From contig NZ_BLPG01000001.1 in the NCBI RefSeq assembly GCF_011764445.1, positions 9,105,316 to 9,169,315 on the forward strand: a stretch of DNA of 64,000 bases, in the 5' to 3' direction. The number at the start of each line of letters is the position of its first letter. Positions within the stretch are counted from its first letter, which is position 1. Below, piece after piece: positions 1 through 64,000 of this stretch. The notes beneath the pieces were generated by a model. It saw only the letters and a program-made list of their open reading frames with translations, had not been told where the DNA came from and made no database searches. A program made the position numbers and the translations under genes. The DNA comes from Phytohabitans rumicis. Lineage in GTDB: Bacteria > Actinomycetota > Actinomycetes > Mycobacteriales > Micromonosporaceae.

Positions 1-1295
1 AGGGCGCACTGGAAGTGTCTGCTGGCCGTGCCCTCCTGCAGCTCGTTCGAGCCCAGCGTGTCGCAGTGGTACACGGCCAGCCCGCCGTCGGGCAGCTGGG
101 CGTCCGCGCCGAGCTGGCTGCGGTTCTCGACCAGGAAGTACTCGTTGGGCAGGCCGGTGTCGTACCTCAGCACCCGCGCGTAGTCGCCGTGGACGGCCTC
201 GAACGTGCCGGGCCCGTTCAGCGTCACGACCTCGTCCGGCCAGCCGGCCAGGTCGCGCAGGTAGGCGCACAGGGCGGCGGGGCCCCGGCCCTCACCGAGG
301 TGGTTGCCCGACGACATCACGCAGTAGCGGCCCAGACCGGCGCTCTTTTCCAGGTCGCCGTCGCGTTTGCCGTAGTCGTACAGGTCCGGGAATCGGCACA
401 GCTGGTGGCCGGCCTCGTGGCAGAACGTCCCGATCGAGAGGTCGACGCGGCTGCGGCCCATGCTGGTGATCGTGTAGAAGTGGGTGCGGATGCCGCCGGG
501 GAGCGTGCGCTGATGCACGCTGTTGTGCGGCCAGAACGGCATCTGGTAGAGGGTCAGGCCGGCGTACATGAAGCTGAGCGCGTCCACGACGCCCTCGCCG
601 CGCGAGTCGTAGTCGCGCAGGTTGACGCCCGCGGCCAGCACCAGGTCCAGCGCCTCGTTGACCAGGGCCGACGCCGGTGCGGGGGTGTCCTCGGGTACGA
701 AGTACGACGACATCGGGCGGGACAGCGTCACCGGCCCCACCACGTCGTTGCTGTAGTCGAGCTTCCCGTTGGACATGCTCAGCCAGAAGTCGCGGACCGA
801 GCCGCGGTTGCCGTCCAAGGCGTACCCGGGCTGGTTGAGCATCGCGTCCACCTGCGCGGTCGTGACCGACGAGCCCTGATCCGGGAACGCCACGAGGACG
901 GTGAGCCCGCGGATCCTGCCGCGGCTGACGCGGCGGCCGGGCAGCAGGCCACCCGCGGAGCCGAACGTGAGCTGCACGTCGGAGTCGGCCACCACGGCCG
1001 GTTGCAGCAGCGCGCGGCTGCGTACGGCGGCCCGGTCCCGGCGTACCAGCTCCCACTCGCTCAGGTGGGGCGGCACCCGGGGTGGTGGCGGCTTGGCGAT
1101 CGGCACCCGCGTCGATGTGAAGCGACCCAGGACGAGCTGGGCGTAGCAGTACAGACCGAGGCCGCGGTCGTACACGACGGTGTAGCCGGACGTCGTCTCG
1201 CGGCGTGCGTAGAACTCGTCGCCCCAGACGACGAGCTGCACGCTCGGACCGGCCTCCTGGGGGAAGAGCAGCCGCTCTCCAAAGATCGCGCTCAT
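1..1295 (-). CDS. M6 family (immune inhibitor A-like) metalloprotease, C-terminus cut by window edge
   Basis: The frame is open from an ATG at 1295, preceded by a GGAAGGAG ribosome site about 7 nt upstream, to the left edge of the window. About 431 codons are present and the end is missing. The protein contains HEAGHQLCRFPDLYD, which fits the M6 peptidase zinc signature (HExxH followed by a downstream acidic/DLYD segment). It lies about two thirds of the way into the visible part. The stretch GLTVLVAFPD upstream is also typical of M6 domains. No classical signal peptide is visible: the N-terminus begins MSAIFGERLLFPQEAGP, so export may be non-classical or the true start may lie elsewhere. The expected role is extracellular or surface proteolysis. 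The gene is followed downstream by sequence outside the window, so its operon partners are unknown. Confidence 0.82.
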   Translation of the reverse strand, partial: MSAIFGERLLFPQEAGPSVQLVVWGDEFYARRETTSGYTVVYDRGLGLYCYAQLVLGRFTSTRVPIAKPPPPRVPPHLSEWELVRRDRAAVRSRALLQPAVVADSDVQLTFGSAGGLLPGRRVSRGRIRGLTVLVAFPDQGSSVTTAQVDAMLNQPGYALDGNRGSVRDFWLSMSNGKLDYSNDVVGPVTLSRPMSSYFVPEDTPAPASALVNEALDLVLAAGVNLRDYDSRGEGVVDALSFMYAGLTLYQMPFWPHNSVHQRTLPGGIRTHFYTITSMGRSRVDLSIGTFCHEAGHQLCRFPDLYDYGKRDGDLEKSAGLGRYCVMSSGNHLGEGRGPAALCAYLRDLAGWPDEVVTLNGPGTFEAVHGDYARVLRYDTGLPNEYFLVENRSQLGADAQLPDGGLAVYHCDTLGSNELQEGTASRHFQCA

Positions 1296-1370
1296 GCCCG
1301 GCTCCTTCCGCCCCGTGTGCTACGAACAGCCTCCCTCGACACCGGCGTTACGAGCCGAATTCCGAATTCT

Positions 1371-2573
1371 TCACCCTCCAGAGCCGACAGTGGTAAATAC
1401 GACGGTGGCCATGGCCGCGGCGACCAGTATCGCGGCGCTGAAGGCGCGCAGGGCGGTGTCGAGTCCGGTGAGGGACGCGACCGCCGGGGCGGCGAGGGCG
1501 CCGGTGACGGCGGCGACGGCGTCGCTGGTGTAGAAGGCGGCGCAGACTCGGCCGAGCGCGGTGTCCGGTGTCGAGGTCTGCACGCGGTACCCGGTGACGA
1601 CCTGTGCCACGGCGCCGGGTACGCCGCTGGCCGTCACGGCGATGAGGGCGACGGGCAGCGCGGTCGCGGTGAACATGACGAGGAAGCAGAGCCCGACCGA
1701 TGCGTACGCGGTCGCGAGGATGGTGCGGGTCGGGTACCGCGCGATCAGGGTGCCGCTGATGGCGGATCCGCCGAGGTAGCCGATGCCGAGCCCGGCGATG
1801 AGGTAGCCCAGCGCCTGCCCGGAGCTGTGCAGGCGGGTGGCGACGAACGGGATCAGCAGCGCGGTGAGCGCGGCGTTCGCGGTCCAGTAGACCCAGCTGG
1901 TGGCCAGCAGGCCGCGCAGCAACGGCGTACCCGCGATGTGGCGGACTCCGCCGCGCAGCTCGCGCACGAGCCGTGCGCGGACACGGACCGGTGGGTCGGC
2001 GCGGCCGATGGCGACGCTCGTGATGATCGCGGCGGCGGCGAGGTAGGTCGCGACGTCGAGCAGGACGACGGCCGTGAACCAGCCACCGGCGACCAGGAGC
2101 GTGCCCACGAGCGGGCCGAGTACCCGGAAGGCGCTGTTGGTGAAGGCGGACAGCGCGTTGGCCGAGGCGAGGCCGGCGTCGCGGCCGACGACCGCCGGTG
2201 TGACGGCCGCGATCGCGGGCCGCAGGAAGCAGAGCGCGACGTTCTCGACGATCAGCCCCAGGTAGATGAAGGCGATCCGGTCGGACGTGTTCGCCAGCAG
2301 CATCAGGGCGACTCCGGCCGCGGCCACGACGTTGGCCGCCACGAGGACCTTCTTGCGGTGCCAGCGGTCCACCGCCACGCCCGCCCACGGCGCGATCAGC
2401 ATGGCGGGCAGGGCCTGGATGGCCAGCGCCAGACCGGTGGACGGCACGGAGGTGGTCAGCGCGAAGACCTGTAGCGGCACCGCCATGACCAGCAGCCAGG
2501 AGCCGAACGAGTCGATCGTCGCGGCGATCCAGAGCCGGCGGAAGTTCCGGTTGCGCAGCACAGCGAGCCGCAT
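1371..2573 (-). CDS. MFS transporter (drug-efflux type)
   Basis: About 400 residues with roughly twelve hydrophobic segments. The N-terminus MRLAVLRNRNFRRLWIAATI and the loop AGVAVDRWHRKKVL between the second and third helices are typical of the actinobacterial MFS family related to macrolide/enterobactin exporters. I chose the ATG at 2573 because the protein then begins right before the first membrane helix. An in-frame ATG at 2600 is also possible; longer versions run into the divergent regulator. It probably exports a small molecule across the cytoplasmic membrane by proton antiport; the substrate cannot be read from sequence. It is divergent from an XRE regulator 47 bp away, which is the likely controller. 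Confidence 0.85.
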   Translation of the reverse strand: MRLAVLRNRNFRRLWIAATIDSFGSWLLVMAVPLQVFALTTSVPSTGLALAIQALPAMLIAPWAGVAVDRWHRKKVLVAANVVAAAGVALMLLANTSDRIAFIYLGLIVENVALCFLRPAIAAVTPAVVGRDAGLASANALSAFTNSAFRVLGPLVGTLLVAGGWFTAVVLLDVATYLAAAAIITSVAIGRADPPVRVRARLVRELRGGVRHIAGTPLLRGLLATSWVYWTANAALTALLIPFVATRLHSSGQALGYLIAGLGIGYLGGSAISGTLIARYPTRTILATAYASVGLCFLVMFTATALPVALIAVTASGVPGAVAQVVTGYRVQTSTPDTALGRVCAAFYTSDAVAAVTGALAAPAVASLTGLDTALRAFSAAILVAAAMATVVFTTVGSGG

Positions 2574-2591
2574 GCCGCGGACTCTATTCCG

Positions 2592-2622
2592 ACAGAACAT
2601 TATGTGGCAAGATTTCTTCTGT
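2592..2622. promoter_or_regulatory. possible operator between MFS gene and XRE regulator
   Basis: The short divergent intergenic region holds the inverted repeat ACAGAA (2592-2597) and TTCTGT (2617-2622), separated by an AT-rich 19 bp that stands out in this GC-rich window. The right arm overlaps the GTG start of the regulator at 2621. This is where an autoregulating XRE repressor would be expected to bind. The short arms keep confidence low. Confidence 0.35.
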
Positions 2623-3067
2623 GGAGATAGCAGCTCTCGGTGTCCGGCTGCGCAACCGCCGGACGGCGGCCGGACGCACGATCGCCTCGGTGGCGGCGGA
2701 CGCCGGGCTCTCGGTGCCGTACATCGCCAACCTGGAGAACGGCCGCGGCAACCCGACACTGTCCGCCGTCAACAGCCTCGCCACCGCACTGGGCGCGCGC
2801 CTGATCGTGGAATTGGCGCAGGACGATCAGCCGGTGCCGCGGACGCCGGCGGCGCTGCCCGACTCGCTGACGCAGTTCTCGCGGTCCCCGCGGTTCGCGA
2901 CCGAAGCCGCGAGACTGGCGAAGGCCGCGAAGCTACCCGAGACGGCCATGCGCGAACGCCTGCTGCAGGCCATGGCCGGACTGGGCTCGCTGGCGTCGAC
3001 ACGGCCGCTGGCGGAGCTCGACTGGCACCGCATTCTTGACGCCGCCGTGCTCATCGCACGCGGCTAG
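2621..3067 (+). CDS. XRE-family helix-turn-helix transcriptional regulator
   Basis: 148 residues from a GTG start. Residues 7-60 form a Cro/CI-type HTH (GVRLRNRRTAAGRTIASVAADAGLSVPYIANLENG, quoted in two adjoining parts: 'GVRLRNRRTAAGRTIASVAA' and 'DAGLSVPYIANLENG'), including the diagnostic IxxLExGxxxP-like turn (IANLENGRGNPTL). The C-terminal half is helical with no recognised ligand domain. The gene is divergent from an MFS exporter, the usual arrangement for a local efflux regulator; that role is inferred. The stop lies just before the left end of the TnpB element. Confidence 0.85.
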   Translation: MEIAALGVRLRNRRTAAGRTIASVAADAGLSVPYIANLENGRGNPTLSAVNSLATALGARLIVELAQDDQPVPRTPAALPDSLTQFSRSPRFATEAARLAKAAKLPETAMRERLLQAMAGLGSLASTRPLAELDWHRILDAAVLIARG

Positions 3068-3083
3068 CCAGTATAAAGCGGCC

Positions 3084-4643
3084 GGCTCCACGTTCCGCTC
3101 CTGTGTGAGGTGATCTCGTGGGTCCTCCACGCTGGGCGGGGGATGGAGCCGCACGGGAAGGGGTTGGCCGTGCGCGGAAAGTGTCGTAGGGGTGGTGTTG
3201 GCTGTCGGGTATGCCACGCCGTCGCGATCCCGCCGCCCCGGCTGTGGTGTATCGGACGGCTCGGGTCGGGTTGCGGTTGACGGTCGGGCAGCGCCGTCGG
3301 TGTTTCGGACTGCTGCGTTCCGCTGGTGACGTGTGGGCGTGCGTCCTGGAGCTCAACGCCTGGCGAAGGCAACGGCGGGACAAACCGCTGGCCTCGTATC
3401 AGGAGTTGTGCCGCGAACTGGCCGCTTCCGGTCCGGGCACCTTCGGCGAGCTGGACAGTACTGGTGCCCGGTCGGTGTTGCGCAGGTTCTCCGACGCCTG
3501 GTTCGCCGCCGCCAAACGCCGCCGTGACGGTGACGCCACGGCCCGGTTCCCACGACGGCGGCGTGGTCTGGTGCCGGTGCGTTGGTATCACGGCACCTTC
3601 ACCCTGGACCCCGGGGGCCGGCGGGTGCGACTCCCGACGGCTAGGGGTGGCCGGCCGTTGTGGCTGCGCCTGGCCCGGTCGTTGCCGTACCCGGCCGAGC
3701 AGGTCCGAAGCGTGACTTTGCTGGCCGAGGGTGGGCGGTTGTTCCTGGACGTCACTGCCGAGGTTCCGGTCACCGTGTACGAGCCTGGTTGCGGACCGGA
3801 TCCAGCACGGATAGCCGGCGTAGATTTGGGCGTCATCCACCCCTACGCGGTCGCCGGCCCGGACGGGCAAGCCTTGTTGGTGTCGGGGCGGGCGATCCGC
3901 GGCGAACACCGCATGCACCTGGCGGACACCAAACAACGCCGTCGCGCGGTCGCCGGCCGGGCGCCCACGCGCGGGCAGCGCGGCTCCCGGCGGTGGCGCA
4001 AATACCGGCGCCGGTCCCGGGCGGTGGAAGGCCGGCATGGGCGGCGGGTCCGTCAGGCCCAGCACGAGGCCGCCAAAACCGTCATCACCTGGGCGGTACA
4101 GCAGCGGGTCGGCACCCTGCACATGGGCGACCCCCGCGGCGTGCTCCAGTTGGCTGCGGGCCGGCGGCACAACCTGCGACTTCGGCAGTGGCAGGTTGGG
4201 CAGCTGATCCGGATCCTCGTCGACAAGGCGACCCTGGCCGGCATCACCGTTCACCTGGTGGACGAGCGGGGTACCTCGTCCACCTGCCCGGGCTGCTCGC
4301 GGCGGATACCGAAACCATCCGGGCGGGTCCTGACCTGCCCGCACTGTGCTTTGACCGGGCACCGTGATCTTGTCGCGGCTGCCAGCATCGCCACCCGCAC
4401 CCCGGGCGGCGGACCCACCACCCCGGCAGGCTCGTCTGTCGTGTTGCCTGGGGTGGTCACGCACCGTCGAGCCGGCCGACACCTACCCGGTGCCGGCCGA
4501 TCCCGGCGTGACCCCCGCCGCCCACCCGCACCACGGGCGGCGCGAGGGTCAGTTGGCCAGCGGTGGCCCGCCCCACCACACAGTGGTGGGGAGTCGCTCG
4601 CCCACACCGGCGAGGATCCACAACACCCACCGGAAACCCGGTG
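3084..4643 (+). mobile_element. IS200/IS605-type element carrying only a TnpB-like gene
   Basis: The element contains an OrfB/TnpB gene and no Y1 transposase (TnpA), so it would depend on TnpA in trans. The left boundary is approximate: an inverted pair GGCTCCA (3084-3090) and TGGAGCC (3144-3150) could be the left-end hairpin. The right side has three consecutive hairpins, the last ending at 4643. The element sits between the stop of the XRE gene (3067) and the methyltransferase start (4677). No target duplication is expected for this family and none is seen. Confidence 0.55.
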
Positions 4644-4644
4644 A
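3211..4644 (+). CDS. TnpB-like RNA-guided nuclease family protein (OrfB of IS200/IS605)
   Basis: 477 codons. The central and C-terminal parts show the RuvC-like nuclease of TnpB: AGVDLGVIHPYAV with Asp205 as RuvC-I, a four-cysteine zinc ribbon (CPGC...CPHC, about 356-376), and GHRDLVAAASIA with Asp386 as RuvC-III. The usual RuvC-II glutamate is not at its normal place: the strand reads TLHMGDPRG, with Gly306 at the expected position. A conserved-looking Glu352 in VDERGTSS, just before the zinc ribbon, could be a relocated catalytic residue. The last 80 or so codons (TPGGG onward) are low-complexity and overlap strong hairpins, so translation there may be incidental to a guide RNA scaffold. 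TnpB proteins cut DNA next to a TAM and help retain their transposon. Confidence 0.85.
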   Translation: MPRRRDPAAPAVVYRTARVGLRLTVGQRRRCFGLLRSAGDVWACVLELNAWRRQRRDKPLASYQELCRELAASGPGTFGELDSTGARSVLRRFSDAWFAAAKRRRDGDATARFPRRRRGLVPVRWYHGTFTLDPGGRRVRLPTARGGRPLWLRLARSLPYPAEQVRSVTLLAEGGRLFLDVTAEVPVTVYEPGCGPDPARIAGVDLGVIHPYAVAGPDGQALLVSGRAIRGEHRMHLADTKQRRRAVAGRAPTRGQRGSRRWRKYRRRSRAVEGRHGRRVRQAQHEAAKTVITWAVQQRVGTLHMGDPRGVLQLAAGRRHNLRLRQWQVGQLIRILVDKATLAGITVHLVDERGTSSTCPGCSRRIPKPSGRVLTCPHCALTGHRDLVAAASIATRTPGGGPTTPAGSSVVLPGVVTHRRAGRHLPGAGRSRRDPRRPPAPRAARGSVGQRWPAPPHSGGESLAHTGEDPQHPPETR

Positions 4645-4650
4645 ACGTCA
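4400..4650 (+). ncRNA. putative omega/reRNA scaffold at the 3' end of the TnpB gene
   Basis: In this family the guide RNA is made from the 3' end of tnpB through the right transposon end. Here that segment holds three clean hairpins in a row: 4571-4591 (9-bp stem CCCCACCAC/GTGGTGGGG, 3-nt loop), 4597-4614 (CTCGCC/GGCGAG) and 4628-4643 (CACCGG/CCGGTG). If the last hairpin ends the element, the guide would start at about 4644 and cover the region just upstream of the methyltransferase. The 5' limit is a guess. Confidence 0.4.
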
Positions 4651-4676
4651 GTGGACACCGCACTTATGGTTGCGCG

Positions 4677-5591
4677 GTGAGCAGAGACAAGTGGGCGCAG
4701 TGGCTGCTGACCCGCCGAGACGGCGACAGCGCCGCGCTGCGCGCCCGCAGCGCCCTCGATCTGGCGGCGTTCCGCGACGGTGTCCTCGACGGGGCCGAGT
4801 TGCGGCCCGACGACGTGGTGCTCGACGTCGGCTGCGGGACCGGGCTGATCGCGTTCGGGGCGCTCGACCGCCTCGGCCCGGCGGGCCGCGTCATCTTCAG
4901 CGACGTCTCGCGGGACCTGCTGGACGAGTGCCGGCGCCTCGCCGGCGGCGATGAGCGGTGCAGCTTCGTGCGGGCGCCGGCCGAGAATCTGGCCGGCATC
5001 CCGGACGCCTGCGTCGACGTCGTCACGACCCGGTCGGTGCTCATCTACTCCGACCGCAAGGCCGCCGCGTTCGCGGAGTTCTTCCGGGTGCTGCGGCCGG
5101 GTGGACGGCTGTCCATCTTCGAGCCCATCAACCGCTTCGTGGTACGGCACCGCCCCGACGACCTGTTCGGCCTGGGCGCCTCGCCGGTGGACGACCTGCT
5201 CGCCAAGGTGCGCGACGTCTACCGGGGCGCCACCGAGGAGGCCGAGCGGCCGATGATCGACTTCGACGAGCGGGACCTCGTCGACTGGGCGGTGACGGCG
5301 GGCTTCGCGGCGGTGGAACTGGACTACCGCGCCGAGTTGGACGTGCCGGCCGATCCGATCGCCGACTGGGAGACCCTCAAGCGGGTCGCGCCCAACCCCC
5401 TGGTCCCGACGTACGGTGAGGCGATCGCCGCGACGCTGACGGTCGGCGAGCGCGGGCGCCTCGACGCGTACATGACCGACCGGGCGGCGGCCGGCACGCC
5501 GACGCGCCGCACGATGGCCACGGCCTTCCTGCGGGCGCGCCGGCCCGCACGAGGCGACGGCCGGCCGCCGAACGCGGCATCATTCGCCTGA
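4677..5591 (+). CDS. class I SAM-dependent methyltransferase
   Basis: 304 residues from a GTG at 4677. A TTATGGT box about 8 nt upstream would fit a leaderless transcript. Motif I is VLDVGCGTGLIAFGAL (about residues 47-62), the acidic end of strand 2 is IFSDVS, and the post-I segment is DVVTTRSVLIYS followed by VLRPGGRLSIFEPI, a standard Rossmann methyltransferase. The C-terminal third (ATEEAERPMIDFDERDLVDW onward) is probably the substrate cap. The substrate is unknown. A start at 4641, overlapping the TnpB stop, is possible but would place the N-terminus inside transposon-end sequence. Confidence 0.8.
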   Translation: MSRDKWAQWLLTRRDGDSAALRARSALDLAAFRDGVLDGAELRPDDVVLDVGCGTGLIAFGALDRLGPAGRVIFSDVSRDLLDECRRLAGGDERCSFVRAPAENLAGIPDACVDVVTTRSVLIYSDRKAAAFAEFFRVLRPGGRLSIFEPINRFVVRHRPDDLFGLGASPVDDLLAKVRDVYRGATEEAERPMIDFDERDLVDWAVTAGFAAVELDYRAELDVPADPIADWETLKRVAPNPLVPTYGEAIAATLTVGERGRLDAYMTDRAAAGTPTRRTMATAFLRARRPARGDGRPPNAASFA

Positions 5592-5628
5592 CGCGCCGAG
5601 GAGCCCGCATGTCCACCACGCAAGGCAC

Positions 5629-5660
5629 GGCCCCCGTAGGCGGGGACGGTACGGGGCCTT
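5629..5660 (+). terminator. hairpin after the methyltransferase gene
   Basis: GGCCCCCGTA (5629-5638) pairs with TACGGGGCC (5650-5658) with one bulged C and an 11-nt loop, and TT follows. It lies 38 bp after the methyltransferase stop and could terminate transcription, although no true U-tract is present. Confidence 0.4.
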
Positions 5661-5727
5661 CTACGACGCAGCCAATCCCGCGCGGATCCGGCTGGTCTTC
5701 GAGGACAAAGTGGACTCACTCCCATAG
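5641..5727 (+). pseudogene. short gene remnant of unknown family
   Basis: One frame reads RGRYGAFYDAANPARIRLV followed by FEDKVDSLP and a TAG at 5725-5727. Its amino-acid texture looks like the C-terminus of a real protein rather than random GC-rich translation. There is no plausible start or upstream body, and it overlaps the hairpin and the tail of the opposing lipoprotein gene. I do not recognise the family. It may be the leftover end of a gene destroyed when the neighbouring segment was inserted or rearranged. Confidence 0.25.
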
Positions 5728-6225
5728 CTGTCGGAACAGGGTGCGGGCGTCGGCTTCGGTGAGGGCGGAGATGTAGACCATGTCGCCGCTGAGCGGTTCG
5801 AGAAGGTCGGGTGCCTGCACCACCCGGCCCTGGACGTTGAAGGCGATCTGGCGTCCGGCGGACCGTGTGGTCCAGGCGGCGAAGGAGTCGCGGTCTGCCG
5901 GCGTGAGAGTCACCGCGACGGCGGCGTCGCCGGTCTGTTCCGGGATGAGCTCGACCCGTTCCGCCCTGGTCACGTCGAGGCCCGGGGCGAGGAAGTAGCA
6001 CCAGTCCCCGCCGGCTCCCGGGCCGGGCACACCGCCCGCACCCGTGACGCACGCGGCCTTGTCTATCCGATCCACCACATGCACCGACACCGGGTTGCGG
6101 AGTTGCCGCGGCGGCGGTTGATCCTCATCTTTCGAGTCCGTGCAAGCGGCTGACCCGATGGCGACAGTGCTCGCGACAACGGCGACGATTGCTGCGGACC
6201 GCCAACGCTGATACCGCATGGTCAT
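5716..6225 (-). CDS. secreted lipoprotein-like protein with SecDF P1 head-like domain
   Basis: About 169 residues (ATG at 6225, or 6219). The N-terminus MTMRYQRWRSAAIVAVVAST continues hydrophobic to GSAACTDS, a signal peptide with an imperfect lipobox cysteine. The mature part starts with a Pro/Gln-rich linker. The C-terminal half (AAVAVTLTPADRDSFAAWTT, then GRQIAFNVQGRVVQAPDL, then SALTEADARTLFRQLW) resembles the SecD/SecF P1 head subdomain, the periplasmic or extracellular domain of the Sec accessory proteins. No membrane helices follow, so this is a free-standing copy whose function is unknown. Two cysteines (in KAACVTG and DWCYF) may form a disulfide. Confidence 0.65.
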   Translation of the reverse strand: MTMRYQRWRSAAIVAVVASTVAIGSAACTDSKDEDQPPPRQLRNPVSVHVVDRIDKAACVTGAGGVPGPGAGGDWCYFLAPGLDVTRAERVELIPEQTGDAAVAVTLTPADRDSFAAWTTRSAGRQIAFNVQGRVVQAPDLLEPLSGDMVYISALTEADARTLFRQLWE

Positions 6226-6268
6226 GAATTCGATGATGGCATCCGGGTGCACGCGCGCCCGCCAGCGA

Positions 6269-7210
6269 TCAGGCGAGCGCTGCGAGCAGCGGTTCGGGGT
6301 CGGCGCCCCGGTGCAGGAGGGTGTCCACGGCGATGACCCGCGGTCCTTCCTTCTCGACCGCGGGCAGTTGCGCGAGATCGGCCCGGTCGAGGACGAACGT
6401 GGCGGCCACGTCCGCGTAGAAAGCCGCCACCCCGGTCGGGGTCGGGGCGAAACCGGCGGCCGTGAGCAGGCGGGCACGGCTGCGCGCGCGGGCCCGCTCG
6501 CCGGGGTCGGTGATCGGTACCGCGTCGACGATCGGGGTCACCACCACGGTCCGTTCCCGAACGCGCTTCAGCGCCTCGCGTACCCCGGCGAGGTGGAGGA
6601 TCGGGCCGAGGCTGGCGATGGGATTGCTGGGGCCGATGACGACGGCGTCGGCCGACGCGATGTGCGCGAGGAGCCCGACGGCGGGTTCGGCGGGCGCCGG
6701 TCCCCGCAGGTACGTCCGGGCGACCTTCGGGTTCGCGTGCTCGCGGACGAGGAACTCCTGGTAGTGCAGGTCCCGCCCGTCGGCGGTCACCACCCGGGTG
6801 GTGAGCTCGGCGTCGGTCGCCGGGAGCGCCCGGCAGCCGATCCCGAACGCCCGGGCCAGATCCGTGGTGATCGCGCTGAGCGGGTGGCCCGCGCGTAGCC
6901 GCCCGGTCCGGTACAGGTGTACCGCCAGGTCCCGGTCGCCCAGGTTGAACCACTGGTCGCCGCCGATCTCGCGGAGCGTGTCCATGCAGCGCCAGGTCTC
7001 GTTCCGTACGCCCCAGCCGCGCTCGGTGTCCTGGCGGCCGGACAGCGCGTACAGCACCGTGTCCAGGTCGGGGCACACCCGCAGGCCGTGGATCCAGAGG
7101 TCCTCGCCGGTGTTGACGGCCAGCGTCAGGTCGATGTCGCCACCGCGGGCGAGAAGCGCCGTCCAGAGCCTGGACGCGCCGATGCCGCCACCCAGCCCGA
7201 CGATCTTCAC
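6269..7210 (-). CDS. cofD: 2-phospho-L-lactate transferase (CofD/FbiA), coenzyme F420 biosynthesis
   Basis: 313 residues from a GTG at 7210, giving the standard CofD N-terminus VKIVGLGGGIGASRLWTAL. Conserved family blocks are visible: VNTGEDLWIHGLRVCPDLD, the SGRQDTERGWGV segment, and GPSNPIASLGPIL near the middle. The enzyme joins a GDP-activated phospholactate or phosphoenolpyruvate unit to the deazaflavin FO, giving F420-0 or dehydro-F420-0. FO itself is made by the FbiC encoded about 3 kb away, so two steps of F420 assembly are close together. CofC and CofE/FbiB are not in the window. A TTATCG box just before the GTG suggests a leaderless transcript. The direct-repeat operator at 7250-7289 would then sit about 40-80 bp upstream, a good place for an activator. 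Confidence 0.92.
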   Translation of the reverse strand: MKIVGLGGGIGASRLWTALLARGGDIDLTLAVNTGEDLWIHGLRVCPDLDTVLYALSGRQDTERGWGVRNETWRCMDTLREIGGDQWFNLGDRDLAVHLYRTGRLRAGHPLSAITTDLARAFGIGCRALPATDAELTTRVVTADGRDLHYQEFLVREHANPKVARTYLRGPAPAEPAVGLLAHIASADAVVIGPSNPIASLGPILHLAGVREALKRVRERTVVVTPIVDAVPITDPGERARARSRARLLTAAGFAPTPTGVAAFYADVAATFVLDRADLAQLPAVEKEGPRVIAVDTLLHRGADPEPLLAALA

Positions 7211-7249
7211 CAGCCGACGATAAGCCCGCGATCCGCGCCGGCCCGTTTC

Positions 7250-7289
7250 GTTGATGAGGCGTTGAGAAAGGGTTGAAGCCGGGGTGAGA
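7250..7289. promoter_or_regulatory. four-heptamer direct-repeat operator (copy 1)
   Basis: Four heptamers with exactly 11-bp periodicity: GTTGATG (7250), GTTGAGA (7261), GTTGAAG (7272), GGTGAGA (7283). This spacing places them on one face of the helix and is the usual layout for OmpR-family or SARP binding. A second copy with the same order and spacing lies upstream of the OmpR-type regulator at 17373; the two 44-bp blocks match at about 30 positions, including a shared GTGAGAACCG at the right end. It lies between cofD and the ligase operon. Confidence 0.65.
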
Positions 7290-7302
7290 ACCGGCTCACA
7301 CA

Positions 7303-8820
7303 ATGGCCTGCGTGATGATCGTTCCGGCGCGGGGTAGCGACACGGTGGCCGGCGTGTTGGCGTCGCAGGCCGCCATCCGCCGGGACGCCCCCTTTCTGGT
7401 CTTCGAACGCGAACCGGGAGCGGTCGAGACGACGACCTGGTCCGAACAGGACACTCGCGCGCGGCGGACGGCCGCCGCCCTGTCCCGTCTCGGAGTCAAC
7501 GCCGGCACCCGGTTCGGCGTGCACCTGGGCAACTGCCCGGACTTCTACGACATCTGGTTCGCCGCTGCCTATCTCGGCGCGGTCATCGTGCCGACGAATC
7601 CACAGTCCACTGTGGCCGAACTGCGCTACCTGCTCGGCCACTCCGGCTGCCGGATCGTGCTGACCGGATCCGATCTGGTGCCGGCCGTACGCGAGGCGGC
7701 CGCCGAGACGGTCGTCGACGTCACCACCGACTGGATCGGCGGCGTGGCACCGCGCCCGGGTCCGCCGGCCGCCGCCCCGGGCGACGTGCTCGGCGTGCTC
7801 TACACGTCGGGTACGACCAGCCGGCCCAAGGGCGTGCAGATCACGCACGCGGCGTACCTCGCCGTCGGCGACGCCGTGGCCGATCATGTCCGGCTGCGTC
7901 CCGACGACCGGTTCCTCGTCGTCCTGCCGCTCTTTCACGGGAACGCCCAGTACTACTGCTCGATGTCGGCGCTCGTCACCGGCGCGTCCATCGCGTTGGC
8001 GCCCCGGTTCAGCGCGAGCCGCTGGTCGGAGCAGGCCGCCGTGCTGGGCGCCACCGTCGCCAGCCTCTTCGCCGCGCCGATCCGGATGATCCTGGCCAGG
8101 AACGGGCTCTCGCACCACCACCGCCTACGGGCGACGCTGTTCGCGCAGAACGTCTCGCCGGAGCAGGCCGCCGAGTTCGAGCGCCGGTTCGCCACGCCCC
8201 TCGTGCAGCTGTACGGCATGACGGAAACCGTCATCCCACCGACGATCAATCCGCTGTACGGGCCGCGGAACCCGCTCAGCATCGGCCGCCCGCTGCCCGG
8301 TGCCCGGCTGCGGATCGTCGACGCCGGCGGGGCCGACGTCCCGGTGGGGGAGCCCGGCCAGCTGCTGGTCGGCGGGGACCCCGGTCGCACGTTGATGAGC
8401 GGCTATCTGGACGACCCGGCGGCGACCGAGGCCGCGCTGGCCGACGGCTGGCTGCGCACCGGCGACGTGGTCCGCGCCGACGCCGACGGCTTCCTGCACT
8501 TCGTCGACCGCGCCAAGGACATGATCAAGCGGTCCGGGGAGAACGTCGCGTGCGGGGAGATCGAGCGCGTGGTCGACCAGGTCGAGGGCGTCCTGGAGTC
8601 GGCCGCCGTCGGCGTACCCGACGCGATGCGCGACGAGGCGATCCACGTCTACGTCGTCCAGCGGCAGGGCGCCCACCTCGACCCGGCCGACGTGATCGCG
8701 CACTGCCGCCGGGAGCTGGCCAAGTTCAAGGTCCCCGATGAGGTGTACGTCGTCCCGGAGCTGCCCCGCACGTCCGTCGGGAAGATCCAGAAACACCTAC
8801 TGCGAGGAGTGAAGAAATGA
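7303..8820 (+). CDS. AMP-dependent acyl-CoA synthetase/ligase
   Basis: 505 residues. All ANL-superfamily signatures are present: P-loop A3 LYTSGTTSRPKGVQITH, A5 QLYGMTETV, A7-A8 DGWLRTGDVVRADADGFLHF followed by DRAKDMIKRSGENV, and the C-terminal lysine in SVGKIQKHLLR. Overall it is closest in style to the crotonobetaine/FadD-type ligases. It activates a carboxylic acid as acyl-AMP and then usually makes the CoA thioester; the acid is unknown. It starts an operon: its stop overlaps the nitroreductase start by ATGA. An ATG at 7315 is an alternative start, and the operator at 7250-7289 ends only 13 nt before the annotated start. In this setting the ligase may activate a substrate for reduction by the coupled nitroreductase-fold enzyme; this is inference. 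Confidence 0.88.
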   Translation: MACVMIVPARGSDTVAGVLASQAAIRRDAPFLVFEREPGAVETTTWSEQDTRARRTAAALSRLGVNAGTRFGVHLGNCPDFYDIWFAAAYLGAVIVPTNPQSTVAELRYLLGHSGCRIVLTGSDLVPAVREAAAETVVDVTTDWIGGVAPRPGPPAAAPGDVLGVLYTSGTTSRPKGVQITHAAYLAVGDAVADHVRLRPDDRFLVVLPLFHGNAQYYCSMSALVTGASIALAPRFSASRWSEQAAVLGATVASLFAAPIRMILARNGLSHHHRLRATLFAQNVSPEQAAEFERRFATPLVQLYGMTETVIPPTINPLYGPRNPLSIGRPLPGARLRIVDAGGADVPVGEPGQLLVGGDPGRTLMSGYLDDPAATEAALADGWLRTGDVVRADADGFLHFVDRAKDMIKRSGENVACGEIERVVDQVEGVLESAAVGVPDAMRDEAIHVYVVQRQGAHLDPADVIAHCRRELAKFKVPDEVYVVPELPRTSVGKIQKHLLRGVKK

Positions 8821-9659
8821 CCATGGTGCATCCGGAGAAGGTGGCCGGGACGTCGTCGGCGCTGGGCCTGACGTTCAAGGAGGCCGTCGGCCAGCGCCGC
8901 TCGATCCGCTACTACAAGCCCTGGCAGCCGGTCGAGCGGGAGAAGGTCCAGAAGGTCCTGGAGGCGGCCCGGCTCCAGTCGTGCCACGGCAACGCCGGCC
9001 ACGTCCGCAAGGCCGTCGTCGTCTACCGGGACGAGACCGACCCCGACGTCTTCGCCGGGCTCGTCGACGCCCTCTACAACCAGCCGCAGGCCGCGCAGGC
9101 GCCGGTGCACATCTACTGGACCATCGACATGGCCGGCTGGGAGCACCTGCGCGACAACCTGAAGGGCCTGATCGACGCCGGCGCGTTGACGTCCAGCTAC
9201 GGCTGGAGCGAGCAGTTCATCGACGAGATCGTCCTCAAGACCGCCGACTTCAACGTCATGGCGGGGGAGCTGCGGTTCGCCGAGTGGCTGTCGGCCATCG
9301 AGACGGGCATCGCCATCGGCACCGCCCTGCTGGCCGCCCAGGACGAGGGCCTCGGCACGCAGCTGCTGACCGGCAAGCGCCAGCAGATGGCCGACCTGCT
9401 CGGGATTCCCGACACGGCCACCGTCGCGCAGATCCAGCTGCTCGGGTACGCCGCGGAGGGCACCGAGGCCGGCGGCCAACGCCCCCGGCCCGAGTTCGAG
9501 GACCTCTACTTCGACGGCCGCTGGGGCGAGGCGCTGTACCGGGATCCGGCGGTCGTGGCGGAGCTGGTCGACGCGGGCATGATCCGGCAGGCGGCGCCCT
9601 TGCCGTACCGGCGCCGGGAGATCCGGGCGCTCGCGGCGATGTTCGGCCTGCCGGACTGA
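8817..9659 (+). CDS. nitroreductase-family FMN enzyme
   Basis: 280 residues, translationally coupled to the ligase (ATGA overlap). The N-terminal FKEAVGQRRSIRYYKPWQP is the classical nitroreductase FMN-phosphate binding motif (RRSxR). IETGIAIGTALLAAQDEGLG and a C-terminal LLGYAAEGTEAG block match the dimer helix and FMN contact region of the fold. FMN enzymes of this family reduce nitro groups, quinones or enoyl/dehydro compounds; the reductase domain of FbiB, which reduces dehydro-F420-0, has the same fold. A dehydro-F420 reductase role is therefore possible next to fbiC. Coupling to an acyl-CoA ligase equally suggests a dedicated substrate, so I leave the substrate open. Confidence 0.82.
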   Translation: MTMVHPEKVAGTSSALGLTFKEAVGQRRSIRYYKPWQPVEREKVQKVLEAARLQSCHGNAGHVRKAVVVYRDETDPDVFAGLVDALYNQPQAAQAPVHIYWTIDMAGWEHLRDNLKGLIDAGALTSSYGWSEQFIDEIVLKTADFNVMAGELRFAEWLSAIETGIAIGTALLAAQDEGLGTQLLTGKRQQMADLLGIPDTATVAQIQLLGYAAEGTEAGGQRPRPEFEDLYFDGRWGEALYRDPAVVAELVDAGMIRQAAPLPYRRREIRALAAMFGLPD

Positions 9660-9661
9660 CC

Positions 9662-9997
9662 GTGCCCAGCCCCGATTTCGCCGCACACCGATCGGTCCAG
9701 CGGTACGCCGCGACGCTCACCGACCTCACGCTGGGGGAGCGCGGCGAACGGCTCGACCTGCTCGAGTCGTTCGCCGTGTACGTGGAGCGCGATCCGGACA
9801 CGATGGTCGAGGAGATCTTCGACGAGGCGACCCGCAAGTACCGCAAGCGCGGGTTCTACACCAACGCGGCAAAGGCGTTCGCGGCGAGCCTGGGTGGCTC
9901 GCCCAACGCCCAGCTGCACCGCAGCAACGTCATCCGGGCCTTCTTCATCGCCAACGGGCGCCGCCTGCTGACCGAGCAACCGGCCTGGATGAGCTGA
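9662..9997 (+). CDS. small conserved-looking protein of unknown function
   Basis: 111 residues from a GTG two bases after the nitroreductase stop, so it is clearly in the same operon. It is charged and mostly helical (LGERGERLDLLESFAVYVE, then EEIFDEATRKYRKRGFY) with no signal peptide, membrane segment or metal motif. I do not recognise the family. Its position between a nitroreductase and fbiC suggests a partner or chaperone in the same pathway. Confidence 0.7.
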   Translation: MPSPDFAAHRSVQRYAATLTDLTLGERGERLDLLESFAVYVERDPDTMVEEIFDEATRKYRKRGFYTNAAKAFAASLGGSPNAQLHRSNVIRAFFIANGRRLLTEQPAWMS

Positions 9998-10017
9998 CCA
10001 CGATCGGGAAGAGCGCC

Positions 10018-12456
10018 ATGGACGATCTGGCCCGGGCCGCCACGGCGGACCTCGTCGCGGCGGCGGGACGGCTGCGCGACACCACCTTCGGCACCCGCGT
10101 CACGTACTCGCCGAAGGTGTTCATCCCGCTGACCCGGCTGTGCCGCGACCGGTGCGGCTACTGCACGTACGCGACCGCGCCCCGCGCCCTGCCCAGCCCG
10201 TACCTGACACCCGAGGAGGTCCTGGCGATCGCGTCCCGGGGCGCGGAGGCGGGCTGCCACGAGGCGCTCTTCACGCTGGGCGAGAGCCCCGAAGCCCGGT
10301 ACCCGCAGGCGCGGCAGTGGCTGGCGGGGCGCGGCTACGCCTCGACCGTCGACTACCTCGCGGCCATGTGCGAGCTGGTGGTCGCGCAGACGGGACTGCT
10401 CCCGCACACCAACGCGGGCGCGATCGCCGCCGGCGAGCTCGCCGCCCTGCGGCGGGTGTCGGCCTCGCAGGGGATGATGATCGAGTCGCTGGACCCCGAC
10501 CTCGTGGCCCATCGCGGCGCACCGGACAAGCACCCGGCCCGCCGGCTGGCGACTCTCGAAGAAGCCGGCCGGCAGCGGATCCCGTTCACGACCGGCATCC
10601 TCGTCGGAATCGGCGAGACGGAGTCCGACCGGATCGCGGCGCTGTACGCCATCGCCGCCACGCATGCCCTGCAAGGCCACGTGCAGGAGGTCATCGTCCA
10701 GAACTTCCTCCCCAAGCCGGGCACCGCGATGCGGGGCGCACCGGCCTGCCCGCCGGAGGACCACGTCCGGGCCGTGGCGCTGGCCAGGCTCATCCTGCCC
10801 GCCGGCGTCCACGTCCAAGCGCCGCCGAACCTCACCGACCCGCAGGCGCTCGGCGCCCTGATCGCCGCCGGCATCGACGACTGGGGCGGGGTGTCGCCGG
10901 TGACGGCCGACCACGTCAACCCCGAGCGCCCCTGGCCCGCCATCGAACGCCTGCGCGAGGCCACCGAGCGGGCCGGCCACGTCCTCGCGTCCCGCCTGCC
11001 GATCTATCCCGAGTACGCCCGTGCCGCCGACCGGTGGCTCGACGAACGGATGCGGTTTCCCGTGCTCGACCGGTCCGACGCCGACGCGCTGGGCCGCGAC
11101 GATCCGGGCGCGCACTGGCCCGAGCGGCACGCGGAAGCGAAGAACGTCGGCACCGGCGCCGAGGTCGTCCAGATCGGCCGCCGCTCCACCGCCTGGTACT
11201 CCGGCGCGGACACAGATCCAGTCGTGCTCGTACCGGGCCGGGCCGCCGTCTCGGGAAAGATCAGGGAGGTGCTCGGCGGGGTGCTGGCCGGGCAGGAGAC
11301 CGGTCCGGACGAGTTGCTGGCGCTGTTCGGCGCGCGCGGTCCCGAGGTCGCCGCGGTGGCGGAGGTCGCCGACGAGCTGCGCCGCGCGTTGGTGGGGGAG
11401 GAGGTCACCTTCGTCGCCAACCGGAACATCAACTACACCAACGTCTGTACGTTCCGGTGCACGTTCTGCGGGTTCTCCAAGGGGCCGCTGTCGCTGAATC
11501 TGCGCGGCCGGCCGTACCTGCTGACGCTGGACGACATCGTCGGCCGGGCGGTCGAAGCCTGGGAGCTCGGCGTGACGGAGGTGTGTCTACAGGGCGGGAT
11601 CCATCCGGATTTCGACGGCGAGTTCTACGTCGACGTCGCGCGGGCGATCCACGACGCCGTGCCGGGCCTGCACCTCCACGGGTTCACCGCGCTGGAGGTA
11701 CGGGAGGGTGCCCGGCGCTCGGGCGAGTCGCTGGAGCGGTACCTGCGGCGGCTGCGGGCGGCCGGGCTGCGGTCGTTGCCGGGTACCGCCGCGGAGATCC
11801 TCGACGACGAGGTCCGTGCCGTGCTCTGCCCCGACAAGCTGGACACCGAGCAGTGGCTGGAGGTGCACCGCACCGCGCACGCGATCGGGCTGCGCAGCAA
11901 CGTCACCATCATGTTCGGCTCGGTCGAGCAGCCGGTGCACTGGGTACGCCACCTGCTGCGGACCCGTGCGCTGCAGCGCGAGACCGGCGGGTTCACCGAG
12001 TTCGTCGGGCTGCCGTTCGTGCACATGGCCGCGCCGATCTACCTCAAGCGCCGCGCGCGCCGCGGACCGACCTGGCGCGAGACCCTGCTCATGCACGCCG
12101 TCGCCCGAATCGCGTACCGCGACGACATCCCCAACATCCAGGCGTCCTGGGTGAAGCTGGGCCCGGTCGGCGCGCGCCAGCTGCTCGACGCGGGCGTCAA
12201 CGACCTCGGCGGGACGCTGATGGACGAGAACATCAGCCGAGCCGCGGGCGCCACCCACGGCCAGGGGCTGCGGCCCGCGGACTTCACGGCCATCGCCGCC
12301 GCCGTCGGCCGGCCGGTACGCCAACGCACCACCCTGTACGCCGAGGTCGCCGCCGATCACGTCGATCAAGGAGATGCCCGCCGATCAAGGGCGAATGGTC
12401 GTGGTTTGGAGATCAAAGCACGACCGTATGCCCTTGATCGACGCGGAATGCCTTGA
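10018..12456 (+). CDS. fbiC: FO synthase, CofG-CofH fusion (FbiC)
   Basis: 812 codons. It contains two radical-SAM modules in one chain: the CofG half with Cys42-x3-Cys46-x2-Cys49 (CRDRCGYC) and the CofH half with Cys477-x3-Cys481-x2-Cys484 (CTFRCTFCGF). Together they build 7,8-didemethyl-8-hydroxy-5-deazariboflavin (FO) from tyrosine and a flavin precursor using two SAM-derived radicals. Length and order fit actinobacterial FbiC. It ends the ligase/nitroreductase operon. The last 30 or so residues (DARRSRANGRGLEIKARPYA onward) are encoded by a dispersed palindromic repeat rather than by conserved CofH sequence; the natural end is probably near AAVGRPVRQRTTLYAEVAAD. CofH clearly precedes this tail, so function should be intact. 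Confidence 0.95.
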   Translation: MDDLARAATADLVAAAGRLRDTTFGTRVTYSPKVFIPLTRLCRDRCGYCTYATAPRALPSPYLTPEEVLAIASRGAEAGCHEALFTLGESPEARYPQARQWLAGRGYASTVDYLAAMCELVVAQTGLLPHTNAGAIAAGELAALRRVSASQGMMIESLDPDLVAHRGAPDKHPARRLATLEEAGRQRIPFTTGILVGIGETESDRIAALYAIAATHALQGHVQEVIVQNFLPKPGTAMRGAPACPPEDHVRAVALARLILPAGVHVQAPPNLTDPQALGALIAAGIDDWGGVSPVTADHVNPERPWPAIERLREATERAGHVLASRLPIYPEYARAADRWLDERMRFPVLDRSDADALGRDDPGAHWPERHAEAKNVGTGAEVVQIGRRSTAWYSGADTDPVVLVPGRAAVSGKIREVLGGVLAGQETGPDELLALFGARGPEVAAVAEVADELRRALVGEEVTFVANRNINYTNVCTFRCTFCGFSKGPLSLNLRGRPYLLTLDDIVGRAVEAWELGVTEVCLQGGIHPDFDGEFYVDVARAIHDAVPGLHLHGFTALEVREGARRSGESLERYLRRLRAAGLRSLPGTAAEILDDEVRAVLCPDKLDTEQWLEVHRTAHAIGLRSNVTIMFGSVEQPVHWVRHLLRTRALQRETGGFTEFVGLPFVHMAAPIYLKRRARRGPTWRETLLMHAVARIAYRDDIPNIQASWVKLGPVGARQLLDAGVNDLGGTLMDENISRAAGATHGQGLRPADFTAIAAAVGRPVRQRTTLYAEVAADHVDQGDARRSRANGRGLEIKARPYALDRRGMP
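12383..12439. repeat. family A palindromic repeat, copy A1
   Basis: A 57-bp imperfect palindrome beginning GATCAAGGGC and ending GCCCTTGATC, with arms of about 21 nt (roughly 18 paired) around a 13-nt centre. A half-site (CCTTGATCGACGCG) follows at 12451-12464, and a partial GATCAAGGA copy precedes it. It lies between the convergent fbiC and GAF-Fis genes and supplies the last codons of fbiC. Confidence 0.8.
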
Positions 12457-12460
12457 TCGA

Positions 12461-12500
12461 CGCGACGCGGAAAGCCGGGGCGCGACGCGGAGAGCCGGGG
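12461..12500. repeat. 20-bp tandem repeat, two units
   Basis: Two adjacent 20-bp units (12461-12480 and 12481-12500), starting CGCGACGCGG and ending AGCCGGGG, differ at one position. They lie between repeat A1 and the stop of the GAF-Fis regulator. No function is apparent. Confidence 0.7.
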
Positions 12501-12505
12501 CGCGT

Positions 12506-14272
12506 CTATGGGCGTTGGCCGACGAACTCGATCCCGAACGCGCTCATCCGGCGGTACAGGGTCGCCCGGCTGATCCCGAGGATGGCCGCGGCCCGTACCC
12601 GGTTGCCCTTGGTCTCCCAGAGCGTCTTGACGATCAGGTCGCACTCGGCGGCCTCCAGCCGGGACAGCCGCCGCCGGCTGGTGGCCGAGACGAAGCTCAG
12701 CGGCAGGTCGCCGGCTTCGATGTCGCCGACCGGGCGGCGCTTGAGCGCGGCACGCAGGACGGATTCGAGCTCGGCCACGTTGCCGGGCCAGTGGCCGCCG
12801 GCGATCAGGCGGGCCGCCTCCGCCGAGCAGCCCACCCGGCGGCCCGGTGCCAGCTTGCGCAGCAGCGCCTCGACCAGCGGCGGCAGGTCGCCGGTGCGGT
12901 GCCGCAGCGGGGGTACGGCGATCGCCGCGTCGAAGAGGTCGAGCAGGTCGTACGGCGGGATGGACTCCTCCATGGTCGCGGCGGCGACCATCCCGACGAG
13001 CCAGCGGCTCGGCGCGGGCTGGGCGAACGCGGCGCGGATCGCCGTCACGACGGCACGGTCGGCCCGGTCCAGGTGGCGCAGCACAACCGTGCCGTCCGCG
13101 TCGGCCAGCGCGGTCTGCAGGGCGTCCCACGGCGCGGCGGCCTCGGGTGCGCAGTCGACGACGGTGAACCGCTGGTGCGGCCGCTGCTCCCGATGGGCGG
13201 CGCGCACCAGGGCGTACTTGCCGGCCCCGGGCTCGCCGAGCACCAGCGCGGGCATCGACCGGGCGGCCGCGCGGCGCAGCGCGCCGCAGGCGTCGAGCCA
13301 GGCCGCGTCGGCGCCGGCCAGGCCGGGGAACGGGTGGGCGGGCGCCGCCGCGCCCGCGCCGCCCGTCCACTTGAGCTTGAGGTAGCTGACCTCCAGCACG
13401 ACGCCGAACGACCGCCGCCCGCTCTGCACCGGAACGTAGTGCAGGCGAGACTCGCCGGCGCTGAGCAGCAGCCGCGTCTCGCCGCGCGCACCGCCGGCCA
13501 GCCCGGTGGCGAGCTGCTGCAGATGCTCCCGGTCGATCGCCGGGAGCCGGGTGGCGGCGGAGTTCGACATGATGAAGTCGCCCGACACGGCCAGGACCGG
13601 GTTGGCCGAGCGGGCGCAGGTCATTTGAAACTCGTTCAGCAGGGCGGTCGGGCCGGCGTACACCCGCTCCAGCAGCAGCCGCTCGATGCTCTGCGCGGCC
13701 TGGCTGGCCAGCACCCGCATGAGCTGGCTGGCCTCCTCGGCCAGGCAGGTGATGTCGAGGATCCCCTCGACCCGGTGGGTGAGCGGGTGGTGGATCGGCG
13801 AGCCCGCGCAGGCGAACGGCCGCAGCCGGTCGGTGAAGTGCTCGGCGCCGACGACGAGGGTGGACGCGCCGCTCTCCAGCGTCGTACCCACGCCGTTGGT
13901 GCCGGCGTGCCGCTCGGCGTAGCTGAATCCGGGCGCGAACCAGATCTGGTCGAGCTTGTCGCGCAGGTGGCTTTCGCCGACCCGGCGGTCGAGCAGCCGG
14001 CCGTTGGCGTCGGTGAGCACGACGCTGACCGCCATCCCGGACAGCTGGTCCTGCAGCCGGTCCAGGACCGGCTGGGCGCACGCCGCGAGGCTGCCGTCGA
14101 AGTCGAGGTCCGGGTCGTACGGGATGTCGAACCGGTCGGCCGGCACGCCCGCCGTCACGGACCGTCGCCACGAGGCGAGGATGTGTGTACGCACGGTGGC
14201 GTCCGGGCTGTCGCCCTGGAGGAACTTCTCCCGGGCGCGCTCGACGTGGTTAGAGTCCATCCGCACCACCAC
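12506..14272 (-). CDS. GAF-AAA-Fis transcriptional regulator (AcoR/MimR-like, sigma54-independent)
   Basis: 588 residues. A GAF-type sensor region covers roughly residues 70-230 (containing YAERHAGTNGVGTTLESGAS, a hallmark of AcoR-like regulators). It is followed by a degenerate AAA domain and a Fis-type HTH at the end (VRAAAILGISRATLYRRM). The Walker A reads GEPGAGKYALV, with Tyr in place of Ser/Thr, and there is no GAFTGA loop, so sigma54 contact and normal ATP hydrolysis are unlikely. Actinobacterial relatives regulate oxidation or degradation operons. It is divergent from the histidine kinase, with a possible operator at 14325-14345. The start at 14272 includes a plausible N-terminus; ATG 14257 (MDSNHVERAREKFL) is also reasonable. 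Confidence 0.85.
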   Translation of the reverse strand: MVVRMDSNHVERAREKFLQGDSPDATVRTHILASWRRSVTAGVPADRFDIPYDPDLDFDGSLAACAQPVLDRLQDQLSGMAVSVVLTDANGRLLDRRVGESHLRDKLDQIWFAPGFSYAERHAGTNGVGTTLESGASTLVVGAEHFTDRLRPFACAGSPIHHPLTHRVEGILDITCLAEEASQLMRVLASQAAQSIERLLLERVYAGPTALLNEFQMTCARSANPVLAVSGDFIMSNSAATRLPAIDREHLQQLATGLAGGARGETRLLLSAGESRLHYVPVQSGRRSFGVVLEVSYLKLKWTGGAGAAAPAHPFPGLAGADAAWLDACGALRRAAARSMPALVLGEPGAGKYALVRAAHREQRPHQRFTVVDCAPEAAAPWDALQTALADADGTVVLRHLDRADRAVVTAIRAAFAQPAPSRWLVGMVAAATMEESIPPYDLLDLFDAAIAVPPLRHRTGDLPPLVEALLRKLAPGRRVGCSAEAARLIAGGHWPGNVAELESVLRAALKRRPVGDIEAGDLPLSFVSATSRRRLSRLEAAECDLIVKTLWETKGNRVRAAAILGISRATLYRRMSAFGIEFVGQRP

Positions 14273-14324
14273 CTCGCGGTTTCCCGTTAACGATACGATG
14301 CGGCGCGGTTTCCGGAAGGCGCGA

Positions 14325-14345
14325 GCTGTCTCAACCTGGAACAGC
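14325..14345. promoter_or_regulatory. possible UAS-like palindrome for the GAF-Fis regulator
   Basis: GCTGT (14325-14329) and ACAGC (14341-14345) flank an 11-bp centre in the divergent region between the GAF-Fis regulator and the kinase. Regulators of this class commonly bind TGTnn-spacer-nnACA palindromes. Only one copy is seen. Confidence 0.3.
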
Positions 14346-14376
14346 CAGCACCGGCGCCATCGCCTGTCATGGGCGT

Positions 14377-15176
14377 ATGACGCAGACCATCCCGTACGCG
14401 CGTCCCTTGCTGCACGAGTTCGCGAACGAGTTCAGCGTCCTGTACGGCACGGCCGAGCTGTTCGCGGCGGTGCCGGGCCTGTCCGAGCAGCAACACCGCG
14501 ACGTGGCCGTCATGCTGGACGCGCTGCGGAACCTGGCGGCGCTGCTGGAACGCGTCGAGCCCGAGCCCGACCCGTACCGGCTGACGGCCGAGCTGGTGCA
14601 CGAGTTGCGTACCCCGCTGCACGCGCTGCTCGGGTTCGCGGAGATGCTGCTGGTCGGCGAGGCGCGGGGGACTGCCTGCTCGGCGTCGTGACCGCCGGCC
14701 GGCACATGGCCAGCCTGCTGGACGGGGTCAGGGAGCCCACGCGGGTGTCGGCGGGCGCGGTCGTGGCCCAGGCCGTGCTGCTGATCTCGGCGGAGGCCCA
14801 GGCGGCGGACGTGCGGGTCGGGCTGGACCGCGGGACCGGGGACGACGCCGTCCGCGCCGATCCGCTGCGGCTGCGCCAGGCGGTGCTCAACCTGCTCACC
14901 AACGCCATCCACTGCGGCCCGCCGGACAGCGAGGTGAGCGTCGCGGTGAGCCGGGACGCGGACACCGTCACGGTCGCGGTGCGGGACCAGGGCCCGGGGC
15001 TGACGGCCGGCCAGATCGCGGCGCTGATGCGCACCCGCAGCGGCGAACGCGCCCACGGGCTCGGCTTGCCGATCACCTGCGAGCTGGTCGCGGCCCTGTC
15101 CGGACGGCTGCGCGTCGAGAGCACGCCCGGTCGGGGTTCGTGCTTCTCGATCGAGCTTGCGGCGTACCCGGGCTAG
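14377..15176 (+). pseudogene. cytosolic sensor histidine kinase interrupted by a -1 frameshift
   Basis: The first frame (14377 to a stop near 14691) encodes a DHp region with the H-box LVHELRTPLHALLGFAEMLL. The other frame, from about 14671 to 15176, encodes the catalytic domain: N-box QAVLNLLTNAIH, G1 VRDQGPGLT and G2 GLGLPITCELVAALSGRLRV. The break falls on a five-G run at 14666-14670; one extra G restores a continuous protein (GEARGDCLLGVVTAG). It may be a sequencing or assembly error, a real pseudogene, or -1 slippage, since GGG can re-pair with GGG there. An earlier LLHEFANEFSVLYGTAELF also looks like an H-box, suggesting a duplicated DHp. No membrane segments are visible, so sensing would be intracellular. 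The receiver downstream is 6 bp away. Confidence 0.75.
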
Positions 15177-15182
15177 CGGCGG

Positions 15183-15497
15183 ATGGCTCGCATCCTCGTC
15201 GTGGAGGACGACGACCGGGTCCGCGCGCTGCTGACACGGCAGCTCGGCGTGCTGGGACACGAGGTGTACGCGGTGGCGGACGTGGCGGCCGCGCTCGACA
15301 GCGCGTGGGCGGCGGATCTCGCCATCGTCCACATCGGAGTGCCGGGCGGCGGCTGGACACGCCTGCCCGTCCCGATCGTGGCGACCTCGGGCGGACCGCG
15401 GGACGCGCCGGTCCCGCCCGAGGCCACCGCGCTGCTCCGCAAGCCGTACACGCTGGCGGAGCTGGCGGAGGTGATCGAACGTGTGCTTGTTCGATGA
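15183..15497 (+). CDS. stand-alone receiver domain with phospho-acceptor Asp replaced by His
   Basis: 104 residues, just one receiver domain: acidic pocket VVEDDDR, the Thr/Ser switch VATSG and the Lys in LLRKPY are intact. The strand that normally ends in the phospho-Asp reads LAIVHIGVPG, so the Asp is His (codon CAC, one base from GAC). It cannot be phosphorylated conventionally and would be a pseudo-receiver, perhaps an adaptor for the histidine kinase encoded 6 bp upstream. There is no output domain. Confidence 0.82.
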   Translation: MARILVVEDDDRVRALLTRQLGVLGHEVYAVADVAAALDSAWAADLAIVHIGVPGGGWTRLPVPIVATSGGPRDAPVPPEATALLRKPYTLAELAEVIERVLVR

Positions 15498-15498
15498 C

Positions 15499-15807
15499 CT
15501 AGAAGGGGTTTCTGCTTCCCATGGGCGCCGCTGCCGGCGCCGCCTCCATCACGGTGATGGCGACGATCGTGACGCCCGCCAGGGACGCCCGCGGCACGTC
15601 CTGCTGCGCGACCTTCTGGCCGTCGAGGGCGACCCGGATCCAGCGGCTGGGCTCACCGGCTTCGGTGGACAGCCGCCACATCAGCTCCGGGTACGCGGCG
15701 GCCAGGTGCGCCCACAGCTCGCCGACCGTGGCGCCCTCGCCGTCGACGACCCGCCGCCCACCGGTACACCACGCCATGCCATGCGGTACTTGCACTGTGA
15801 CCGTCAT
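15499..15807 (-). CDS. MoaD/ThiS-like ubiquitin-fold protein without C-terminal GG
   Basis: 102 residues. The core RRVVDGEGATVGELWAHLAA, then YPELMWRL, then WIRVALDGQKV, then LAGVTIVAITVMEAAP matches the beta-grasp pattern of MoaD/ThiS sulfur carriers. The C-terminus that would normally end in GlyGly reads AAPAAAPMGSRNPF. So either it is processed after the single Gly, or it works as a structural beta-grasp partner rather than as a sulfur carrier. It starts 3 nt after the stop of the nitroreductase-like gene and is surely co-transcribed with it. No E1 (MoeB/ThiF) or MoaE gene is nearby. Confidence 0.6.
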   Translation of the reverse strand: MTVTVQVPHGMAWCTGGRRVVDGEGATVGELWAHLAAAYPELMWRLSTEAGEPSRWIRVALDGQKVAQQDVPRASLAGVTIVAITVMEAAPAAAPMGSRNPF

Positions 15808-15810
15808 CGC

Positions 15811-17208
15811 TCAGTGCCAGACCGCGTCCTGGTTGCGGATCCGGTCGGTGATGTAGCCGGGCACGTAGAACTTGTCGTAGTACGCCGCGTCCACGTTGTG
15901 CAGCTGGATCATGAAGTTGCACTGCATCGCGCTGAAGTTGACCGGGTACCGGCCGTACTTCTCCACGTTGTGCTTCAGGTCGCGCTTGACGGCCTCGATG
16001 GTCCAGTCCTCGTACCGCAGCCGAGGGTTGCCCCGGAAACTGCTCAACTGCTCCCGTTTGAAGGGCAGCTCGTCGAGCTCGGAGCCGGACGCCCCGCCCT
16101 TGCCGAAGAAGTCGCCCTTCTTCCCGTACCGGTAGTCGACGACCGCGTCGACGAGCTCGTCGATGCTGTTCCACCACGGCGCCGGGTACGCCCAGCTCTC
16201 GAACACACCTTCGCGGCCGATCGAGTAGCGCTGGCCGTTGACCTCGTTGTACGCGAAGCCCAGCCCGTTCGCGATCTCGGGCAGGCTGCCGAGCACCAGG
16301 TCCTCGGCGAAGCCGCAGAAGTTCCAGTAGCCCAGGCCCAGCGCCTCGGCGGCGAGCTTCGCGTTGGCGATCGCGTGCCCGACGACGTAGTCGCTGGCCT
16401 GCAGGCACAGCTCCTCGAACTTCTTGTGCGGGTACGGGAGCGTGAGCTTGGTGTGCTCGCGCAGGAAGTCCGCGCCCACGTTGGGCTCGCCGTCGTCGTC
16501 GACGATGTACCAGCCGGCCCACTCGTAGAAGGTCAGCAGCAGGTTGATCTGTTCGAGCGCGATCTCGCCGACCGGGAGGATGATCGTGGTGCCGGGTTTG
16601 TTGAAGTTCCACTGCCAGGCGCCCATGAGCCGGTTCGGTACGCCCCAGGACAGGTCGATGCGGCGGTCGGAGAGCTGGATCAGCCCGTCCCGGTACCACT
16701 GAAGGATCTTGTAGTAGTCGTCCGGTCCCTCGATCTCGACCGGCTTGTCCCGCTTGCGGGTGGGCTTCCAGAAGAACGTGCCCCGGTCGTTGACCACGAA
16801 GAAGTGCACCTGCGAGTCGTTGCAGGGGCCGGGGATCGTACGGCCGGACACGCACAGGAACGTCGCCATGTCCACGCCGCAGGGCAGGTCCATGACGATC
16901 TGGCCGTTCGGCCCGCCCGCCGCCCACAGCACCAGGGCCTCCTGGACCTCGGTCAGCGGCGTCGGGTCCGCCTGGGACTTGTACTTGAATTCGCCCTCGG
17001 GAAGGAACTGGGGCAGCCCGGTGGCCGGGTGGATCTCCTCCTCGCCGGTCTCGTAGGTGAAGCCGCGGCCGAATCGGCGGGTGCGCAGCTGGGACAGCAA
17101 CTGGAACACCGGCGGGGTGTTCTGGAACGCGCGGGTCAGGTCCTCCTGCTCCTTGGTGGTGGGGTGGACCCTGCCGTTGGTCTTGACGTCATAGGTGATC
17201 GCCGGCAT
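15811..17208 (-). CDS. nitroreductase-like protein of uncharacterised family
   Basis: 465 residues, ATG at 17208 with a strong GAGGAGG ribosome site. I do not recognise a named family. Fold hints are seen: an N-terminal RTRRFGRGF that could be the FMN-phosphate site, LTEVQEALVLWAAGGPNG followed by SGRTIPGPCN, and VVGHAIANAKLAAEALGLGY, which closely resembles the dimer helix (AAxNLxLAAxALGLG) of nitroreductases and SagB-type enzymes. The C-terminal 120 residues (KHNVEKYGRYPVNFSAMQCN onward) have no recognised domain. It is paired with a MoaD-like protein. The operator copy at 17312-17351 lies in its divergent promoter region. A flavin-dependent oxidoreductase role is likely; the substrate is unknown. 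Confidence 0.6.
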   Translation of the reverse strand: MPAITYDVKTNGRVHPTTKEQEDLTRAFQNTPPVFQLLSQLRTRRFGRGFTYETGEEEIHPATGLPQFLPEGEFKYKSQADPTPLTEVQEALVLWAAGGPNGQIVMDLPCGVDMATFLCVSGRTIPGPCNDSQVHFFVVNDRGTFFWKPTRKRDKPVEIEGPDDYYKILQWYRDGLIQLSDRRIDLSWGVPNRLMGAWQWNFNKPGTTIILPVGEIALEQINLLLTFYEWAGWYIVDDDGEPNVGADFLREHTKLTLPYPHKKFEELCLQASDYVVGHAIANAKLAAEALGLGYWNFCGFAEDLVLGSLPEIANGLGFAYNEVNGQRYSIGREGVFESWAYPAPWWNSIDELVDAVVDYRYGKKGDFFGKGGASGSELDELPFKREQLSSFRGNPRLRYEDWTIEAVKRDLKHNVEKYGRYPVNFSAMQCNFMIQLHNVDAAYYDKFYVPGYITDRIRNQDAVWH

Positions 17209-17311
17209 CTGACTGCCTCCTCGGGTACGGGTGGGCGACGCGGTTCAGCGTGGGACCGCTTTCTCGGGGGCAGCTGACGCCGGCAACAACATCCGATCAA
17301 CGCGTCGAGCC

Positions 17312-17351
17312 GTTGATCGGCCATTGAGAGGACGGTGAGCGAGGCGTGAGA
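17312..17351. promoter_or_regulatory. four-heptamer direct-repeat operator (copy 2)
   Basis: GTTGATC (17312), ATTGAGA (17323), GGTGAGC (17334) and CGTGAGA (17345) occur at exactly 11-bp steps, followed by ACCG as in copy 1 at 7250. The site is between the OmpR-type regulator (ATG 17373) and the divergent nitroreductase-like/MoaD-like operon. It suggests autoregulation plus control of both flanking operons. Confidence 0.65.
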
Positions 17352-17372
17352 ACCGCGGCGCAGGCTCAGCCC

Positions 17373-18077
17373 ATGACGGAGACCGAGGGCAGGCGGGTCC
17401 TCGTCGTCGACGACGACGAGCGGATCCGCGCGCTCGTCGAACGCGCGCTGCGCGAGGCGGGCTTCGAGACCCGGACCGCCGGCGACGGCCGGGACGCCCT
17501 GGCCATCGCCTGGGAGCGGCAGGTGGACCTCGTCGTGCTCGACATCGGCCTGCCCACGGTCGACGGGCTGGACGTGCTGCACCGCCTACGCGCGGACAGC
17601 CAGATCCCGGTGATCCTGCTGACCGGGCGGGCCGGCGAGACCGACCGGGTCGTCGGCCTCGAGCTGGGCGCCGACGACTACGTCGTCAAGCCCTTCTCGC
17701 CCCGGGAGCTCGTGGCCAGGGTCCGGACCATCCTGCGGCGCAGTCGCGGCGGCGACCACTTCAAGATTGTGTACGGCCAGCTCGTGATCGACCTCGACGC
17801 GCGCGAGGTGTCGCTGCACGGTGCCCCGGTCGAGCTCGCCGCCAAGGAGCTGGACCTGCTGGTCTGTCTCGCGAGCGCGCCGCGGATCGTGCTGTCCCGC
17901 CGCAAGCTGCTGCAGAGCGTCTGGCACGACACGTCCGGCTGGACCTCGGAGTCCACCGTCACCGAGCACGTCTACCGCCTCCGCAACAAGATCGAGGAAG
18001 ACCCGCGGAAGCCGCGCTGGATCCGTACCGTCCGCGGCGCCGGCTACCGCTTCGAGCCGAGGGAGGCACAGCGATGA
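17373..18077 (+). CDS. OmpR/PhoB-family response regulator
   Basis: 234 residues. The receiver (about 8-120) is complete: VVDDDER acidic pocket, phospho-Asp in LVVLDIGLPTVDG, LLTGRA switch and DYVVKPFSPREL lysine. The C-terminal winged helix (about 135-230) ends EHVYRLRNKIEEDP...IRTVRGAGYRFEP, typical of OmpR. I chose the ATG at 17373; the upstream GTG at 17346 falls inside the direct-repeat operator. OmpR proteins bind direct repeats with about 11-bp spacing, so this is the best candidate to bind the operators at 7250 and 17312. No intact kinase is adjacent; the frameshifted kinase at 14377 is the nearest. The stop overlaps the flavin reductase start. Confidence 0.92.
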   Translation: MTETEGRRVLVVDDDERIRALVERALREAGFETRTAGDGRDALAIAWERQVDLVVLDIGLPTVDGLDVLHRLRADSQIPVILLTGRAGETDRVVGLELGADDYVVKPFSPRELVARVRTILRRSRGGDHFKIVYGQLVIDLDAREVSLHGAPVELAAKELDLLVCLASAPRIVLSRRKLLQSVWHDTSGWTSESTVTEHVYRLRNKIEEDPRKPRWIRTVRGAGYRFEPREAQR

Positions 18078-18550
18078 CCTTCGCCAACCGGTTCCGCGAC
18101 GCGATGGCGGCGTACCCGTCCGGCGTCACGATCATGACCACCGCGGACCGGGCCGGAAAACCCTGGGGCTTCACCGCCAGTTCCTTCTGCTCTTTGTCTT
18201 TGGACCCGCCGCTGGTCCTGGTCTGCCTGGCCAAGAGCGCGACGTGCCACCCGGCGTTCCAGCAGAGCGACGACTGGACCATCCAGATCCTCGCCCCGCG
18301 CCACCTGGCCCTGGCGACCAGGCTCGCCACCCGGGGCGGCGACAAGTTCGCCGGCGGCGAGTTCACATCGGACAGTCGCGGAGTGCCCGTCCTGCCGGAC
18401 GCGCCGGTCACCCTGAGCTGCGCGGCCCACGCCCGCTACGACGGCGGCGACCACAGCATCCTGGTCGCCCGGGTACGCGACGTGGCCGTCCAGGACGACC
18501 ATCCCCTGCTCTACTTCCGGCGCGCCTTCCACCCGCTGGCGGCGGCATGA
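18074..18550 (+). CDS. flavin reductase-like protein (FMN-binding split barrel)
   Basis: 158 residues, coupled to the response regulator (ATGA overlap). MAAYPSGVTIMTT, GFTASSFCSLSLDPPLVLVC and a C-terminal HPLLYFRRAFHPL are hallmarks of the flavin:NAD(P)H reductase family that supplies reduced flavin to two-component monooxygenases. No partner monooxygenase is in the operon; reduced flavin could instead serve the nitroreductase-like proteins. Co-expression with a RibD-like deaminase points to flavin-type chemistry. Confidence 0.88.
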   Translation: MTFANRFRDAMAAYPSGVTIMTTADRAGKPWGFTASSFCSLSLDPPLVLVCLAKSATCHPAFQQSDDWTIQILAPRHLALATRLATRGGDKFAGGEFTSDSRGVPVLPDAPVTLSCAAHARYDGGDHSILVARVRDVAVQDDHPLLYFRRAFHPLAAA

Positions 18551-19086
18551 GCGTCAGCACCGTGCCGGACCGCCGCTGGCTGACCTCGGCGATCGCGCTG
18601 TCCCGGCTCGCGCCGCCGTCGCGGGCGCGCTACGCCGTCGGGGCGATCGTCGTCGACCACGGCGGCGTCGTGCTGGCCGCCGGCCACACCGGTGAGAGCG
18701 ATCCGCACGATCACGCGGAGGAGGTCGCACTGGCGAAACTGGCCGGCCGATGCGACCTTTCCCGAGCGACGCTCTACAGCTCGTTGGAACCCTGCACTGC
18801 CCGCCGATCGCGGCCGCTGACCTGTGCCGGCGCGATCCTCGCCGCGGGCATCCGGCGCGTGGTGTTCGCGATGCGCGAGCCGCCGCTGCTCGCCGACTGC
18901 CACGGCGCCGAAATACTGCGCCGCGGCGGGCTGGACGTCGTCGAGGTCGGCGACCTGGCGTACCTCGTCGCCGAGATCAACAACGACGTCCTCGGCGTCA
19001 CGGCGGTGGGATGTACGCCGCGATGTGCTCCCACGCGTCCGGGCACTCATCGAACGGCAGCGGGCACGACAGGGCCTGCTCGATAA
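18547..19086 (+). CDS. RibD-like deaminase-domain protein
   Basis: 179 codons, start overlapping the flavin reductase stop (ATGA). Cytidine deaminase fold with zinc ligands as in RibD: DHAEEVALAKLAG, then SSLEPCTARRSRPLTCAGAIL, then AAGIRRVVFA. The following LRRGGLDVVEVGDLAYLV matches the part of RibD after the deaminase core. The reductase domain of RibD is absent. Stand-alone deaminases of this type act on pyrimidine intermediates of riboflavin or on specialised pyrimidines; the substrate here is not evident. The last 30 residues overlap the opposing MerR gene and are probably not conserved. Confidence 0.8.
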   Translation: MSVSTVPDRRWLTSAIALSRLAPPSRARYAVGAIVVDHGGVVLAAGHTGESDPHDHAEEVALAKLAGRCDLSRATLYSSLEPCTARRSRPLTCAGAILAAGIRRVVFAMREPPLLADCHGAEILRRGGLDVVEVGDLAYLVAEINNDVLGVTAVGCTPRCAPTRPGTHRTAAGTTGPAR

Positions 19087-19396
19087 GCACCTTCGCCGCG
19101 GTCGCTCGCGCGATGCGGTCCTCCAGCATGGCCACGTGCCGTCGCAGTATCTCGGGGTGGTCCCGCGGACTGCCGGCGCCCAACAGCGTGCGCAGGTCGC
19201 GCAGGCCGAACCCGGCATCCTTGCCCAGCAGGATCATCGCGACACGCACCACGTCGGCCTCGCCGTAGCGGCGTTGCCCGCCGCTGTCACGGTCGGGCGC
19301 CAGCAGGCCCATGGCCTCCCAATGCCGCAGCACGTGCGGGGCGAGCCCGAACCGCTGAGCCAGCTCCCCGATGGTCAAGGCAGCGACTGACGTCAT
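18998..19396 (-). CDS. MerR-family transcriptional regulator
   Basis: 132 residues from an ATG at 19396. An N-terminal winged HTH of MerR type (ALTIGELAQRFGLAPHVLRH, then WEAMGLLAP, then GGQRRYGEADVVRVAMI) is followed by a coiled helix (HPEILRRHVAMLEDRIARAT). The C-terminal region has two cysteines (LSCPL and DECPD), the second in an acidic context, so metal or thiol sensing is possible but unproven. It is convergent with the deaminase gene and overlaps its end by 89 bp. It is divergent from the VOC gene by 38 bp, which is its likely target. Confidence 0.85.
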   Translation of the reverse strand: MTSVAALTIGELAQRFGLAPHVLRHWEAMGLLAPDRDSGGQRRYGEADVVRVAMILLGKDAGFGLRDLRTLLGAGSPRDHPEILRRHVAMLEDRIARATAAKVLIEQALSCPLPFDECPDAWEHIAAYIPPP

Positions 19397-19434
19397 GCGC
19401 CCATTAAAGCGCCCCGAGCGTGTAGACCTGAGTC

Positions 19435-19848
19435 GTGCACCTTCGCCATCTCGCGCTGCCCGTGCGCGACTACGAACGCAGCCTCGGGTTCTACACGAAG
19501 TACTTCGGGTTCGACGCGACAACCGCGCAGTCGTACCCGGACGGCACCGTGATCGTTCGCAACGCCGATGGGTTCGACCTGGCGCTGCACCCGGACGCCG
19601 AGGTGAGCGTGCCGTCGGGCTTCCTGCACTTCGGGTTCGCCATGGCCGACGCGGATGCGGTCCGGGTCCTATGTGCACGGTTGGAGGCCGACGGTGTGGC
19701 GGTTGTCGAACGGGATGACGAGCCAGCCCTCGTGTCGTTCAAGTGCCTCGACCCGGACGGCTGGCGCGTGGAGGTCTACTGGGAGTCCGCAGTGACCGTC
19801 ATCGACAAGATCGCCTTACATCCCGGGCGGCAAACGAGAGCCTGGTGA
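19435..19848 (+). CDS. VOC/glyoxalase superfamily protein
   Basis: 137 codons from a GTG. Paired beta-alpha-beta-beta-beta modules: LRHLALPVRDYERSLGFYTK, then FGFDATTAQSYPDGTVIV, and in the second half GFLHFGFAMADADAVRVL ending KCLDPDGWRVEVYWE. The family covers glyoxalases, extradiol dioxygenases and antibiotic-binding resistance proteins; this small one fits the bleomycin-resistance/dioxygenase-like type. The final 18 residues after VYWE run into the Nudix remnant and are probably not native, suggesting that a deletion joined the two genes. Confidence 0.82.
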   Translation: MHLRHLALPVRDYERSLGFYTKYFGFDATTAQSYPDGTVIVRNADGFDLALHPDAEVSVPSGFLHFGFAMADADAVRVLCARLEADGVAVVERDDEPALVSFKCLDPDGWRVEVYWESAVTVIDKIALHPGRQTRAW

Positions 19849-20008
19849 GGGCGATCTGGACACCCTGGTGCGCGAGGTCCGGGAGGAACTCAGCGTCACC
19901 GTCGCCGCGGACAGCGCCGAACGCGTCGGCACCTTCCACGCCCAGGCTCACGGACACCCTGACGGAACGCTGGTGCGCATGACCTGCTACACCGCCGGAT
20001 ACCACGGT
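19814..20008 (+). pseudogene. Nudix hydrolase fragment
   Basis: In the frame next to the VOC gene, a Nudix box is read: IPGGKREPGEGDLDTLVREV followed by REEL, i.e. Gx5Ex7REVxEE. It continues LSVTVAADSAERVGTFHAQA, then GTLVRMTCYTAGYHG. Both the N-terminal strand and everything after YHG are missing; after 20008 the frame degenerates. It is a truncated copy fused onto the tail of the VOC gene, not a working enzyme. Confidence 0.7.
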
Positions 20009-20192
20009 GTCTTGCGGCGGACAGCGAGAAAAACCGGTTGCGCCCGCCGGCAGGGGCCTGGCAAGCTGGCGCGACGTCGATCGGGGACCGGCTGCGTGCC
20101 GGTCGAGCGGAGGGAGGCGAGCCGAGTGTTGAAGCCCGCTGTGGGCGCGATGCCGCCTGCCCTTCCCGCTTTCGTCCCGAGGAGCACCATCC

Positions 20193-21218
20193 GTGCGCGA
20201 CTTCGAGCCGCGACGCCGTGGCAAACGGCGTTTTGACGACGACGATTCATCACACTTCGACAAGCGCCACCCAGGCCGTTCCACGCTGCCCAGCGAGGAC
20301 GCCCTAGACGCCGTCGACGGTCTGCCGGAAGGCGACCGCTGGTCCACCTGGGACCAGTCCACGGCCGGGCAGCGCGGGCCACGACCACACCCCGACTGGC
20401 TGGTGACCGCGCTCGCCGCCGTCGACACCGAACTGGGCGTGCTGAAGACCGGCAAGGAGGCCGACGTCTTCCTGCTGCGGCGGGGCGTCCCGCACACCGA
20501 GGAGTCGTGCCTGCTCGCGGCGAAACGCTACCGCAGCGCCGAACACCGGCTCTTCCACCGCGACGCCGGCTACCTGGAGGGGCGTCGGGTCAAGGAGTCC
20601 CGAACGAACCGGGCGATGGCGAACCGTACCGCGTTCGGCCGGCAGGTGGTCGCCGCGCAATGGGCGGACGCCGAGTTCGCCACGCTGTGCCGGCTGTACG
20701 AGGCGGGCATGCCGGTGCCGTACCCGGTGCAGATCCTCGGCACCGAGGTCCTGCTGGAGTTCATCGGCGAGCCCGATGGCACGGCGGCGCCCCGGCTGGC
20801 CGAGATCCGCACCCGGGGAGCCGACCTGGCCCCGCTGTGGGACCAGGTCGTGGAGATGCTCGCGACGCTGGCCCGCTTCGGGCTGGCCCACGGTGACCTG
20901 TCCGCCTACAACCTGCTGGTCCACCGCGGCCGGGTCGTCATGATCGACTTGCCGCAGGTGGTCGACGTCGTGGCGAATCCCCGCGGCGGGTACTTCCTGG
21001 ATCGCGACGCGCTGAACGTGGGCAAGTGGTTCGCCGGGCACGACCTGACCGGGGAACGGTGGCGCCCGAGGAGCTACCCGCGCTGCTCCGAAAGGAGGCC
21101 GGTCTCGCCTGAGCGAGTCCGCCCCGCCCTGCCCCGCGCCTGTCGATCAAGGGCAAACGGCCGTGGTTTGACCTCCGATCCACGACCGTTTGCCCTTGAT
21201 CGGCGCGAAAGTCCTTGA
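20193..21218 (+). CDS. RIO1-like serine protein kinase, 3' end frameshifted
   Basis: GTG start. The protein has an acidic/basic N-terminal tail (DFEPRRRGKRRFDDDD), then the RIO kinase core: LGVLKTGKEADVFLL (P-loop), KRYRS lysine, catalytic HGDLSAYNLL and metal-binding MIDLPQVVD. Bacterial RIO1-type kinases are common in actinomycetes; targets are unknown. After GHDLTGE the frame leaves conserved sequence and ends in a family A repeat. The alternative frame from about 21053 reads VAPEELPALLRKEAGLA and stops at 21112, a convincing native end. One extra G in the four-G run at 21051-21054 restores it. So the true gene is probably 20193-21112 with a sequencing or natural -1 shift. Confidence 0.8.
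   Translation: MRDFEPRRRGKRRFDDDDSSHFDKRHPGRSTLPSEDALDAVDGLPEGDRWSTWDQSTAGQRGPRPHPDWLVTALAAVDTELGVLKTGKEADVFLLRRGVPHTEESCLLAAKRYRSAEHRLFHRDAGYLEGRRVKESRTNRAMANRTAFGRQVVAAQWADAEFATLCRLYEAGMPVPYPVQILGTEVLLEFIGEPDGTAAPRLAEIRTRGADLAPLWDQVVEMLATLARFGLAHGDLSAYNLLVHRGRVVMIDLPQVVDVVANPRGGYFLDRDALNVGKWFAGHDLTGERWRPRSYPRCSERRPVSPERVRPALPRACRSRANGRGLTSDPRPFALDRRESP
21145..21201. repeat. family A palindromic repeat, copy A2
   Basis: The best-preserved copy: 57 bp, arms of 22 nt with 21 complementary positions, variable part AAACG matched in both arms. The half-site GTCCTTGATC follows at 21211-21220. It lies between the convergent RIO kinase and NmrA-like gene. Confidence 0.85.
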
Positions 21219-21241
21219 TCGGCGGCGGCGGCGACTCCTGA

Positions 21242-22000
21242 TTAGCGACCGCCGGCCGCGGTGCGGCCCGGCCAGTCGGCGTACTTGATCTCGCCGATCC
21301 TCGCCTCGCCGACCGGTACGAGCGTCCCTTCCTCCAGCTCGGCGCCGAAGTAGTGCGCGTGCGGGTCGGTCACCACCTCGCGCGGGTCGCCCCAACCGGC
21401 CAGGGCGTCCCGGAAGAACTCGTCCATCCGGAACCGCTCGGGCCCGGCCACGTCGACCCGGCCGTTCAACGGCGTGCCCACCGAGACCCGGCCGACCGCC
21501 TGGGCGACCTCGTCGCCCGCGATGGGCTGGAAGAGCACCGGCGCCATCCGGACCGTGTCGCCGTCCGTGGCAGCGTCGGCGATACTGCGGACGAACTCGA
21601 AGAACTGCGTCGCATGCACGATCGAGAACGGGATCGGCGAGTCCTCGATCAGCTTCTCCTGGGCGATCTTCGCCTGGAAGTAGCCGCTGCCGGGCAGCCG
21701 CTCGGTCCCCACCACCGACAGCGCGACGTGGTGGCCCACCCCGGCCGCCGCCTCGGCCGCGAGCAGGTTTCGGGTGGAGGTCTGGAAGAACTCCAGCACC
21801 GCGGCGGCCTCGAAGGACGGCGAGTTCGACACGTCGACCACCACCGACGCGCCCGCCAACGCCTCGGGCAGGCCCTCACCGGTGAGGGTGTTGACGCCGG
21901 TGTTCGGCGACGCCGCGACCGCCTCGTGGCCGTGCTCGCCGAGCTTGGCCACGAGCTTCGAGCCGATCAGGCCGGTGCCGCCGATAACCACGATCTTCAT
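21242..22000 (-). CDS. NmrA-like NAD(P)-binding SDR family oxidoreductase
   Basis: 252 residues, ATG at 22000. Rossmann motif MKIVVIGGTGLIGSKLVAKL is at the N-terminus, with no catalytic YxxxK, as in atypical (NmrA/HSCARG-like) SDRs. LSVVGTERLPGSGYFQAKIA is the equivalent of the active-site region, and there is a substrate-binding C-terminus. Such proteins often act as NAD(P)H sensors or reduce small aldehydes and quinones. A second, unrelated atypical SDR is 108 bp upstream on the same strand; the pair may share the MarR-controlled promoter. Confidence 0.85.
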   Translation of the reverse strand: MKIVVIGGTGLIGSKLVAKLGEHGHEAVAASPNTGVNTLTGEGLPEALAGASVVVDVSNSPSFEAAAVLEFFQTSTRNLLAAEAAAGVGHHVALSVVGTERLPGSGYFQAKIAQEKLIEDSPIPFSIVHATQFFEFVRSIADAATDGDTVRMAPVLFQPIAGDEVAQAVGRVSVGTPLNGRVDVAGPERFRMDEFFRDALAGWGDPREVVTDPHAHYFGAELEEGTLVPVGEARIGEIKYADWPGRTAAGGR

Positions 22001-22108
22001 GACAAGCCCTCCTGTACGCCGGGGCATTGGTTGCCGTCCGGTCACCAGCTAAGACCGGGCAGCCCGGCGGCCTGTGACGGCTCCGGCGAAATCTCTTCGA
22101 GAATCCGC

Positions 22109-22942
22109 TTAGCGGAAGGCGGGGAGGTGCTCGTCGACCCACTGCTCGAAGGTGCGGGCCGGCTGGCCGGTCACTCGCTCGGCATCGCTGACCGCGGCCG
22201 GATCGGCGACGGCGCCGGCCCAGAAGTCGAGCAGCGAGGTGACGAACTCGGCCGGCATGTACCGGGCCATCTTTTCCTCGGCCTCGACGCGGGTCAGTTC
22301 GTGGATGGCGATGTCGCGGCCGAGCCGGTCCGCGATGACGCCGATCTGCTCGCGCAGGCTTATCGACCGCGGTCCGGTGAGCGTGATGGCCTGGCCGACG
22401 AGGCGGTCCTCGGTGAGTGCGACGACCGCGACGTCGGCGATGTCGTCCTCGTGGACCGGCGCCACGTTGGCGTCTGGATATGCCTGCTCGATCGGCTCGC
22501 CGGACCGGATGGCGTGGCTCCAGCCGAACGCGTTGCTGGCGAAGGCGTCAGGTCGCAGGATCGTGACCGGGACGGTGGACGCCAGCAGTGCGCGCTCGAC
22601 CAGGACGTGGTGGCGGCCGAGCGGGTCCCGCAGCGCGGTGGGGGACAGCGCCGCCGAGCTCGACAGCAGCACGATGTGCTTGACGCCGGCGGCTTCGGCG
22701 GCGCGGACCAACTCGTCGATACCCTCGGGCTCCGCGTAGAGGAACACGCGGTCCATGCCGCGCAGGGCGGCGCCGAATGTGTCGGGCTTGGTCAGGTCGA
22801 GCAGGGCGGTTTCGACACCGTCGGGCGCGTGCAGGCGCTCCGGTACGCGGCTCGACGCGCGTAGGGCGTGGCCGGCGGCGTGTAGACGTTTCAGGACGCC
22901 GTCGCCGATCTTGCCGCGTGCGCCGGTGATGAGGATGGTCAT
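22109..22942 (-). CDS. NAD(P)H-binding atypical SDR (NmrA/QOR2-like)
   Basis: 277 residues, ATG at 22942. N-terminal TILITGARGKIGDGVLKRL is the dinucleotide site. VKHIVLLSSSAALSPTAL and VTILRPDAFASN mark the atypical-SDR fold, and the C-terminal helices carry ALTEDRLVGQAITLTGPRSI, common in NmrA-like proteins. The expected role is quinone or small electrophile reduction, or redox sensing. It is divergent from a MarR regulator with a clean palindrome in between, a layout typical of electrophile or antibiotic-responsive circuits. Confidence 0.85.
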   Translation of the reverse strand: MTILITGARGKIGDGVLKRLHAAGHALRASSRVPERLHAPDGVETALLDLTKPDTFGAALRGMDRVFLYAEPEGIDELVRAAEAAGVKHIVLLSSSAALSPTALRDPLGRHHVLVERALLASTVPVTILRPDAFASNAFGWSHAIRSGEPIEQAYPDANVAPVHEDDIADVAVVALTEDRLVGQAITLTGPRSISLREQIGVIADRLGRDIAIHELTRVEAEEKMARYMPAEFVTSLLDFWAGAVADPAAVSDAERVTGQPARTFEQWVDEHLPAFR

Positions 22943-22964
22943 GAGTCTCCTCGAACGAGATATG

Positions 22965-22980
22965 TGCATGACATCATGCA
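22965..22980. promoter_or_regulatory. MarR operator candidate
   Basis: TGCATGA-CA-TCATGCA is a perfect 7-bp inverted repeat with a 2-bp centre, typical of MarR sites. It lies in the 92-bp divergent region between the SDR gene (22942) and marR (23035). A TAAGAT box at 23023-23028 lies 6 bp before the MarR ATG, consistent with a leaderless regulator transcript. Confidence 0.6.
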
Positions 22981-23034
22981 TGTGTTTGCAAGTTAGCACA
23001 TGCCTGGTGTCCGTCAAACGTTTAAGATCGCCCC

Positions 23035-23493
23035 ATGGCACCGAGGCAGAAGACGGCCGGCCTGCTGGACGCGGTCGGTCCGGCGTTCTCGCGACTGCGT
23101 CGCAGCGTGCTGCTCGACGTGGAGAACCCGGTCCCGGCCAAGGACCTCACCCGCACGCTCGTGCTCAACATCGTCGAGGACGGTGCAGACGGGGAGGTCA
23201 CCGTCGGCGTGGTGGCCGAGCGGCTCGCGGTCGACCCGTCGGTCGCCAGCCGCATGGTCACCGACTGCATCGGCGCCGGCTACCTGGTCCGGGCCGCGTC
23301 GCAGCGCGACGGGCGACGCACCGTCCTGCGGCTCAGTCCCGAGGGCGCCGCGACGCTGGAACGCTTCCGGCAGCACCAGCGGGTCGCGTTCGAGTACATC
23401 ACCCGCGACTGGCCGGAGCAGGAGCGGCTGGAGTTCGCCCGGCTGCTGCTGAAGTACGTCGACGCGATCGACGCGCTACGGGCGCCGGCTTGA
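23035..23493 (+). CDS. MarR-family transcriptional regulator
   Basis: 152 residues. Winged HTH centre VGVVAERLAVDPSVASRMVT with wing YLVRAASQRDGRRTVLRLSP, flanked by dimerisation helices. The DxRR-like segment (QRDGRRTVL) is the family signature. It most likely represses the divergent NAD(P)-binding oxidoreductase and itself through the palindrome at 22965-22980. No conserved cysteine stands out for redox sensing, so the inducer is probably a small ligand. The stop overlaps the end of the opposing GNAT gene by 18 bp. Confidence 0.88.
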   Translation: MAPRQKTAGLLDAVGPAFSRLRRSVLLDVENPVPAKDLTRTLVLNIVEDGADGEVTVGVVAERLAVDPSVASRMVTDCIGAGYLVRAASQRDGRRTVLRLSPEGAATLERFRQHQRVAFEYITRDWPEQERLEFARLLLKYVDAIDALRAPA

Positions 23494-23973
23494 CGTGACG
23501 GCACGCCGCCCAAGGTCCGCTCGCATGATCCAGGTCGAGGCCGTGCCCTCGCCGGTCACCGCTCCGGTACGGGGGTCGAACGAGCGCCACCGGTGTTCAT
23601 GCGGGCGGACCGACTCGTATCCCAGCTTGCGGTAGAAGGCGATCGCACCGAGGTTGTCGGTGTCGACGTCCAAGCTGATCGTGTGGACGCCACGGGCGGT
23701 GCAGGCCGCCTCGGCGGCCGCGACGAGTGCGCGCCCGATCCCGTGCCGGCGGGCCGGGGCGAGCACGGCCAGGCCGTACAGCCAGGGGTTGGGTGTGTCG
23801 CAGCCGTGCTGCCAGCGGACGCTCACCGCCCCGACGACGCCGTCGACCACGGCCACCAGCATGTCTTCGGCGCCCCGTTCGGCGGCCTGCAGGCGTACCT
23901 CGGCGACGTCGCGGGTGGGTGTCAGCGCGGACACGCTGTCCAGGTCCGGCCGGCTCACCGGGCGGATCAACAC
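23476..23973 (-). CDS. GNAT-family N-acetyltransferase
   Basis: 165 residues from a GTG at 23973 (VLIRPVSRPDLDSVSAL). The acetyl-CoA loop is LAVLAPARRHGIGRALVAAA (RxxGIG), followed by SLDVDTDNLGAIAFYRKLGY, the standard C-terminal GNAT block. The substrate is unknown. Its start overlaps the end of the preceding Nudix remnant by 7 bp on the same strand. Confidence 0.85.
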   Translation of the reverse strand: MLIRPVSRPDLDSVSALTPTRDVAEVRLQAAERGAEDMLVAVVDGVVGAVSVRWQHGCDTPNPWLYGLAVLAPARRHGIGRALVAAAEAACTARGVHTISLDVDTDNLGAIAFYRKLGYESVRPHEHRWRSFDPRTGAVTGEGTASTWIMRADLGRRAVTSSRRP

Positions 23974-24152
23974 GGCGTCCCGCCGTGCAGGGTGTAGAGG
24001 GTGAGCGCGGCGACCGACGGCGCGTCGACGATGTCGCCGGCGAGCACCATGTCCCTCAGTTCCGCGTCGGAGCCGTCGAGTCGTCGGACCTTGTCCTCGC
24101 GCACGGTCATCCACGGGTTGGTGTAGACGATGCGGCTGCTCAGGCGCTCCAT
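23967..24152 (-). pseudogene. Nudix hydrolase with internal deletion
   Basis: 61 codons. The N-terminal MERLSSRIVYTNPWMTVRED is the start of an ADP-ribose pyrophosphatase-type Nudix protein (YTNPWMTVREDKVRRLDGS). The remainder, DAELRDMVLAGDIVDAPSVA followed by ALTLYTLH, is the typical C-terminal end of the same family. The middle, including the whole Nudix box, is missing without a frameshift, leaving an in-frame deletion product. No catalytic activity is possible. It is the second broken Nudix gene in 4 kb. Confidence 0.7.
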
Positions 24153-24183
24153 CGGTCGATCATGGCACAAGGATTTGTGCGTC

Positions 24184-24278
24184 GATCAAGGGCGAAGGGT
24201 CGTGGTTTGGAGATCGAAGCACGGCCGTTCGCCCTTGATCGGCGGGAAAGTCCTTGATCGGCGGGAAAGTCCTTGATC
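24184..24278. repeat. family A palindromic repeat, copy A3, with two tandem half-sites
   Basis: The 57-bp palindrome occupies 24184-24240 (variable part GAAGG/GAACG). It is followed by two exact 19-bp tandem copies (24241-24259 and 24260-24278), each beginning GGCGGGAAAG and ending CCTTGATC. Other copies carry one half-site; this one has doubled it. It lies downstream of the DUF6194 gene. Confidence 0.85.
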
Positions 24279-24325
24279 GGCGCGCGGCGCGGCGCAAGCG
24301 GCGCGCGGACCCGGGCGCCCCTGGG

Positions 24326-24784
24326 CTAACGGCGGGTGCGTTGGTTGGTGTGCTTGCGGGCGGCGAACTCGTACGCCTCGGCGATCAGCGTGCGGACGGT
24401 GTTCAGGGTCGCGGCGCCGGGGTTGACCACGCACACCCAGTGCTGGGAGCCGTAGACGGGGTGCGGCATGAGCGTGTCCTGCGCCGCGTAGTCGTACCCC
24501 GTCTCCAGCACGCCGTCGGCGTCGCGCTGGGTTGGTGCGGCGCCGAAGCGGGCGGTGTAGGTGGCCTTGGTCAGGCCGATGTTGATGCGGTAGGTGTCCG
24601 GCCGGTCCAGGTGGGAGACGGTGTCGTGGCGGTCGCCGGTCACGATGGTCACGAACGGGAACTGGCGCTCGGGCGGCAGGTCGCAGTCCGGGTCGTACAA
24701 AAAGTAGGTGTCGCCGTCTTTCTCGATGGCGCTGACCCCGTCGAACGACGCGGCGACGTAGTGGCTCATTTCTGTGGCATCCAT
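24326..24784 (-). CDS. DUF6194-like protein
   Basis: 152 residues (ATG 24784; MSHYVAAS at 24769 is also possible). It contains YFLYDPDCDLPPERQFPFVT and GDRHDTVSHLDRPDTYRINI, which I associate with the small actinobacterial DUF6194 family; the assignment rests on recall of the pattern. The fold resembles MmcQ/YjbR-like proteins: GSQHWVCVVNPG near the end. Function unknown. It is divergent from a double-MerR regulator across an 88-bp region with two palindromes. Confidence 0.65.
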   Translation of the reverse strand: MDATEMSHYVAASFDGVSAIEKDGDTYFLYDPDCDLPPERQFPFVTIVTGDRHDTVSHLDRPDTYRINIGLTKATYTARFGAAPTQRDADGVLETGYDYAAQDTLMPHPVYGSQHWVCVVNPGAATLNTVRTLIAEAYEFAARKHTNQRTRR

Positions 24785-24804
24785 GTCTCAATTTTCTCAT
24801 TCAA

Positions 24805-24866
24805 TCGCTATTAGCGACTTTGCGCGAGAACGGCGGCAACTTTCCGAGTGAACCCTCAAATAGGGT
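24805..24866. promoter_or_regulatory. divergent promoter region with two palindromes
   Basis: TCGCTATTAGCGA (24805-24817) is a perfect 13-bp palindrome. ACCCT-CAAAT-AGGGT (24852-24866) is a second inverted repeat that contains a TAGGGT -10-like box 6 bp before the GTG of the MerR gene, suggesting a leaderless transcript. The two sites could serve the two DNA-binding domains of the adjacent regulator. Confidence 0.45.
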
Positions 24867-24872
24867 GGCAAG

Positions 24873-25583
24873 GTGGGCGAGCGGCGGTGGCGGGTGGTGG
24901 ACCTGGCCGACTTGGCCGGGGTGAGCGAGCAGCAGGTGCGCAACTACCTCGCCGCCGGGCTGCTGCCGCCGGCCGGGCGGGCCGCCAACAACTACCGGGT
25001 CCTGACCGACCAGCACGCCGACGCGGTGCGCACCGTGCGCGCCCTCGCCGCCGGCCACGGTTGGCAGCGCGCCCGCGCGATCCTCACCGCCGTGCACGGC
25101 GGTGACCTCGCCGCGGCCCTGGCGCAGGTCGACGACAGCCACGCCGAGCTGGCCCGCGAACGTGCCACGATCGCCGCTGCCACGCGCGCGTTCGCCCAGG
25201 TGGCCGCCGCGCCGGCGCCGGTCCTGCGGCGCCAGGCCCGCATCGGCCAGGTCGCCGCCGACGTCGGCGTCCGCACCCCGGTCCTGCGCCTGTGGGAACG
25301 CCGAGGGCTGCTGCAACCGCAGCGCGACCGGGCGACCGGGTACCGGCTGTACGGTCCGACCGAGCAGCGCGCGGCCCACCTGGTCGCGGTCTTGCGCGCC
25401 GGCGGGTTCGCCTTCGCGATCATCGATGCCGCCATCGCCACGATGCGCGCGGACGGCGGCGTGGAGCACGCCCTCGCGCACCTTGCCCGCCGTGACGAGC
25501 AGGTCCGCCAGCTCAGCCTGCGCCGGCTGTGGGCCTCGGCCGCTCTGCAGGAGTACCTGGCGGCCTACTACGCGGGTACGTAG
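24873..25583 (+). CDS. double-MerR-domain transcriptional regulator (TioE-like)
   Basis: 236 residues from a GTG. Two winged-HTH MerR domains lie in one chain: residues about 5-70 (RVVDLADLAGVSEQQVRNYL, then AAGLLPPAGRAANNYRVLT) and about 122-185 (ARIGQVAADVGVRTPVLRLW, then ERRGLLQPQRD, then TGYRLYGPTEQR). The linker is a coiled helix (AQVDDSHAELARERATI). This architecture matches the actinobacterial TioE family. A dimer would carry four HTHs. It probably regulates itself and the divergent DUF6194 gene. Confidence 0.85.
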   Translation: MGERRWRVVDLADLAGVSEQQVRNYLAAGLLPPAGRAANNYRVLTDQHADAVRTVRALAAGHGWQRARAILTAVHGGDLAAALAQVDDSHAELARERATIAAATRAFAQVAAAPAPVLRRQARIGQVAADVGVRTPVLRLWERRGLLQPQRDRATGYRLYGPTEQRAAHLVAVLRAGGFAFAIIDAAIATMRADGGVEHALAHLARRDEQVRQLSLRRLWASAALQEYLAAYYAGT

Positions 25584-25656
25584 AGACGGCGCGTATCGCC
25601 CGCGCCGGTCGTCACTATCGTGCAGAATCGGGCGGAGACAACCGTTAGGAGTGGAA

Positions 25657-26583
25657 ATGTCCAAGATTTTGCGACGCGTGGCCGCGCCGCTGCTCGCGCT
25701 GGGACTGCTCGGCGCCTCGGTCGCCCCGGCCGTCGCCGCGCCCCGGGCCGACAAGGTCATCGTCCTGCCAGGCGCGACGTCCGCCGAGGGCATCGCCGCC
25801 GGCAAGGGCTCGACCTTCTACGCCGGCGACCTGTTCGCCGGCGACATCTTCCGCGGCGACATCCGCCGCGGCACCGCGGAACTCTTCATCGACGTCCCGA
25901 CCGGCCGGCAGGCCGTCGGCATGTACGCCGACGTGCGCCACGACCTGCTCTTCGTCGCCGGCGGGTTCACCGGCCAGGCGTACGTCTACAACACCCGCAC
26001 CGGCGCGACCGTCGCCACGTACCAATTCGGCCCCGCCAACACCAGCCTCATCAACGACGTGACCGTCACCCGGGGCGGCGCCTGGTTCACCAACACCTTC
26101 AAGGCGGAGCTCTACTTCGTACCGGTCGACAAGCACGGGAAGCTGGGGGCGTTCAGCACGCTGGCCGTCACCGGCCCGGCCAGCGACACCAGCGGGGAGT
26201 TCAACCTGAACGGGATCGTGGCCACCCCCGACGGCAAGACCCTGATCGTGGCCCACACGGCGCACGCCCGCCTCTACACCGTCGACCCGGTCACCGGCGC
26301 CAGCGCCGAGATCGCGGGCGTCGACGTACCCAATGTGGACGGCATCGTGCTCGACGGCCGGCGGCTGTGGGCGGTGCAGAACTTCAGCAACCAGATCTCC
26401 CGCTTCCAGCTCAGCGGCGACCTGACCCAGGGCACGCTGACCAAGGTGATCACCAGCCCGAACTTCGCCATCCCGACCACGGCGGCGCTGTTCGGCTACA
26501 AGCTCGCCGCCGTCAACGCGCACTTCGACACCGGCATCCCGCCGACCTCGCCGACGTACGAGGTGGTCGTCGTCAACTCCTGA
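25657..26583 (+). CDS. secreted SMP-30/NHL-like beta-propeller protein
   Basis: 308 residues; ATG with AGGAG 6 nt upstream. Signal peptide MSKILRRVAAPLLALGLLGA followed by APAVAAP as the cleavage region. Mature repeats such as SAEGIAAGKGSTFYAGDLFA, NDVTVTRGGAWFTNTFKAEL and NLNGIVATPDGKTLIVAHTA have the spacing of propeller blades (SMP-30/superoxide-dismutase-like annotations are common for this type). Secreted; the ligand is unknown. It converges on the GH30 gene with an 11-bp stop overlap. Confidence 0.75.
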   Translation: MSKILRRVAAPLLALGLLGASVAPAVAAPRADKVIVLPGATSAEGIAAGKGSTFYAGDLFAGDIFRGDIRRGTAELFIDVPTGRQAVGMYADVRHDLLFVAGGFTGQAYVYNTRTGATVATYQFGPANTSLINDVTVTRGGAWFTNTFKAELYFVPVDKHGKLGAFSTLAVTGPASDTSGEFNLNGIVATPDGKTLIVAHTAHARLYTVDPVTGASAEIAGVDVPNVDGIVLDGRRLWAVQNFSNQISRFQLSGDLTQGTLTKVITSPNFAIPTTAALFGYKLAAVNAHFDTGIPPTSPTYEVVVVNS

Positions 26584-28000
26584 GCACGAGCGTCGTCAGC
26601 GACCGGGCGGGCAACCGCACCGGGAGCAGGCGCGTTCCGCGTGACCGCACGTCCGAGACCCGCTCCACGGAGTGGGTCTCGTCGGTCAGGTACGTGGTCG
26701 CGTGGCGGATCCGCGTGTCGGTGGCGAACGAGGTGCTCACCTCGGCCGTCCCGGTGTTCAGCAGCTCGACGACCATCGAGCCGTCGTGGTTGCGGAACGC
26801 GGTCGCCTTCACCAGCGGGTCCGCCACCTGCGCGGGTACGCGTACCGCGCCGGGCCGGATGAACCGGGAGTACGCGGCGAACGCCCACAGCCGCTTGGAC
26901 GCGCGGTAACCGTCGCCGGAGTTGGGCAGCTGGATGAACGCCCGGGTGGTGCCCAGCGACATGCCGACCCAGTAGACGTACGCGTTGGCCTGCGCGTCGG
27001 CGAACGTCTGGTGGATGCTCTCCGCGAGGGTGATGCCGGCCCAGCCGCTGCCGTCGTCCCACGCCTCGTTCCAGGTGTTGCCGGTCGGGTTCCACTCCGT
27101 CATCCACGTCGGTTTGTCGGTGGGCAGCGGCGTGTCCGGCCGGCTCGCGTACATGTGGCCGGCGTGCGTGGCGACGTACCGCCTGGCGATCGGATCGGCC
27201 TCGATGGCGGCGGTGTACGGCGCCTGGTGGTGCCAGCCGAAGGAGTCGCAGCACACGAGTTCGGTGCCCAGCCCGCTGCGGCGCAGCGTCGGGCCGAGCA
27301 CCTTGACGAAGTCGGCGGCCTGCTCGGGGGTGAAGCGCATCGAGGCGTACGAGGCGGTCCAGTCGGGCTCGTTGGTGAAGCCGACGTCCGTGATGCGGAT
27401 GCCCTCCTGGCGGTAGAAGCGCAGGTACTGCACCAGGTAGTTGGCGTACGCCTGGCGCCAGTCGCCGCTCGCGCACGAGGTGCCGGGCACCCCGCACAGC
27501 TCCCCGCCCTGGATGTCGGTGCCGTTGGTCTTCATGAACCCGGGTGCGCTCCACGCGTCGGCGAAGAACCGGCGCACCCCGTACTTCTGCGCCTCCTTGA
27601 GGAACCACACCTGGGCGCCGTCGTTGCCGTCCCAGACGTACGCCGGGGTGGCGTCCGGGCCGCCCGGGTCGGTGGGCAGGATCGTCTTCATGTGGTCGTA
27701 GACCTCGTCCGTCGACGAGCCGATGCCGGTGCGGACGATCGAGGCCCCGGCCCCGGTCTCGCGGTCGAAGAGCAGATCCAGCACGGCCCGGGTGCTCTCC
27801 GGGGACAGGCCGCGGTCGCCGCGCAGGATCGTGGCGCGCTGGAACGCCGCGGCGAAGCCGAGGCCGTCGATCGATTGCAGCCGCTGCTGGAAGCTGATCG
27901 TGTTGCCGGTGCCGGCCGCGTCCGCGCCGGCAGGGCTGGGAGCGATGGCGAGCACGGTGGCCGAGACCACCGCGCAGGCGAGCGCCTTGCGTGGCTTCAT
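26573..28000 (-). CDS. secreted glycoside hydrolase, GH30-like
   Basis: 475 residues, ATG at 28000 with GAGGAG ribosome site. A signal peptide ends near SPAGADA. The TIM barrel shows GLGFAAAFQRATIL at strand 1, GFTNEPDW with acid/base Glu211, and TWMTEWNPTG with nucleophile Glu302, followed by the C-terminal beta-domain (VVELLNTGTAEVSTSF) typical of GH30. It probably acts on a beta-linked polysaccharide (xylan, glucan or galactan); the subfamily cannot be fixed here. A palindromic upstream region (28038-28063) may carry a sugar-responsive operator. Confidence 0.8.
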   Translation of the reverse strand: MKPRKALACAVVSATVLAIAPSPAGADAAGTGNTISFQQRLQSIDGLGFAAAFQRATILRGDRGLSPESTRAVLDLLFDRETGAGASIVRTGIGSSTDEVYDHMKTILPTDPGGPDATPAYVWDGNDGAQVWFLKEAQKYGVRRFFADAWSAPGFMKTNGTDIQGGELCGVPGTSCASGDWRQAYANYLVQYLRFYRQEGIRITDVGFTNEPDWTASYASMRFTPEQAADFVKVLGPTLRRSGLGTELVCCDSFGWHHQAPYTAAIEADPIARRYVATHAGHMYASRPDTPLPTDKPTWMTEWNPTGNTWNEAWDDGSGWAGITLAESIHQTFADAQANAYVYWVGMSLGTTRAFIQLPNSGDGYRASKRLWAFAAYSRFIRPGAVRVPAQVADPLVKATAFRNHDGSMVVELLNTGTAEVSTSFATDTRIRHATTYLTDETHSVERVSDVRSRGTRLLPVRLPARSLTTLVLRS

Positions 28001-28037
28001 GGGGCTCCTCGAGCGCGGCGAGCTTCCGGGAATTTTC

Positions 28038-28063
28038 CGAACGTTAGACATAACCTATGTTCG
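28038..28063. promoter_or_regulatory. nested inverted repeats upstream of GH30 gene
   Basis: CGAAC (28038-28042) pairs with GTTCG (28059-28063), and inside it ACATA (28048-28052) pairs with TATGT (28056-28060). The AT-rich core sits 38-63 bp upstream of the GH30 start and could bind a LacI- or GntR-type sugar regulator. It also lies 46 bp before the YciI gene. Confidence 0.35.
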
Positions 28064-28108
28064 ATGGAAGCGGCGCGTCAACGCCCGCCGGGGGCTTAGA
28101 GTCGCGCC

Positions 28109-28462
28109 ATGAAGTTCGACCAGCACACCCTGGTGCTCCTCGTCCGGCCGCCGAACGCGCCCGAGTTGAGCGAGGAGGAGGCGGACGCGTTGCAGGACGC
28201 GCACCTCGCGTTCCGGGCGGACCTGCGCGACCAGGGGTACCTGATCGGCGGCGGGCCGCTGCTCGACCAGGACGACGAGCGGCTGCGCGGCATCAGCGTG
28301 ATGTCGGTCGACCCGGCCACCGCCCGCGAGCTGTGCGGCGCCGACCCGGCCGTCCGGGCCGGGCGGCTCGCCGTCCAGGTGATGACCTGGATGGTGCCCG
28401 CCGGCAACATCCACTTCGAGCCCGTCCCGGCCCCCCGATCCATGGCCGAGGTGGAGGACTAG
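28109..28462 (+). CDS. YciI-like protein (YCII-related domain)
   Basis: 117 residues. TLVLLVRPPNAPELSEEEAD, then DAHLAFRADLRDQGYLIGGG, then ARLAVQVMTWMVPAGNIHFE-like text (GRLAVQVMTWMVPAGNI) shows the ferredoxin-like YCII fold with the conserved dimer interface. Such small proteins are enzymes or lyase-like accessory proteins of unknown substrate. TTAGAGT 8 nt before the ATG suggests a leaderless transcript. Confidence 0.75.
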   Translation: MKFDQHTLVLLVRPPNAPELSEEEADALQDAHLAFRADLRDQGYLIGGGPLLDQDDERLRGISVMSVDPATARELCGADPAVRAGRLAVQVMTWMVPAGNIHFEPVPAPRSMAEVED

Positions 28463-28465
28463 CGT

Positions 28466-30508
28466 TCAGCCGACCTCGACGCCGTACGGCATTCCGGTGA
28501 CGGGCTCGCCGCTGCCCGCGAGGGCCGTCGCGATCGCCGCCGCGGCCGGTGGGTACGCGAGTTCGCCGAGGCCGCCGATGGGCGCGTCCGACCGTACGAG
28601 GACCACGTCGATCTCGGGACAGTCGGTGATGCGCGCCCACGCGTAGTCCCGGAACGACGACTGGACGACCGCACCGTCGCGCACGGTGATCTGCGCACCG
28701 AGCACAGTGGACAGGGCGTCGATCACCGTGCCCTCGACCTGGGCCACGACCCCGGAGGGGTGGATCGGGACGCCGACGTCGACGGCCGCCGTGACCCGCA
28801 GCACCTTCCTGGCCGCCGGGTCGGCGGTGACGATCACCGCGATCGCCGAGTCGTACTCGAAATGGCAGGCCACGCCCCGGCTCTGCCCGGCGTCCGGTGC
28901 GGGAGCTCGAACGGCTGCGGCGTCGAGCACCGCGCGCAGGCGGGAGGGCGCCGGCAGCAGGCGGCGCCGGAGGTCCACCTGGTCGTGTCCGCCGCGCCGG
29001 GCGATCTCACCGAGGAAGCACTCCTCGGCGTAGGCGAACTGACCGGCGTAGACCGAGCGCCAGAAACCGGTGCGCAGCGGGGCGGGCCGCAGCGTCACCG
29101 ACACCTCGCCGGGCACGGCGTAGGGGAAGTGGTCGCCGCTGGCCCTGACCACCGCCGGGTTGCTGAACGGCGCCGAGACGGTCAACGGCCAGGTCGCCAC
29201 GTGGTGGACGCGGCCGGTGGGCACGCCGTCCGGGCCGAGCGTCGCGCCCAGCCGGTGCACCGACATCGGCCGATACGAGTCGTGCCGGGTGTCGTCGTCA
29301 CGCGTCCAGCGCACCGTGACCGGCCGGCCGACGGTCCGCGAGCAGGCCACCGCCTCCTGCACCGGGTCGATTTCGATGCGCCGGCCGAACGCGCCGCCGG
29401 CCAGCGTCGGGGTCACCGTCACCTCGGCCTCGGGCCGGCCGAGTTGCGCGGCCAGTTGGGTACGCAGCCCGCCAGGGTTCTGCACCGGCGCCCACACCCG
29501 CACCTCGGACGCGGTGACGTGGGCCGTGGCGTTCATCGGCTCCATCGGCGCGTGCGCGAGCAGCGGCAGGCGGAACACGCGCAGCACGTCCGGAGTCCCT
29601 GTAAGGGGCGGCAGCGCCGTCTCCAGGTCCGCCAGCCAGGCGCGGCTGTCGGCCGTCGGGTTTCCGCCGGTCCAGGTGACGCGCAGCGCGTCCCGGCCGC
29701 GCAGCGCCGCGGCGGTGGACGTCGCGACGACCGCGACCCCGCCCTGCCCGTCTCCCGGCGGGGTGAGCCGGACGACCGCGACCACGCCGACCACCGCAAG
29801 CGCGGCGGCATGGTCGACCGTGTCGACCCGCGCACCGATCCACGCCGGCCGAGCCACGACGGCGATCAGGCTGCCCGGTGGCGCGGACTCGGCGCCGTAG
29901 CGGGCGCGGCCGGTGACGATGGCGCGCGCGTCGGCCCGCCCGGCCGGGGTACGGCCGATGAGCCGCCACTGGTCGGGCGGTGTCAGGGTGACGGGCACGG
30001 TGGCCGGATCGATCGCGGCGGCGTCACCGACCAGTTCGCGGTAGCGCAGCGGCCGCCGACGCGGATGCTCGACCCGTCCGCGCCGCGCGACACACTCCGC
30101 GACGGGCACCTGCCACCGCGCGGCGGCCGCCGCCACGAGCAGGCAGCGCGCGGTGGCGGAGGCGGTGCGCAACGGCTGGGTGATGTGCCGGCTCGACATG
30201 GAGTTGCCCACCGACTGGGAGCCATACCGGGCGGTATTGCCGAGGGCCTGCTCCAGCGTCACGTCGGCGACCTCGACGGCCAATTCCTCGGCGACCAGTA
30301 CAGCGGCCATGGTCCGCACGCCCTGACCGGTGTCGGGCTTCGGAACCGTGGCCACCACCCGGCCGTGGTGGTCGACGCGGACGAACACCGTCGGGGCGAG
30401 GTCCGGCAGCTCGGTGCCGGGTGCGGCACTCGCGGGTCCCGCCGCCGTCCCCACCGGCACGGCCACCACCAGCGCGCCCGCCGTCAGGAAGGACCGCCGG
30501 GTGATCAC
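28466..30508 (-). CDS. molybdenum hydroxylase large subunit, Tat-exported (IorB/aldehyde-dehydrogenase type)
   Basis: 680 residues from a GTG at 30508. The N-terminus MITRRSFLTAGALVVAVPVG is a twin-arginine signal, as in isoquinoline 1-oxidoreductase-type enzymes. The molybdopterin domains include TLAGGAFGRRIEIDPVQEAV and a C-terminal GGLGELAYPPAAAAIATAL with the catalytic Glu. It hydroxylates heterocycles or aldehydes using water as oxygen donor. The gene overlaps the [2Fe-2S] subunit gene by 4 bp. No FAD (medium) subunit is present, so electrons probably pass to a cytochrome or other external acceptor, as in IorAB. Confidence 0.88.
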   Translation of the reverse strand: MITRRSFLTAGALVVAVPVGTAAGPASAAPGTELPDLAPTVFVRVDHHGRVVATVPKPDTGQGVRTMAAVLVAEELAVEVADVTLEQALGNTARYGSQSVGNSMSSRHITQPLRTASATARCLLVAAAAARWQVPVAECVARRGRVEHPRRRPLRYRELVGDAAAIDPATVPVTLTPPDQWRLIGRTPAGRADARAIVTGRARYGAESAPPGSLIAVVARPAWIGARVDTVDHAAALAVVGVVAVVRLTPPGDGQGGVAVVATSTAAALRGRDALRVTWTGGNPTADSRAWLADLETALPPLTGTPDVLRVFRLPLLAHAPMEPMNATAHVTASEVRVWAPVQNPGGLRTQLAAQLGRPEAEVTVTPTLAGGAFGRRIEIDPVQEAVACSRTVGRPVTVRWTRDDDTRHDSYRPMSVHRLGATLGPDGVPTGRVHHVATWPLTVSAPFSNPAVVRASGDHFPYAVPGEVSVTLRPAPLRTGFWRSVYAGQFAYAEECFLGEIARRGGHDQVDLRRRLLPAPSRLRAVLDAAAVRAPAPDAGQSRGVACHFEYDSAIAVIVTADPAARKVLRVTAAVDVGVPIHPSGVVAQVEGTVIDALSTVLGAQITVRDGAVVQSSFRDYAWARITDCPEIDVVLVRSDAPIGGLGELAYPPAAAAIATALAGSGEPVTGMPYGVEVG

Positions 30509-30969
30509 CGCTCACCCCGGGCGATCTCGGCCGCTCGCCGGACGGCCGCCCGGATGCGCGGATACGTCCCGCACCGGCACACGTTGTCCCGCAACGCCTC
30601 CGCGATCTGCGCGTCGGTCGGATCCGGGACGCGGGCGAGGAGGGCCACGGCCGTCATGATCTGGCCGGGTTGGCAGTAGCCGCATTGTGCGACGTCGAGT
30701 TCCAGCCAGGCCCGCTGCACCGGATGGTCCTGGATCCCCTCGATGGTGGTGATCCGGGTGCGCTCGCAGTCGGCGACCGTTCGGACGCACGGCCGCGCGG
30801 CGGCGCCGTCGACGAGCGAGACGCACGCCCCGCAGGCTCCGACGCCGCAGCCGTACTTCGGCCCGGTCAGCCCGAGTTCGTCCCGCAACGCCCACAGCAG
30901 CGGGGTGTCGCCGGGGACATCGACCACCTGACGCCGACCGTTGACGTGCAACCGGTATCCGCCCACCAC
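30505..30969 (-). CDS. molybdenum hydroxylase [2Fe-2S] subunit (IorA/CoxS-like)
   Basis: 154 residues from GTG 30969 (or 30966) after GGAGGGG. Two iron-sulfur clusters are visible: the plant ferredoxin-type YGCGVGACGACVSLVDG and the C-terminal helical one QCGYCQPGQ...NVCRCGTYPRIR. It transfers electrons from the molybdenum centre of the co-encoded large subunit. It has no signal of its own and would be exported bound to the Tat-targeted partner. The start region is divergent from the GntR-ABC cassette. Confidence 0.9.
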   Translation of the reverse strand: MVGGYRLHVNGRRQVVDVPGDTPLLWALRDELGLTGPKYGCGVGACGACVSLVDGAAARPCVRTVADCERTRITTIEGIQDHPVQRAWLELDVAQCGYCQPGQIMTAVALLARVPDPTDAQIAEALRDNVCRCGTYPRIRAAVRRAAEIARGER

Positions 30970-31075
30970 ATCCCCTCCCCGCGCTGCCCGAACGGGCCGA
31001 TCGTCACACAGTATCGAAAACCGTAGATAAATTGATCAATGACTGTGGCCGAAATGATGTGACCGGGCGGGTTTC

Positions 31076-31106
31076 TTGACAGGTACCCGGGCCCCTTCCC
31101 TATAGT
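31076..31106 (+). promoter_or_regulatory. sigma70-like promoter of the GntR-ABC operon
   Basis: A perfect -35 TTGACA (31076-31081) and -10 TATAGT (31101-31106) with a 19-bp spacer. CTAG-GCAT-CTAG at 31108-31119, directly after the -10 and touching the GTG, is a likely binding site for the GntR repressor itself. Confidence 0.6.
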
Positions 31107-31118
31107 GCTAGGCATCTA

Positions 31119-31526
31119 GTGAAACGAGACGTCACCGTGATTGAGTTCCATCTCGACGGCCGCTCCGGCGTCGCTCCCTACATGCAGCTGATCCAGCAGG
31201 TGCGGCAGGCGCTGCGGCTGGGGCTGCTGGTCGAGGGGGACCGCCTGCCGACCGTCAAGGACGTGGTCGCCAAGGTGGCGATCAACCCGAACACGGTCTT
31301 CAAGGCGTATCGAGAGCTCGAGTACCAGGGATTGGTCTCCGCCCGGCCGGGAGTGGGCACGTTCGTGACCCGCACCCTGACCGATCAGTCGCTCGCCGCG
31401 CACGAGTCGCTGCGCGAGGAGCTGCGCACCTGGCTGGACAAGGCGCGCGCCGCCGGGCTGGACGACGAAAGCATCGACGCGCTCATCGCGACCACCGTCC
31501 GCACCCCCATCGAGGAGTCCACATGA
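31119..31526 (+). CDS. GntR-family regulator, YtrA subfamily
   Basis: 135 residues (GTG 31119; GTG 31137 is an alternative that leaves a longer leader). The winged HTH (APYMQLIQQVRQALRLGLLV, then LPTVKDVVAKVAINPNTVFK, then AYRELEYQGLVSARPGVGTF) is followed by only a short helical tail, diagnostic of the YtrA group. These regulators repress adjacent ABC transporters and respond to cell-envelope antibiotics. The stop overlaps the ATPase start (ATGA). Confidence 0.88.
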   Translation: MKRDVTVIEFHLDGRSGVAPYMQLIQQVRQALRLGLLVEGDRLPTVKDVVAKVAINPNTVFKAYRELEYQGLVSARPGVGTFVTRTLTDQSLAAHESLREELRTWLDKARAAGLDDESIDALIATTVRTPIEEST

Positions 31527-32410
31527 CCAAACCCGCGCTCAGGGCCGTGGGTCTTACCAAGCGTTACGGGCGGTATCCCGCACTGTCCGACTGCACCCTC
31601 GACATCCCGTCCGGCCGGGTCGTCGGGCTGGTCGGCCCGAACGGCGCGGGCAAGACGACGCTGCTGCAGCTGGCGGCCGGCATGTTGACCCCGACGGCGG
31701 GCTCGATCGAGGTCCTCGGCGGCCGACCGGCGTCCGGCGCGGCCCAGCTGGCCAAGGTCGGGTTCGTCGCGCAGGACACGCCGACGTACGCGGGCATGTC
31801 GATCGCCGATCACCTCAGGTTCGGCGCCTCCGCCAATCCACGGTGGGACCAGCCGGCGGCCGAGGAGCGGATCGCCCAGTTCGGCCTGGACCTGCGGCAG
31901 AAGGCCGGCCGGCTCTCAGGCGGCCAGCGCGCCCAGCTCGCGCTCACGCTGGCCATCGCGAAACGGCCGGAGCTGCTCATCCTCGACGAGCCGGTGGCCA
32001 GCCTGGACCCGATGGCCCGCCGGGAATTCCTCAAAGGACTGATGAGCTTCACGGCCGAGCACCACGCCAGCGTGATCCTCTCCTCCCACCTGGTGTCCGA
32101 CCTGGAACGCGTCTGCGACTACCTCATCGTGCTGGTCGCTTCCCGGGTACGGGTCGCCGGTGACGTCGACGACCTGCTGGAGGGCCACTTCCGGCTCACC
32201 GGCGCCCGGCGGGACGTCGACGACCTGCCCGACGGCGTGGAGGTCATCGAGGAGAGCCACGTCGAACGGCAGTCCACGCTCATCGTCCGCGCCGACGTTC
32301 CGCTCGACGGAACGCCGTTCACCGTCGAACAGCTCACCCTCGAAGACCTGGTGCTGGCGTACATGTCGCAGGCCACGTCGTCCCGGCCGGTATTGGAGCC
32401 CACCCGATGA
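31523..32410 (+). CDS. ABC transporter ATP-binding protein
   Basis: 295 residues. Walker A GLVGPNGAGKTTLLQLAAGM, Q-loop GFVAQDTPTY, signature LSGGQRAQLALTLA, Walker B LLILDEPVASLDP and H-loop SSHLVSDLERV are complete. The C-terminal 80 residues (DDLLEGHFRLTGARRDVDDL) are the regulatory extension found in YtrB/BcrA-like exporters. It forms a heteromeric exporter with the permease encoded next, with overlapping stop/start. Confidence 0.93.
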   Translation: MTKPALRAVGLTKRYGRYPALSDCTLDIPSGRVVGLVGPNGAGKTTLLQLAAGMLTPTAGSIEVLGGRPASGAAQLAKVGFVAQDTPTYAGMSIADHLRFGASANPRWDQPAAEERIAQFGLDLRQKAGRLSGGQRAQLALTLAIAKRPELLILDEPVASLDPMARREFLKGLMSFTAEHHASVILSSHLVSDLERVCDYLIVLVASRVRVAGDVDDLLEGHFRLTGARRDVDDLPDGVEVIEESHVERQSTLIVRADVPLDGTPFTVEQLTLEDLVLAYMSQATSSRPVLEPTR

Positions 32411-33405
32411 TCTGGTTCACCTGGCGTCAGTTCCGCTCCCAGACGGTGATCGCGGCGGCGACGCTCGTGGCGTTCGGCGTCCTGCTCCTGATCACCGCGC
32501 GCACCATCACCGACTTGTACGCCGAGGTCGCGGCCTGTAGCGGCGACTGCGACGGCGTCGTCGAAGTCTTCCTCTCCCGGTTCCGCAGCAGTGCCGCGTT
32601 CCCGACGTACGTCGCCGCGCTGGGCGCCGCGTATCTACTGCCGGTACTGCTCGGAATCTTCTGGGGCGCTCCGCTGATCGCCCGGGAACTCGAGGCCGGC
32701 ACCCATCGTCTGGCGTGGAATCAGTCGGTGACCCGAACCCGCTGGCTCGCGGTCAAGCTCGTGGCGGGTGGCGCGATCGCGGCGACGAGCACCGGCCTGC
32801 TCGCCTTGGCGGTGACCGTCTGGTCGCAACGCGTCGACAGCGCCTCCCAGGACCGGATGCTTCCGCTGCTGTACGGGTCGCGAGGGATCGTGCCCGTCGC
32901 GTACGCGCTCTTCGCCTTCCTGCTCGGCGTCACGACCGGGATGCTCCTGCGCCGGGTCGTTCCGGCGATCGCGGCCACGCTGGCGATCTACGTGGCGGCG
33001 CTGGTGGCCATGCCGCTGTGGGTGCGGGCGCATCTGGTCCCGGCCGAGCACGAAACGCTCGCGCTAACAGCTCAGAACCTCCAGGGGGTCTCCATCAGCC
33101 CTGACACCGGCACGATCGACGTCGTCGGCAGAGGGCTCGACGGCGGCTGGGTCGTCAGCAATCGCACGATCACGAGCGACGGGAGCACATTCAGCGGTCC
33201 CGTCGACCTCACGACCTGCGGCCCGAACGCCACCATGACCCAGTGCAACGAGTGGCTCGGATCGCTCGGCCTGCGGCAGGACCTTCTCTACCACCCCGAC
33301 AGCCACTTCTGGCCGATGCAGTGGGCGGAGGCCGGAGTCTTCATCGGACTGGCCGCACTGCTCGGCGCGTTCTGCTTCTGGTGGATCCGCCACCGGATCG
33401 TCTAA
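32407..33405 (+). CDS. ABC transporter permease
   Basis: 332 residues with six hydrophobic helices (about 11-35, 75-95, 115-140, 165-190, 195-215 and 308-328). A large extracellular loop lies between helices 5 and 6 (QNLQGVSISPDTGTIDVVGR onward). The helix-2 end carries WGAPLIARELEAGTHRLAWN, the coupling motif seen in ABC-2 type permeases of this group. It is probably part of a lipid- or antibiotic-responsive exporter. Confidence 0.88.
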   Translation: MIWFTWRQFRSQTVIAAATLVAFGVLLLITARTITDLYAEVAACSGDCDGVVEVFLSRFRSSAAFPTYVAALGAAYLLPVLLGIFWGAPLIARELEAGTHRLAWNQSVTRTRWLAVKLVAGGAIAATSTGLLALAVTVWSQRVDSASQDRMLPLLYGSRGIVPVAYALFAFLLGVTTGMLLRRVVPAIAATLAIYVAALVAMPLWVRAHLVPAEHETLALTAQNLQGVSISPDTGTIDVVGRGLDGGWVVSNRTITSDGSTFSGPVDLTTCGPNATMTQCNEWLGSLGLRQDLLYHPDSHFWPMQWAEAGVFIGLAALLGAFCFWWIRHRIV

Positions 33406-33458
33406 ACCCGGTCAGCCGGTCGTGGTGGGACTGGCGGTCGGCGGCTTCATCTAGACTG

Positions 33459-33505
33459 GATCTAGACGAGAAATGGTTAGCTCCGAACCATTTCTCGTCT
33501 AGATC
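33459..33505 (+). terminator. perfect 20-bp stem-loop after the ABC operon
   Basis: GATCTAGACGAGAAATGGTT (33459-33478) pairs perfectly with its complement at 33486-33505 around a 7-nt loop (AGCTCCG). It lies 53 bp after the permease stop. The AT-rich stem is unlike the surroundings. There is no long U-tract, so it may work as an actinobacterial I-shaped terminator or could be an operator-like element. Confidence 0.7.
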
Positions 33506-33528
33506 TAACTGCCAAGGGACAGGCTTGG

Positions 33529-33739
33529 GCTACCGCGACGTCCGTCGTGGTCGGGACCGCTGCTCCCGCGGCCTCGCCCTGCGCGGTCCACAATCGACAG
33601 AGCGAAGCTTGTTCGCGGTGGCACTCCACCTCTCGGCCTGCCCGCCGTGGTTGCCGGCCCTGCGGGCCGGCGGATCGTGGGACGCGGAGGGCGAGGCCGC
33701 GGGAGCGACGGCTTGGACCGCGACGGGCGTCGCGGCAGC
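33529..33739. repeat. family B MITE-like inverted repeat, copy B1
   Basis: Arms of 63 nt (33529-33591 and 33677-33739) match at roughly 80% as inverted repeats around an 85-bp centre that contains a further GC-rich hairpin (GCCGGCCC/GGGCCGGC at about 33653-33671). The right flank 33721-33780 also matches copy B2 at 55366. It fills the 375-bp gap between the convergent ABC permease and BKD E2 genes; apart from this and the 33459 hairpin, nothing else is seen there. Confidence 0.75.
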
Positions 33740-33780
33740 TCAACATCTTTTGATTTTCCTCACCCTCGCCGCGAGACGCC

Positions 33781-34947
33781 CTAGAGGTGCAGGAGGAGTC
33801 GCTGGGGGCGCTCGACGCAGTCGGCGACGAAGCGCAGGAAGCCGCCCGCCACGCCGCCGTCGCAGACCCGGTGGTCGAACGCCAGGGACAGCTGCGCGAC
33901 GCTGCGCACGGCGAGCTGGCCGTCGACGACCCAGGGGCGCGGCAGCACCCGCCCGACGCCGAGCAGGGCGGCCTCCGGGTGGTTGATGATCGGTGTCGAG
34001 CCGTCGACGCCGAACACGCCGTAGTTGTTGAGGGTGAAGGTGCCGCCGGTGAGGTGCGACGGGGCGAGGGTGCCGGCGCGGGCCGCCTCGGTGCGCTCGC
34101 GCAGCGCCTGGGCCAGGTCGGCGAGGGTGCGCCGGTGGGCGTCGTGCACCACGGGTACGACCAGGCCGCGGTCGGTCTGCGCGGCGAAGCCGAGGTGCAC
34201 GTGCGGGAGCTGGACGATCTCCTCGCGGGCGGTGTCCACGTACGCGTTGAGCTGCGGGAAGCGTTGCAGGCCGGCGACGCAGATCCGGGCCAGCAGGGCC
34301 AGCAGCCCGATCGGCTCGGTGGCGTCGCGGTTCAGTTCGGCGCGCAACTCCAGCAGCGCGGTGGCGTCGACGTCCACCCAGGTGGTGGCGTCGGGGATCT
34401 CGGTACGGCTGCGCACGAGCTTGTCGGCGATGGCGCGGCGCACGCCGCGTAGCGGGATCCGGGTACCAACACTGTCCACAGTAGAGGGGATGGCGGCTTC
34501 GACGTCGCGCCGTACGATGATCCCGCCCCGCCCGCTCGGGGTCAGCGTGGCGAGGTCCACGCCGTGCGTCTTGGCGAGCCGCCGTACGACGGGGGAGATG
34601 ACCCGGGGTGCGGCCACCGGGGTGGGACGGCGGCGTCGCCGTGACGGGCCCGCGAGGGCACCGGTGCCGTATCCAATGAGGACATTGCCGGAGCCGGCCT
34701 CCGCGTCCGGCGCGGCGGCGACGGCGATCAGCGGTGCGCCGACCGCGACCGTCGCGCCGGCCGGGGCGTACAGCTCGACGACTGTGCCGGCGACGGGGAT
34801 CGGCACCTCGACGGCCGCCTTGGCGGTCTCCACCTCGACGACGATCTGGTCGATCGCGACGTGGTCGCCGACGGCGACCCGCCAGTCGAGCACTTCCGCC
34901 TCGGTGAGGCCCTCGCCGAGGTCGGGCAGGCGGAAGACGGTGCTCAT
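33781..34947 (-). CDS. bkdC: 2-oxo acid dehydrogenase E2 (branched-chain acyltransferase)
   Basis: 388 residues, ATG at 34947. A lipoyl domain lies at 1-75 (LPDLGEGLTEAEVLDWRVAV, lipoyl lysine in VEVETAKAAVEVP). A peripheral subunit-binding domain lies at about 115-150 (SPVVRRLAKTHGVDLATLTP). The catalytic domain ends LAFDHRVCDGG, with the active-site His/Asp. It transfers acyl groups from E1 to CoA. It is the last gene of the operon and overlaps E1beta by 4 bp. Its stop touches repeat family B. Confidence 0.92.
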   Translation of the reverse strand: MSTVFRLPDLGEGLTEAEVLDWRVAVGDHVAIDQIVVEVETAKAAVEVPIPVAGTVVELYAPAGATVAVGAPLIAVAAAPDAEAGSGNVLIGYGTGALAGPSRRRRRPTPVAAPRVISPVVRRLAKTHGVDLATLTPSGRGGIIVRRDVEAAIPSTVDSVGTRIPLRGVRRAIADKLVRSRTEIPDATTWVDVDATALLELRAELNRDATEPIGLLALLARICVAGLQRFPQLNAYVDTAREEIVQLPHVHLGFAAQTDRGLVVPVVHDAHRRTLADLAQALRERTEAARAGTLAPSHLTGGTFTLNNYGVFGVDGSTPIINHPEAALLGVGRVLPRPWVVDGQLAVRSVAQLSLAFDHRVCDGGVAGGFLRFVADCVERPQRLLLHL

Positions 34948-35960
34948 GCCGGCCCGCCCACGGCCAGGAACCGCGGATCGGGTTCGTCGTCGCGCTGCAG
35001 TCGGTCGAGCGCGTCGAGCACCCGGTCGACGCCCGGCAGGTGGTGGTGCTCCAGCATCGGCGGCGGGTACGGCACGTCGAAGCCGCTGACCCGCAGCACC
35101 GGCGCGTGCAGGCTGTGGAAGCAGCGCTCCTGCACGCGGGCGGCCACCTCGGCGCCGACCCCGGCGAAGCCGGGCGCCTCCTGCACCACCACACAGCGGC
35201 CGGTGCGGCGCACCGACGCGGTCACCGTCTCGTCGTCGAACGGCACGATGGTGCGCAGGTCGACGACCTCCAGATCCCAGCCCTCGCCGGCTGCGGCGTC
35301 CGCGGCGGCGAGCGCGACCGGCACCGCCGGCCCGTACGCCACGACCGTCGCGTCCCGGCCTTCCCGCCGGACCGCGGCCCGCCCGAACGGCTCCGTCCGC
35401 AGTGGAAGGTCCACATCGGACTTCGACCAGTACAGCTTCTTCGGCTCCAGGAACACCACCGGGTCGGGGTCCGCGATAGCCTCGCGCAGCATCGAGTACG
35501 CGTCGGCCACCGTCGCCGGGGTGGCTACCTTCAACCCCGGCGTGTGCGCGTAGTACGCCTCGCTGGAGTCGCAGTGGTGCTCGACGCCGCCGATCCCGCC
35601 GGCGTACGGGATGCGGATGACCAGCGGCAGGCTCAGCCGCCCGCGGGTGCGGTTGCGCAGCTTGGCCACGTGCGAGGCGATCTGCTCGAAGGCGGGGTAG
35701 GCGAACGCGTCGAACTGCATCTCGACGACCGGCCGGAACCCGCCCATCGCCAGGCCGACGGCGAAGCCCACGATGCCGGCCTCGGCCAGCGGGGTGTCGA
35801 AGCACCGCTCGTCGCCGAACTTGTCGGTGAGCCCGTCGGTGATCCGGAAGACGCCGCCGAGGGCGCCGACGTCCTCGCCGAACACGAGCACCCGGTCGTC
35901 CTCGTGCAGGGCGTCGCGCAGCGCCGTGTTGAGCGCCTGGGCCATCGTCGTGGGTGCCAT
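34944..35960 (-). CDS. bkdB: 2-oxo acid dehydrogenase E1 beta subunit
   Basis: 338 residues. Family blocks are DDRVLVFGEDVGALGGVFRI, DTPLAEAGIVGFAVGLAMGG and HHCDSSEAYYAHTPGLKVAT, plus the C-terminal transketolase-like half (LEVVDLRTIVPFDDETV). It forms the alpha2beta2 E1 with the next upstream gene and decarboxylates branched-chain 2-oxo acids. The start overlaps the E1alpha stop (TGATG) and its end overlaps the E2 start, giving tight stoichiometric coupling. Confidence 0.93.
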   Translation of the reverse strand: MAPTTMAQALNTALRDALHEDDRVLVFGEDVGALGGVFRITDGLTDKFGDERCFDTPLAEAGIVGFAVGLAMGGFRPVVEMQFDAFAYPAFEQIASHVAKLRNRTRGRLSLPLVIRIPYAGGIGGVEHHCDSSEAYYAHTPGLKVATPATVADAYSMLREAIADPDPVVFLEPKKLYWSKSDVDLPLRTEPFGRAAVRREGRDATVVAYGPAVPVALAAADAAAGEGWDLEVVDLRTIVPFDDETVTASVRRTGRCVVVQEAPGFAGVGAEVAARVQERCFHSLHAPVLRVSGFDVPYPPPMLEHHHLPGVDRVLDALDRLQRDDEPDPRFLAVGGPA

Positions 35961-37036
35961 CAGGGCGCCTCCACCAGTTCTGCCAGCAGTGTCGCCCGCT
36001 GTTCGCGCAGTTGCGGGGTCGGCTCGGCGTACACGTGGTCGAACAGGTCGGTCGGGGTCAGGTCGGGGTCGGCGTTCATGCGGGCGCGCAGGGCGGCGGC
36101 GTACTCCTCGGCCTCGGCGGCGATCTCCGAGGCGTCCGCGTCGGTGAGCGCGCCGCGCCCGCGCAGGTACGCCTCCAGCCGGGCGACGGGGTCGCGGCGC
36201 CGCCACTCGTCGACCTCGGCCGCGGCGCGGTAGCGGGTCGCGTCGTCGGCGTTGGTGTGCGCGTCCATCCGGTATGTGTGCGCCTCGACCAGGAACGGTC
36301 CGGCGCCCGAGCGGGCGTGCGCCACCGCCGCGGTCAGCACCGCCAGCACGGCCACCGGGTCGTTGCCGTCGACCTGCTCGGCCGGTACGCCGTACCCGAT
36401 GCCCTTGGCGGCCAGCGACGGCGCGGCGCTCTGCCGCTCCAGCGGCACGGAGATCGCGTACCGGTTGTTCTGCACCAGGAAGACGACCGGCGCCCGGAAC
36501 ACGGCCGCGAAGTTCAGCGCCTCGTGGAAGTCGCCCTCGCTGGTCGCGCCGTCGCCGATGAAGGCCAGCGCGATCGCGCCGGAGCCCTTGCGGCGCTCCG
36601 CGTACGCCAGGCCGGTGGCGTGCAGGGTCTGCGTGGCCAGCGGTGTGCACTGTGGAGCGACGTGGTGCGCGCGCGGATCGTAGCCGCAGTGGGCGTCTCC
36701 GCGCAGCAGCGAGAGCACCTCGACCGGGTCGACGCCGCGGGTCACCAGCGCCACCGACTCGCGGTACGTCGGGAAGAGCCAGTCGCCGGCGCCGACCGCG
36801 AGGACCGCGCCGACCTGGCACGCCTCCTGGCCGTGGCTGGACGGGTACACGGCGAGCCGGCCCTGCTTGGTCAGCGCCGTGGCCTGGGTGTCGAACCGGC
36901 GGCCGACGACCATCTTGCGGTACGCGGTCACCAGCAGGTCCAGGTCCGGCACCGGGTACGCCGGCGGGTCGGTCACCGGCGTGCCGGTGTCGGTGAGGTA
37001 CCGGACCGGCTCGGCCGAGGGGAGGAGCAGTGCCAT
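35960..37036 (-). CDS. bkdA: 2-oxo acid dehydrogenase E1 alpha subunit
   Basis: 358 residues, ATG at 37036. The ThDP motif is IGDGATSEGDFHEALNFAAV ending NN (GDG-x-NN), with the phosphate-binding TYRMDAHTNADDATRYR loop. With E1beta and E2 it makes the branched-chain keto acid dehydrogenase that supplies isobutyryl-, isovaleryl- and methylbutyryl-CoA starters for fatty acids and polyketides. E3 is not local. A divergent Lrp-type gene supports BKD rather than pyruvate dehydrogenase. Confidence 0.92.
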   Translation of the reverse strand: MALLLPSAEPVRYLTDTGTPVTDPPAYPVPDLDLLVTAYRKMVVGRRFDTQATALTKQGRLAVYPSSHGQEACQVGAVLAVGAGDWLFPTYRESVALVTRGVDPVEVLSLLRGDAHCGYDPRAHHVAPQCTPLATQTLHATGLAYAERRKGSGAIALAFIGDGATSEGDFHEALNFAAVFRAPVVFLVQNNRYAISVPLERQSAAPSLAAKGIGYGVPAEQVDGNDPVAVLAVLTAAVAHARSGAGPFLVEAHTYRMDAHTNADDATRYRAAAEVDEWRRRDPVARLEAYLRGRGALTDADASEIAAEAEEYAAALRARMNADPDLTPTDLFDHVYAEPTPQLREQRATLLAELVEAP

Positions 37037-37040
37037 GCCA

Positions 37041-37131
37041 CCAGATGGTGCGGCCTGCGGCCAGATGGCTCAACAGCGCCGGTAAAGTGAGGACGATCGG
37101 ATCTGTATAGGGGGCAGCGGTGGACCATCTG
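37041..37131. promoter_or_regulatory. candidate BkdR (Lrp) binding sites
   Basis: CCAGATGG occurs at 37041-37048 and again at 37061-37068, exactly 20 bp apart (two helical turns). The inverted CCATCTG is at 37125-37131, inside the regulator's first codons. A TGTATAG -10-like box lies at 37104-37110. Phased repeats fit an Lrp-family protein wrapping the divergent promoter. Confidence 0.5.
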
Positions 37132-37623
37132 TCAAGCGCACCCGCGTTGCCGGGCGGTCCGGCGGGACGTTCGGCACCGTCCCTGGACGACGTCGACTGG
37201 GCGATCCTGCGCGAGCTGGCGGCGGACGGCCGGATGTCCGTGCGCACGCTCGCCGAGCGGATCCGGGTCTCCCGCACCAACGCGTACGCCCGGCTGGAGC
37301 GGCTGGCCGCCGACGGGGTGATCACCGGGTTCACCGCTCGGCTCGACCCGGCGCGGGCCGGGCTCGGCACCACGGCGTACGTGCTGCTCAACATCGACCA
37401 GAACGCCTGGCGCACCATCTCTGACCAGTTGCGCGACGTGCCGTACGTGCAGCACATGGCGCTGGTCGGCGGGGACGTCGACATCATGATGCTGGTCCGG
37501 ACGCCGGACAACGCGACCCTGCGCGACGTGGTGATCGCCGGGGTGCACGCGGTGCCGGGGGTGCGCTCGACCCGCACCTGGCTGGTGTTCGAGGAGCTGG
37601 CCGGCCGGCGTTCCCTGGTCTGA
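37120..37623 (+). CDS. bkdR: Lrp/AsnC-family regulator, divergent from bkd operon
   Basis: 167 residues from GTG 37120. An N-terminal HTH (DVDWAILRELAADGRMSVRT, then LAERIRVSRTNAYARLERL) is followed by a RAM ligand domain (TTAYVLLNIDQNAW, ending VPGVRSTRTWLVFEELAG). Lrp-type BkdR proteins control branched-chain amino acid catabolism in response to Val/Leu/Ile. The gene symbol is an inference from position. Confidence 0.88.
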   Translation: MDHLSSAPALPGGPAGRSAPSLDDVDWAILRELAADGRMSVRTLAERIRVSRTNAYARLERLAADGVITGFTARLDPARAGLGTTAYVLLNIDQNAWRTISDQLRDVPYVQHMALVGGDVDIMMLVRTPDNATLRDVVIAGVHAVPGVRSTRTWLVFEELAGRRSLV

Positions 37624-37722
37624 GGGGTTGGAGCGTTGATCGATGCCTTGTGCGGCGGTCGTCGCTGCCGTAGCTTGGCTGATTACCTCACGGTTTCGTT
37701 AACCCTTATCAGAAGGTGTGCG

Positions 37723-40700
37723 ATGACGGCTCAGCGTAGCGTGACCAGGTTGGCCAGCGCGGCGGTGGCGGCGACGCTCGGCGCCGGACTGACCACGAGC
37801 GCCGCGGCGGTGCCGGCGGCAGCCGAGCCCGCGGCCGCCGCGACCGGGGTCGTCGTCCGGATCGACCCGTCGTACCAGCAGCCGGCGTTCGAGGGCTGGG
37901 GCACCAGCCTGGTCTGGTTCGCGAACGCCACCGGCGGCTACCCGGACGAGGTCCGCAACAAGCTCGTCGACCTGCTCTTCGGTGAGGACGGGCTGCGCCT
38001 CAACATCGCCCGGTACAACATCGGCGGCGGCAACGCCCCGACCGTGCGCGACTACCTGCGCCGCGGCGGCGCCGTGCCCGGGTACTGGAACGCGCCGCAG
38101 CCGTACGGGCCGACCGACAAGGACTGGTGGGACCCGGACAACCCGGACCACTGGAACTGGGACGCCGACGCCAACCAGCGCTGGTGGCTCGACCAGATCA
38201 AGGACAAGGTCGACACGTGGGAGGCGTTCAGCAACTCGCCGCCGTGGTTCCAGACCGTCAGCGGGTACGTCTCCGGCGGCTTCAACTCCAGCACCGACCA
38301 GATTCGACCGGACACAGTGGACGACTTCGCCACCTACCTGGTGCGGGTCGTCGAGCACCTGGAGCGCACGTACGGCATCCGATTCGACAGCATCGACCCG
38401 CTGAACGAGCCGAACACGCCGTACTGGGGCACCACCCTCGGGGCGGACGGCCAGCCGACCGGCGGACGCCAGGAGGGCGCGCACGCCGGTCCCGCGTCGC
38501 AGGCGCAGGTGGTGCTGGCGTTGCAGCGCCAGCTCGCGACGGCCAGCACCGACGCGGTGATCTCCGCGCCGGACGAGACCAACCCGGGCCTGTTCCTGCA
38601 GGACTGGTACGGCTACCCGGCCGATGCGCAGGCGGCGGTGAGCCAGCTCAACGTGCACACGTACGGCACCGGGCAGCGCACCGCGGCCCGCGACGTGGCC
38701 AAGGCCGAGGGCCGCAAGCTGTGGATGAGCGAGGTCGAGGGCAGCTGGGGCCGGGACTTCACCAGCATGGACTCGGGCCTGGGCATGGCTCGCCGCATCA
38801 TCGACGACCTGCGCGAGCTGGAGCCGTCGGCGTGGGTGCTGTGGCAGCCCATCGAGGACGGCGAGAACATGCAGGCCGAGGGCAACCTGCAGTGGGGCAG
38901 CATCCACGTCCCGTTCACCTGCACGGCCACCGACACGCTGGAGACGTGTCCTATCAGGACGAACACCAAGTTCGACACGATCCGCAACTTCACCCACTAC
39001 ATCCGCCCCGGCGACCGGCTGGTCAAAGTGGACGACCCGGCCAGCGTGGCGGCCGTCAAGAAGTCCAGTCGCGGCGCGGTCGTGGTGCACGCCAACGCCG
39101 ACCCCGACCCGCGCGCGGTGACGCTGGACCTGTCCCGGTTCTCCAACGTGAGCGCCAACGCCACCGTCACCCCGGTCGTGACCAGCGCCGCCGGCAAGCT
39201 CGTGCGTGGCACCCCGGTCCGCGTGTCCGGCCGGTCCGCGACGCTCACCGTGTCGGGCGAGTCGGTCACCACGTTCCTGATCAGCGGCGTCTCCTCGGTG
39301 GCCGCCGACGGGCAGCACATCCAGGCCGGCCACGCGTACCGGCTGCAGGGCGTACAGAGTGGACGGTCGCTCGCACCGTCCGCGGATGGCGCGGCCACGG
39401 TGCTGCGCACCAACGACACGGGCCGCGCCGACCAGCTCTGGTACGTCCGCAAGGTGCGCCACGGCGTGACCAACCGGGACCGCTACACCATCGTGAACGC
39501 CGGCGGCGGCACGCGGTTGGCCGTGCGCGACGGAGCCACCGTCCTGGAGGACGGCGCGACCACGCCCGACGACGGTGCACAGTGGATCCTGTCCACCACC
39601 GGCGACGGCACGTACACGTTCATCAACGTCGCGGCGAAGCGGCTGCTCGACGTGGGCGGCGCGGCCACCGCGGACGGCAGCCCGGTGTCGATCTGGCTGC
39701 CCAACGGGGCCGGCAACCAGCGCTGGACCGTGCTGGATGAGAACGTCGCCAGCACCGAGACCGCACAGCTCTACACCGTCCCCGGCCGTACGCCCACGCT
39801 GCCGGACACCGTGACCGCGGTCCTCGCCAGCGGCGCCCGGCGCGCCCTGCCGGTCACCTGGCAGACACCGCCGGCCGCGGCCTGGCGTACCCCGATGTGG
39901 TCACCGTCCGCGGCACGGCGACCGATGTGCTCGGCCGGCGGGTCAAGGCCACCGCGAAGGTCACCGTGGACGTCTTCACAGCCACCGAGCCGGGACGGGC
40001 CAAGGCGTACGCCGGCGGCAACCCGGTCCTGCCGTCCACTGTGGTCGGCCTCGGCGCGAACGGCGGTACGGCCACCCTGCCGGTCACCTGGGACCCGGCG
40101 CCGGCCGGCGCCTTCGACCGCACCGGCGTGGTGACGCTGACCGGCGTGGCCCGGGTGCTGGACGGCACCACCCTGCCGGCGACCGTGCGGGTGCAGGTCA
40201 CGGAGGCGGCGCAGGCCAACGCCGCGCTGGCGGACGGCGCCTCGGTCACCGCGACGTACACCGAGAACGGCTACTCGACGGCCGGGCTGCGCAACGGGGT
40301 CACCGCGGAGAAAGCCTGGTCGAACTGGCGGCCCGGCACCCAGAACCCGTCCGAGACCATCACCGTCACGCTGCCCCGCGCGGTCGACGTGGTACGGGTG
40401 GCGACGTACTTCTACCGGGACAGCTCGGGCGGCGGCGGCCTGGCGCAGAGCGTGCGCGTCCAGGTGCGCGGCGCCGGCGGCACGTGCGCCGACGCGAGCG
40501 GCGAGGTGGCCGTGGGCACCGCGGGCTCGCCCGTGGTCGACGTGCCGGTGGCGGCCACCACCACCGACGCCGTGTGCGTGGTCTTCACGCCCCGGCCCGG
40601 CGGCTACCTGACGGTCGGCGAGATCGAGGTGTACACCAAGTCGCCGGGCGTCTCGTCGGACGCCACCCTGTCGTCGATCGCGGTGGATGGCGTACCGGTC

Positions 40701-40907
40701 GCGGACTTCGACCCAGACCGGCCCGATTACCGGGTCACCGTGGCCAAGCCCGCGCGCAGCGTGGTCACCGCGACCGCCGCCGACCCGTACGCCACCGTCC
40801 GGGTGGAGCGGGCCGCGTCGTCGGCCCGGGAGACCACCTGGGTGGTGACCTCGACCAGCGAAGACGGCACACAGACCCGCACGTACCGGGTGGTCGTCGC
40901 GGCCTGA
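37723..40907 (+). pseudogene. large secreted GH30-type glycosidase with RICIN, Ig-like and CBM-like domains, frameshifted near 39885
   Basis: ATG 37723 with AGAAGG ribosome site; the signal peptide ends near AAAVPAAAEP. GH30 barrel with WGTSLVWFANATGGY, acid/base Glu229 in LNEPNTPY and nucleophile Glu337 in LWMSEVEGSWG, resembling endo-beta-1,6-galactanases. Then a RICIN-like lectin domain (about 525-675), two bacterial Ig-like modules (LPVTWQTPP and LPVTWDPAP repeats), a discoidin-like module (AEKAWSNWRPG) and a cadherin-like tail (SSIAVDGVPVADFDPDRP). The first frame leaves homology after PPAAAW and ends at 40134; the rest continues in the -1 frame to 40907. Adding one G near 39884-39887 gives AWAYPDVVTVRG and one protein of about 1,061 residues. 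An assembly error or a real truncation that removes the binding modules are both possible. Confidence 0.8.
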
Positions 40908-40975
40908 ACGTCGCATATTCTGGCGGTGGACGACTCGCCAGGTTCCTGAGAGTGGGATTCTTGGCGAGCGTGGTT

Positions 40976-41008
40976 GCGGACGTCGTGCCGCCAGCCGGCA
41001 CCGTCCGC
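40976..41008. terminator. bidirectional hairpin between convergent GH30 and HerA-like genes
   Basis: GCGGACG (40976-40982) pairs with CGTCCGC (41002-41008), and inside it GTGCCG pairs with CGGCAC around a 5-nt loop. It lies between the GH30 stop (40907) and the HerA-like stop (41011). A second, weaker stem CTCGCCA/TGGCGAG precedes it. Confidence 0.5.
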
Positions 41009-41010
41009 GA

Positions 41011-44000
41011 TCACGCAGGTCCGTCTTGCCGGGCCCGGGCCATGACTTCGTCGGTGGTGAGCGGAGCCCGCGGATGGTAAGTGAGGCATAGCGGCGCGCT
41101 CACCTTCTGCGGTGGCTCACCCTCCACCGCGACGTAGAACTCGCCCGAGGTGAGCCGGGCCAGATCCGGTACGTCTCCACCTTTCATCTTGGCCATGTCC
41201 CGGGCATGGTCGATCTGCACCGGCGCGTTCAGCAGCCCGAAGCATTGGGTCGTGGCGTTGCCCGATACGCGGTTGTGCAGTCCCTTCGGCGCCTGGGTGG
41301 CGAAGATCAGGCCGAGGCCGTACTTGCGGGCCTGGGAGGCGAGCGCCAGGGTGCTCTGGGTGCACACCGTCATCGCACCCGAGGGCGCCAGGGTCTGCGC
41401 CTCGTCCATCACGAACAGCCCGAGCAGCGGCCGGTGCGCGGCGGGGTGCTTCTTGATCCAGGCGAACAGGGCCATCTGGAGTTGGTTGACGAAGCTCTGC
41501 CGGGCCTCCTCGGCCGGTAGGCCGATCAGGCTGATCACCGAGACCCGGGCGCGCTTGCCCGGTGCCGGAGTCAGCAGAATGCCGGGGTCGACGGGGGTGC
41601 CGGTGCCGCCGAAGAGCGGGTCGTTGTCCATGGAGGCGGTGAGCGTCTGCGCCAGACCGGCGGCGATCTTGTCCGCGCCGTCCAGGCCGCTGACCCCGTC
41701 GGGGAGGTCGTCGAGCAGGTGGATGAGCCCGGGGACGTCGCGCCCACCCTGCCGCGCGTAGTGGTCCACCGCGCGGCGCAGCACCGCCAGGCCCAGGTGG
41801 ACCTTGTTGGTGCGGCCGACGAGCTTGGCGCGCGGCGCCAGGGCCGCCACGGCCGCCTCGACCGCCTCGCCGAACTCGTCCGGATCGTCGCGGACGCCGG
41901 CGAAGTCCGGGAGCGGCTGGAAGCTCAGCGGGCGGCCCGACTCGCGGCGCGGAGTCCAGATCACCACCTCGGTGTTGGCGAGGTACTCGGCCGCGCGCTC
42001 GGCGGCGCCGGTCCGCCACTGCGGCGGCCGTTCGGGCCATGGGTCGCCGAGCCGGGCCAGGTCGTTGTTGGGGTCCAGGACGATCGCGGACACACCCAGC
42101 AGCGCGCACTCCTCGATGACGTGGCGGATGAGCACCGTCTTTCCGGAACCCGACCCGGCGAAGATGGCCAGGTGCTTGCGCAACGCCTCCAACGGCATCC
42201 GCAGGGGTGCGTCGTCCTCCGGCCCGTACCCGATCACGAGCTCGTGGCCGGTGCCCGCGCCCGGCCCGGCGTCGCGCGCCGGCGCGACCGGCGGCGGGCC
42301 TGCCCGCGTCCAGTCGTCGGCGTCCGCCAGCGCCTCCTTGAACAGCGTCAGCTGCGCCGCCGGCCGGCGCTTGACCAGCCACGCCTGTAGCACCGTCGGG
42401 TGCTCGTCGCGCAGCCCGTGCAGGGCGGCGAGCACCCGCAGATCCGCGCCGTCGACGGCGAGGGTCTGGCCGCCGTCGTGGTGGAACTCCTTGACCGCTT
42501 GCTGGGTCTTGACCCCGGATGACCAGGGGCCGTTGCGGATCAGGAACAGCTTGCGCTTGGCGACCTCGGCGGTCAGCCCGGCGGCCATCCGCGCGCGGCG
42601 GATCCGGTTCAGCGCGGCCACCGCGTGGTGGGTGTCGCTGACCGCCCGGAAACACCAGTGCACCTGGTCTTCGGTGTTCTCGTCCAGGGTGCGGCGCAGC
42701 CGGGCGTGCAGGTCCGGCTTGTCGCTGGGCGGCGGGTCCAGCGTGAACGCCTCGGCGCCCTCCCCGCGTTCCAGGATCCACGCGGTCAGCCCCGCGGTGA
42801 GCAGGGCCGGAAACGTCACGTCCTCGGTGTCGCCTTCGAGCGGGGAGGTGATGTCGGCGTCCCGCTTGAGCTCCTCGAACCGCGCGTCGATCTGGGCCAG
42901 GATGTCCTCGGGGGCCTCCGGCGCCGGTGCCGGGCTGCCGGGCTCCTCGTCGTCGTCCGGCGCGCTGGCCAGGCTCGTCAGCTCGCGCACCTCGCCGGCC
43001 TTGAGGCAGGCCCGGACGTGCCGGTCGATCTCGATGAGCAGCCGGCGCGGCGTGTAGTTGCCGGCCTCCGCGAACGCGGACCCGCGCACCGGCCACGTCT
43101 TGTAGGCGGGGGTGAAGCCGATGTCGCCGTACCGGGCGCCGAACCGCCGCTCGACGATCTCCTGCGCGAGCCGGGCGTCCAGGATGCCCTTGAGCACCGG
43201 CGATCGGCGGAACCGGTCGGCCGCCGTGTTGGTCGCCCGGGTCTCGATGAGCGTCCAGGTCGTGGGCAGGCAAGCGACCACGGTCAGGGTGCGGCGCGTG
43301 CGTTCCCGTAGCCGCAGCAGCCCGCTCGCGACGTTCTCCAGGGCCAACGCCTGCCGCTGCTCGGCCCGCGTGTCCGCGTTGAGCGTCAGGTCGGCGCTCA
43401 GCGTGGACTGGGCGACCAGCGTGTCGATCTGGTCCACCGCGATCACCGACGGGCCGGTCAGCGCCAGCAGCAACGACAGGTCGCGGACGATGTCCTCCGC
43501 GGTGTGCGGCTTGCGGCGGATGCCCCAGTCCGTGCGCTCGCCGGGGATCGACTCCTCGTCCGAGATGAAGTAGTTGTCGGCGACGTCGCGGTGCTCGGAC
43601 CGGTCCGAGGCGCTCAGCGCCAGCGCCCGCGCGGTGTCCCGGCTCAGGTCCGCGACGTACGGGTCGTAGTCCTTCAGCCCGTCGACGAAGGCGTCCAGGG
43701 CCGGCCGGGTCAGCGCGGTCTCGCCCATCACCGCCCGGCGGGCCGCCCGGGGCGCGCCGATGCGCGACGACAGCCGGCGCAGCAGCAGCCGCAACTGGGT
43801 CTCCCGGCCCACCACCGGCCGGGCCAGGCTGTCGCGCATGTATGCCAGCACGCTGGGCCAGAACGTCTGCTCGTCCAGCAGGCTGACGAGGAAGAAGTAG
43901 CCGCCCTGCTCCTGTACGCGCTGCCGCAGCCAGCCGAGCAGGTGGGTCTTGCCCGAGCCGCGCCGGCCCAGCAGCGCCAGGCTGATCGGACTGGGACCGG

Positions 44001-44157
44001 GACTGGCCGTCGCGTCGGCGATGCCGGCCTGCAGTTCGTGTATGACGTCGGTGTGCAGGCCGTCGACGTGCAGCGGCGAGGGCCGCCAGACGTCGTCCGG
44101 CACCGGCGCCCAGGTGAGCCGCAGCGCGGCGAGCGCGGCGCGTTCGTCTTCGGTCAT
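41011..44157 (-). CDS. dual-ATPase protein: N-terminal AAA plus C-terminal HerA/FtsK-like translocase
   Basis: 1,048 residues, ATG at 44157. The first NTPase has Walker A GRRGSGKTHLLGWLRQRV (64-81) and Walker B VIAVDQIDTL (about 240). The second, of HerA/VirB4 type, has Walker A GSGSGKTVLIRHVIEE (about 665), Walker B LFVMDEAQTL (about 918) and sensor LIFATQAPKG. A mostly helical, acidic region lies between them. HerA-like hexamers pump DNA and in defence systems work with nucleases or SIR2-type effectors; here no nuclease is visible in the polypeptide or next to it. It overlaps by 4 bp the small gene upstream. The combination suggests a DNA-sensing or translocating conflict system. Confidence 0.82.
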   Translation of the reverse strand: MTEDERAALAALRLTWAPVPDDVWRPSPLHVDGLHTDVIHELQAGIADATASPGPSPISLALLGRRGSGKTHLLGWLRQRVQEQGGYFFLVSLLDEQTFWPSVLAYMRDSLARPVVGRETQLRLLLRRLSSRIGAPRAARRAVMGETALTRPALDAFVDGLKDYDPYVADLSRDTARALALSASDRSEHRDVADNYFISDEESIPGERTDWGIRRKPHTAEDIVRDLSLLLALTGPSVIAVDQIDTLVAQSTLSADLTLNADTRAEQRQALALENVASGLLRLRERTRRTLTVVACLPTTWTLIETRATNTAADRFRRSPVLKGILDARLAQEIVERRFGARYGDIGFTPAYKTWPVRGSAFAEAGNYTPRRLLIEIDRHVRACLKAGEVRELTSLASAPDDDEEPGSPAPAPEAPEDILAQIDARFEELKRDADITSPLEGDTEDVTFPALLTAGLTAWILERGEGAEAFTLDPPPSDKPDLHARLRRTLDENTEDQVHWCFRAVSDTHHAVAALNRIRRARMAAGLTAEVAKRKLFLIRNGPWSSGVKTQQAVKEFHHDGGQTLAVDGADLRVLAALHGLRDEHPTVLQAWLVKRRPAAQLTLFKEALADADDWTRAGPPPVAPARDAGPGAGTGHELVIGYGPEDDAPLRMPLEALRKHLAIFAGSGSGKTVLIRHVIEECALLGVSAIVLDPNNDLARLGDPWPERPPQWRTGAAERAAEYLANTEVVIWTPRRESGRPLSFQPLPDFAGVRDDPDEFGEAVEAAVAALAPRAKLVGRTNKVHLGLAVLRRAVDHYARQGGRDVPGLIHLLDDLPDGVSGLDGADKIAAGLAQTLTASMDNDPLFGGTGTPVDPGILLTPAPGKRARVSVISLIGLPAEEARQSFVNQLQMALFAWIKKHPAAHRPLLGLFVMDEAQTLAPSGAMTVCTQSTLALASQARKYGLGLIFATQAPKGLHNRVSGNATTQCFGLLNAPVQIDHARDMAKMKGGDVPDLARLTSGEFYVAVEGEPPQKVSAPLCLTYHPRAPLTTDEVMARARQDGPA

Positions 44158-44786
44158 CGCATGCCGATCGCCAGTACGTGCCGGTGCTCGCCGCCGATCT
44201 CCACTGCCGCCCGCCGATCCTCCACCTTCAGCGTCTTCTGGTTGGGTTCGGGCTCGAGGTCGACGTCCGGGGCGTCGAGCAGCCGCTCCAGCGCCTTGTC
44301 CAGCTCGGCCCTCGACACGTCGCCGAACAGGGGACGCAGCCGGGTCAGGCTCACCCACGCACCGGGTTCGGTGGCCAGGCCGGCGTAGGCGGACCGGATC
44401 CGCTCGCCCAGATCGCCCAGACCGCCGTGCACCGGCTCCGGCGCGCGAGGCCGGCCCAGGTGGTACGCGTGCAGGGCCGACAGCGCCGCCCACAGCTGCT
44501 GCTCCTTGCTGCCGTTCTTGCTCTTGCTCTTCTTGACGTCGGCCCCGTCCTCGGTGACCGTCAACGGGTCGCCCAGCAGCTTCTTGGCCGTCGGCGTCAA
44601 CTTGTGCCGGTAGGGCCGGACTCGCGTGTTCGACTCCAGGTAGCCCAGCCCGTTGAGGCGCATGGTGTCGTCCTTGTACAGCCGGACGCCGTGGGCGTTG
44701 AACAGCTCGGTGTTGTCGACCTCCCTGCCCTCGATCTTCAGCAGGATCAGGAACGCGTAGTCCGTGTGGGTCAGGTCGTCGGCCAT
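44154..44786 (-). CDS. small coupled partner of the AAA-HerA protein, unknown function
   Basis: 210 residues. The N-terminal 75 residues (DYAFLILLKIEGREVDNTEL, then LYKDDTMRLNGLGYLESN) look like a winged helix. A lysine/serine-rich linker (KKSKSKNGSK) leads to a helical C-terminal domain with SRAELDKALERLLDAPDVDL. I do not recognise the family. The ATGA overlap with the ATPase gene implies fixed stoichiometry and probably a physical complex, perhaps a DNA-recognition subunit. Confidence 0.7.
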   Translation of the reverse strand: MADDLTHTDYAFLILLKIEGREVDNTELFNAHGVRLYKDDTMRLNGLGYLESNTRVRPYRHKLTPTAKKLLGDPLTVTEDGADVKKSKSKNGSKEQQLWAALSALHAYHLGRPRAPEPVHGGLGDLGERIRSAYAGLATEPGAWVSLTRLRPLFGDVSRAELDKALERLLDAPDVDLEPEPNQKTLKVEDRRAAVEIGGEHRHVLAIGMR

Positions 44787-44803
44787 CTGTGGTCCTCCGG
44801 AGG

Positions 44804-47005
44804 TCATGGGCTGGGGGTGGGTGTGATCGGCGCGCCGTCGGCGGTCAGTCCGAAGGCGCGTAGGTTGGCCAGTTGCTCGGCCGGCACTGTCTCCTCGGCC
44901 GTGTACAGGGCGATGAGCCGGTCGGCCGCGCCGTACGTGCCGGCCTCCAACTCGGCGCGCAGTCCGGCCCGGTCGCGCAGCTCGAACAGCAGCGCGCACA
45001 GTCTCCGCGCGGCCTCCGGATCCCCGCCGGCGGCGGCCCGGAGGTCGGCCGCCTCCGACTCGGCGCCCGCCGTGCGGACACCCTCCTCGTGCACCTTCGA
45101 CAGGCGCAGCTCCGCGGCCGGGTCGCCCGCTCGCGCGCGGGCCTGCAGGAGGTCCACGTCGCCCCAGGCGACGTACAGGTCGGCGAGGGCCTCCGCCGCG
45201 TACAGGTGGCCACCGTCGGCGCGTTGCCGCAGCTCCCGCAGGCGGCCGCGGTCGACGAGCCGCTCGACCAGCTCCTCGGCGGCGAGCGCGTCGCCGGTCT
45301 TGGCCCGGGTCCGCAGGTCGTCGCAGACGCCCCCGTCGGCGAGGATCTCGGTGAGCCGCTCGCGCGCCGCCGGGTCGCCTGCGTGCGCGGCCGGCCGGAT
45401 CTCCTCCACCCGCTGCCAGAGCTCCTGGACGCGGGCGAGGCGGCGGCCGGCGGCGCGGTCCCGGGGTTCGACCTCCAGCCGCCGGCGCAACACCATGACC
45501 GCCTGCTGGAACCGGTCCTGACGGATCAGCAGGTGGGTGAGCTCGATCGCGGCGGCGCCGTCGCCGAATTCGTCGACGAGCCGTTCGAGGGCCTGTTCGG
45601 TGTAGGCGTACCGCAGCCTGGCGGCGGCGCTGTCGGCGATCCGGCGCAGGTCCGCCGAGCGGTCGAGCCCGGCGACGAGGGCCCGCCAGGCTTCGTGCGG
45701 GACGCACTCGACACGGCGGTGCCGTCGCAGGTGCTGGGCCAGGTAGTCGGCGATGGTGTAGCCGGCGAGGGTGCCGGGTCGCCCGCCGTCGACCGGCGAC
45801 AGCGCCGACACGTTGCCGTGCAGCGGCCGGGTGGCGTGCGGGAGTGCCTCGGCCAGCCACACGTCCGGCGGCGTCACCCGCAGGGCGTTCCGGAGGTACC
45901 CGAATGTGGCGCCGGCCAGCAGGCTCTCGCTCAGCGGCGACTGCACGCCGAGGCGGTGCGCGTCGGCGGCGGCGGTGATCATCGCCTTGGCGTACGGGTC
46001 GGGCGCCTGCTCCCAGCGGAGCACCAGGGCGGGACCACCGGCCAGCACCTGGGTCAGGCCCGCGTCGCGCGTCCGCAGCGCGATCCGGATCCGGGTATCC
46101 CGCTCCGCGAGGCCGTGGGCGCGTTCGAGCTCGTCCGGAGTGAGGTCCTCCTCGACGCTGATCACGATCGCGCTGCGCAGCAGGCGGCGGACGTCGTCGG
46201 CCTCGTCCGTGCCGGTGTTGGACTGCCGGGGGATGACCCGCGCGTCGTACTGGTCGGGCCACAGCGTGCCGACCACGATGTTCGGCTTCCGGGTCAACGC
46301 GCGGACGCACTCCAGCGACAGCGGTGGGCGGCTGCCCAGGTAGCGCTGCAGCTCGTCCAGCCAGAAGACGGTCTGGCTGGGCGGATGGTCCTTCAGCTCC
46401 AGCAACTCCTCGGTCTCCGCCGGCTGGACCAGGTGCCAGTTGGGCGCCACCTCGTGGATCGCCTCGTACAGCGAGCGGGTCTTGCCGGTCGACGAACCGC
46501 CGACCAGGATCACGAAGCAGCCGCGGGTCGGTCCCTCGTTCGTCAGCGCGGCCCGCAGCCGGAAGTCGAAGTCCCGCTCGATGTACGCCGGGAGTTCGTC
46601 GGTCGTGTCCGGCGTGATGATCGCGCTGTGGATGCCGAGGTCGCGCGGGGACGCCGTGTCGAAGCGGTTGACGCTGATCACGCGGTGCACGGTGGTGCCG
46701 TGCTCCGCGTCCTTGATGCGCGCCTGAGCGTGCAGCCACAGCCGCCGGACGCTCTCCGGTGCCTCGAAGAGGGTGAGCAGGCCCACCAGGAATTCCTGGC
46801 TGATCAGCGTCTTGCCGGTGAACGCGTTGCTCAGGGTGGAACTCTTGAGTGGCCGTAGGGGCTTCTCCCAGCCTTTGGTTTGCTGCTCGATCTCGCCGAG
46901 CGACATCCCCTTGTGGTGACAGAGGGCCCTGAGCGCCGCGCCAAGTTCGCCCCTCGTGCGCGCTCGGGATGGGTCGGAATCGGATTCGGGCGTCAGCGTG
47001 CTCAC
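44804..47005 (-). CDS. HTH-NTPase protein with C-terminal helical repeats
   Basis: 733 residues if the GTG at 47005 is used (an upstream ATG at 47122 is also open). Order: an HTH-like region (GELGAALRALCHHKGMSLGE, then IEQQTKGWEKPLRPLKSSTL), a P-loop NTPase with Walker A VGGSSTGKTRSLYEAI (about 170) and Walker B TVFWLDELQRYL (about 215). A long alpha-helical repeat region follows, in which the motif (R)A-x-G-D-x-x-A recurs (HAGDPAARERL, KTGDALAAEEL, RAGDPAAELRL), resembling SEL1/TPR-like solenoids. Such proteins belong to the broad STAND-like regulatory ATPases of actinomycetes. It heads the operon whose next genes are the small partner and the AAA-HerA protein. It may be the sensor/switch. 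Confidence 0.75.
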   Translation of the reverse strand: MSTLTPESDSDPSRARTRGELGAALRALCHHKGMSLGEIEQQTKGWEKPLRPLKSSTLSNAFTGKTLISQEFLVGLLTLFEAPESVRRLWLHAQARIKDAEHGTTVHRVISVNRFDTASPRDLGIHSAIITPDTTDELPAYIERDFDFRLRAALTNEGPTRGCFVILVGGSSTGKTRSLYEAIHEVAPNWHLVQPAETEELLELKDHPPSQTVFWLDELQRYLGSRPPLSLECVRALTRKPNIVVGTLWPDQYDARVIPRQSNTGTDEADDVRRLLRSAIVISVEEDLTPDELERAHGLAERDTRIRIALRTRDAGLTQVLAGGPALVLRWEQAPDPYAKAMITAAADAHRLGVQSPLSESLLAGATFGYLRNALRVTPPDVWLAEALPHATRPLHGNVSALSPVDGGRPGTLAGYTIADYLAQHLRRHRRVECVPHEAWRALVAGLDRSADLRRIADSAAARLRYAYTEQALERLVDEFGDGAAAIELTHLLIRQDRFQQAVMVLRRRLEVEPRDRAAGRRLARVQELWQRVEEIRPAAHAGDPAARERLTEILADGGVCDDLRTRAKTGDALAAEELVERLVDRGRLRELRQRADGGHLYAAEALADLYVAWGDVDLLQARARAGDPAAELRLSKVHEEGVRTAGAESEAADLRAAAGGDPEAARRLCALLFELRDRAGLRAELEAGTYGAADRLIALYTAEETVPAEQLANLRAFGLTADGAPITPTPSP

Positions 47006-47272
47006 CCCCAACCGCCGGCGTTTCGCGGGTGCGCCAACGGACTCGTCGGCCAGGCTACTGATCGACAATCCGGAACACCATCGGTCCTGTTTGGATGCCG
47101 ATCGTCCATTCGGGCCACGCATTCCGCGTTATTGGGTCCGTCCGTCGCATCCGGGAACCTCCGGGCCCGTCCGGCTCCGTGGCCGGACGGCCGCTTCGGC
47201 TGCTGCACTGTTCACCGTCAACCAAGGGAGCCCCGGCCGGGACCCGAAGCGATAAGACACCGAGGAGTCCCG
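47006..47272. promoter_or_regulatory. divergent intergenic region of the HerA island
   Basis: 267 bp without a convincing gene. It contains a strong hairpin CCGTCCGGC/GCCGGACGG at 47067-47090 (written within the 47167-47190 line: 47167-47175 and 47182-47190, 6-nt loop) and lower-GC stretches near 47040-47130 (GTTATTGGGT, TGTTTGGATG) that probably hold the divergent promoters. The cyclase-like gene has a GAGGAG ribosome site at 47261-47266. Confidence 0.4.
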
Positions 47273-47929
47273 ATGCGGCACATGCTCATGACCACCGCGC
47301 GAAAATGGCCCCGAATCGGCCGGCGGAACGGCGTCGCACGTTATCTCTGCCTTTCCGTGGACGTTCAGGGATATGGCCGCCACGACGACATCCGGCAGGC
47401 GATTGTCCAGCGCGACCTCATCGACCTGTTGGATCGTGCGGGGGAGCGGGCCGGCCTGGACCGCCGCCGCTGGATCCGGCAGCCGATCGGCGACGAGGAA
47501 CTGGCGCTGATCCCGGCCGACGAGCCCCTGGCCCGGGTCGTCGGCGACTTCTGCCTGGAGCTGTCGGCCGCGCTGTGGCGGTACAACCGGGTGTGCGAGC
47601 CGGCCGCCCGGCTGCGGCTGCGCCTGGCGTTCGACGACGGTCCGGTCGACCTGTCGCGCAACGGGTTCGCCGGGCAGGCGGTGATCGGGGTCAGCCGGCT
47701 GGTCAGCGCGCCGCCGCTGCGACAGGCACTCGACCTGGCCGGCGAGGCCGACCTCGCGGTCATCTTCGCGGACGGCGTGCACCGCGACTGGGTCCGCAGT
47801 GGACGGTCGTCGGTACGGCCCGGGTGGTGCCGCCGGGTCGTGGCCGTCGAGAAGGAGTACGCGGCGGACGCGTGGCTGTGGCTGCCGAGCGCCGACGTAC
47901 ACAGCTTGGCGCTTCAGGGCAGGCCCTAG
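47273..47929 (+). CDS. class III nucleotide-cyclase-like domain protein
   Basis: 218 residues, ATG with GAGGAG 6 nt upstream. VARYLCLSVDVQGYGRHDDI places an Asp at the first metal-binding position of class III cyclases, and QPIGDEELALIPADE has an acidic pair at the second. LRLRLAFDDGPVDLSRNGFA, then GQAVIGVSRLVSAPPLRQAL, then LAVIFADGVHRDWV continue the cyclase-fold pattern. It resembles the cyclase-like domains attached to STAND-type conflict proteins in actinomycetes rather than a housekeeping adenylate cyclase. Whether it is active cannot be judged. It is divergent from the HTH-NTPase operon and may supply or sense a nucleotide signal. Confidence 0.65.
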   Translation: MRHMLMTTARKWPRIGRRNGVARYLCLSVDVQGYGRHDDIRQAIVQRDLIDLLDRAGERAGLDRRRWIRQPIGDEELALIPADEPLARVVGDFCLELSAALWRYNRVCEPAARLRLRLAFDDGPVDLSRNGFAGQAVIGVSRLVSAPPLRQALDLAGEADLAVIFADGVHRDWVRSGRSSVRPGWCRRVVAVEKEYAADAWLWLPSADVHSLALQGRP

Positions 47930-50682
47930 GCCAGCACTCCGCGGAGCTTGTTCCGCGAGTTGACGTCGAGTTTGGTGAACACCTTGCGCAGGTGCCATTC
48001 CACCGTGCGGGGGCTGATGAACAGCTCGGCGCCGATCTCGGAGTTCGTCTTCCCACCGGCGGCGAGCTGGGCGATCTGGGCTTCCTGCGCGGTGAGGGCC
48101 TCCCGTACGTCGACCGCACGTTGGCGGACCGTCTCGCCGGTGGCCAGCAGTTCGCGGCGGGCGCGCTCGGCGAAGGCTTGAGCGCCGAAACCCCGCAACA
48201 TCTCGTATGCGGTGCGCAGGTGCTCGCGCGCGTCGCGGCGCCGGTTCTCGCGGCGCAGCCACTCGCCGTACACCAGGTGGGTGCGCGCGAGGTCAACGGC
48301 GATCCGGCTGCGCTGGAGCCGCTCGATGGCTTCGCGGTACAGCAGGTCAGCGGCGTGGCCGTCGCTGAGCAGCGCCTTCGACCGGGCCAGCACGCCGAGG
48401 GCCCAGTCCGTGCCGCTGGCGCCCGCTCGCTCCTCGAGTCGTCGCAGGGCGGCCGCGGCCGCGTCGGGGGCATCGGCGCGGGCGCCCGCCTCGACGAGCT
48501 CGACGAGGGCGAAACCGACGACCGCCAGATCGTCGTGCTCGCCCGCCCGCTCCGCGCTGGCCAGGGCGGCCTGGTACTGACCGAGGCCGTTGTACAGCAC
48601 CGCGGTCAGGTAGTGGCCCAAACCGACCGCCCGCCCTTCACCCCAGGTGGTCGCCCATTGGCCTTGGGCCTGGATCAGCGCCGCTGCCTGGGCATCCTCG
48701 CCACGCCAGGCGACGAGCACCAGCGAGGCATATCCGAGGGGCGAGTTGCCGGTCACCTCCGTGATCGCGTCGGACTCCTCGATCAGCGCCGAGGCCAGGT
48801 CGAACTCGCCGGCGTGCACGTGCACGGAGGCGCGGTAGGTCAGGGCCAGGGGAAGGAAGTTGAGCGCGCCGGCCTGCCGGGCGGCCCGGACCGCGTGCGT
48901 GGTCAGTTCGTGCCACGCCTCGTCGTCCCACAGGTCGCCGGCGACCATCCACGTCAGCCAGAGCCAGCGCATGATGTCGCCGTCGTTGCGTTCGGCGTCC
49001 CGCCGGAACGCATGCAGAGCGCGCTTCAACAGCGGCGCGGCCGGCACGTAGCCCTCGACGAACTGCGTCGCCAGGCCGTCGAGAAGTACGTCGACCTGCC
49101 GTGGCGGTTGCGGTCCCCGCGGTGCGGCGCGGGCGGCCTCGGCCGCCTCCCGCACTCCGATACCTCCGTTGAGGTGGCCGGCGAAGACCGCCGCTCCGAC
49201 CGCTTCGAGGTACGCCTCCCGCGCCTGCCGGTCATCGACGCGTTTCAATTGGTTGGCCGCGTCGAGCAGCAACGGCAGCGCCTCACCGCCGCGCCGGCGC
49301 GCGTAGACGATCTGGCCGCGGAGCCGGGCCAGCCGCCCGCGCAGGAGCTCGTCCGTCGGGCCCAGCTGCGCGGCGGCCAGGAGCTCGAGCGCCTCGTCGG
49401 GGGCCCCGGCCTCGAAGGTGGCCCGCGCCGCGGCCACCGCTCTGGCGCCGCGTCTGGCCGGGTCGGGTGTCAGCTCGGTGGCCCGCCGCAGGAACGCGGC
49501 GGCTGCCGCGATACCGCCGCGGGCCTGGGCCCGGTCGGCTGAGCGCTCCAGTTCGCCGGCTACGGCCTCGTCGGGTTCGACCGCGGCGTGGGCGCGGTGC
49601 CAGGCCCGGCGATCCGGGTCGGAGTCGGGGTCGGTCGCCTCGGCCAATGCCCGGTGCACGTCCCGGCGGTCTGCGGGGTCTGCCGCGCGATAGGCGGCCG
49701 AGCGCACCAGCGGATGACGGAACCGCACCCGCGCACCGAACTCGATCAGCCCTGCCGCCTCGGCCGCCGCCGCGGCGTCGGCGCCGATATCGAGCCGTTC
49801 GGCCGCCCGCCTGAGCAACGACGGGTCGCCCACCGGCTCGGCGGCCGCCGCCAGCAGCAGCCGCTGCGCCTGCGCCGGAAGCCCTCCGACGCGCCGCAGG
49901 AAACTCTGCTCGATCTGACTCGCCAGCGGCTGCGCGTCGGGACGCCCGAACCCGCCGGCCAGCTCCGCCGCCGTCAACCCTCGTGTCAGCTCCAGCAGGG
50001 CCAGGGGGTTGCCGCGGGTCTCGGCGACGATCCGGTCCCGGACGCCCTCGTCCAGCCGCCCGGGGAACACCGCGTCCAGCAGCGCACGCGCATCGCTCTC
50101 ACGCAAACCCCGGATCTCGAGCTCCGGCAGTCCCGTCAACCGGTCATCGCCCGGACCCTGCGTCGGTGCACGCACCGCGAACACCAAGGCCACCGGCTCC
50201 ACAAGCAGCCGGCGCGCCACGAAGGCCAGCGTCTGCGCGGAGACCCGATCGAGCCACTGAGTGTCGTCCACCACACAGACGAGCGGCCGCTGCTCGGCCA
50301 CCTCGGCCAGCAGGCTGAGCACCGCCAACCCGACGAGGAAACGGTCCGGCGCGTTTCCCGCTCTCATTCCGAACGCGATGGACAACGCATCACGCTGCGG
50401 GCCGGGAAGGCGGTCGAGGTGTCCCACGACCGGCACGCACAGCTGGTGCAGCCCGGCGAATGCCAGCTCCATCTCCGACTCGACGCCGGCGGCCCGCAGG
50501 ACCTGACATCCGGCCGCGTTGCCCACCAGGTGCTCGACCAGTGCGGACTTGCCGACCCCGGCCTCGCCGCGCAGCACCAGTGCCTGACTCTGCCCGGCCT
50601 TGGCGTCCGCGACCAACCGATCCAGCGCCTCGCACTCACTACGCCTGCCACGCAGCCCGCGCCGAGGAGCGCTGCTCGACAT
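47926..50682 (-). CDS. LuxR-family LAL regulator (AAA + TPR-like + LuxR HTH)
   Basis: 918 residues. An N-terminal AAA_16 ATPase (Walker A LRGEAGVGKSALVEHLVG at about 38-55; Walker B VCVVDDTQWLD) and a long alpha-helical sensor region are followed by a C-terminal LuxR HTH (LTAQEAQIAQLAAGGKTNSE, then IGAELFISPRTVEWHLRKVF). LAL regulators are often pathway activators of secondary metabolite clusters. Neighbours give no clear target. It is convergent with the cyclase-like gene, overlapping by 4 bp. Confidence 0.92.
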   Translation of the reverse strand: MSSSAPRRGLRGRRSECEALDRLVADAKAGQSQALVLRGEAGVGKSALVEHLVGNAAGCQVLRAAGVESEMELAFAGLHQLCVPVVGHLDRLPGPQRDALSIAFGMRAGNAPDRFLVGLAVLSLLAEVAEQRPLVCVVDDTQWLDRVSAQTLAFVARRLLVEPVALVFAVRAPTQGPGDDRLTGLPELEIRGLRESDARALLDAVFPGRLDEGVRDRIVAETRGNPLALLELTRGLTAAELAGGFGRPDAQPLASQIEQSFLRRVGGLPAQAQRLLLAAAAEPVGDPSLLRRAAERLDIGADAAAAAEAAGLIEFGARVRFRHPLVRSAAYRAADPADRRDVHRALAEATDPDSDPDRRAWHRAHAAVEPDEAVAGELERSADRAQARGGIAAAAAFLRRATELTPDPARRGARAVAAARATFEAGAPDEALELLAAAQLGPTDELLRGRLARLRGQIVYARRRGGEALPLLLDAANQLKRVDDRQAREAYLEAVGAAVFAGHLNGGIGVREAAEAARAAPRGPQPPRQVDVLLDGLATQFVEGYVPAAPLLKRALHAFRRDAERNDGDIMRWLWLTWMVAGDLWDDEAWHELTTHAVRAARQAGALNFLPLALTYRASVHVHAGEFDLASALIEESDAITEVTGNSPLGYASLVLVAWRGEDAQAAALIQAQGQWATTWGEGRAVGLGHYLTAVLYNGLGQYQAALASAERAGEHDDLAVVGFALVELVEAGARADAPDAAAAALRRLEERAGASGTDWALGVLARSKALLSDGHAADLLYREAIERLQRSRIAVDLARTHLVYGEWLRRENRRRDAREHLRTAYEMLRGFGAQAFAERARRELLATGETVRQRAVDVREALTAQEAQIAQLAAGGKTNSEIGAELFISPRTVEWHLRKVFTKLDVNSRNKLRGVLA

Positions 50683-50769
50683 CCACCACCACCCGCGCAG
50701 GTCAAGGGCCAGACCCTGATCAACTCGGGTCGCCCCCCATGATGCAACGCGTGGCCGCGGTCCGTACAG

Positions 50770-51936
50770 TCAGCCGCGTGCGACGGTCACCGCGACCGCC
50801 GCGGCGGCGACCAGCGCGACGAGGGCGACGATCGCGCCCACACCGGCCCCGGCGCCGGCCACCGGGGCCAGCAGCACGAGGGCCGAGGCGCCGAGCGCGA
50901 CGGATGGCCGTACGGTGGAGCGAGGCACGATCGGCGCGTGGCTCACCCACAGCAGCGCCAGGAACGCCGCCGTCGGGACCGCGACCAGGTAGCCCGTGGC
51001 GAGCGTGCCCAGCGTGTGGTGCGCCCCGGTCTGCCGGACAGCGACCTCCAGGCCCGCCCCGAGCGCGGCGAGGGCGGCGAAGACCCCGTAGTGGCCGTAG
51101 CCCCACAGGTACGAGCGCTCACGACGGGTGGACAGTCCGTCCGCGCTTGGCTCCAGCTCGTAGAGCCACCACAGCGCGAACAGCAGCACCAGGCCGGAGC
51201 CGGCGACGACGACCAACGATCCGTCCAGACCGGAGGTGAGGACATCGGCGATCCCGGTCGACACCGCCAGAACACTCTCCCCCAGCAGGATGATGGCGAA
51301 CAGCGCGTACCGCTCGGCGATGTGGTGTGGATGCCAATTCGTGGGTCGGCTGCGCTCGGCCCACGGGGGAACGCTGAGTTCGGCCACGGCCAGGGCCGCG
51401 AACCCCACGGTCAGCGCGGCGCCCGTGAGCACACCGAGCTCATCCAGCAGCAGGCGGACGAGCCAGAGGAGTTCGAGCGTGCCGATACCCGCGGCGTACC
51501 GGACGGCCGTCCGGCGGCCCTCCGGATCCTCCCGTGCCGCCCGCAGCCACAGCACGACCAGCCCCGCCCGCATCAGCAGGTAGCCGAACGTCACCATCCG
51601 GTAGTCGCCGTCCTCGGACGCGGACGGCACGCCGGCGGCCAGGACGAGCACCCCGCCCATCTGCAGCAGGGTGAGCAGCCGGTACGGCACGTCGTCGGTG
51701 TCGTAGGACGAGGCGAACCAGGTGAAGTTCATCCATGCCCACCAGATGGCGAAGAACACCTGCAGGAACGGCCCCACGACCGCTGCGGCGTGCCCCTCGG
51801 CCAACCCGTGACCGAGCTGCAGCACGACCGCCGCGATCGCCACCACGAACGTCAGGTCGAACAGCAGCTCCAGTTGTGTCGACGCCCGGTGCGGCTCGTC
51901 GACGGCACGCCCCGTCATCCGCTCGTGTAGCTCCAC
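50770..51936 (-). CDS. ltrA: LtrA-family membrane protein (low temperature requirement protein A)
   Basis: 388 residues; GTG 51936 or ATG 51918. ASTQLELLFDLTFVVAIAAV is the defining N-terminal block (ELFFDLxFV), and about ten membrane helices follow, with HPHHIAERYALFAIILLGES in the middle, the second signature of the family. First described in Listeria; biochemical function is unresolved. There is no obvious operon partner; an 86-bp gap separates it from the LAL gene. Confidence 0.88.
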   Translation of the reverse strand: MELHERMTGRAVDEPHRASTQLELLFDLTFVVAIAAVVLQLGHGLAEGHAAAVVGPFLQVFFAIWWAWMNFTWFASSYDTDDVPYRLLTLLQMGGVLVLAAGVPSASEDGDYRMVTFGYLLMRAGLVVLWLRAAREDPEGRRTAVRYAAGIGTLELLWLVRLLLDELGVLTGAALTVGFAALAVAELSVPPWAERSRPTNWHPHHIAERYALFAIILLGESVLAVSTGIADVLTSGLDGSLVVVAGSGLVLLFALWWLYELEPSADGLSTRRERSYLWGYGHYGVFAALAALGAGLEVAVRQTGAHHTLGTLATGYLVAVPTAAFLALLWVSHAPIVPRSTVRPSVALGASALVLLAPVAGAGAGVGAIVALVALVAAAAVAVTVARG

Positions 51937-52055
51937 ACCGCGTAGGACCGGACAACCGGGCGGTTTGTGACAGGCTGATCTCTCCTGGACGGGCTGTCAC
52001 AGGCGGCGGGGCTGTTCGGTCTTAGCTGCGGACCGGATCAGACAGGAGCTCTGCT

Positions 52056-52808
52056 GTGGCTGTAGCGGCGATGATTGCCGAGTTCGACGACGTCGCGGGC
52101 TGGACCGCCGACGCGGTCGAGCAGCTCGGGGATCGGTACGCGATACCGGCCGCCTGCCGTGGCAGCTCGAACCCGTCGGCCTTGGCCTGGCTGGCCGAGG
52201 CGTGCGAGCTGTCCGCCGGGAGCAGGCTGCTGGATGTCGGTGCGGGCGCGGGCGGTCCGGCCGCGTGGGCAGCCGAGCGGTTCGGGGTCCGTCCCGTCCT
52301 GTTGGAACCGATGCAGACCGCATGCAGGGCCGCCGCCCGGCTCTTCGGGCTTCCGGTCATCACCGCCGACGGAGCCAGGATTCCACTTCGGGCGGGGTCG
52401 GTGGACGTGGCCTGGTGCCTGGGTGTGCTGTGCACCGTCGAGGACAAGGCCGCTCTGCTCCGGGAGATCCATCGGGTGCTGATGCCCGGTGCCTCGCTGG
52501 GCCTGCTGGTGGTCGTTGCCCGAAGCCCGCAAACCCTTCCGGTTCCGGAGGGCAACCACTTCCCGACCCAGGAGGAGCTCGGGGCGCTCCTGACCCGTAC
52601 GGGATTCAAGCTGCTCGAGCAGACCAGCTGGCCCGGTGGTGCGCCGCTGTCCTGGTCGCGGCGGGTCGAGCAGGTCCGCGCGGCCGTCGCCGCGAGGCAC
52701 CACGCGGCCCGTGCATACGCGTTGGCGGTTCGTCAAGGCGAGCGCTTCGGCCGCTTGTTCGCCACCGAGCAGGTCTCGATGCAACTCATTCATGTGAGGC
52801 GCCCGTGA
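52056..52808 (+). CDS. SAM-dependent methyltransferase
   Basis: 250 residues from GTG 52056. Motif I LLDVGAGAGGPAAWAAERFG, then PVLLEPMQTACRAA, and VDVAWCLGVLCTVEDKAALL followed by HRVLMPGASLGLLVVV, a class I methyltransferase of the ubiE/small-molecule type. Its stop overlaps the GTG of the ferritin-like/CDGSH gene (GTGA), so the two are co-translated. A natural-product tailoring role is conceivable; the substrate is unknown. Confidence 0.85.
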   Translation: MAVAAMIAEFDDVAGWTADAVEQLGDRYAIPAACRGSSNPSALAWLAEACELSAGSRLLDVGAGAGGPAAWAAERFGVRPVLLEPMQTACRAAARLFGLPVITADGARIPLRAGSVDVAWCLGVLCTVEDKAALLREIHRVLMPGASLGLLVVVARSPQTLPVPEGNHFPTQEELGALLTRTGFKLLEQTSWPGGAPLSWSRRVEQVRAAVAARHHAARAYALAVRQGERFGRLFATEQVSMQLIHVRRP

Positions 52809-54547
52809 ATCATCCAGAACCGCGGCTCGACGGTCTTCGCCAGCACCTTCAATGGGCGATCGAATTGGAACACGCCACTCTGCCGCCGTACCTCTGCGCG
52901 CTCTACTCGCTTGACCCATCGCGGAACCCCGAAGCCGTACAGGTGGTGGGCAGCGTCTTCGTCGAAGAGATGATCCACCTGGCGCTGACCGCGAACCTGC
53001 TCAACGCCGTCGGCGGGCACCCTCGGCTGGACACGCCGCGGATGCTGCCGCGCTATCCCAGGCGCCTGCCCCACGGCGACCGCTCTCTGGAGCTGTCACT
53101 GGTTCCGTTCGGGGCCGAAGCACTCGAGATGTTCCTCCGCCTCGAACGGCCGGCACCGCCCGGTGCTCCGGCCGAGGGCGACAACTTTGACACGATCGGG
53201 CAGTTCTACGGCGCGATTGAGGACGGACTGCGCCGCCTGTGCGTCGAACTCGGCGAGCGGAAGGTGTTCAGCGGTGACCCGGCTCGCCAGGTCACCGCCG
53301 GCCCATTCCGGCACAGCGGCGGGCGACTGGCAGCGGTCACCGATCTCGACTCGGCATTGGCCGCGCTGGAGGAGATCGTCGAGCAGGGCGAAGGCACAGC
53401 GCGTGGCGAGGTCTGGGACGGCGACCAGGACATCTTCCATCCGGACCGGGACGAGGTCGCGCACTACTACCGGTTCCAGGAGCTCAAGATGGGCCGGCGA
53501 TACCGGCGCGGTGACACCCCGCAGTCCGGGCCGACCGGCGAGACCCTCTCGGTCGACCTCGACGGCGTCTATTCGATGCGACGCAACCCGCGTCTGGCCG
53601 ACCACGCTCCAGGTAGTCCGATCCGGACCGCCCAGGAAGACTTCAACCACACCTACTGCGCCGTGCTGCGGTTGTTGGAGCAGGCGTTCAACGGCAGCCC
53701 GGAGATGCTCGGCGTCGCGACCGGCACCATGTACGCCCTCAAGGCCCAGGCGCAGGGCCTGTTTGAGATGTCCGATGGCGAGGGCACAACCGCCGGCCCG
53801 ACATTCGAGTACGTACCACCGGAGTCCCGGGCGGCGAGCCGCCGGATCGTGGTACTCCCCGATGGGCCATACGTCGTCCACGGACGGATTCCGCTGCGCC
53901 GCAAACGCAAGATCGTGTCCGCGGAGAACGCCGCGCTGACGTGGGAAACCGGTGACGCCATCGCGACCGGGGACACGTATGTGCTGTGTCGCTGTGGCCG
54001 CTCCGGCTCGAAACCGTTCTGCGACGGTACGCACGCGGTGATCGGGTTCGACGGCACGGAGACGGCGGACGTTAGGTCGTACGAGGAATTGCAGCACGTC
54101 CACGACGGGGTCGGCATCTCGGCCCAGCGGGTGGGCGAGCTGTGCATCCACGCCGCGTTCTGTCTCGGCCGCACCAGGCCGATCGCGGCGATGCTCGCGG
54201 ACAGTGCCGACAGCGATGTCCGCTCCAACATCATGGGGCGGATCGACCACTGCCCGTCCGGGTCGTACAGCTACGCCCTGCACCGCGGGGGCGAACCAAT
54301 CGAAGCCGACCTGCCGCAGGCCGTTTCGGTCCTCGCGGAGGAGAACGGTCTGGCCAGCGCCCTTTGGGTCACCGGAGACGTGCCTGTCGTCCGGGCGGAC
54401 GGTCAGCCACTCCAGACCCGGAACAGGATGACGCTGTGTCGCTGCGGCCACTCCGCCAACAAGCCCCTTTGCGACGGAACCCACCGCGAGATTGACTTCC
54501 GCGACGAGCACGCCGGTGAGGTTCGGGCCGAAGCCGCGCCAGGGTAG
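52805..54547 (+). CDS. ferritin-like (VioB-type) domain fused to two CDGSH iron-sulfur motifs
   Basis: 580 residues from GTG 52805. The N-terminal ferritin-like domain (HLQWAIELEHATLPPYLCAL, then VFVEEMIHLALTANLLNAVG) has the ExxH pattern for a diiron site, as in the iminophenyl-pyruvate dimer synthase/VioB-like family. The C-terminal third carries CRCGRSGSKPFCDGTH (about 393-408) and CRCGHSANKPLCDGTH (about 544-559), both perfect CDGSH [2Fe-2S] motifs. Between them RVGELCIHAAFCLGRTRPI resembles the divergent 4Fe-4S mono-cluster domain. A four-metal-site protein of this layout implies redox chemistry with internal electron transfer; the reaction is unknown. Confidence 0.82.
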   Translation: MNHPEPRLDGLRQHLQWAIELEHATLPPYLCALYSLDPSRNPEAVQVVGSVFVEEMIHLALTANLLNAVGGHPRLDTPRMLPRYPRRLPHGDRSLELSLVPFGAEALEMFLRLERPAPPGAPAEGDNFDTIGQFYGAIEDGLRRLCVELGERKVFSGDPARQVTAGPFRHSGGRLAAVTDLDSALAALEEIVEQGEGTARGEVWDGDQDIFHPDRDEVAHYYRFQELKMGRRYRRGDTPQSGPTGETLSVDLDGVYSMRRNPRLADHAPGSPIRTAQEDFNHTYCAVLRLLEQAFNGSPEMLGVATGTMYALKAQAQGLFEMSDGEGTTAGPTFEYVPPESRAASRRIVVLPDGPYVVHGRIPLRRKRKIVSAENAALTWETGDAIATGDTYVLCRCGRSGSKPFCDGTHAVIGFDGTETADVRSYEELQHVHDGVGISAQRVGELCIHAAFCLGRTRPIAAMLADSADSDVRSNIMGRIDHCPSGSYSYALHRGGEPIEADLPQAVSVLAEENGLASALWVTGDVPVVRADGQPLQTRNRMTLCRCGHSANKPLCDGTHREIDFRDEHAGEVRAEAAPG

Positions 54548-54621
54548 TCGAGATTCCTCGTCCTGGGCGAAGAGTGCGATTCTGGCTATTCGGACGGGAC
54601 GGTCGTGCTTGTCTGAAGGCT

Positions 54622-55254
54622 GTGGACACTCGTTCCTTCACCCGGTTTGGCGGCGCCGCCGCCGTCGCCACCATCATGAGTCTAGGGTTCGCCGCACCGG
54701 CGTCGGCCGCGGCGACAGCCACGATCGATCCGGCGGACACGGGTACGACCGCGGCCGCGTTCGCGACCCAGAAGTGCGATGCGGCGCTCGGCGGCGGCCC
54801 GTTCGCGGGCGACGACGTCTGGGTCTTCGCGTTACGTACACCGCAGCAGGGCACCTTCGCGTCATTGGCACTGACGTTCGCCACCGAGGGCGGCCCCGTG
54901 ACGGAGACCATCACCACCAGCGCGGCGGGCGACCGCGCGATCGTCGGCGACAAGGCGTGGATCAGGACGTCGGCGGGGGCGACCGCGAGCGGCGAACTGG
55001 TCAATCCGTTCAACCTCACCGGCGCGACCGCGGAGATCACGGGCACGGACGGCGCCTTCGACCTGGCGCAGACCTGCCCGGCCGGCGGAGGCGGCCTCCC
55101 GGTGACCGGTCGGTCGCGGTCCGGGCTGACCGCGGACGCCGTCGCCACGCTCGGTGGCATGCTGGTCCTCAGCGGCCTCGCACTGCTCATCGCGCTGCGC
55201 CGACACCGCACCGAGACAGTGACCAGCACCGTCGGCCGTCACCGGCGCGTTTGA
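54622..55254 (+). CDS. LPXTG-type cell-wall-anchored surface protein
   Basis: About 210 residues from GTG 54622, with GAAGG just upstream (GTG 54574 is an alternative). The signal peptide VDTRSFTRFGGAAAVATIMS ends near PASAAA. The mature domain has two cysteines (QKCDAAL and AQTCPAG) and a Gly-rich linker. The sorting signal is GGLPVTGRS, followed by a hydrophobic helix and a basic tail RRHRTETV. Sortase would link it to peptidoglycan. No sortase is nearby. The adhesive or structural role is unknown. Confidence 0.78.
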   Translation: MDTRSFTRFGGAAAVATIMSLGFAAPASAAATATIDPADTGTTAAAFATQKCDAALGGGPFAGDDVWVFALRTPQQGTFASLALTFATEGGPVTETITTSAAGDRAIVGDKAWIRTSAGATASGELVNPFNLTGATAEITGTDGAFDLAQTCPAGGGGLPVTGRSRSGLTADAVATLGGMLVLSGLALLIALRRHRTETVTSTVGRHRRV

Positions 55255-55259
55255 TCTCA

Positions 55260-55338
55260 CTTGGTGGGCCGAACCGGGATCTTGCGTCCGGTTATGTCGG
55301 GCATTTCCGCCCGCAAGATCCCGCCCTGCCCCACCAAG
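55260..55338. terminator. long imperfect hairpin after the LPVTG gene
   Basis: CTTGGTGGG (55260-55268) pairs with CCCACCAAG (55330-55338), and inside it GGGATCTTGCG (55276-55286) pairs with CGCAAGATCCC (55312-55322). The loop is about 25 nt. It starts 6 bp after the stop and sits at the convergence with the SARP gene. Confidence 0.65.
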
Positions 55339-55343
55339 AAAGA

Positions 55344-58300
55344 TCAAGAGGTGCAACGTGCTCGAGGCGTCTTGCGGCGCGGGTGAGGAAAATCGAAAGA
55401 TGTTGAGCTGCCGCGACGGGCGTCGCGGTAGCTCAGAACTCGGCCCGCGCCCAGCCCTGGCCTGCCTCGCCGATCAAGGACTTTCGCGTCGATCAAGGGC
55501 ATACGGTCGTGGATTGGAGATCGGACCACGGCCATATGCCCTTGATCGACGCGACGGCGCCGGGCGGGGCTATGGTGGTTCGGGGTGGGTTGGGTCAGTA
55601 GGCCGGTCACGTCGTTCGCTTTGCTGGTGTGGCCGAGGCGCAGGTAGAGGGCGCGGGCCTCGTTGAACACGCGTCGCGCGGCTGGCGGATCGATGCTCGC
55701 GTACGCGCGCCCCAGTGTGGTCAGCGTCGCGGCCTGGTAGGAGAGCCAGCCGCGGGTGCGCCAGATCGCGACGGACTCGGTCAGCAGGCTGGCCGCCTGG
55801 GCCGGCCGACCGTGGGCGAGCTCGATCTCACCCAGCACGGCGAGCGCGTCGGCGAGGTGGTGGGGCATGTGGTATTCGCGGGCGATGGCGAGCGCGGCGT
55901 CGGCGTGGACGCGCGCGCGGGGATCGCCGCGCCGTAGCTGGAGGCGGGCGAGGGCGAGCAGGGTGAGCGCCTCGGTGTAGTTGTCGCGGAACCGGTGGGA
56001 GATGGCCAGCGACTCGGCCAGGTGCCGCTCGCTGGAGTCCAGGTCGCCCATCTCGAGGTGGCCGATGCCGAGGAACTGCAGGACGGTCGCCTCGTACCGG
56101 GCGTTGCCCAGGCGGCGTGCGGCGGACAGCGCCTCGGTCAGGTGCGTGACGGCGCGGTCGAGCCGGGACTGTTCGCGGTGGGCCAGCGCGAGGGCCACGT
56201 GGGCGCGCGCCTGCCCGCCGGGGTGGGCGGCGCCTTCGGCGCGGTGCAGTGCGCGGGTGGCGGCGTCGAGGGCGTCGAGGTGGCGGCCTTGGGCGGTGAG
56301 CGCCCACGAGTGGGTGACTTCGGCGTCCGCGATACCGCGGGCGTCGCCGAGCCGGGTGAACATGTCCAGCAGCCGCTCGGCACTGGCCCCGGACTCGGTC
56401 ATCGCCTGGTCGGGTGGGGCGTCCGCGATCCAGGTGCGGACGTCGACCAGCCCGCGCAGCATCACGGCCTCGCCGCGCAGGTTGCCGGCGTGCTGGCAGG
56501 CGCGCATGACCCGGCTGTTGGTCGCCGCCCAGTCGGCGTACATGCCGCGCAGGTCGAAGTACTTCTCCAGGCAGCCGGCCAGGTCGAAGGCGAGTTCCTC
56601 CAGGCCGAGGTCGCAGGCTTGGCGTACCGCGGACAGCAGCGCGGCGCGTTCGGCGTCGAACCAGCGCACCGGATCGGGCGGCGGTACGCCGGCACTCTCC
56701 AGGGCGATGGGCGGCCGCGGCGCGGAGCCGCTGATCGGTGCGTAGCAGGGGCCGGGCACGTGGGGAGCCATCCGTTCGGCGAGCGCCAACCATCCGCCAA
56801 GGCCGAGCCGTAGCGCCCGGATGCGTTGCTCGGCGGTCAGGTCGGCCTCGGCGCGTTCGCGGGCGAACAGCCTTACCAGGTCGTGCAGGCGGTACCGGAG
56901 CTGGCCGGCGCGGTCGCTGCCGACCAGGGTGAGCAGCTGGGCGTCCACAAGGGACTCGACGCACTGGTCCGCCCGGTGGCTGGACGTCTCGAGCACGGCG
57001 ACCGCGAGCCAGGTGGTGAAGTCCGGCACGTCGAACAGGCCGAGCAGGCCGAACAGGCGCCGGGCCGGCGGCTCCAGCGCCTCGTAGCTCAACGCCAGCG
57101 ACGCGCGGACCGCCAGGTCGCCGGTCGCCAACTGGTCCAGCCGGTGCCGTTCGTCGCCGAGCAGCGCGGCGAGGTGCGCCAGCGGCCAGCCGGGGCGAGC
57201 GGTGAGGCGGGCTCCGGCCACCCGGATGGCCAGCGGCAGGCCGCCGCACAGGCGCACCACCTCGGCGGCGTCGGCCCGCTGCCGGGTGATCCGATCCTCG
57301 CCGGCGATCTGGCCGAGCAGATGGGTCGCCCCGGCCGCGGAGAGCGTCCCGAGCTCGATCCAGCGGGCGCCCTCCAATCCGGTCAACCGCGGCCGGCTGG
57401 TGATGAGTACCGCGCACGTCGCCGCGCCGGGCAGCAGCGGCCTGACCTGTTTCGCGGAGGCGGCGTTGTCGAGGACGACGAGGATCCGGCGGTCCGCCAT
57501 CAGGCTGCGATACAGCGACTTCCGTTCGGTGGGGTCGGTGGGGATCGCCCGCCAGTCGACGCCGAGGGCGCGGAGGAAGAGCGCGAGCGCGTCCGCGGGG
57601 TCCGGCGGTGTGCGTTCCGCGCCGCGCAGGTCGATGTGCAGTTGGCCGTCGGGGTAGGACCGGGCGATCTGGTGCGCGACGTGCACGGCGAGGGCGCTCT
57701 TGCCGATGCCCGCCATGCCGGCGATGCCGGCCACGGCGAGCGCCGTGCGTCCGTGCCCGTCGCCGGGTGCCAGCCACTCGGCCAACGCCGCGACCTGGTC
57801 GGTGCGTCCGGTGAAGTCCGGCAGGTCGGGCGGGAGCAGCGCGGGGAACGGCGGCCGCGCCAGGTCGACGGCGAGTGCCGGATCGGCGGCGAGGATGAGC
57901 CGGTGCAGCCGTTCCAGATCGACGCTGGGTTCGGCGCCCAGCTCCGCGACCAGCAGGCGCCGGATCCGCCGGTACTGGTCCAACGCGGCCGCCGGCCGGC
58001 CGGCCCGGTAGTTGGCGAGCATGAGTTGGCGGGCCAGCCGCTCGTCCATCGGATGCGCGAGGGCGACGGCGGCCGCCCCGGACAGCATTTCGGCGTACTC
58101 GCCGAGGCGCAGCAACACGTCGTGGTGGTCCAGGGCGGCGCTGAGCCGCTCCTGACTCAGCGCGTCGCGGAGCCCGTCGAGCCACGCGCCGTCGAGGCCG
58201 GCGAACGCGTCATCGCGCCACAACGCGAGCGCCCGGGTGAACAGCGCGTGGGCGCGTTCGTCGGCGGGCGCGGCGCGGGCCTCGGCAACGAGCCCGCGGA

Positions 58301-58601
58301 ACCGGTGCAGATCGATGGACTCCGGATCGGTCAGCAGGGCGTAGCCGCCGGCCCGCCGGGCGAGGCGTACTCCGATGGGGGCCAGCAGTTGGCGCAGCCG
58401 GGACAGGTAGCTGTAGAGGGTGGCCCGGCTCGGCGGGCCGTCCGGCCAGGCGCGGCCCAGCAGCCGGTCGACCGGGACGGGCCTGCCGGCGTCCACCAGC
58501 AAGGCCGCGAGCACCCGGCGCTGCTGGGCGGGGCCGGCGTCGACCGGGACGCCATCGACGCGGATCTCGACATCGCCGAGCACCCCGAACTCCGTCGCCA
58601 T
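55344..58601 (-). CDS. AfsR/SARP-family transcriptional regulator (BTAD, NB-ARC, TPR)
   Basis: 1,085 codons, ATG at 58601. An OmpR-like winged HTH (FGVLGDVEIRVDGVPVDAGP, then LYSYLSRLRQLLAPIGVRLA) is followed by a BTAD helical domain. NB-ARC ATPase comes next with GIAGMAGIGKSALAVHVAHQ, VVLDNAAS and CAVLITSRPRLTGLEG, then TPR-like repeats (residues about 690-1000). It typically activates secondary metabolite genes. The last 75 residues (RRRRVDQGHMAVVRSPIHDR onward) are encoded by repeats A4 and B2; the native end is probably near TSKANDVTGLL. Confidence 0.92.
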   Translation of the reverse strand: MATEFGVLGDVEIRVDGVPVDAGPAQQRRVLAALLVDAGRPVPVDRLLGRAWPDGPPSRATLYSYLSRLRQLLAPIGVRLARRAGGYALLTDPESIDLHRFRGLVAEARAAPADERAHALFTRALALWRDDAFAGLDGAWLDGLRDALSQERLSAALDHHDVLLRLGEYAEMLSGAAAVALAHPMDERLARQLMLANYRAGRPAAALDQYRRIRRLLVAELGAEPSVDLERLHRLILAADPALAVDLARPPFPALLPPDLPDFTGRTDQVAALAEWLAPGDGHGRTALAVAGIAGMAGIGKSALAVHVAHQIARSYPDGQLHIDLRGAERTPPDPADALALFLRALGVDWRAIPTDPTERKSLYRSLMADRRILVVLDNAASAKQVRPLLPGAATCAVLITSRPRLTGLEGARWIELGTLSAAGATHLLGQIAGEDRITRQRADAAEVVRLCGGLPLAIRVAGARLTARPGWPLAHLAALLGDERHRLDQLATGDLAVRASLALSYEALEPPARRLFGLLGLFDVPDFTTWLAVAVLETSSHRADQCVESLVDAQLLTLVGSDRAGQLRYRLHDLVRLFARERAEADLTAEQRIRALRLGLGGWLALAERMAPHVPGPCYAPISGSAPRPPIALESAGVPPPDPVRWFDAERAALLSAVRQACDLGLEELAFDLAGCLEKYFDLRGMYADWAATNSRVMRACQHAGNLRGEAVMLRGLVDVRTWIADAPPDQAMTESGASAERLLDMFTRLGDARGIADAEVTHSWALTAQGRHLDALDAATRALHRAEGAAHPGGQARAHVALALAHREQSRLDRAVTHLTEALSAARRLGNARYEATVLQFLGIGHLEMGDLDSSERHLAESLAISHRFRDNYTEALTLLALARLQLRRGDPRARVHADAALAIAREYHMPHHLADALAVLGEIELAHGRPAQAASLLTESVAIWRTRGWLSYQAATLTTLGRAYASIDPPAARRVFNEARALYLRLGHTSKANDVTGLLTQPTPNHHSPARRRRVDQGHMAVVRSPIHDRMPLIDAKVLDRRGRPGLGAGRVLSYRDARRGSSTSFDFPHPRRKTPRARCTS
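55366..55436. repeat. family B repeat, short copy B2
   Basis: About 60 bp (55366-55425) match, in inverted orientation, the flank of copy B1 at 33721-33780, with around 54 identical positions. It ends in a compact hairpin at 55405-55436 (15-nt arms TGAGCTGCCGCGACG with one mismatch, 2-nt loop). B2 looks like B1 with its 85-bp centre and most of one arm removed. It forms the last codons of the SARP reading frame. Confidence 0.75.
55471..55547. repeat. family A palindromic repeat, copy A4
   Basis: The 57-bp palindrome lies at 55491-55547 (arms 20/22 complementary, variable part ATACG/ATATG). The half-site GATCAAGGACTTTCGCG at 55472-55488 is on its left, i.e. the whole unit is inverted relative to A2. 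It is between the convergent LPVTG and SARP genes. Confidence 0.85.
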
Positions 58602-58643
58602 GCTCCTGGCATAGCGGTTGCCGTTCGCGACTTCAAGCCTTCG

Positions 58644-60746
58644 TCATGGTGCCTCGCGGACGGCGCCGGTCGTGTTCAGCAGGATCCGCGAGTCGTTGAG
58701 CGCGAGCGCGTACCCCAGGTTTCCCGCCTCGTGCGGGTGGAAGGACGAGATCTCGTAGCCGATGACGAGGTTGTTGATCCACGGTTCGGTACCGCACGCG
58801 GCGTGCAGGCTGCCGCTGAACCGGGTGGTCACGTTGGTGGTGAAGGCCACGACGCCGGCGGCGGTGGCGGCCGCCTGGATGACGATGTTCAGCCGGGCGC
58901 CGAGCCGCCCGATCATTTCCCGCTCGGCCTCGTCGAGGCCGCCGAGCAGGATCGAGCAGGATCCTTGCGGCGCCACGAGCTGCGGGTAGCCGGCCACGAA
59001 GATGTCGGCGCCGGGCGCCCGCAGCCTGATGTCCCGGTACAGCGTCCGGAGCCGGCTGTACAGCCCGTCGATCCGGGTCGCCAAGGCGGCCTCCCGGGTG
59101 GTGCACGAGGTCGCGCCGATGACGCAGTTGAGCAGCTCGTCGACGAAGCCGGCGTCGTTGCCCCCGATGGTCATCGTGACCAGGGTCGGACCCTGCCCGT
59201 GCCAGGGGATCTGTCCCAGCTGGGAGGCGCGCACGTCGGCCACCGTCGCGGCGGCGCAGGCCAGCAGCTCGGTGGCCGGTTCCCACGGGGCTCTGGCCAT
59301 GTACGGCCAGGCGGTGGGGGAGCGGTAGCACGCCTCGTACATGGAGTTCAGGTTGCCCGTGCCGGCGGAGAACGAGTCGCCGAGGGCGAAGAAGCGGGTG
59401 TAGTACGGCGCGCCCGTGGTGCGGATCTCGATCGGGCTGGACGGCGGACCCTCCAGCAGCCCGTTGACGGGCACGATCCGCCACCGGTACCACGAGCCGG
59501 CGTACAGCAGCCCCGGATCGAACGACGTCGCCGTCACCGGGAGCGGCAGCCGCGTCCATGTGTCCGGACCGCGGGCCAGGTCGATGGCTTCGATGTAGTA
59601 GCCGGTCGCGTTCGGCGTCGAGGACCACCACAGGCGTGCCGTGTTGTCGGTGGAGCCGGGCGCGCCGTCGAGGGTCACCGGGCCCGGCGCGGCGCCGCCG
59701 TACAGGGCGCGGGTGTGGCCGCCCGGCAGGCCCTCCATGAGCCCTTTGCTCGGCACCAGCCGGTAGTCGACCTCCATTCCGGCGAGGCCCTGCGTGGTCC
59801 AGGTGGTGCCCTCGATGGGGATGGGCAGCCGCGTGAAGCCGGCCTCGTTCAACGGCTTGATGTTGCGCTGTTCGACCACATAGGCGTTCGCGCCGGGCGT
59901 GGCCGACCAGCTGAGTCGGACCGCGCGGTCCAGCGACGTGGCGCTCACCGCCGGCCCGGCCCACGGCCAGGTCACATCCACCGGCCCGGAGTAGGCGGCG
60001 CCGACGCCGACGCCGCTCAGGGCGTTGGCGAACGCGGCCGCGATGCGCGCCTCGCCCGTCGAGCTGGGGTGCGTGCCGTCCCAGGTGTGTACCGCCGGAT
60101 CCCAGCCTGGTGGGTTCGCCGTGCTGACCACCCGCGAGGTCGACGTCGACATCGCCGCCGCCAGCGCGTCGTACCGGCCGTTGATGTCGGCCGTTTGAGC
60201 CACGTTGAGGTACGTCCTGGCGAACGGGTCCCAGCGGGACAGCGTGTGTCCAATGACGACGGTGACGGCGGGGTTGGCCGCCCGCGCGTTGGTGACGAAA
60301 GCCCGCATGTTGTCGGCGATCTGCGCCGCGCTGTGCGAAAACCAGATCACGTCGTTGATGCCGAGCAGCACCAGGACGACATCGGCCCCGTTGCCGGCCA
60401 CCGCGGCCTGGATGGTGTCCTTCTCCTGTGCCAGCGCCCGTCCCCACAGCGCGTGGTGGTCGCGGTCGAACGCGTACGGGTAGCTCTGGTCGCCGTGCTG
60501 GTTGGTGATGTTGTTGTACAGGTCCGTCCGGTCGCCGACGAGGTCGAAGGAGACCCCGGAGCGGGCCAGATGCTGATGGAGCTGGTACCGCCAGGTGACG
60601 TCGCCGGACGAACCCTGACTGATCGAGTCACCCACCACCATGAGGCGCAGCGGGGCGGCGGCGAGCGCGACCCCGCCCACGGACAGCACCATGGCGAGAA
60701 CGACCCCGCCGACCACCACACCGCGCCGCCACAGTCTGCCCGCCAT
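58644..60746 (-). CDS. secreted protein with two SGNH hydrolase domains separated by fibronectin-like modules
   Basis: 700 residues, ATG 60746 after GAGGAGAG. The signal peptide ends near GVALAAAP. N-terminal SGNH domain: block I VVGDSISQGSSG with Ser41, LVLLGINDV, and WDGTHPSSTG with Asp/His. Two Ig/FN3-like modules follow (RLSWSATPGANAYVVEQ and RLWWSSTPNATGYYIEA). A second SGNH domain has ALGDSFSAGTG (about 457), TIGGNDAGF and SFHPHEAGN, of the SGNH lipase type. Both catalytic sets look complete. It probably deacetylates or hydrolyses esters on polysaccharide or lipid outside the cell. Confidence 0.85.
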   Translation of the reverse strand: MAGRLWRRGVVVGGVVLAMVLSVGGVALAAAPLRLMVVGDSISQGSSGDVTWRYQLHQHLARSGVSFDLVGDRTDLYNNITNQHGDQSYPYAFDRDHHALWGRALAQEKDTIQAAVAGNGADVVLVLLGINDVIWFSHSAAQIADNMRAFVTNARAANPAVTVVIGHTLSRWDPFARTYLNVAQTADINGRYDALAAAMSTSTSRVVSTANPPGWDPAVHTWDGTHPSSTGEARIAAAFANALSGVGVGAAYSGPVDVTWPWAGPAVSATSLDRAVRLSWSATPGANAYVVEQRNIKPLNEAGFTRLPIPIEGTTWTTQGLAGMEVDYRLVPSKGLMEGLPGGHTRALYGGAAPGPVTLDGAPGSTDNTARLWWSSTPNATGYYIEAIDLARGPDTWTRLPLPVTATSFDPGLLYAGSWYRWRIVPVNGLLEGPPSSPIEIRTTGAPYYTRFFALGDSFSAGTGNLNSMYEACYRSPTAWPYMARAPWEPATELLACAAATVADVRASQLGQIPWHGQGPTLVTMTIGGNDAGFVDELLNCVIGATSCTTREAALATRIDGLYSRLRTLYRDIRLRAPGADIFVAGYPQLVAPQGSCSILLGGLDEAEREMIGRLGARLNIVIQAAATAAGVVAFTTNVTTRFSGSLHAACGTEPWINNLVIGYEISSFHPHEAGNLGYALALNDSRILLNTTGAVREAP

Positions 60747-60924
60747 GCCGCTCTCCTCATCGGGTGGCTCGGTCCTGTGGGGACAGTGTGGTGGGCGGAC
60801 CTGCGCAAAACCTTGAGTGTTTCTTGCGTCGTGATCAACAACGGAGCAGGTATCGGCGCTGGCCATGGCTGCGATCTGTAAGGACCCGCTTCCGGCGTGC
60901 CACGACCAGCCGCACGATGATCGA

Positions 60925-61980
60925 ATGAGCGACAACCCGCTGGCCGGCTGGTCGGTAGACCCCGCCGAGATCACGCTCACCGGGGTTGGCCTTCGCCGTC
61001 CCGAGTGTGTGCTTGCCCAGCCGTCCGGCGACCTGTGGGTCGCCGACCTCGGCGGTGGCGTGGTGCACATCGATCCCGGCGCTGTTCAGGAGGTCATCCG
61101 TCCGCGCGACGGCGGCGGGCCGTTCGCTCCCGACGAGAACCCGAACATCGACGGCAACCAGGGTTTCTCGATGCCGAACGGGCTCTGTTTCGACGCCGGC
61201 GGCGACTTCGTCATCGCCAACTTCGGCACGAACCGGATCGAGCACCTCACCCGCGACGGGCACTGGTCCCTGGTCGCCGACACGGTGATGTGGCCCGACG
61301 GCACCGCCCGGCCGATCGGCAAGGCCAACTTTCCCGCGTTCGACGCCGAGGGCCGCCTGTGGTTCTCGGTCACCGCCTCGGCGCAGGCGTGGCGCGACCG
61401 GGTGCGGGCCGTGGAGTCGGACGGGTACCTGGCCGTCGTCGACGACTGGTCCGCCGGCACGCCCGCGCCGGCTCGGGTGGTCGCCACCGACCTGGGCGGG
61501 GCGAACGAGGTTCGCTTCAGCCCGGACGGGCGGTGGCTCTACGTCGCCGAGACCGGCGCCGACCATATGACCCGCTTCCGGGTCGAACCCGGCGGGCGCC
61601 TTTCCGGCCGCGAAATCTACGGGCCCGAGCGCCTGCACGGAGCGCCCGACGGGTTCGCTTTCGACGCGTACGGCAATCTGTGGACGACGCTGATCGGCAA
61701 GGACCGACTGGTCGCGATCACTCCCGAGGGTGACGTGCTCACGATCTGGGAGGACGGCGACCGTGCGGTCAAGGACGCCCTGGTGTCCGCCGCCACCAGC
61801 GGCGCCAGCGGAGCCCTCGACGCCAGGCCGGGTGACGGACTGGCACCGCGGATGGCCAGCGTCACCTTCGGCGGACCGGACCTGCGCACCGTCTACGTCG
61901 GGTCCCTCGGTGGGACCTCGCTGCCCACCTTCCGATCGCCTGTCCCCGGCGCGCCGCTGCCGCACTGGGTCGGGGGATAG
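60925..61980 (+). CDS. SMP-30/gluconolactonase/LRE-family protein
   Basis: 351 residues from ATG 60925; ATG 60865 is also open. Propeller blades RRPECVLAQPSGDLWVADLG, SMPNGLCFDAGGDFVIANFG, GANEVRFSPDGRWLYVAETG and GAPDGFAFDAYGNLWTTLIG show the family spacing, with metal-binding Glu (PECV), Asn (MPNG, GANE) and Asp (APDG) in the expected loops. Probably a lactonase acting on a sugar lactone; cytosolic. Its end overlaps the opposing membrane-protein gene by 88 bp. Confidence 0.85.
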   Translation: MSDNPLAGWSVDPAEITLTGVGLRRPECVLAQPSGDLWVADLGGGVVHIDPGAVQEVIRPRDGGGPFAPDENPNIDGNQGFSMPNGLCFDAGGDFVIANFGTNRIEHLTRDGHWSLVADTVMWPDGTARPIGKANFPAFDAEGRLWFSVTASAQAWRDRVRAVESDGYLAVVDDWSAGTPAPARVVATDLGGANEVRFSPDGRWLYVAETGADHMTRFRVEPGGRLSGREIYGPERLHGAPDGFAFDAYGNLWTTLIGKDRLVAITPEGDVLTIWEDGDRAVKDALVSAATSGASGALDARPGDGLAPRMASVTFGGPDLRTVYVGSLGGTSLPTFRSPVPGAPLPHWVGG

Positions 61981-63053
61981 AACCCCGCCTCGGGATCAGG
62001 GATTTTCGCGTCGTTCGCCCTCGATCGGCGCAGGGCGGCGACGCTGCGGCGCGGGGAGGCGAGCCCACGGCGCAGGGCGGGGCGGCGGGTCAGGGCGGCG
62101 GCTCCGCCGATGGGGATCAGGAGCCAGCAGGACAGCAGGCGGTAGACCAGGACCGCCGCGGTGGCGGGGATGGCGGTGGCGCCCGCCGCGGTCAGGCCCG
62201 CCACGAAGGTGGTTTCCACGACGCCGGCGCCGCCGGGGGTGAGCGGCACCTGGCGTACGACCTGGACGGCGAGGTAGATGCCGCCGAGCGTGACCAGGCT
62301 GATCGGCAGGCCGAACGCGCGGGTGGCGGCGGCGAAGCAGAGCAGGTCGGCGAGCCAGTTCACCGTCGCGTACGCCAGTGCCGCCGCCCAGTCCCGGCCA
62401 CGGAGGGCGGCGCCGGCCTGCCACGCGTCCCGGGCGGCGGCCAGCGGGCGGCGCAGGTAGCGCGGCACCCGTCCGCCCTGCGCGGACCAGCGCGACATCC
62501 GCCGGCCGAGTGCCACGCCGCCGAAGGTCAGGGCGGTGAGCGCGGCGACCACCGCGAGCGGCTGCCAGCTCAGGAACGTCGTCGACTGCTCGGCCACGAC
62601 GATGGCGCCGCCACCCACGTACAGGATGGTGAGCCCGCCGATGGCGGCGATCCCGGACACGACCGCGGTGGCCGCCCCGATCTCGCGGGTGCCTCCGGCG
62701 CGCCGGTACTCGCGGACGGCGTACCCGGTGGCGACGGCGGCGCCGGCGGGCAGCGCGATGGCCAGTGCCGCCCGGGTGAGGGTGATCGACATGGCCTGGC
62801 CGTGCCGCAGCCGTACGCCCATGGCGGCGAGGACGCGGCGCTCCTGGTACGCGAAGGCGGCCAGCGAAACGGCCTGCAGCAGCGCGGCGAGGGCGACCCA
62901 ACCGTACTCCGCGCCGGCGAGCGCGGTGAGCAGCTCGCGCGGGTCGGGCAGCCGCCCGCTCAGGAAGACCACGGCCATGCCGGCGACCGCGACGGCCACC
63001 ATCAGGGGGAGCCGCCACCGCCGCCACCGCCGGGCCGCCGCCATGACCTCCAT
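61893..63053 (-). CDS. lysylphosphatidylglycerol synthase TM-like / YbhN family membrane protein
   Basis: 386 codons, ATG 63053. About eight membrane helices; RAALAIALPAGAAVATGYAV and VRQVPLTPGGAGVVETTFVA (the PGGxGxxE signature) identify the UPF0104/LPG-synthase-TM family of flippase-like proteins. The exact lipid or substrate is unknown. The tail from RRSRANDAKIPDPEAGFYPP onward derives from repeat A5 and antisense of the SMP-30 gene; the native end is near LRRGLASPRRSVAALRR. Confidence 0.82.
   Translation of the reverse strand: MEVMAAARRWRRWRLPLMVAVAVAGMAVVFLSGRLPDPRELLTALAGAEYGWVALAALLQAVSLAAFAYQERRVLAAMGVRLRHGQAMSITLTRAALAIALPAGAAVATGYAVREYRRAGGTREIGAATAVVSGIAAIGGLTILYVGGGAIVVAEQSTTFLSWQPLAVVAALTALTFGGVALGRRMSRWSAQGGRVPRYLRRPLAAARDAWQAGAALRGRDWAAALAYATVNWLADLLCFAAATRAFGLPISLVTLGGIYLAVQVVRQVPLTPGGAGVVETTFVAGLTAAGATAIPATAAVLVYRLLSCWLLIPIGGAAALTRRPALRRGLASPRRSVAALRRSRANDAKIPDPEAGFYPPTQCGSGAPGTGDRKVGSEVPPRDPT
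61993..62030. repeat. degenerate family A remnant, copy A5
   Basis: GATCAGGGATTTTCGCG is a diverged half-site, followed directly by CGTTCGCCCTCGATCGGCG, which matches the right arm of A3 with one change. The left arm and centre are missing, as if deleted. It lies again between convergent genes (SMP-30 and YbhN-like). Confidence 0.6.
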
Positions 63054-63081
63054 GATCTCGTGCCGACCTGTGAGAACGCTG

Positions 63082-63678
63082 TTAGGGCCGCACCCGGTAG
63101 GTGATGTGCGTGACGAGCGTGGCGCCCCGGGTCGAGGCGAGCTCCAGGTCCAGGGCCGGTACGCCGTCGAAGAGTCGCTCGCCGGCGCCCAGCGTGACCG
63201 GCGCGACGTGGGTGCGCAGCTCGTCGATGTGGCCGGCGCGCAGGTACTGGTTGACCGTCGACGCCCCGCCGGCGATCGCCACGTCCTGCTCGCCCGCGGC
63301 GGCGCGCGCCTGAGCCAGCGCCGACTCGATGCCGTCCGTGACGAACGTGAACGTGGTGCCGCCGCGCATCGGCAGCGGGTCGCGGGGATGGTGGGTGAGC
63401 ACGAACACCGGCCTGTGGTACGGCGGGTCGTCGCCCCACCAGCCCTGCCAGTCCAGGTCCCACGGGCCGCGGATGGGCCCGAACATGTTGCGCCCCATGA
63501 TGAACGCGCCGGCCGCGACGATGGCGTCGACCTCGGCCTTGTTCTCGTCGGGCGTGTCGAACATCCAGGCGTGCAGGCGCTCGATCGGCCCGTCGCCGAA
63601 CGGCTTGTCGCGGGTCTGGTTCGGGCCGGCGGCGTACCCGTCGGCGGAGATCGAAATGTCGCATACGACGCTGCTCAT
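63082..63678 (-). CDS. dihydrofolate reductase-family protein (RibD C-terminal-like)
   Basis: 198 residues, ATG 63678 with GGAGG ribosome site (M4-upstream start 63690 is less likely). MSSVVCDISISADGYAAGPN is the typical start of the YyaP/RibD-C family. FIMGRNMFGPI, PVFVLTHHPRD, then VAIAGGASTVNQYLRAGHID and TLGAGERLFDG complete the NADPH-binding fold. It probably reduces a small pterin- or flavin-like substrate; the physiological role is unknown. A 28-bp gap separates it from the membrane protein downstream. Confidence 0.88.
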   Translation of the reverse strand: MSSVVCDISISADGYAAGPNQTRDKPFGDGPIERLHAWMFDTPDENKAEVDAIVAAGAFIMGRNMFGPIRGPWDLDWQGWWGDDPPYHRPVFVLTHHPRDPLPMRGGTTFTFVTDGIESALAQARAAAGEQDVAIAGGASTVNQYLRAGHIDELRTHVAPVTLGAGERLFDGVPALDLELASTRGATLVTHITYRVRP

Positions 63679-63846
63679 CGGAGCCTCCAATGCGTTCAGT
63701 CGGGACGAAACTAGCCCAGATGGGCCAGCGTACGGGTGAGCGCGTCGCGCGCCGCCGTGTCCCGGAGGGGCGTGGTGATCGGGTGGCCATCGCGGCCGCT
63801 ACCGTGAGTACGAGTTGCGTCGTTTTGTGCGTCGATTGGCGGTCTG

Positions 63847-64000
63847 ATGCGGACAGTTGTTGTCCTGTTCACGCGCGACCTGCGGGTGCACGACAACCCG
63901 GCCCTGCACGCCGCCTGCGCGATGGTGGACCAGGTGGTGCCGCTGTTCGTGCTGGACCCGCGGATCCGCGCCGGCGCGCACCGGCACCGCTACCTGGCCG
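63847..64000 (+). CDS. phr: deoxyribodipyrimidine photolyase, N-terminus only
   Basis: ATG 63847 opens MRTVVVLFTRDLRVHDNPAL and LFVLDPRIRAGAHRHRYLA up to the window edge (51 residues visible). FTRDLRVHDNPAL is the hallmark N-terminal motif of the photolyase/cryptochrome family, which binds an antenna chromophore in this domain. The FAD domain lies outside the window, so class and activity cannot be confirmed. Actinobacterial photolyases may use a deazaflavin (FO) antenna, which would connect with fbiC in this window. Confidence 0.85.
   Translation, partial: MRTVVVLFTRDLRVHDNPALHAACAMVDQVVPLFVLDPRIRAGAHRHRYLA

Follow-up and report, generated by a model that had tools for sequence, protein, structure and literature searches.

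An operon joining an AAA-HerA ATPase, a winged-helix-like protein and a STAND-like NTPase in Phytohabitans rumicis is probably a variant of a HerA/FtsK-type anti-invader module

The window, a 64,000-nucleotide stretch of the Phytohabitans rumicis genome, contains three tightly spaced minus-strand genes, here called C, B and A in the order in which they are read, and a divergent fourth gene, D (Table 1). The frames of A and B share an ATGA overlap, 17 bp separate the end of C from B, and D lies 267 bp from the likely start of C. The first-pass annotation had described this layout, and its coordinates and motifs proved correct, with C, B and A forming a coupled series.

Table 1 Features of the locus (positions in the window).
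Feature	Position	Strand	Description
Gene A	41011-44157	(-)	1048 aa; AAA domain, middle alpha/beta domain and C-terminal HerA/FtsK motor
Gene B	44154-44786	(-)	210 aa; two winged-helix-like domains; translationally coupled to A
Gene C	44804-47005	(-)	HTH, STAND-like P-loop NTPase and 28-residue solenoid repeats
Gene D	47273-47929	(+)	Cyclase-like orphan; judged not to be part of the module
A residues 1-400, AAA_22-type NTPase	42958-44157	(-)	Pfam AAA_22, 4.3e-8
A residues 412-620, conserved alpha/beta domain	42298-42924	(-)	Model secondary structure and conservation
A residues 634-1048, HerA/FtsK motor	41011-42258	(-)	Walker A, DEAQ and sensor Gln intact
C Walker A GGSSTGKT, residues 136-143 of the 700-aa form	46478-46501	(-)	Alignment of nine proteins
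C solenoid repeats, units at 507, 535, 563, 591 and 625	45011-45388	(-)	

The gene A product carries an AAA domain and, C-terminal to it, a HerA/FtsK motor, as its early reading as a dual ATPase had it, with Pfam matches to AAA_22 (4.3e-8) and DUF87/HerA (1.7e-9), Walker A motifs at residues 67–71 (GSGKT) and 668–674 (GSGSGKT), and the motifs DEAQ and ATQAPKG. For the AAA part, an ORC-CDC6-like match reached just 0.032, under its cut-off, and the best match among PDB sequences was no better than 0.015. AAA+ proteins normally carry a catalytic glutamate in Walker B, at the position where A has Gln243; the motif here is D242-Q243-x-D245, and all three named residues are present in 131 of 131 distinct A proteins. 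Because the glutamate position is always occupied by glutamine, the AAA part may bind ATP but hardly hydrolyze it. The middle domain is conserved across 44 A proteins, and in the predicted model its elements follow a REase-like order. No nuclease active site or catalytic pattern was seen in the model or the 44 proteins, and the domain found no match in sequence or profile searches, including PDB sequences and a profile comparison with DUF559. We tentatively read it, by eye, as an inactive REase. In a fold search with the whole of A, the matches listed all fell on the HerA part, which alone was also covered by the best PADLOC profile, mad8 (6.2e-20). The NCBIfam HerA equivalogs remained far under their cut-offs (28.8 bits against 800), which speaks against a housekeeping HerA identity.

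Relatives of A were gathered at 140 loci, with open reading frames taken from our own gene caller. Removal of L145, a 177-aa gene-caller piece, gave 139 records, and collapsing records whose final 600 A residues were the same left 131 distinct loci; the sample includes the best 80 of 332 confirmed loci and hence leans to close relatives. Three strong A matches were left out, one at a contig edge (G147), one a fragment (G228) and one split over two contigs (G268). Gene B immediately precedes A at 128 of the 131 distinct loci, with a gap of −7, −4 or −1 at 118 of them, so the linkage is beyond chance. Judged by gene order, the B-A pair is thus the constant core of the module. The gene caller overlooked B at L065 and L190, where tblastn recovers it. 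The B protein looks like a winged-helix DNA-binding protein with two such domains, the first of which supplied the matches listed in a fold search; no PADLOC profile matched it. This appearance speaks against B as the effector, a role that the first-pass annotation had considered for the small partner. A second B-A pair, accompanied by a DUF559 gene that is read in two frames, lies elsewhere in the same genome (C1:1377102-1378838).

In gene C, the motifs GGSSTGKT and LDELQ mark the NTPase, and G136, S138, S139, G141, K142 and T143 are invariant in the nine C proteins aligned. The five repeat units follow the pattern A-x-x-G-[DGH]-x-x-A, the first four exactly 28 residues apart (numbering of the 700-aa form), and TPR_14 was weakly matched in five of the nine proteins. 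Matches to nSTAND3 were all below the cut-off (0.11 for the window; five of nine proteins matched, at best 0.032). A search against PDB sequences gave nothing, and C showed no recognisable enzymatic effector domain. The gene caller places the start at 46906, giving the 700-aa form; alignment with the proteins of L098 and L128 suggests that the true start lies upstream, for example at a GTG at 47005, which would give 733 aa and leave the HTH whole. As a family, C is general, occurring in 25 of 200 genomes; among these, only the copies of the window and of G147 have coordinates that place them beside B-A. Across the sampled loci, C heads 10 distinct loci. In two of them, one being L142 of Phytohabitans maris, a nuclease gene separates C from B, and in eight there is none; one of the 10, L140, is a piece at a contig end. 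Its presence before B-A at nine loci other than the window upholds the earlier reading of a conflict-type module in which an AAA-HerA ATPase goes with a small coupled partner and with a protein of HTH-NTPase-solenoid layout. The C proteins linked to A-B form one clade in their tree (n = 9), and C was seemingly recruited a single time, some descendants still carrying the nuclease. At three C loci (L121, L124 and L142) a gene of one cluster adjoins the operon, the L121 member combining a PNP nucleosidase with a bacterial death-like domain; no such gene stands beside the window operon.

Several unrelated partners accompany B-A: a DUF559 nuclease (48/131 distinct loci), a TIR pair (19/131), a divergent WD40/Trypco1 gene with a trypsin-like front (10/131), a DUF4365 nuclease pair known as PADLOC candidate PDC-M02 (6/131) and AbiU/AIPR (4/131). 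These labels stand for BLAST clusters of which one or two members each were scanned with Pfam or PADLOC; the trypsin-like front was read by eye (PADLOC RT-Protease_XI, only 0.0016), and PADLOC left the TIR and WGR proteins unmatched and gave DUF559 at best 0.011. The DUF559 gene of L061 was called as 107 aa, with more present on inspection. At 36 of the 131 loci no partner was recognised, 21 of them having no coupled gene before B and six being cut by the edge of the stretch; because of these loci, B-A may also act alone. Many lie in Mycolicibacterium, some at an apparent shared site. Other neighboring genes were set aside as effectors: a gene, labelled patatin-like by eye, that lies downstream of A at L123 and L129, found in one genus only and with no PADLOC match in the scanned member; a DUF7159 gene upstream of B in L071, not known as a defence family; and genes upstream of B at L074, L079 and L083, which by eye resemble oxidoreductases and DUF72 proteins, lie 139–157 bp off and were taken as housekeeping.

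Most members of the family come from actinomycetes, and one lies on an alphaproteobacterial plasmid. Its distribution is patchy: the strong A loci used came from 54 of 298 genomes of the order, the genome of the window included, while 4 of 296 genomes across the phylum matched at 1e-30, and some genomes hold two copies. A phage origin was rejected, as none of 27 pattern matches in a pattern-based scan of viral contigs was a relative. In a quick LG+G4 tree of A with long branches, the window falls in a six-member C clade nested inside a DUF559/C clade. These six nuclease-less members span the window, Nonomuraea, Actinoplanes and Paractinoplanes, and by this nesting the nuclease was most likely lost on the window's branch from a C-nuclease-B-A arrangement.

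Taken together, C-B-A probably represents one version of an anti-invader module of the HerA/FtsK type, in which the B-A core is constant and the effector can be exchanged. From the identity of the partners we infer defence against phages or plasmids. In such a module, B and the AAA part of A would recognise or load on invading DNA, and the HerA part would assemble as a ring and move it, thereby delivering it to a coupled nuclease (DUF559 or DUF4365). Other versions would instead switch on an effector of the cell-suicide type (TIR, AbiU/AIPR or protease-like). In the window, the STAND-like NTPase C would most likely be the sensor or gate, and the role of effector would fall to C or else to a protein encoded at another place in the genome. 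A broader proposal, which we put forward more tentatively as about as likely wrong as right, is that B-A serves actinomycetes as a chassis that senses invader DNA and is indifferent to the effector it works with. Its parts would be one DNA motor, an AAA clamp that hydrolyzes poorly and an adaptor of the winged-helix type. Five or more unrelated effectors would have been joined to it one after another (DUF559 nuclease, DUF4365/PDC-M02 pair, TIR pair, AbiU/AIPR, and WD40/Trypco1 with a protease-like front), and on the window's branch a STAND switch would stand entirely in place of the nuclease. Modular immunity with conserved sensing and an exchanged weapon is familiar from CBASS and Avs; if the proposal is true, the same principle would here have a DNA translocase as its basis. 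The naturally occurring series from nuclease, through STAND plus nuclease, to STAND only would then offer a view of how DNA translocation becomes an immune output, in units of two to four genes.

The strongest alternative, though a distinctly less likely one, is that C itself acts as the effector switch. It would be a STAND sensor sufficient on its own, forming oligomers that kill or arrest the cell; B-A would supply its DNA-sensing input, and the nuclease would have become dispensable. The HTH-NTPase-solenoid layout of C, the eight nuclease-less loci that it heads, its retention in the tree where the nuclease was lost and the gene of one cluster beside three of its operons, at L121 a PNP-bDLD gene, are consistent with such a role, while the absence of a recognised enzymatic domain in C, its seemingly single recruitment with the nuclease persisting in some descendants and the lack of the PNP-bDLD gene at the window argue against it. 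We consider it unlikely that the window locus is a degraded leftover, with genes on the way out or dependent on the nuclease of the second B-A copy. That copy and the probable origin of the C-only form by loss would suit a leftover, but all three genes have open frames, are conserved and keep their motifs intact, the nuclease-less clade extends over several genera, and the second copy's nuclease is itself read in two frames. HerA/FtsK motors also act in chromosome segregation and repair, so that B-A could be a housekeeping or chromosome-maintenance motor with accidental neighbors, as the 36 partner-less loci and the apparent shared Mycolicibacterium site might indicate; the patchy occurrence, the double and plasmid copies, and the repeated choice of defence proteins as partners make this improbable.

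Gene D, read as cyclase-like from its sequence, has no match in Pfam, PADLOC or NCBIfam, and its relatives mostly adjoin CRP-like genes. The first-pass annotation had counted it as a fourth component and possible effector. A separate D gene occurs at none of the 139 other loci examined, and D was rejected as a component on this ground and on that of its relatives' neighbors; D-like sequence is found at two loci (L180 and L172), in each as a domain of a larger protein (864 and 728 aa) encoded within 10 kb of B-A. That all four genes belong to a single island in which the cyclase product of D is the signal, as the divergent position of D close to C and the two D-like domains might suggest, is very improbable, being largely refuted by these same observations.

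Among known systems, SIR2-HerA (Nezha), DUF4297-HerA and NurA-HerA can be aligned with A from about residue 634, behind the AAA domain. A Pfam scan of five window proteins and 18 representative neighbors found no match to SIR2, DUF4297 or NurA, and the earlier remark that an effector is absent holds for the window operon. DndH of DndFGH differs in that A has an AAA domain at its front and no DndH/DptH model among its NCBIfam matches. With MADS, A shares mad8 as the top PADLOC profile of its HerA part, and mad8 was the only MADS model to match in a PADLOC scan of A, B, C, D and a LuxR gene. Among openly accessible journal papers, those relevant to this combination by title or passages were the papers on HerA/FtsK capture and on BREX-related systems and the eLife 2020 paper on conflict systems. 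BREX-Related Capture systems, as described in the main text of PMC12839542, combine HerA/FtsK with AAA, STAND and multi-wHTH proteins, kinds that the proteins of the window operon resemble, in sets of seven components that include PglZ, DUF6079 and DUF4007, none of which appeared in the Pfam matches of the window proteins.

The best published fit, going by the text of the paper, is the HerA-FtsK capture system (Rakesh, Aravind and Krishnan 2024; PMC10853773), which pairs a HerA/FtsK motor with an Orc/CDC6 ATPase whose AAA core is followed by an inactive REase (iREase) domain. A multi-wHTH protein that evolves fast and an active REase complete the set, with predicted interception of invading DNA; TIR and STAND fusions are mentioned there for related Orc/CDC6 loci. 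The motor is common to A, and an AAA ATPase accompanies it in both, although here the AAA, middle and HerA domains form one polypeptide and the Orc/CDC6 and iREase identities are not secured. The active REase is represented in the window family by DUF559 (48/131 loci) or DUF4365 (6/131), and at other loci TIR, AbiU/AIPR or WD40/Trypco1 modules take its place; the window operon is headed by a STAND-like protein and lacks an active nuclease. To judge by the text alone, the window family may be among the examples of that paper. Calling the combination previously undescribed was thus too strong for the core, whose theme of HerA/FtsK, AAA, multi-wHTH and nuclease is already published there; on our best reading, what is new is the effector-swapping, capture-like variant.

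Genes A (an AAA-HerA ATPase), B (its small partner) and C (an HTH-NTPase-solenoid protein) form one minus-strand operon in the window. Searches of B against Pfam, PADLOC and NCBIfam returned nothing above cut-off: the best Pfam hit, TruB-C_2 (0.0091), falls below its cut-off, and PADLOC and NCBIfam gave no match. Elsewhere in the window, ARAGORN calls a minus-strand tRNA-Ser(cga) at 32246-32343 inside a plus-strand ABC-transporter-like gene (31523-32410, labelled by eye), which is possibly a false call.

Genes of the operon and the divergent gene D, in window coordinates
Gene	Position	Strand or orientation	Features
A	41011-44157	minus	AAA_22 domain, middle alpha/beta domain, HerA/FtsK motor
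B	44154-44786	minus	no match above cut-off
C	44804 to 46906, or more likely 47005	minus	HTH (by eye), P-loop NTPase, 28-residue repeats
D	47273-47929	divergent to the C-B-A operon	overlaps end of LuxR-type regulator gene

After one of 140 examined A loci was dropped and duplicates were merged, 131 distinct loci were left. B immediately precedes A in 128 of them, with gaps of -4 in 74 loci, -1 in 43 and -7 in one; at L190 (the same place as L065), among the three exceptions, B is present by tblastn. A B-like C-terminal domain also occurs within a 2310-residue open frame (G160:C13:85781-86026); the A locus taken from the same genome is on a different contig.

The genes beside B-A are exchanged. 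A DUF559 nuclease is found at 48 of the 131 loci (seven with a WGR-beta-propeller gene, two with C), TIR with a KGGVGR-ATPase/TIR/CATASP protein at 19, divergent WD40 with Trypco1 at 10, C without nuclease at 8, DUF4365 with a partner at 6 and AbiU/AIPR at 4. The other 36 have no recognised partner; 21 of these lack a coupled gene before B and 6 reach the edge of the stretch. The KGGVGR protein, a name we coined from its sequence, matches CATASP (1.5e-8) and AAA_31 above their cut-offs and TIR_2 (1.8e-4) below. The WD40 protein, whose front looks trypsin-like by eye, and the Trypco1 gene diverge from B-A at L101-L106, L141, L144, L147, L148 and L154; the distance is 275-321 bp in the five of these loci where it was measured, and the arrangement is almost restricted to one A clade. 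PADLOC models for AbiU, PDC-M02A/B and PDC-M28B match partners, marking them as defence genes or candidates; countering this labelling, the scanned TIR, WGR and Trypco1 proteins had no PADLOC match, and of two DUF559 proteins scanned just one gave matches, at 0.011 and 0.023. The DUF4365 partner protein (L156:8239-9339 and relatives, cluster 60) is the candidate PDC-M02B and has no Pfam match. A PNP-bDLD3 protein adjoining L121 is PDC-M60C, and its cluster also lies beside L124 and L142. In L094:4773-7675 the usual partner's position before B-A is taken by two proteins carrying a MutS_V-like ATPase domain. Several loci from Mycolicibacterium and kin (L164, L168, L171, L173, L194, L073, L081) carry B-A with no recognised partner, in what looks like one shared site with the same divergent neighbour clusters.

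On a quick maximum-likelihood tree covering all 131 A proteins, onto which seven partner classes were mapped, the class changes 21 times, compared with 73.2 in shuffles: 5 times for the 6 DUF4365 rows, twice for the 4 AIPR rows, and twice each for TIR, Trypco1 and C. The window A falls in a six-row C clade (SH-aLRT 100) nested in a 21-row clade (SH-aLRT 100) of 10 DUF559, 10 C and 1 partnerless row. The A tree alone does not discriminate between gain and loss of the nuclease, but loss is favoured because of intermediates: C-DUF559-B-A occurs at L142, from Phytohabitans maris, and at L098. A short contig, L205, has apparent fragments of B, the nuclease and C that keep this order. Since the nine A-B-linked C proteins form one clade (support 99) against five other C proteins, the simplest history is a single recruitment of C to a nuclease-bearing operon, with the nuclease lost afterwards on the branch leading to the window. 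Relatives of C are common elsewhere (25 of 200 genomes); by coordinates, those adjoining B-A in this sample are confined to the window and one further genome, G147.

The first-pass annotation had placed the cyclase-like gene D in the island as a fourth component, a reading we abandon, as no separate D gene was present at any other A-B locus examined. The D family occurs in 34 of 200 genomes, and a CRP-type cNMP-binding-like gene (labels by eye) adjoins it in eight of nine printed loci (L211, L212, L214, L215, L217, L218, L219 and L221, not L224). In seven of the nine, D is followed directly, often with an overlap, by a gene 413-458 aa long (in some cases cut short), whose printed part shows a P-loop by eye in L211 and L215. 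The window D neighbourhood contains no such CRP-like or larger downstream gene. Relatives of D with the CRP-like gene, and mostly also the larger gene, make up a separate small signalling unit, of which the window has D alone.

A second B-A pair in the window genome (L061, C1:1367000-1386000) is accompanied by a DUF559 gene that reads in two frames. A gene set containing a type I-G Cas3 (Cas3g 1.9e-261) follows this pair at a distance of 369 bp. Across 298 genomes of the order, A matches at E <= 0.001 occur in 145, many being weak HerA-domain matches only, and B matches in 57. Fifty-nine strong A loci from 54 genomes were fetched from the order, one being this second copy, together with the best 80 of 332 confirmed A loci from the named-locus sample. 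All of these 80 are from actinomycetes, including Micromonospora, Actinoplanes, Nonomuraea, Kribbella, Mycolicibacterium, Rhodococcus, Frankia and others. In the phylum sample, 4 of 296 genomes have an A match at 1e-30: the window genome plus three others that belong to its order. Viral contigs, scanned by pattern, gave no relative, and the plasmid collection gave three records. The Nonomuraea gerenzanensis "plasmid" is doubtful because it measures 11.8 Mb. In the Tsukamurella tyrosinosolvens record (NZ_LR134464.1 174913-190125), a ribosomal-protein gene cluster is split between rpsQ and rplN, with rplN to rplE to one side and rpsQ to rplB to the other; the space between holds DUF559-B-A together with a VapBC-type pair and a DEAD-box helicase, an unusual location for such an island. 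Because of these flanking genes its plasmid label is also doubtful, and the record probably belongs to a chromosome and was mislabelled. The remaining record is a Methylobacterium plasmid of 1.6 Mb, typed as mobilizable, in which nuclease-B-A follows the same gene order, with about 31, 29 and 38% identity to the best actinomycete relatives.

Effector exchange around B-A was not found described in the parts covered of the literature on HerA/FtsK-type conflict systems, for PMC10853773 its text. The text of that paper (Rakesh et al. 2024) describes HerA-FtsK capture systems composed of an Orc/CDC6 ATPase, an inactive and an active REase, HerA/FtsK and wHTH proteins and linked to TIR and STAND; a BREX-related capture paper (PMC12839542), in the part covered, extends the HerA/FtsK capture theme. 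Membership of the window operon in the HerA-FtsK capture systems is incomplete, because it lacks the active REase that they have and its Orc/CDC6 and inactive REase are candidate domains only. The window module is predicted to work like the HerA-FtsK capture and BREX-related capture systems.
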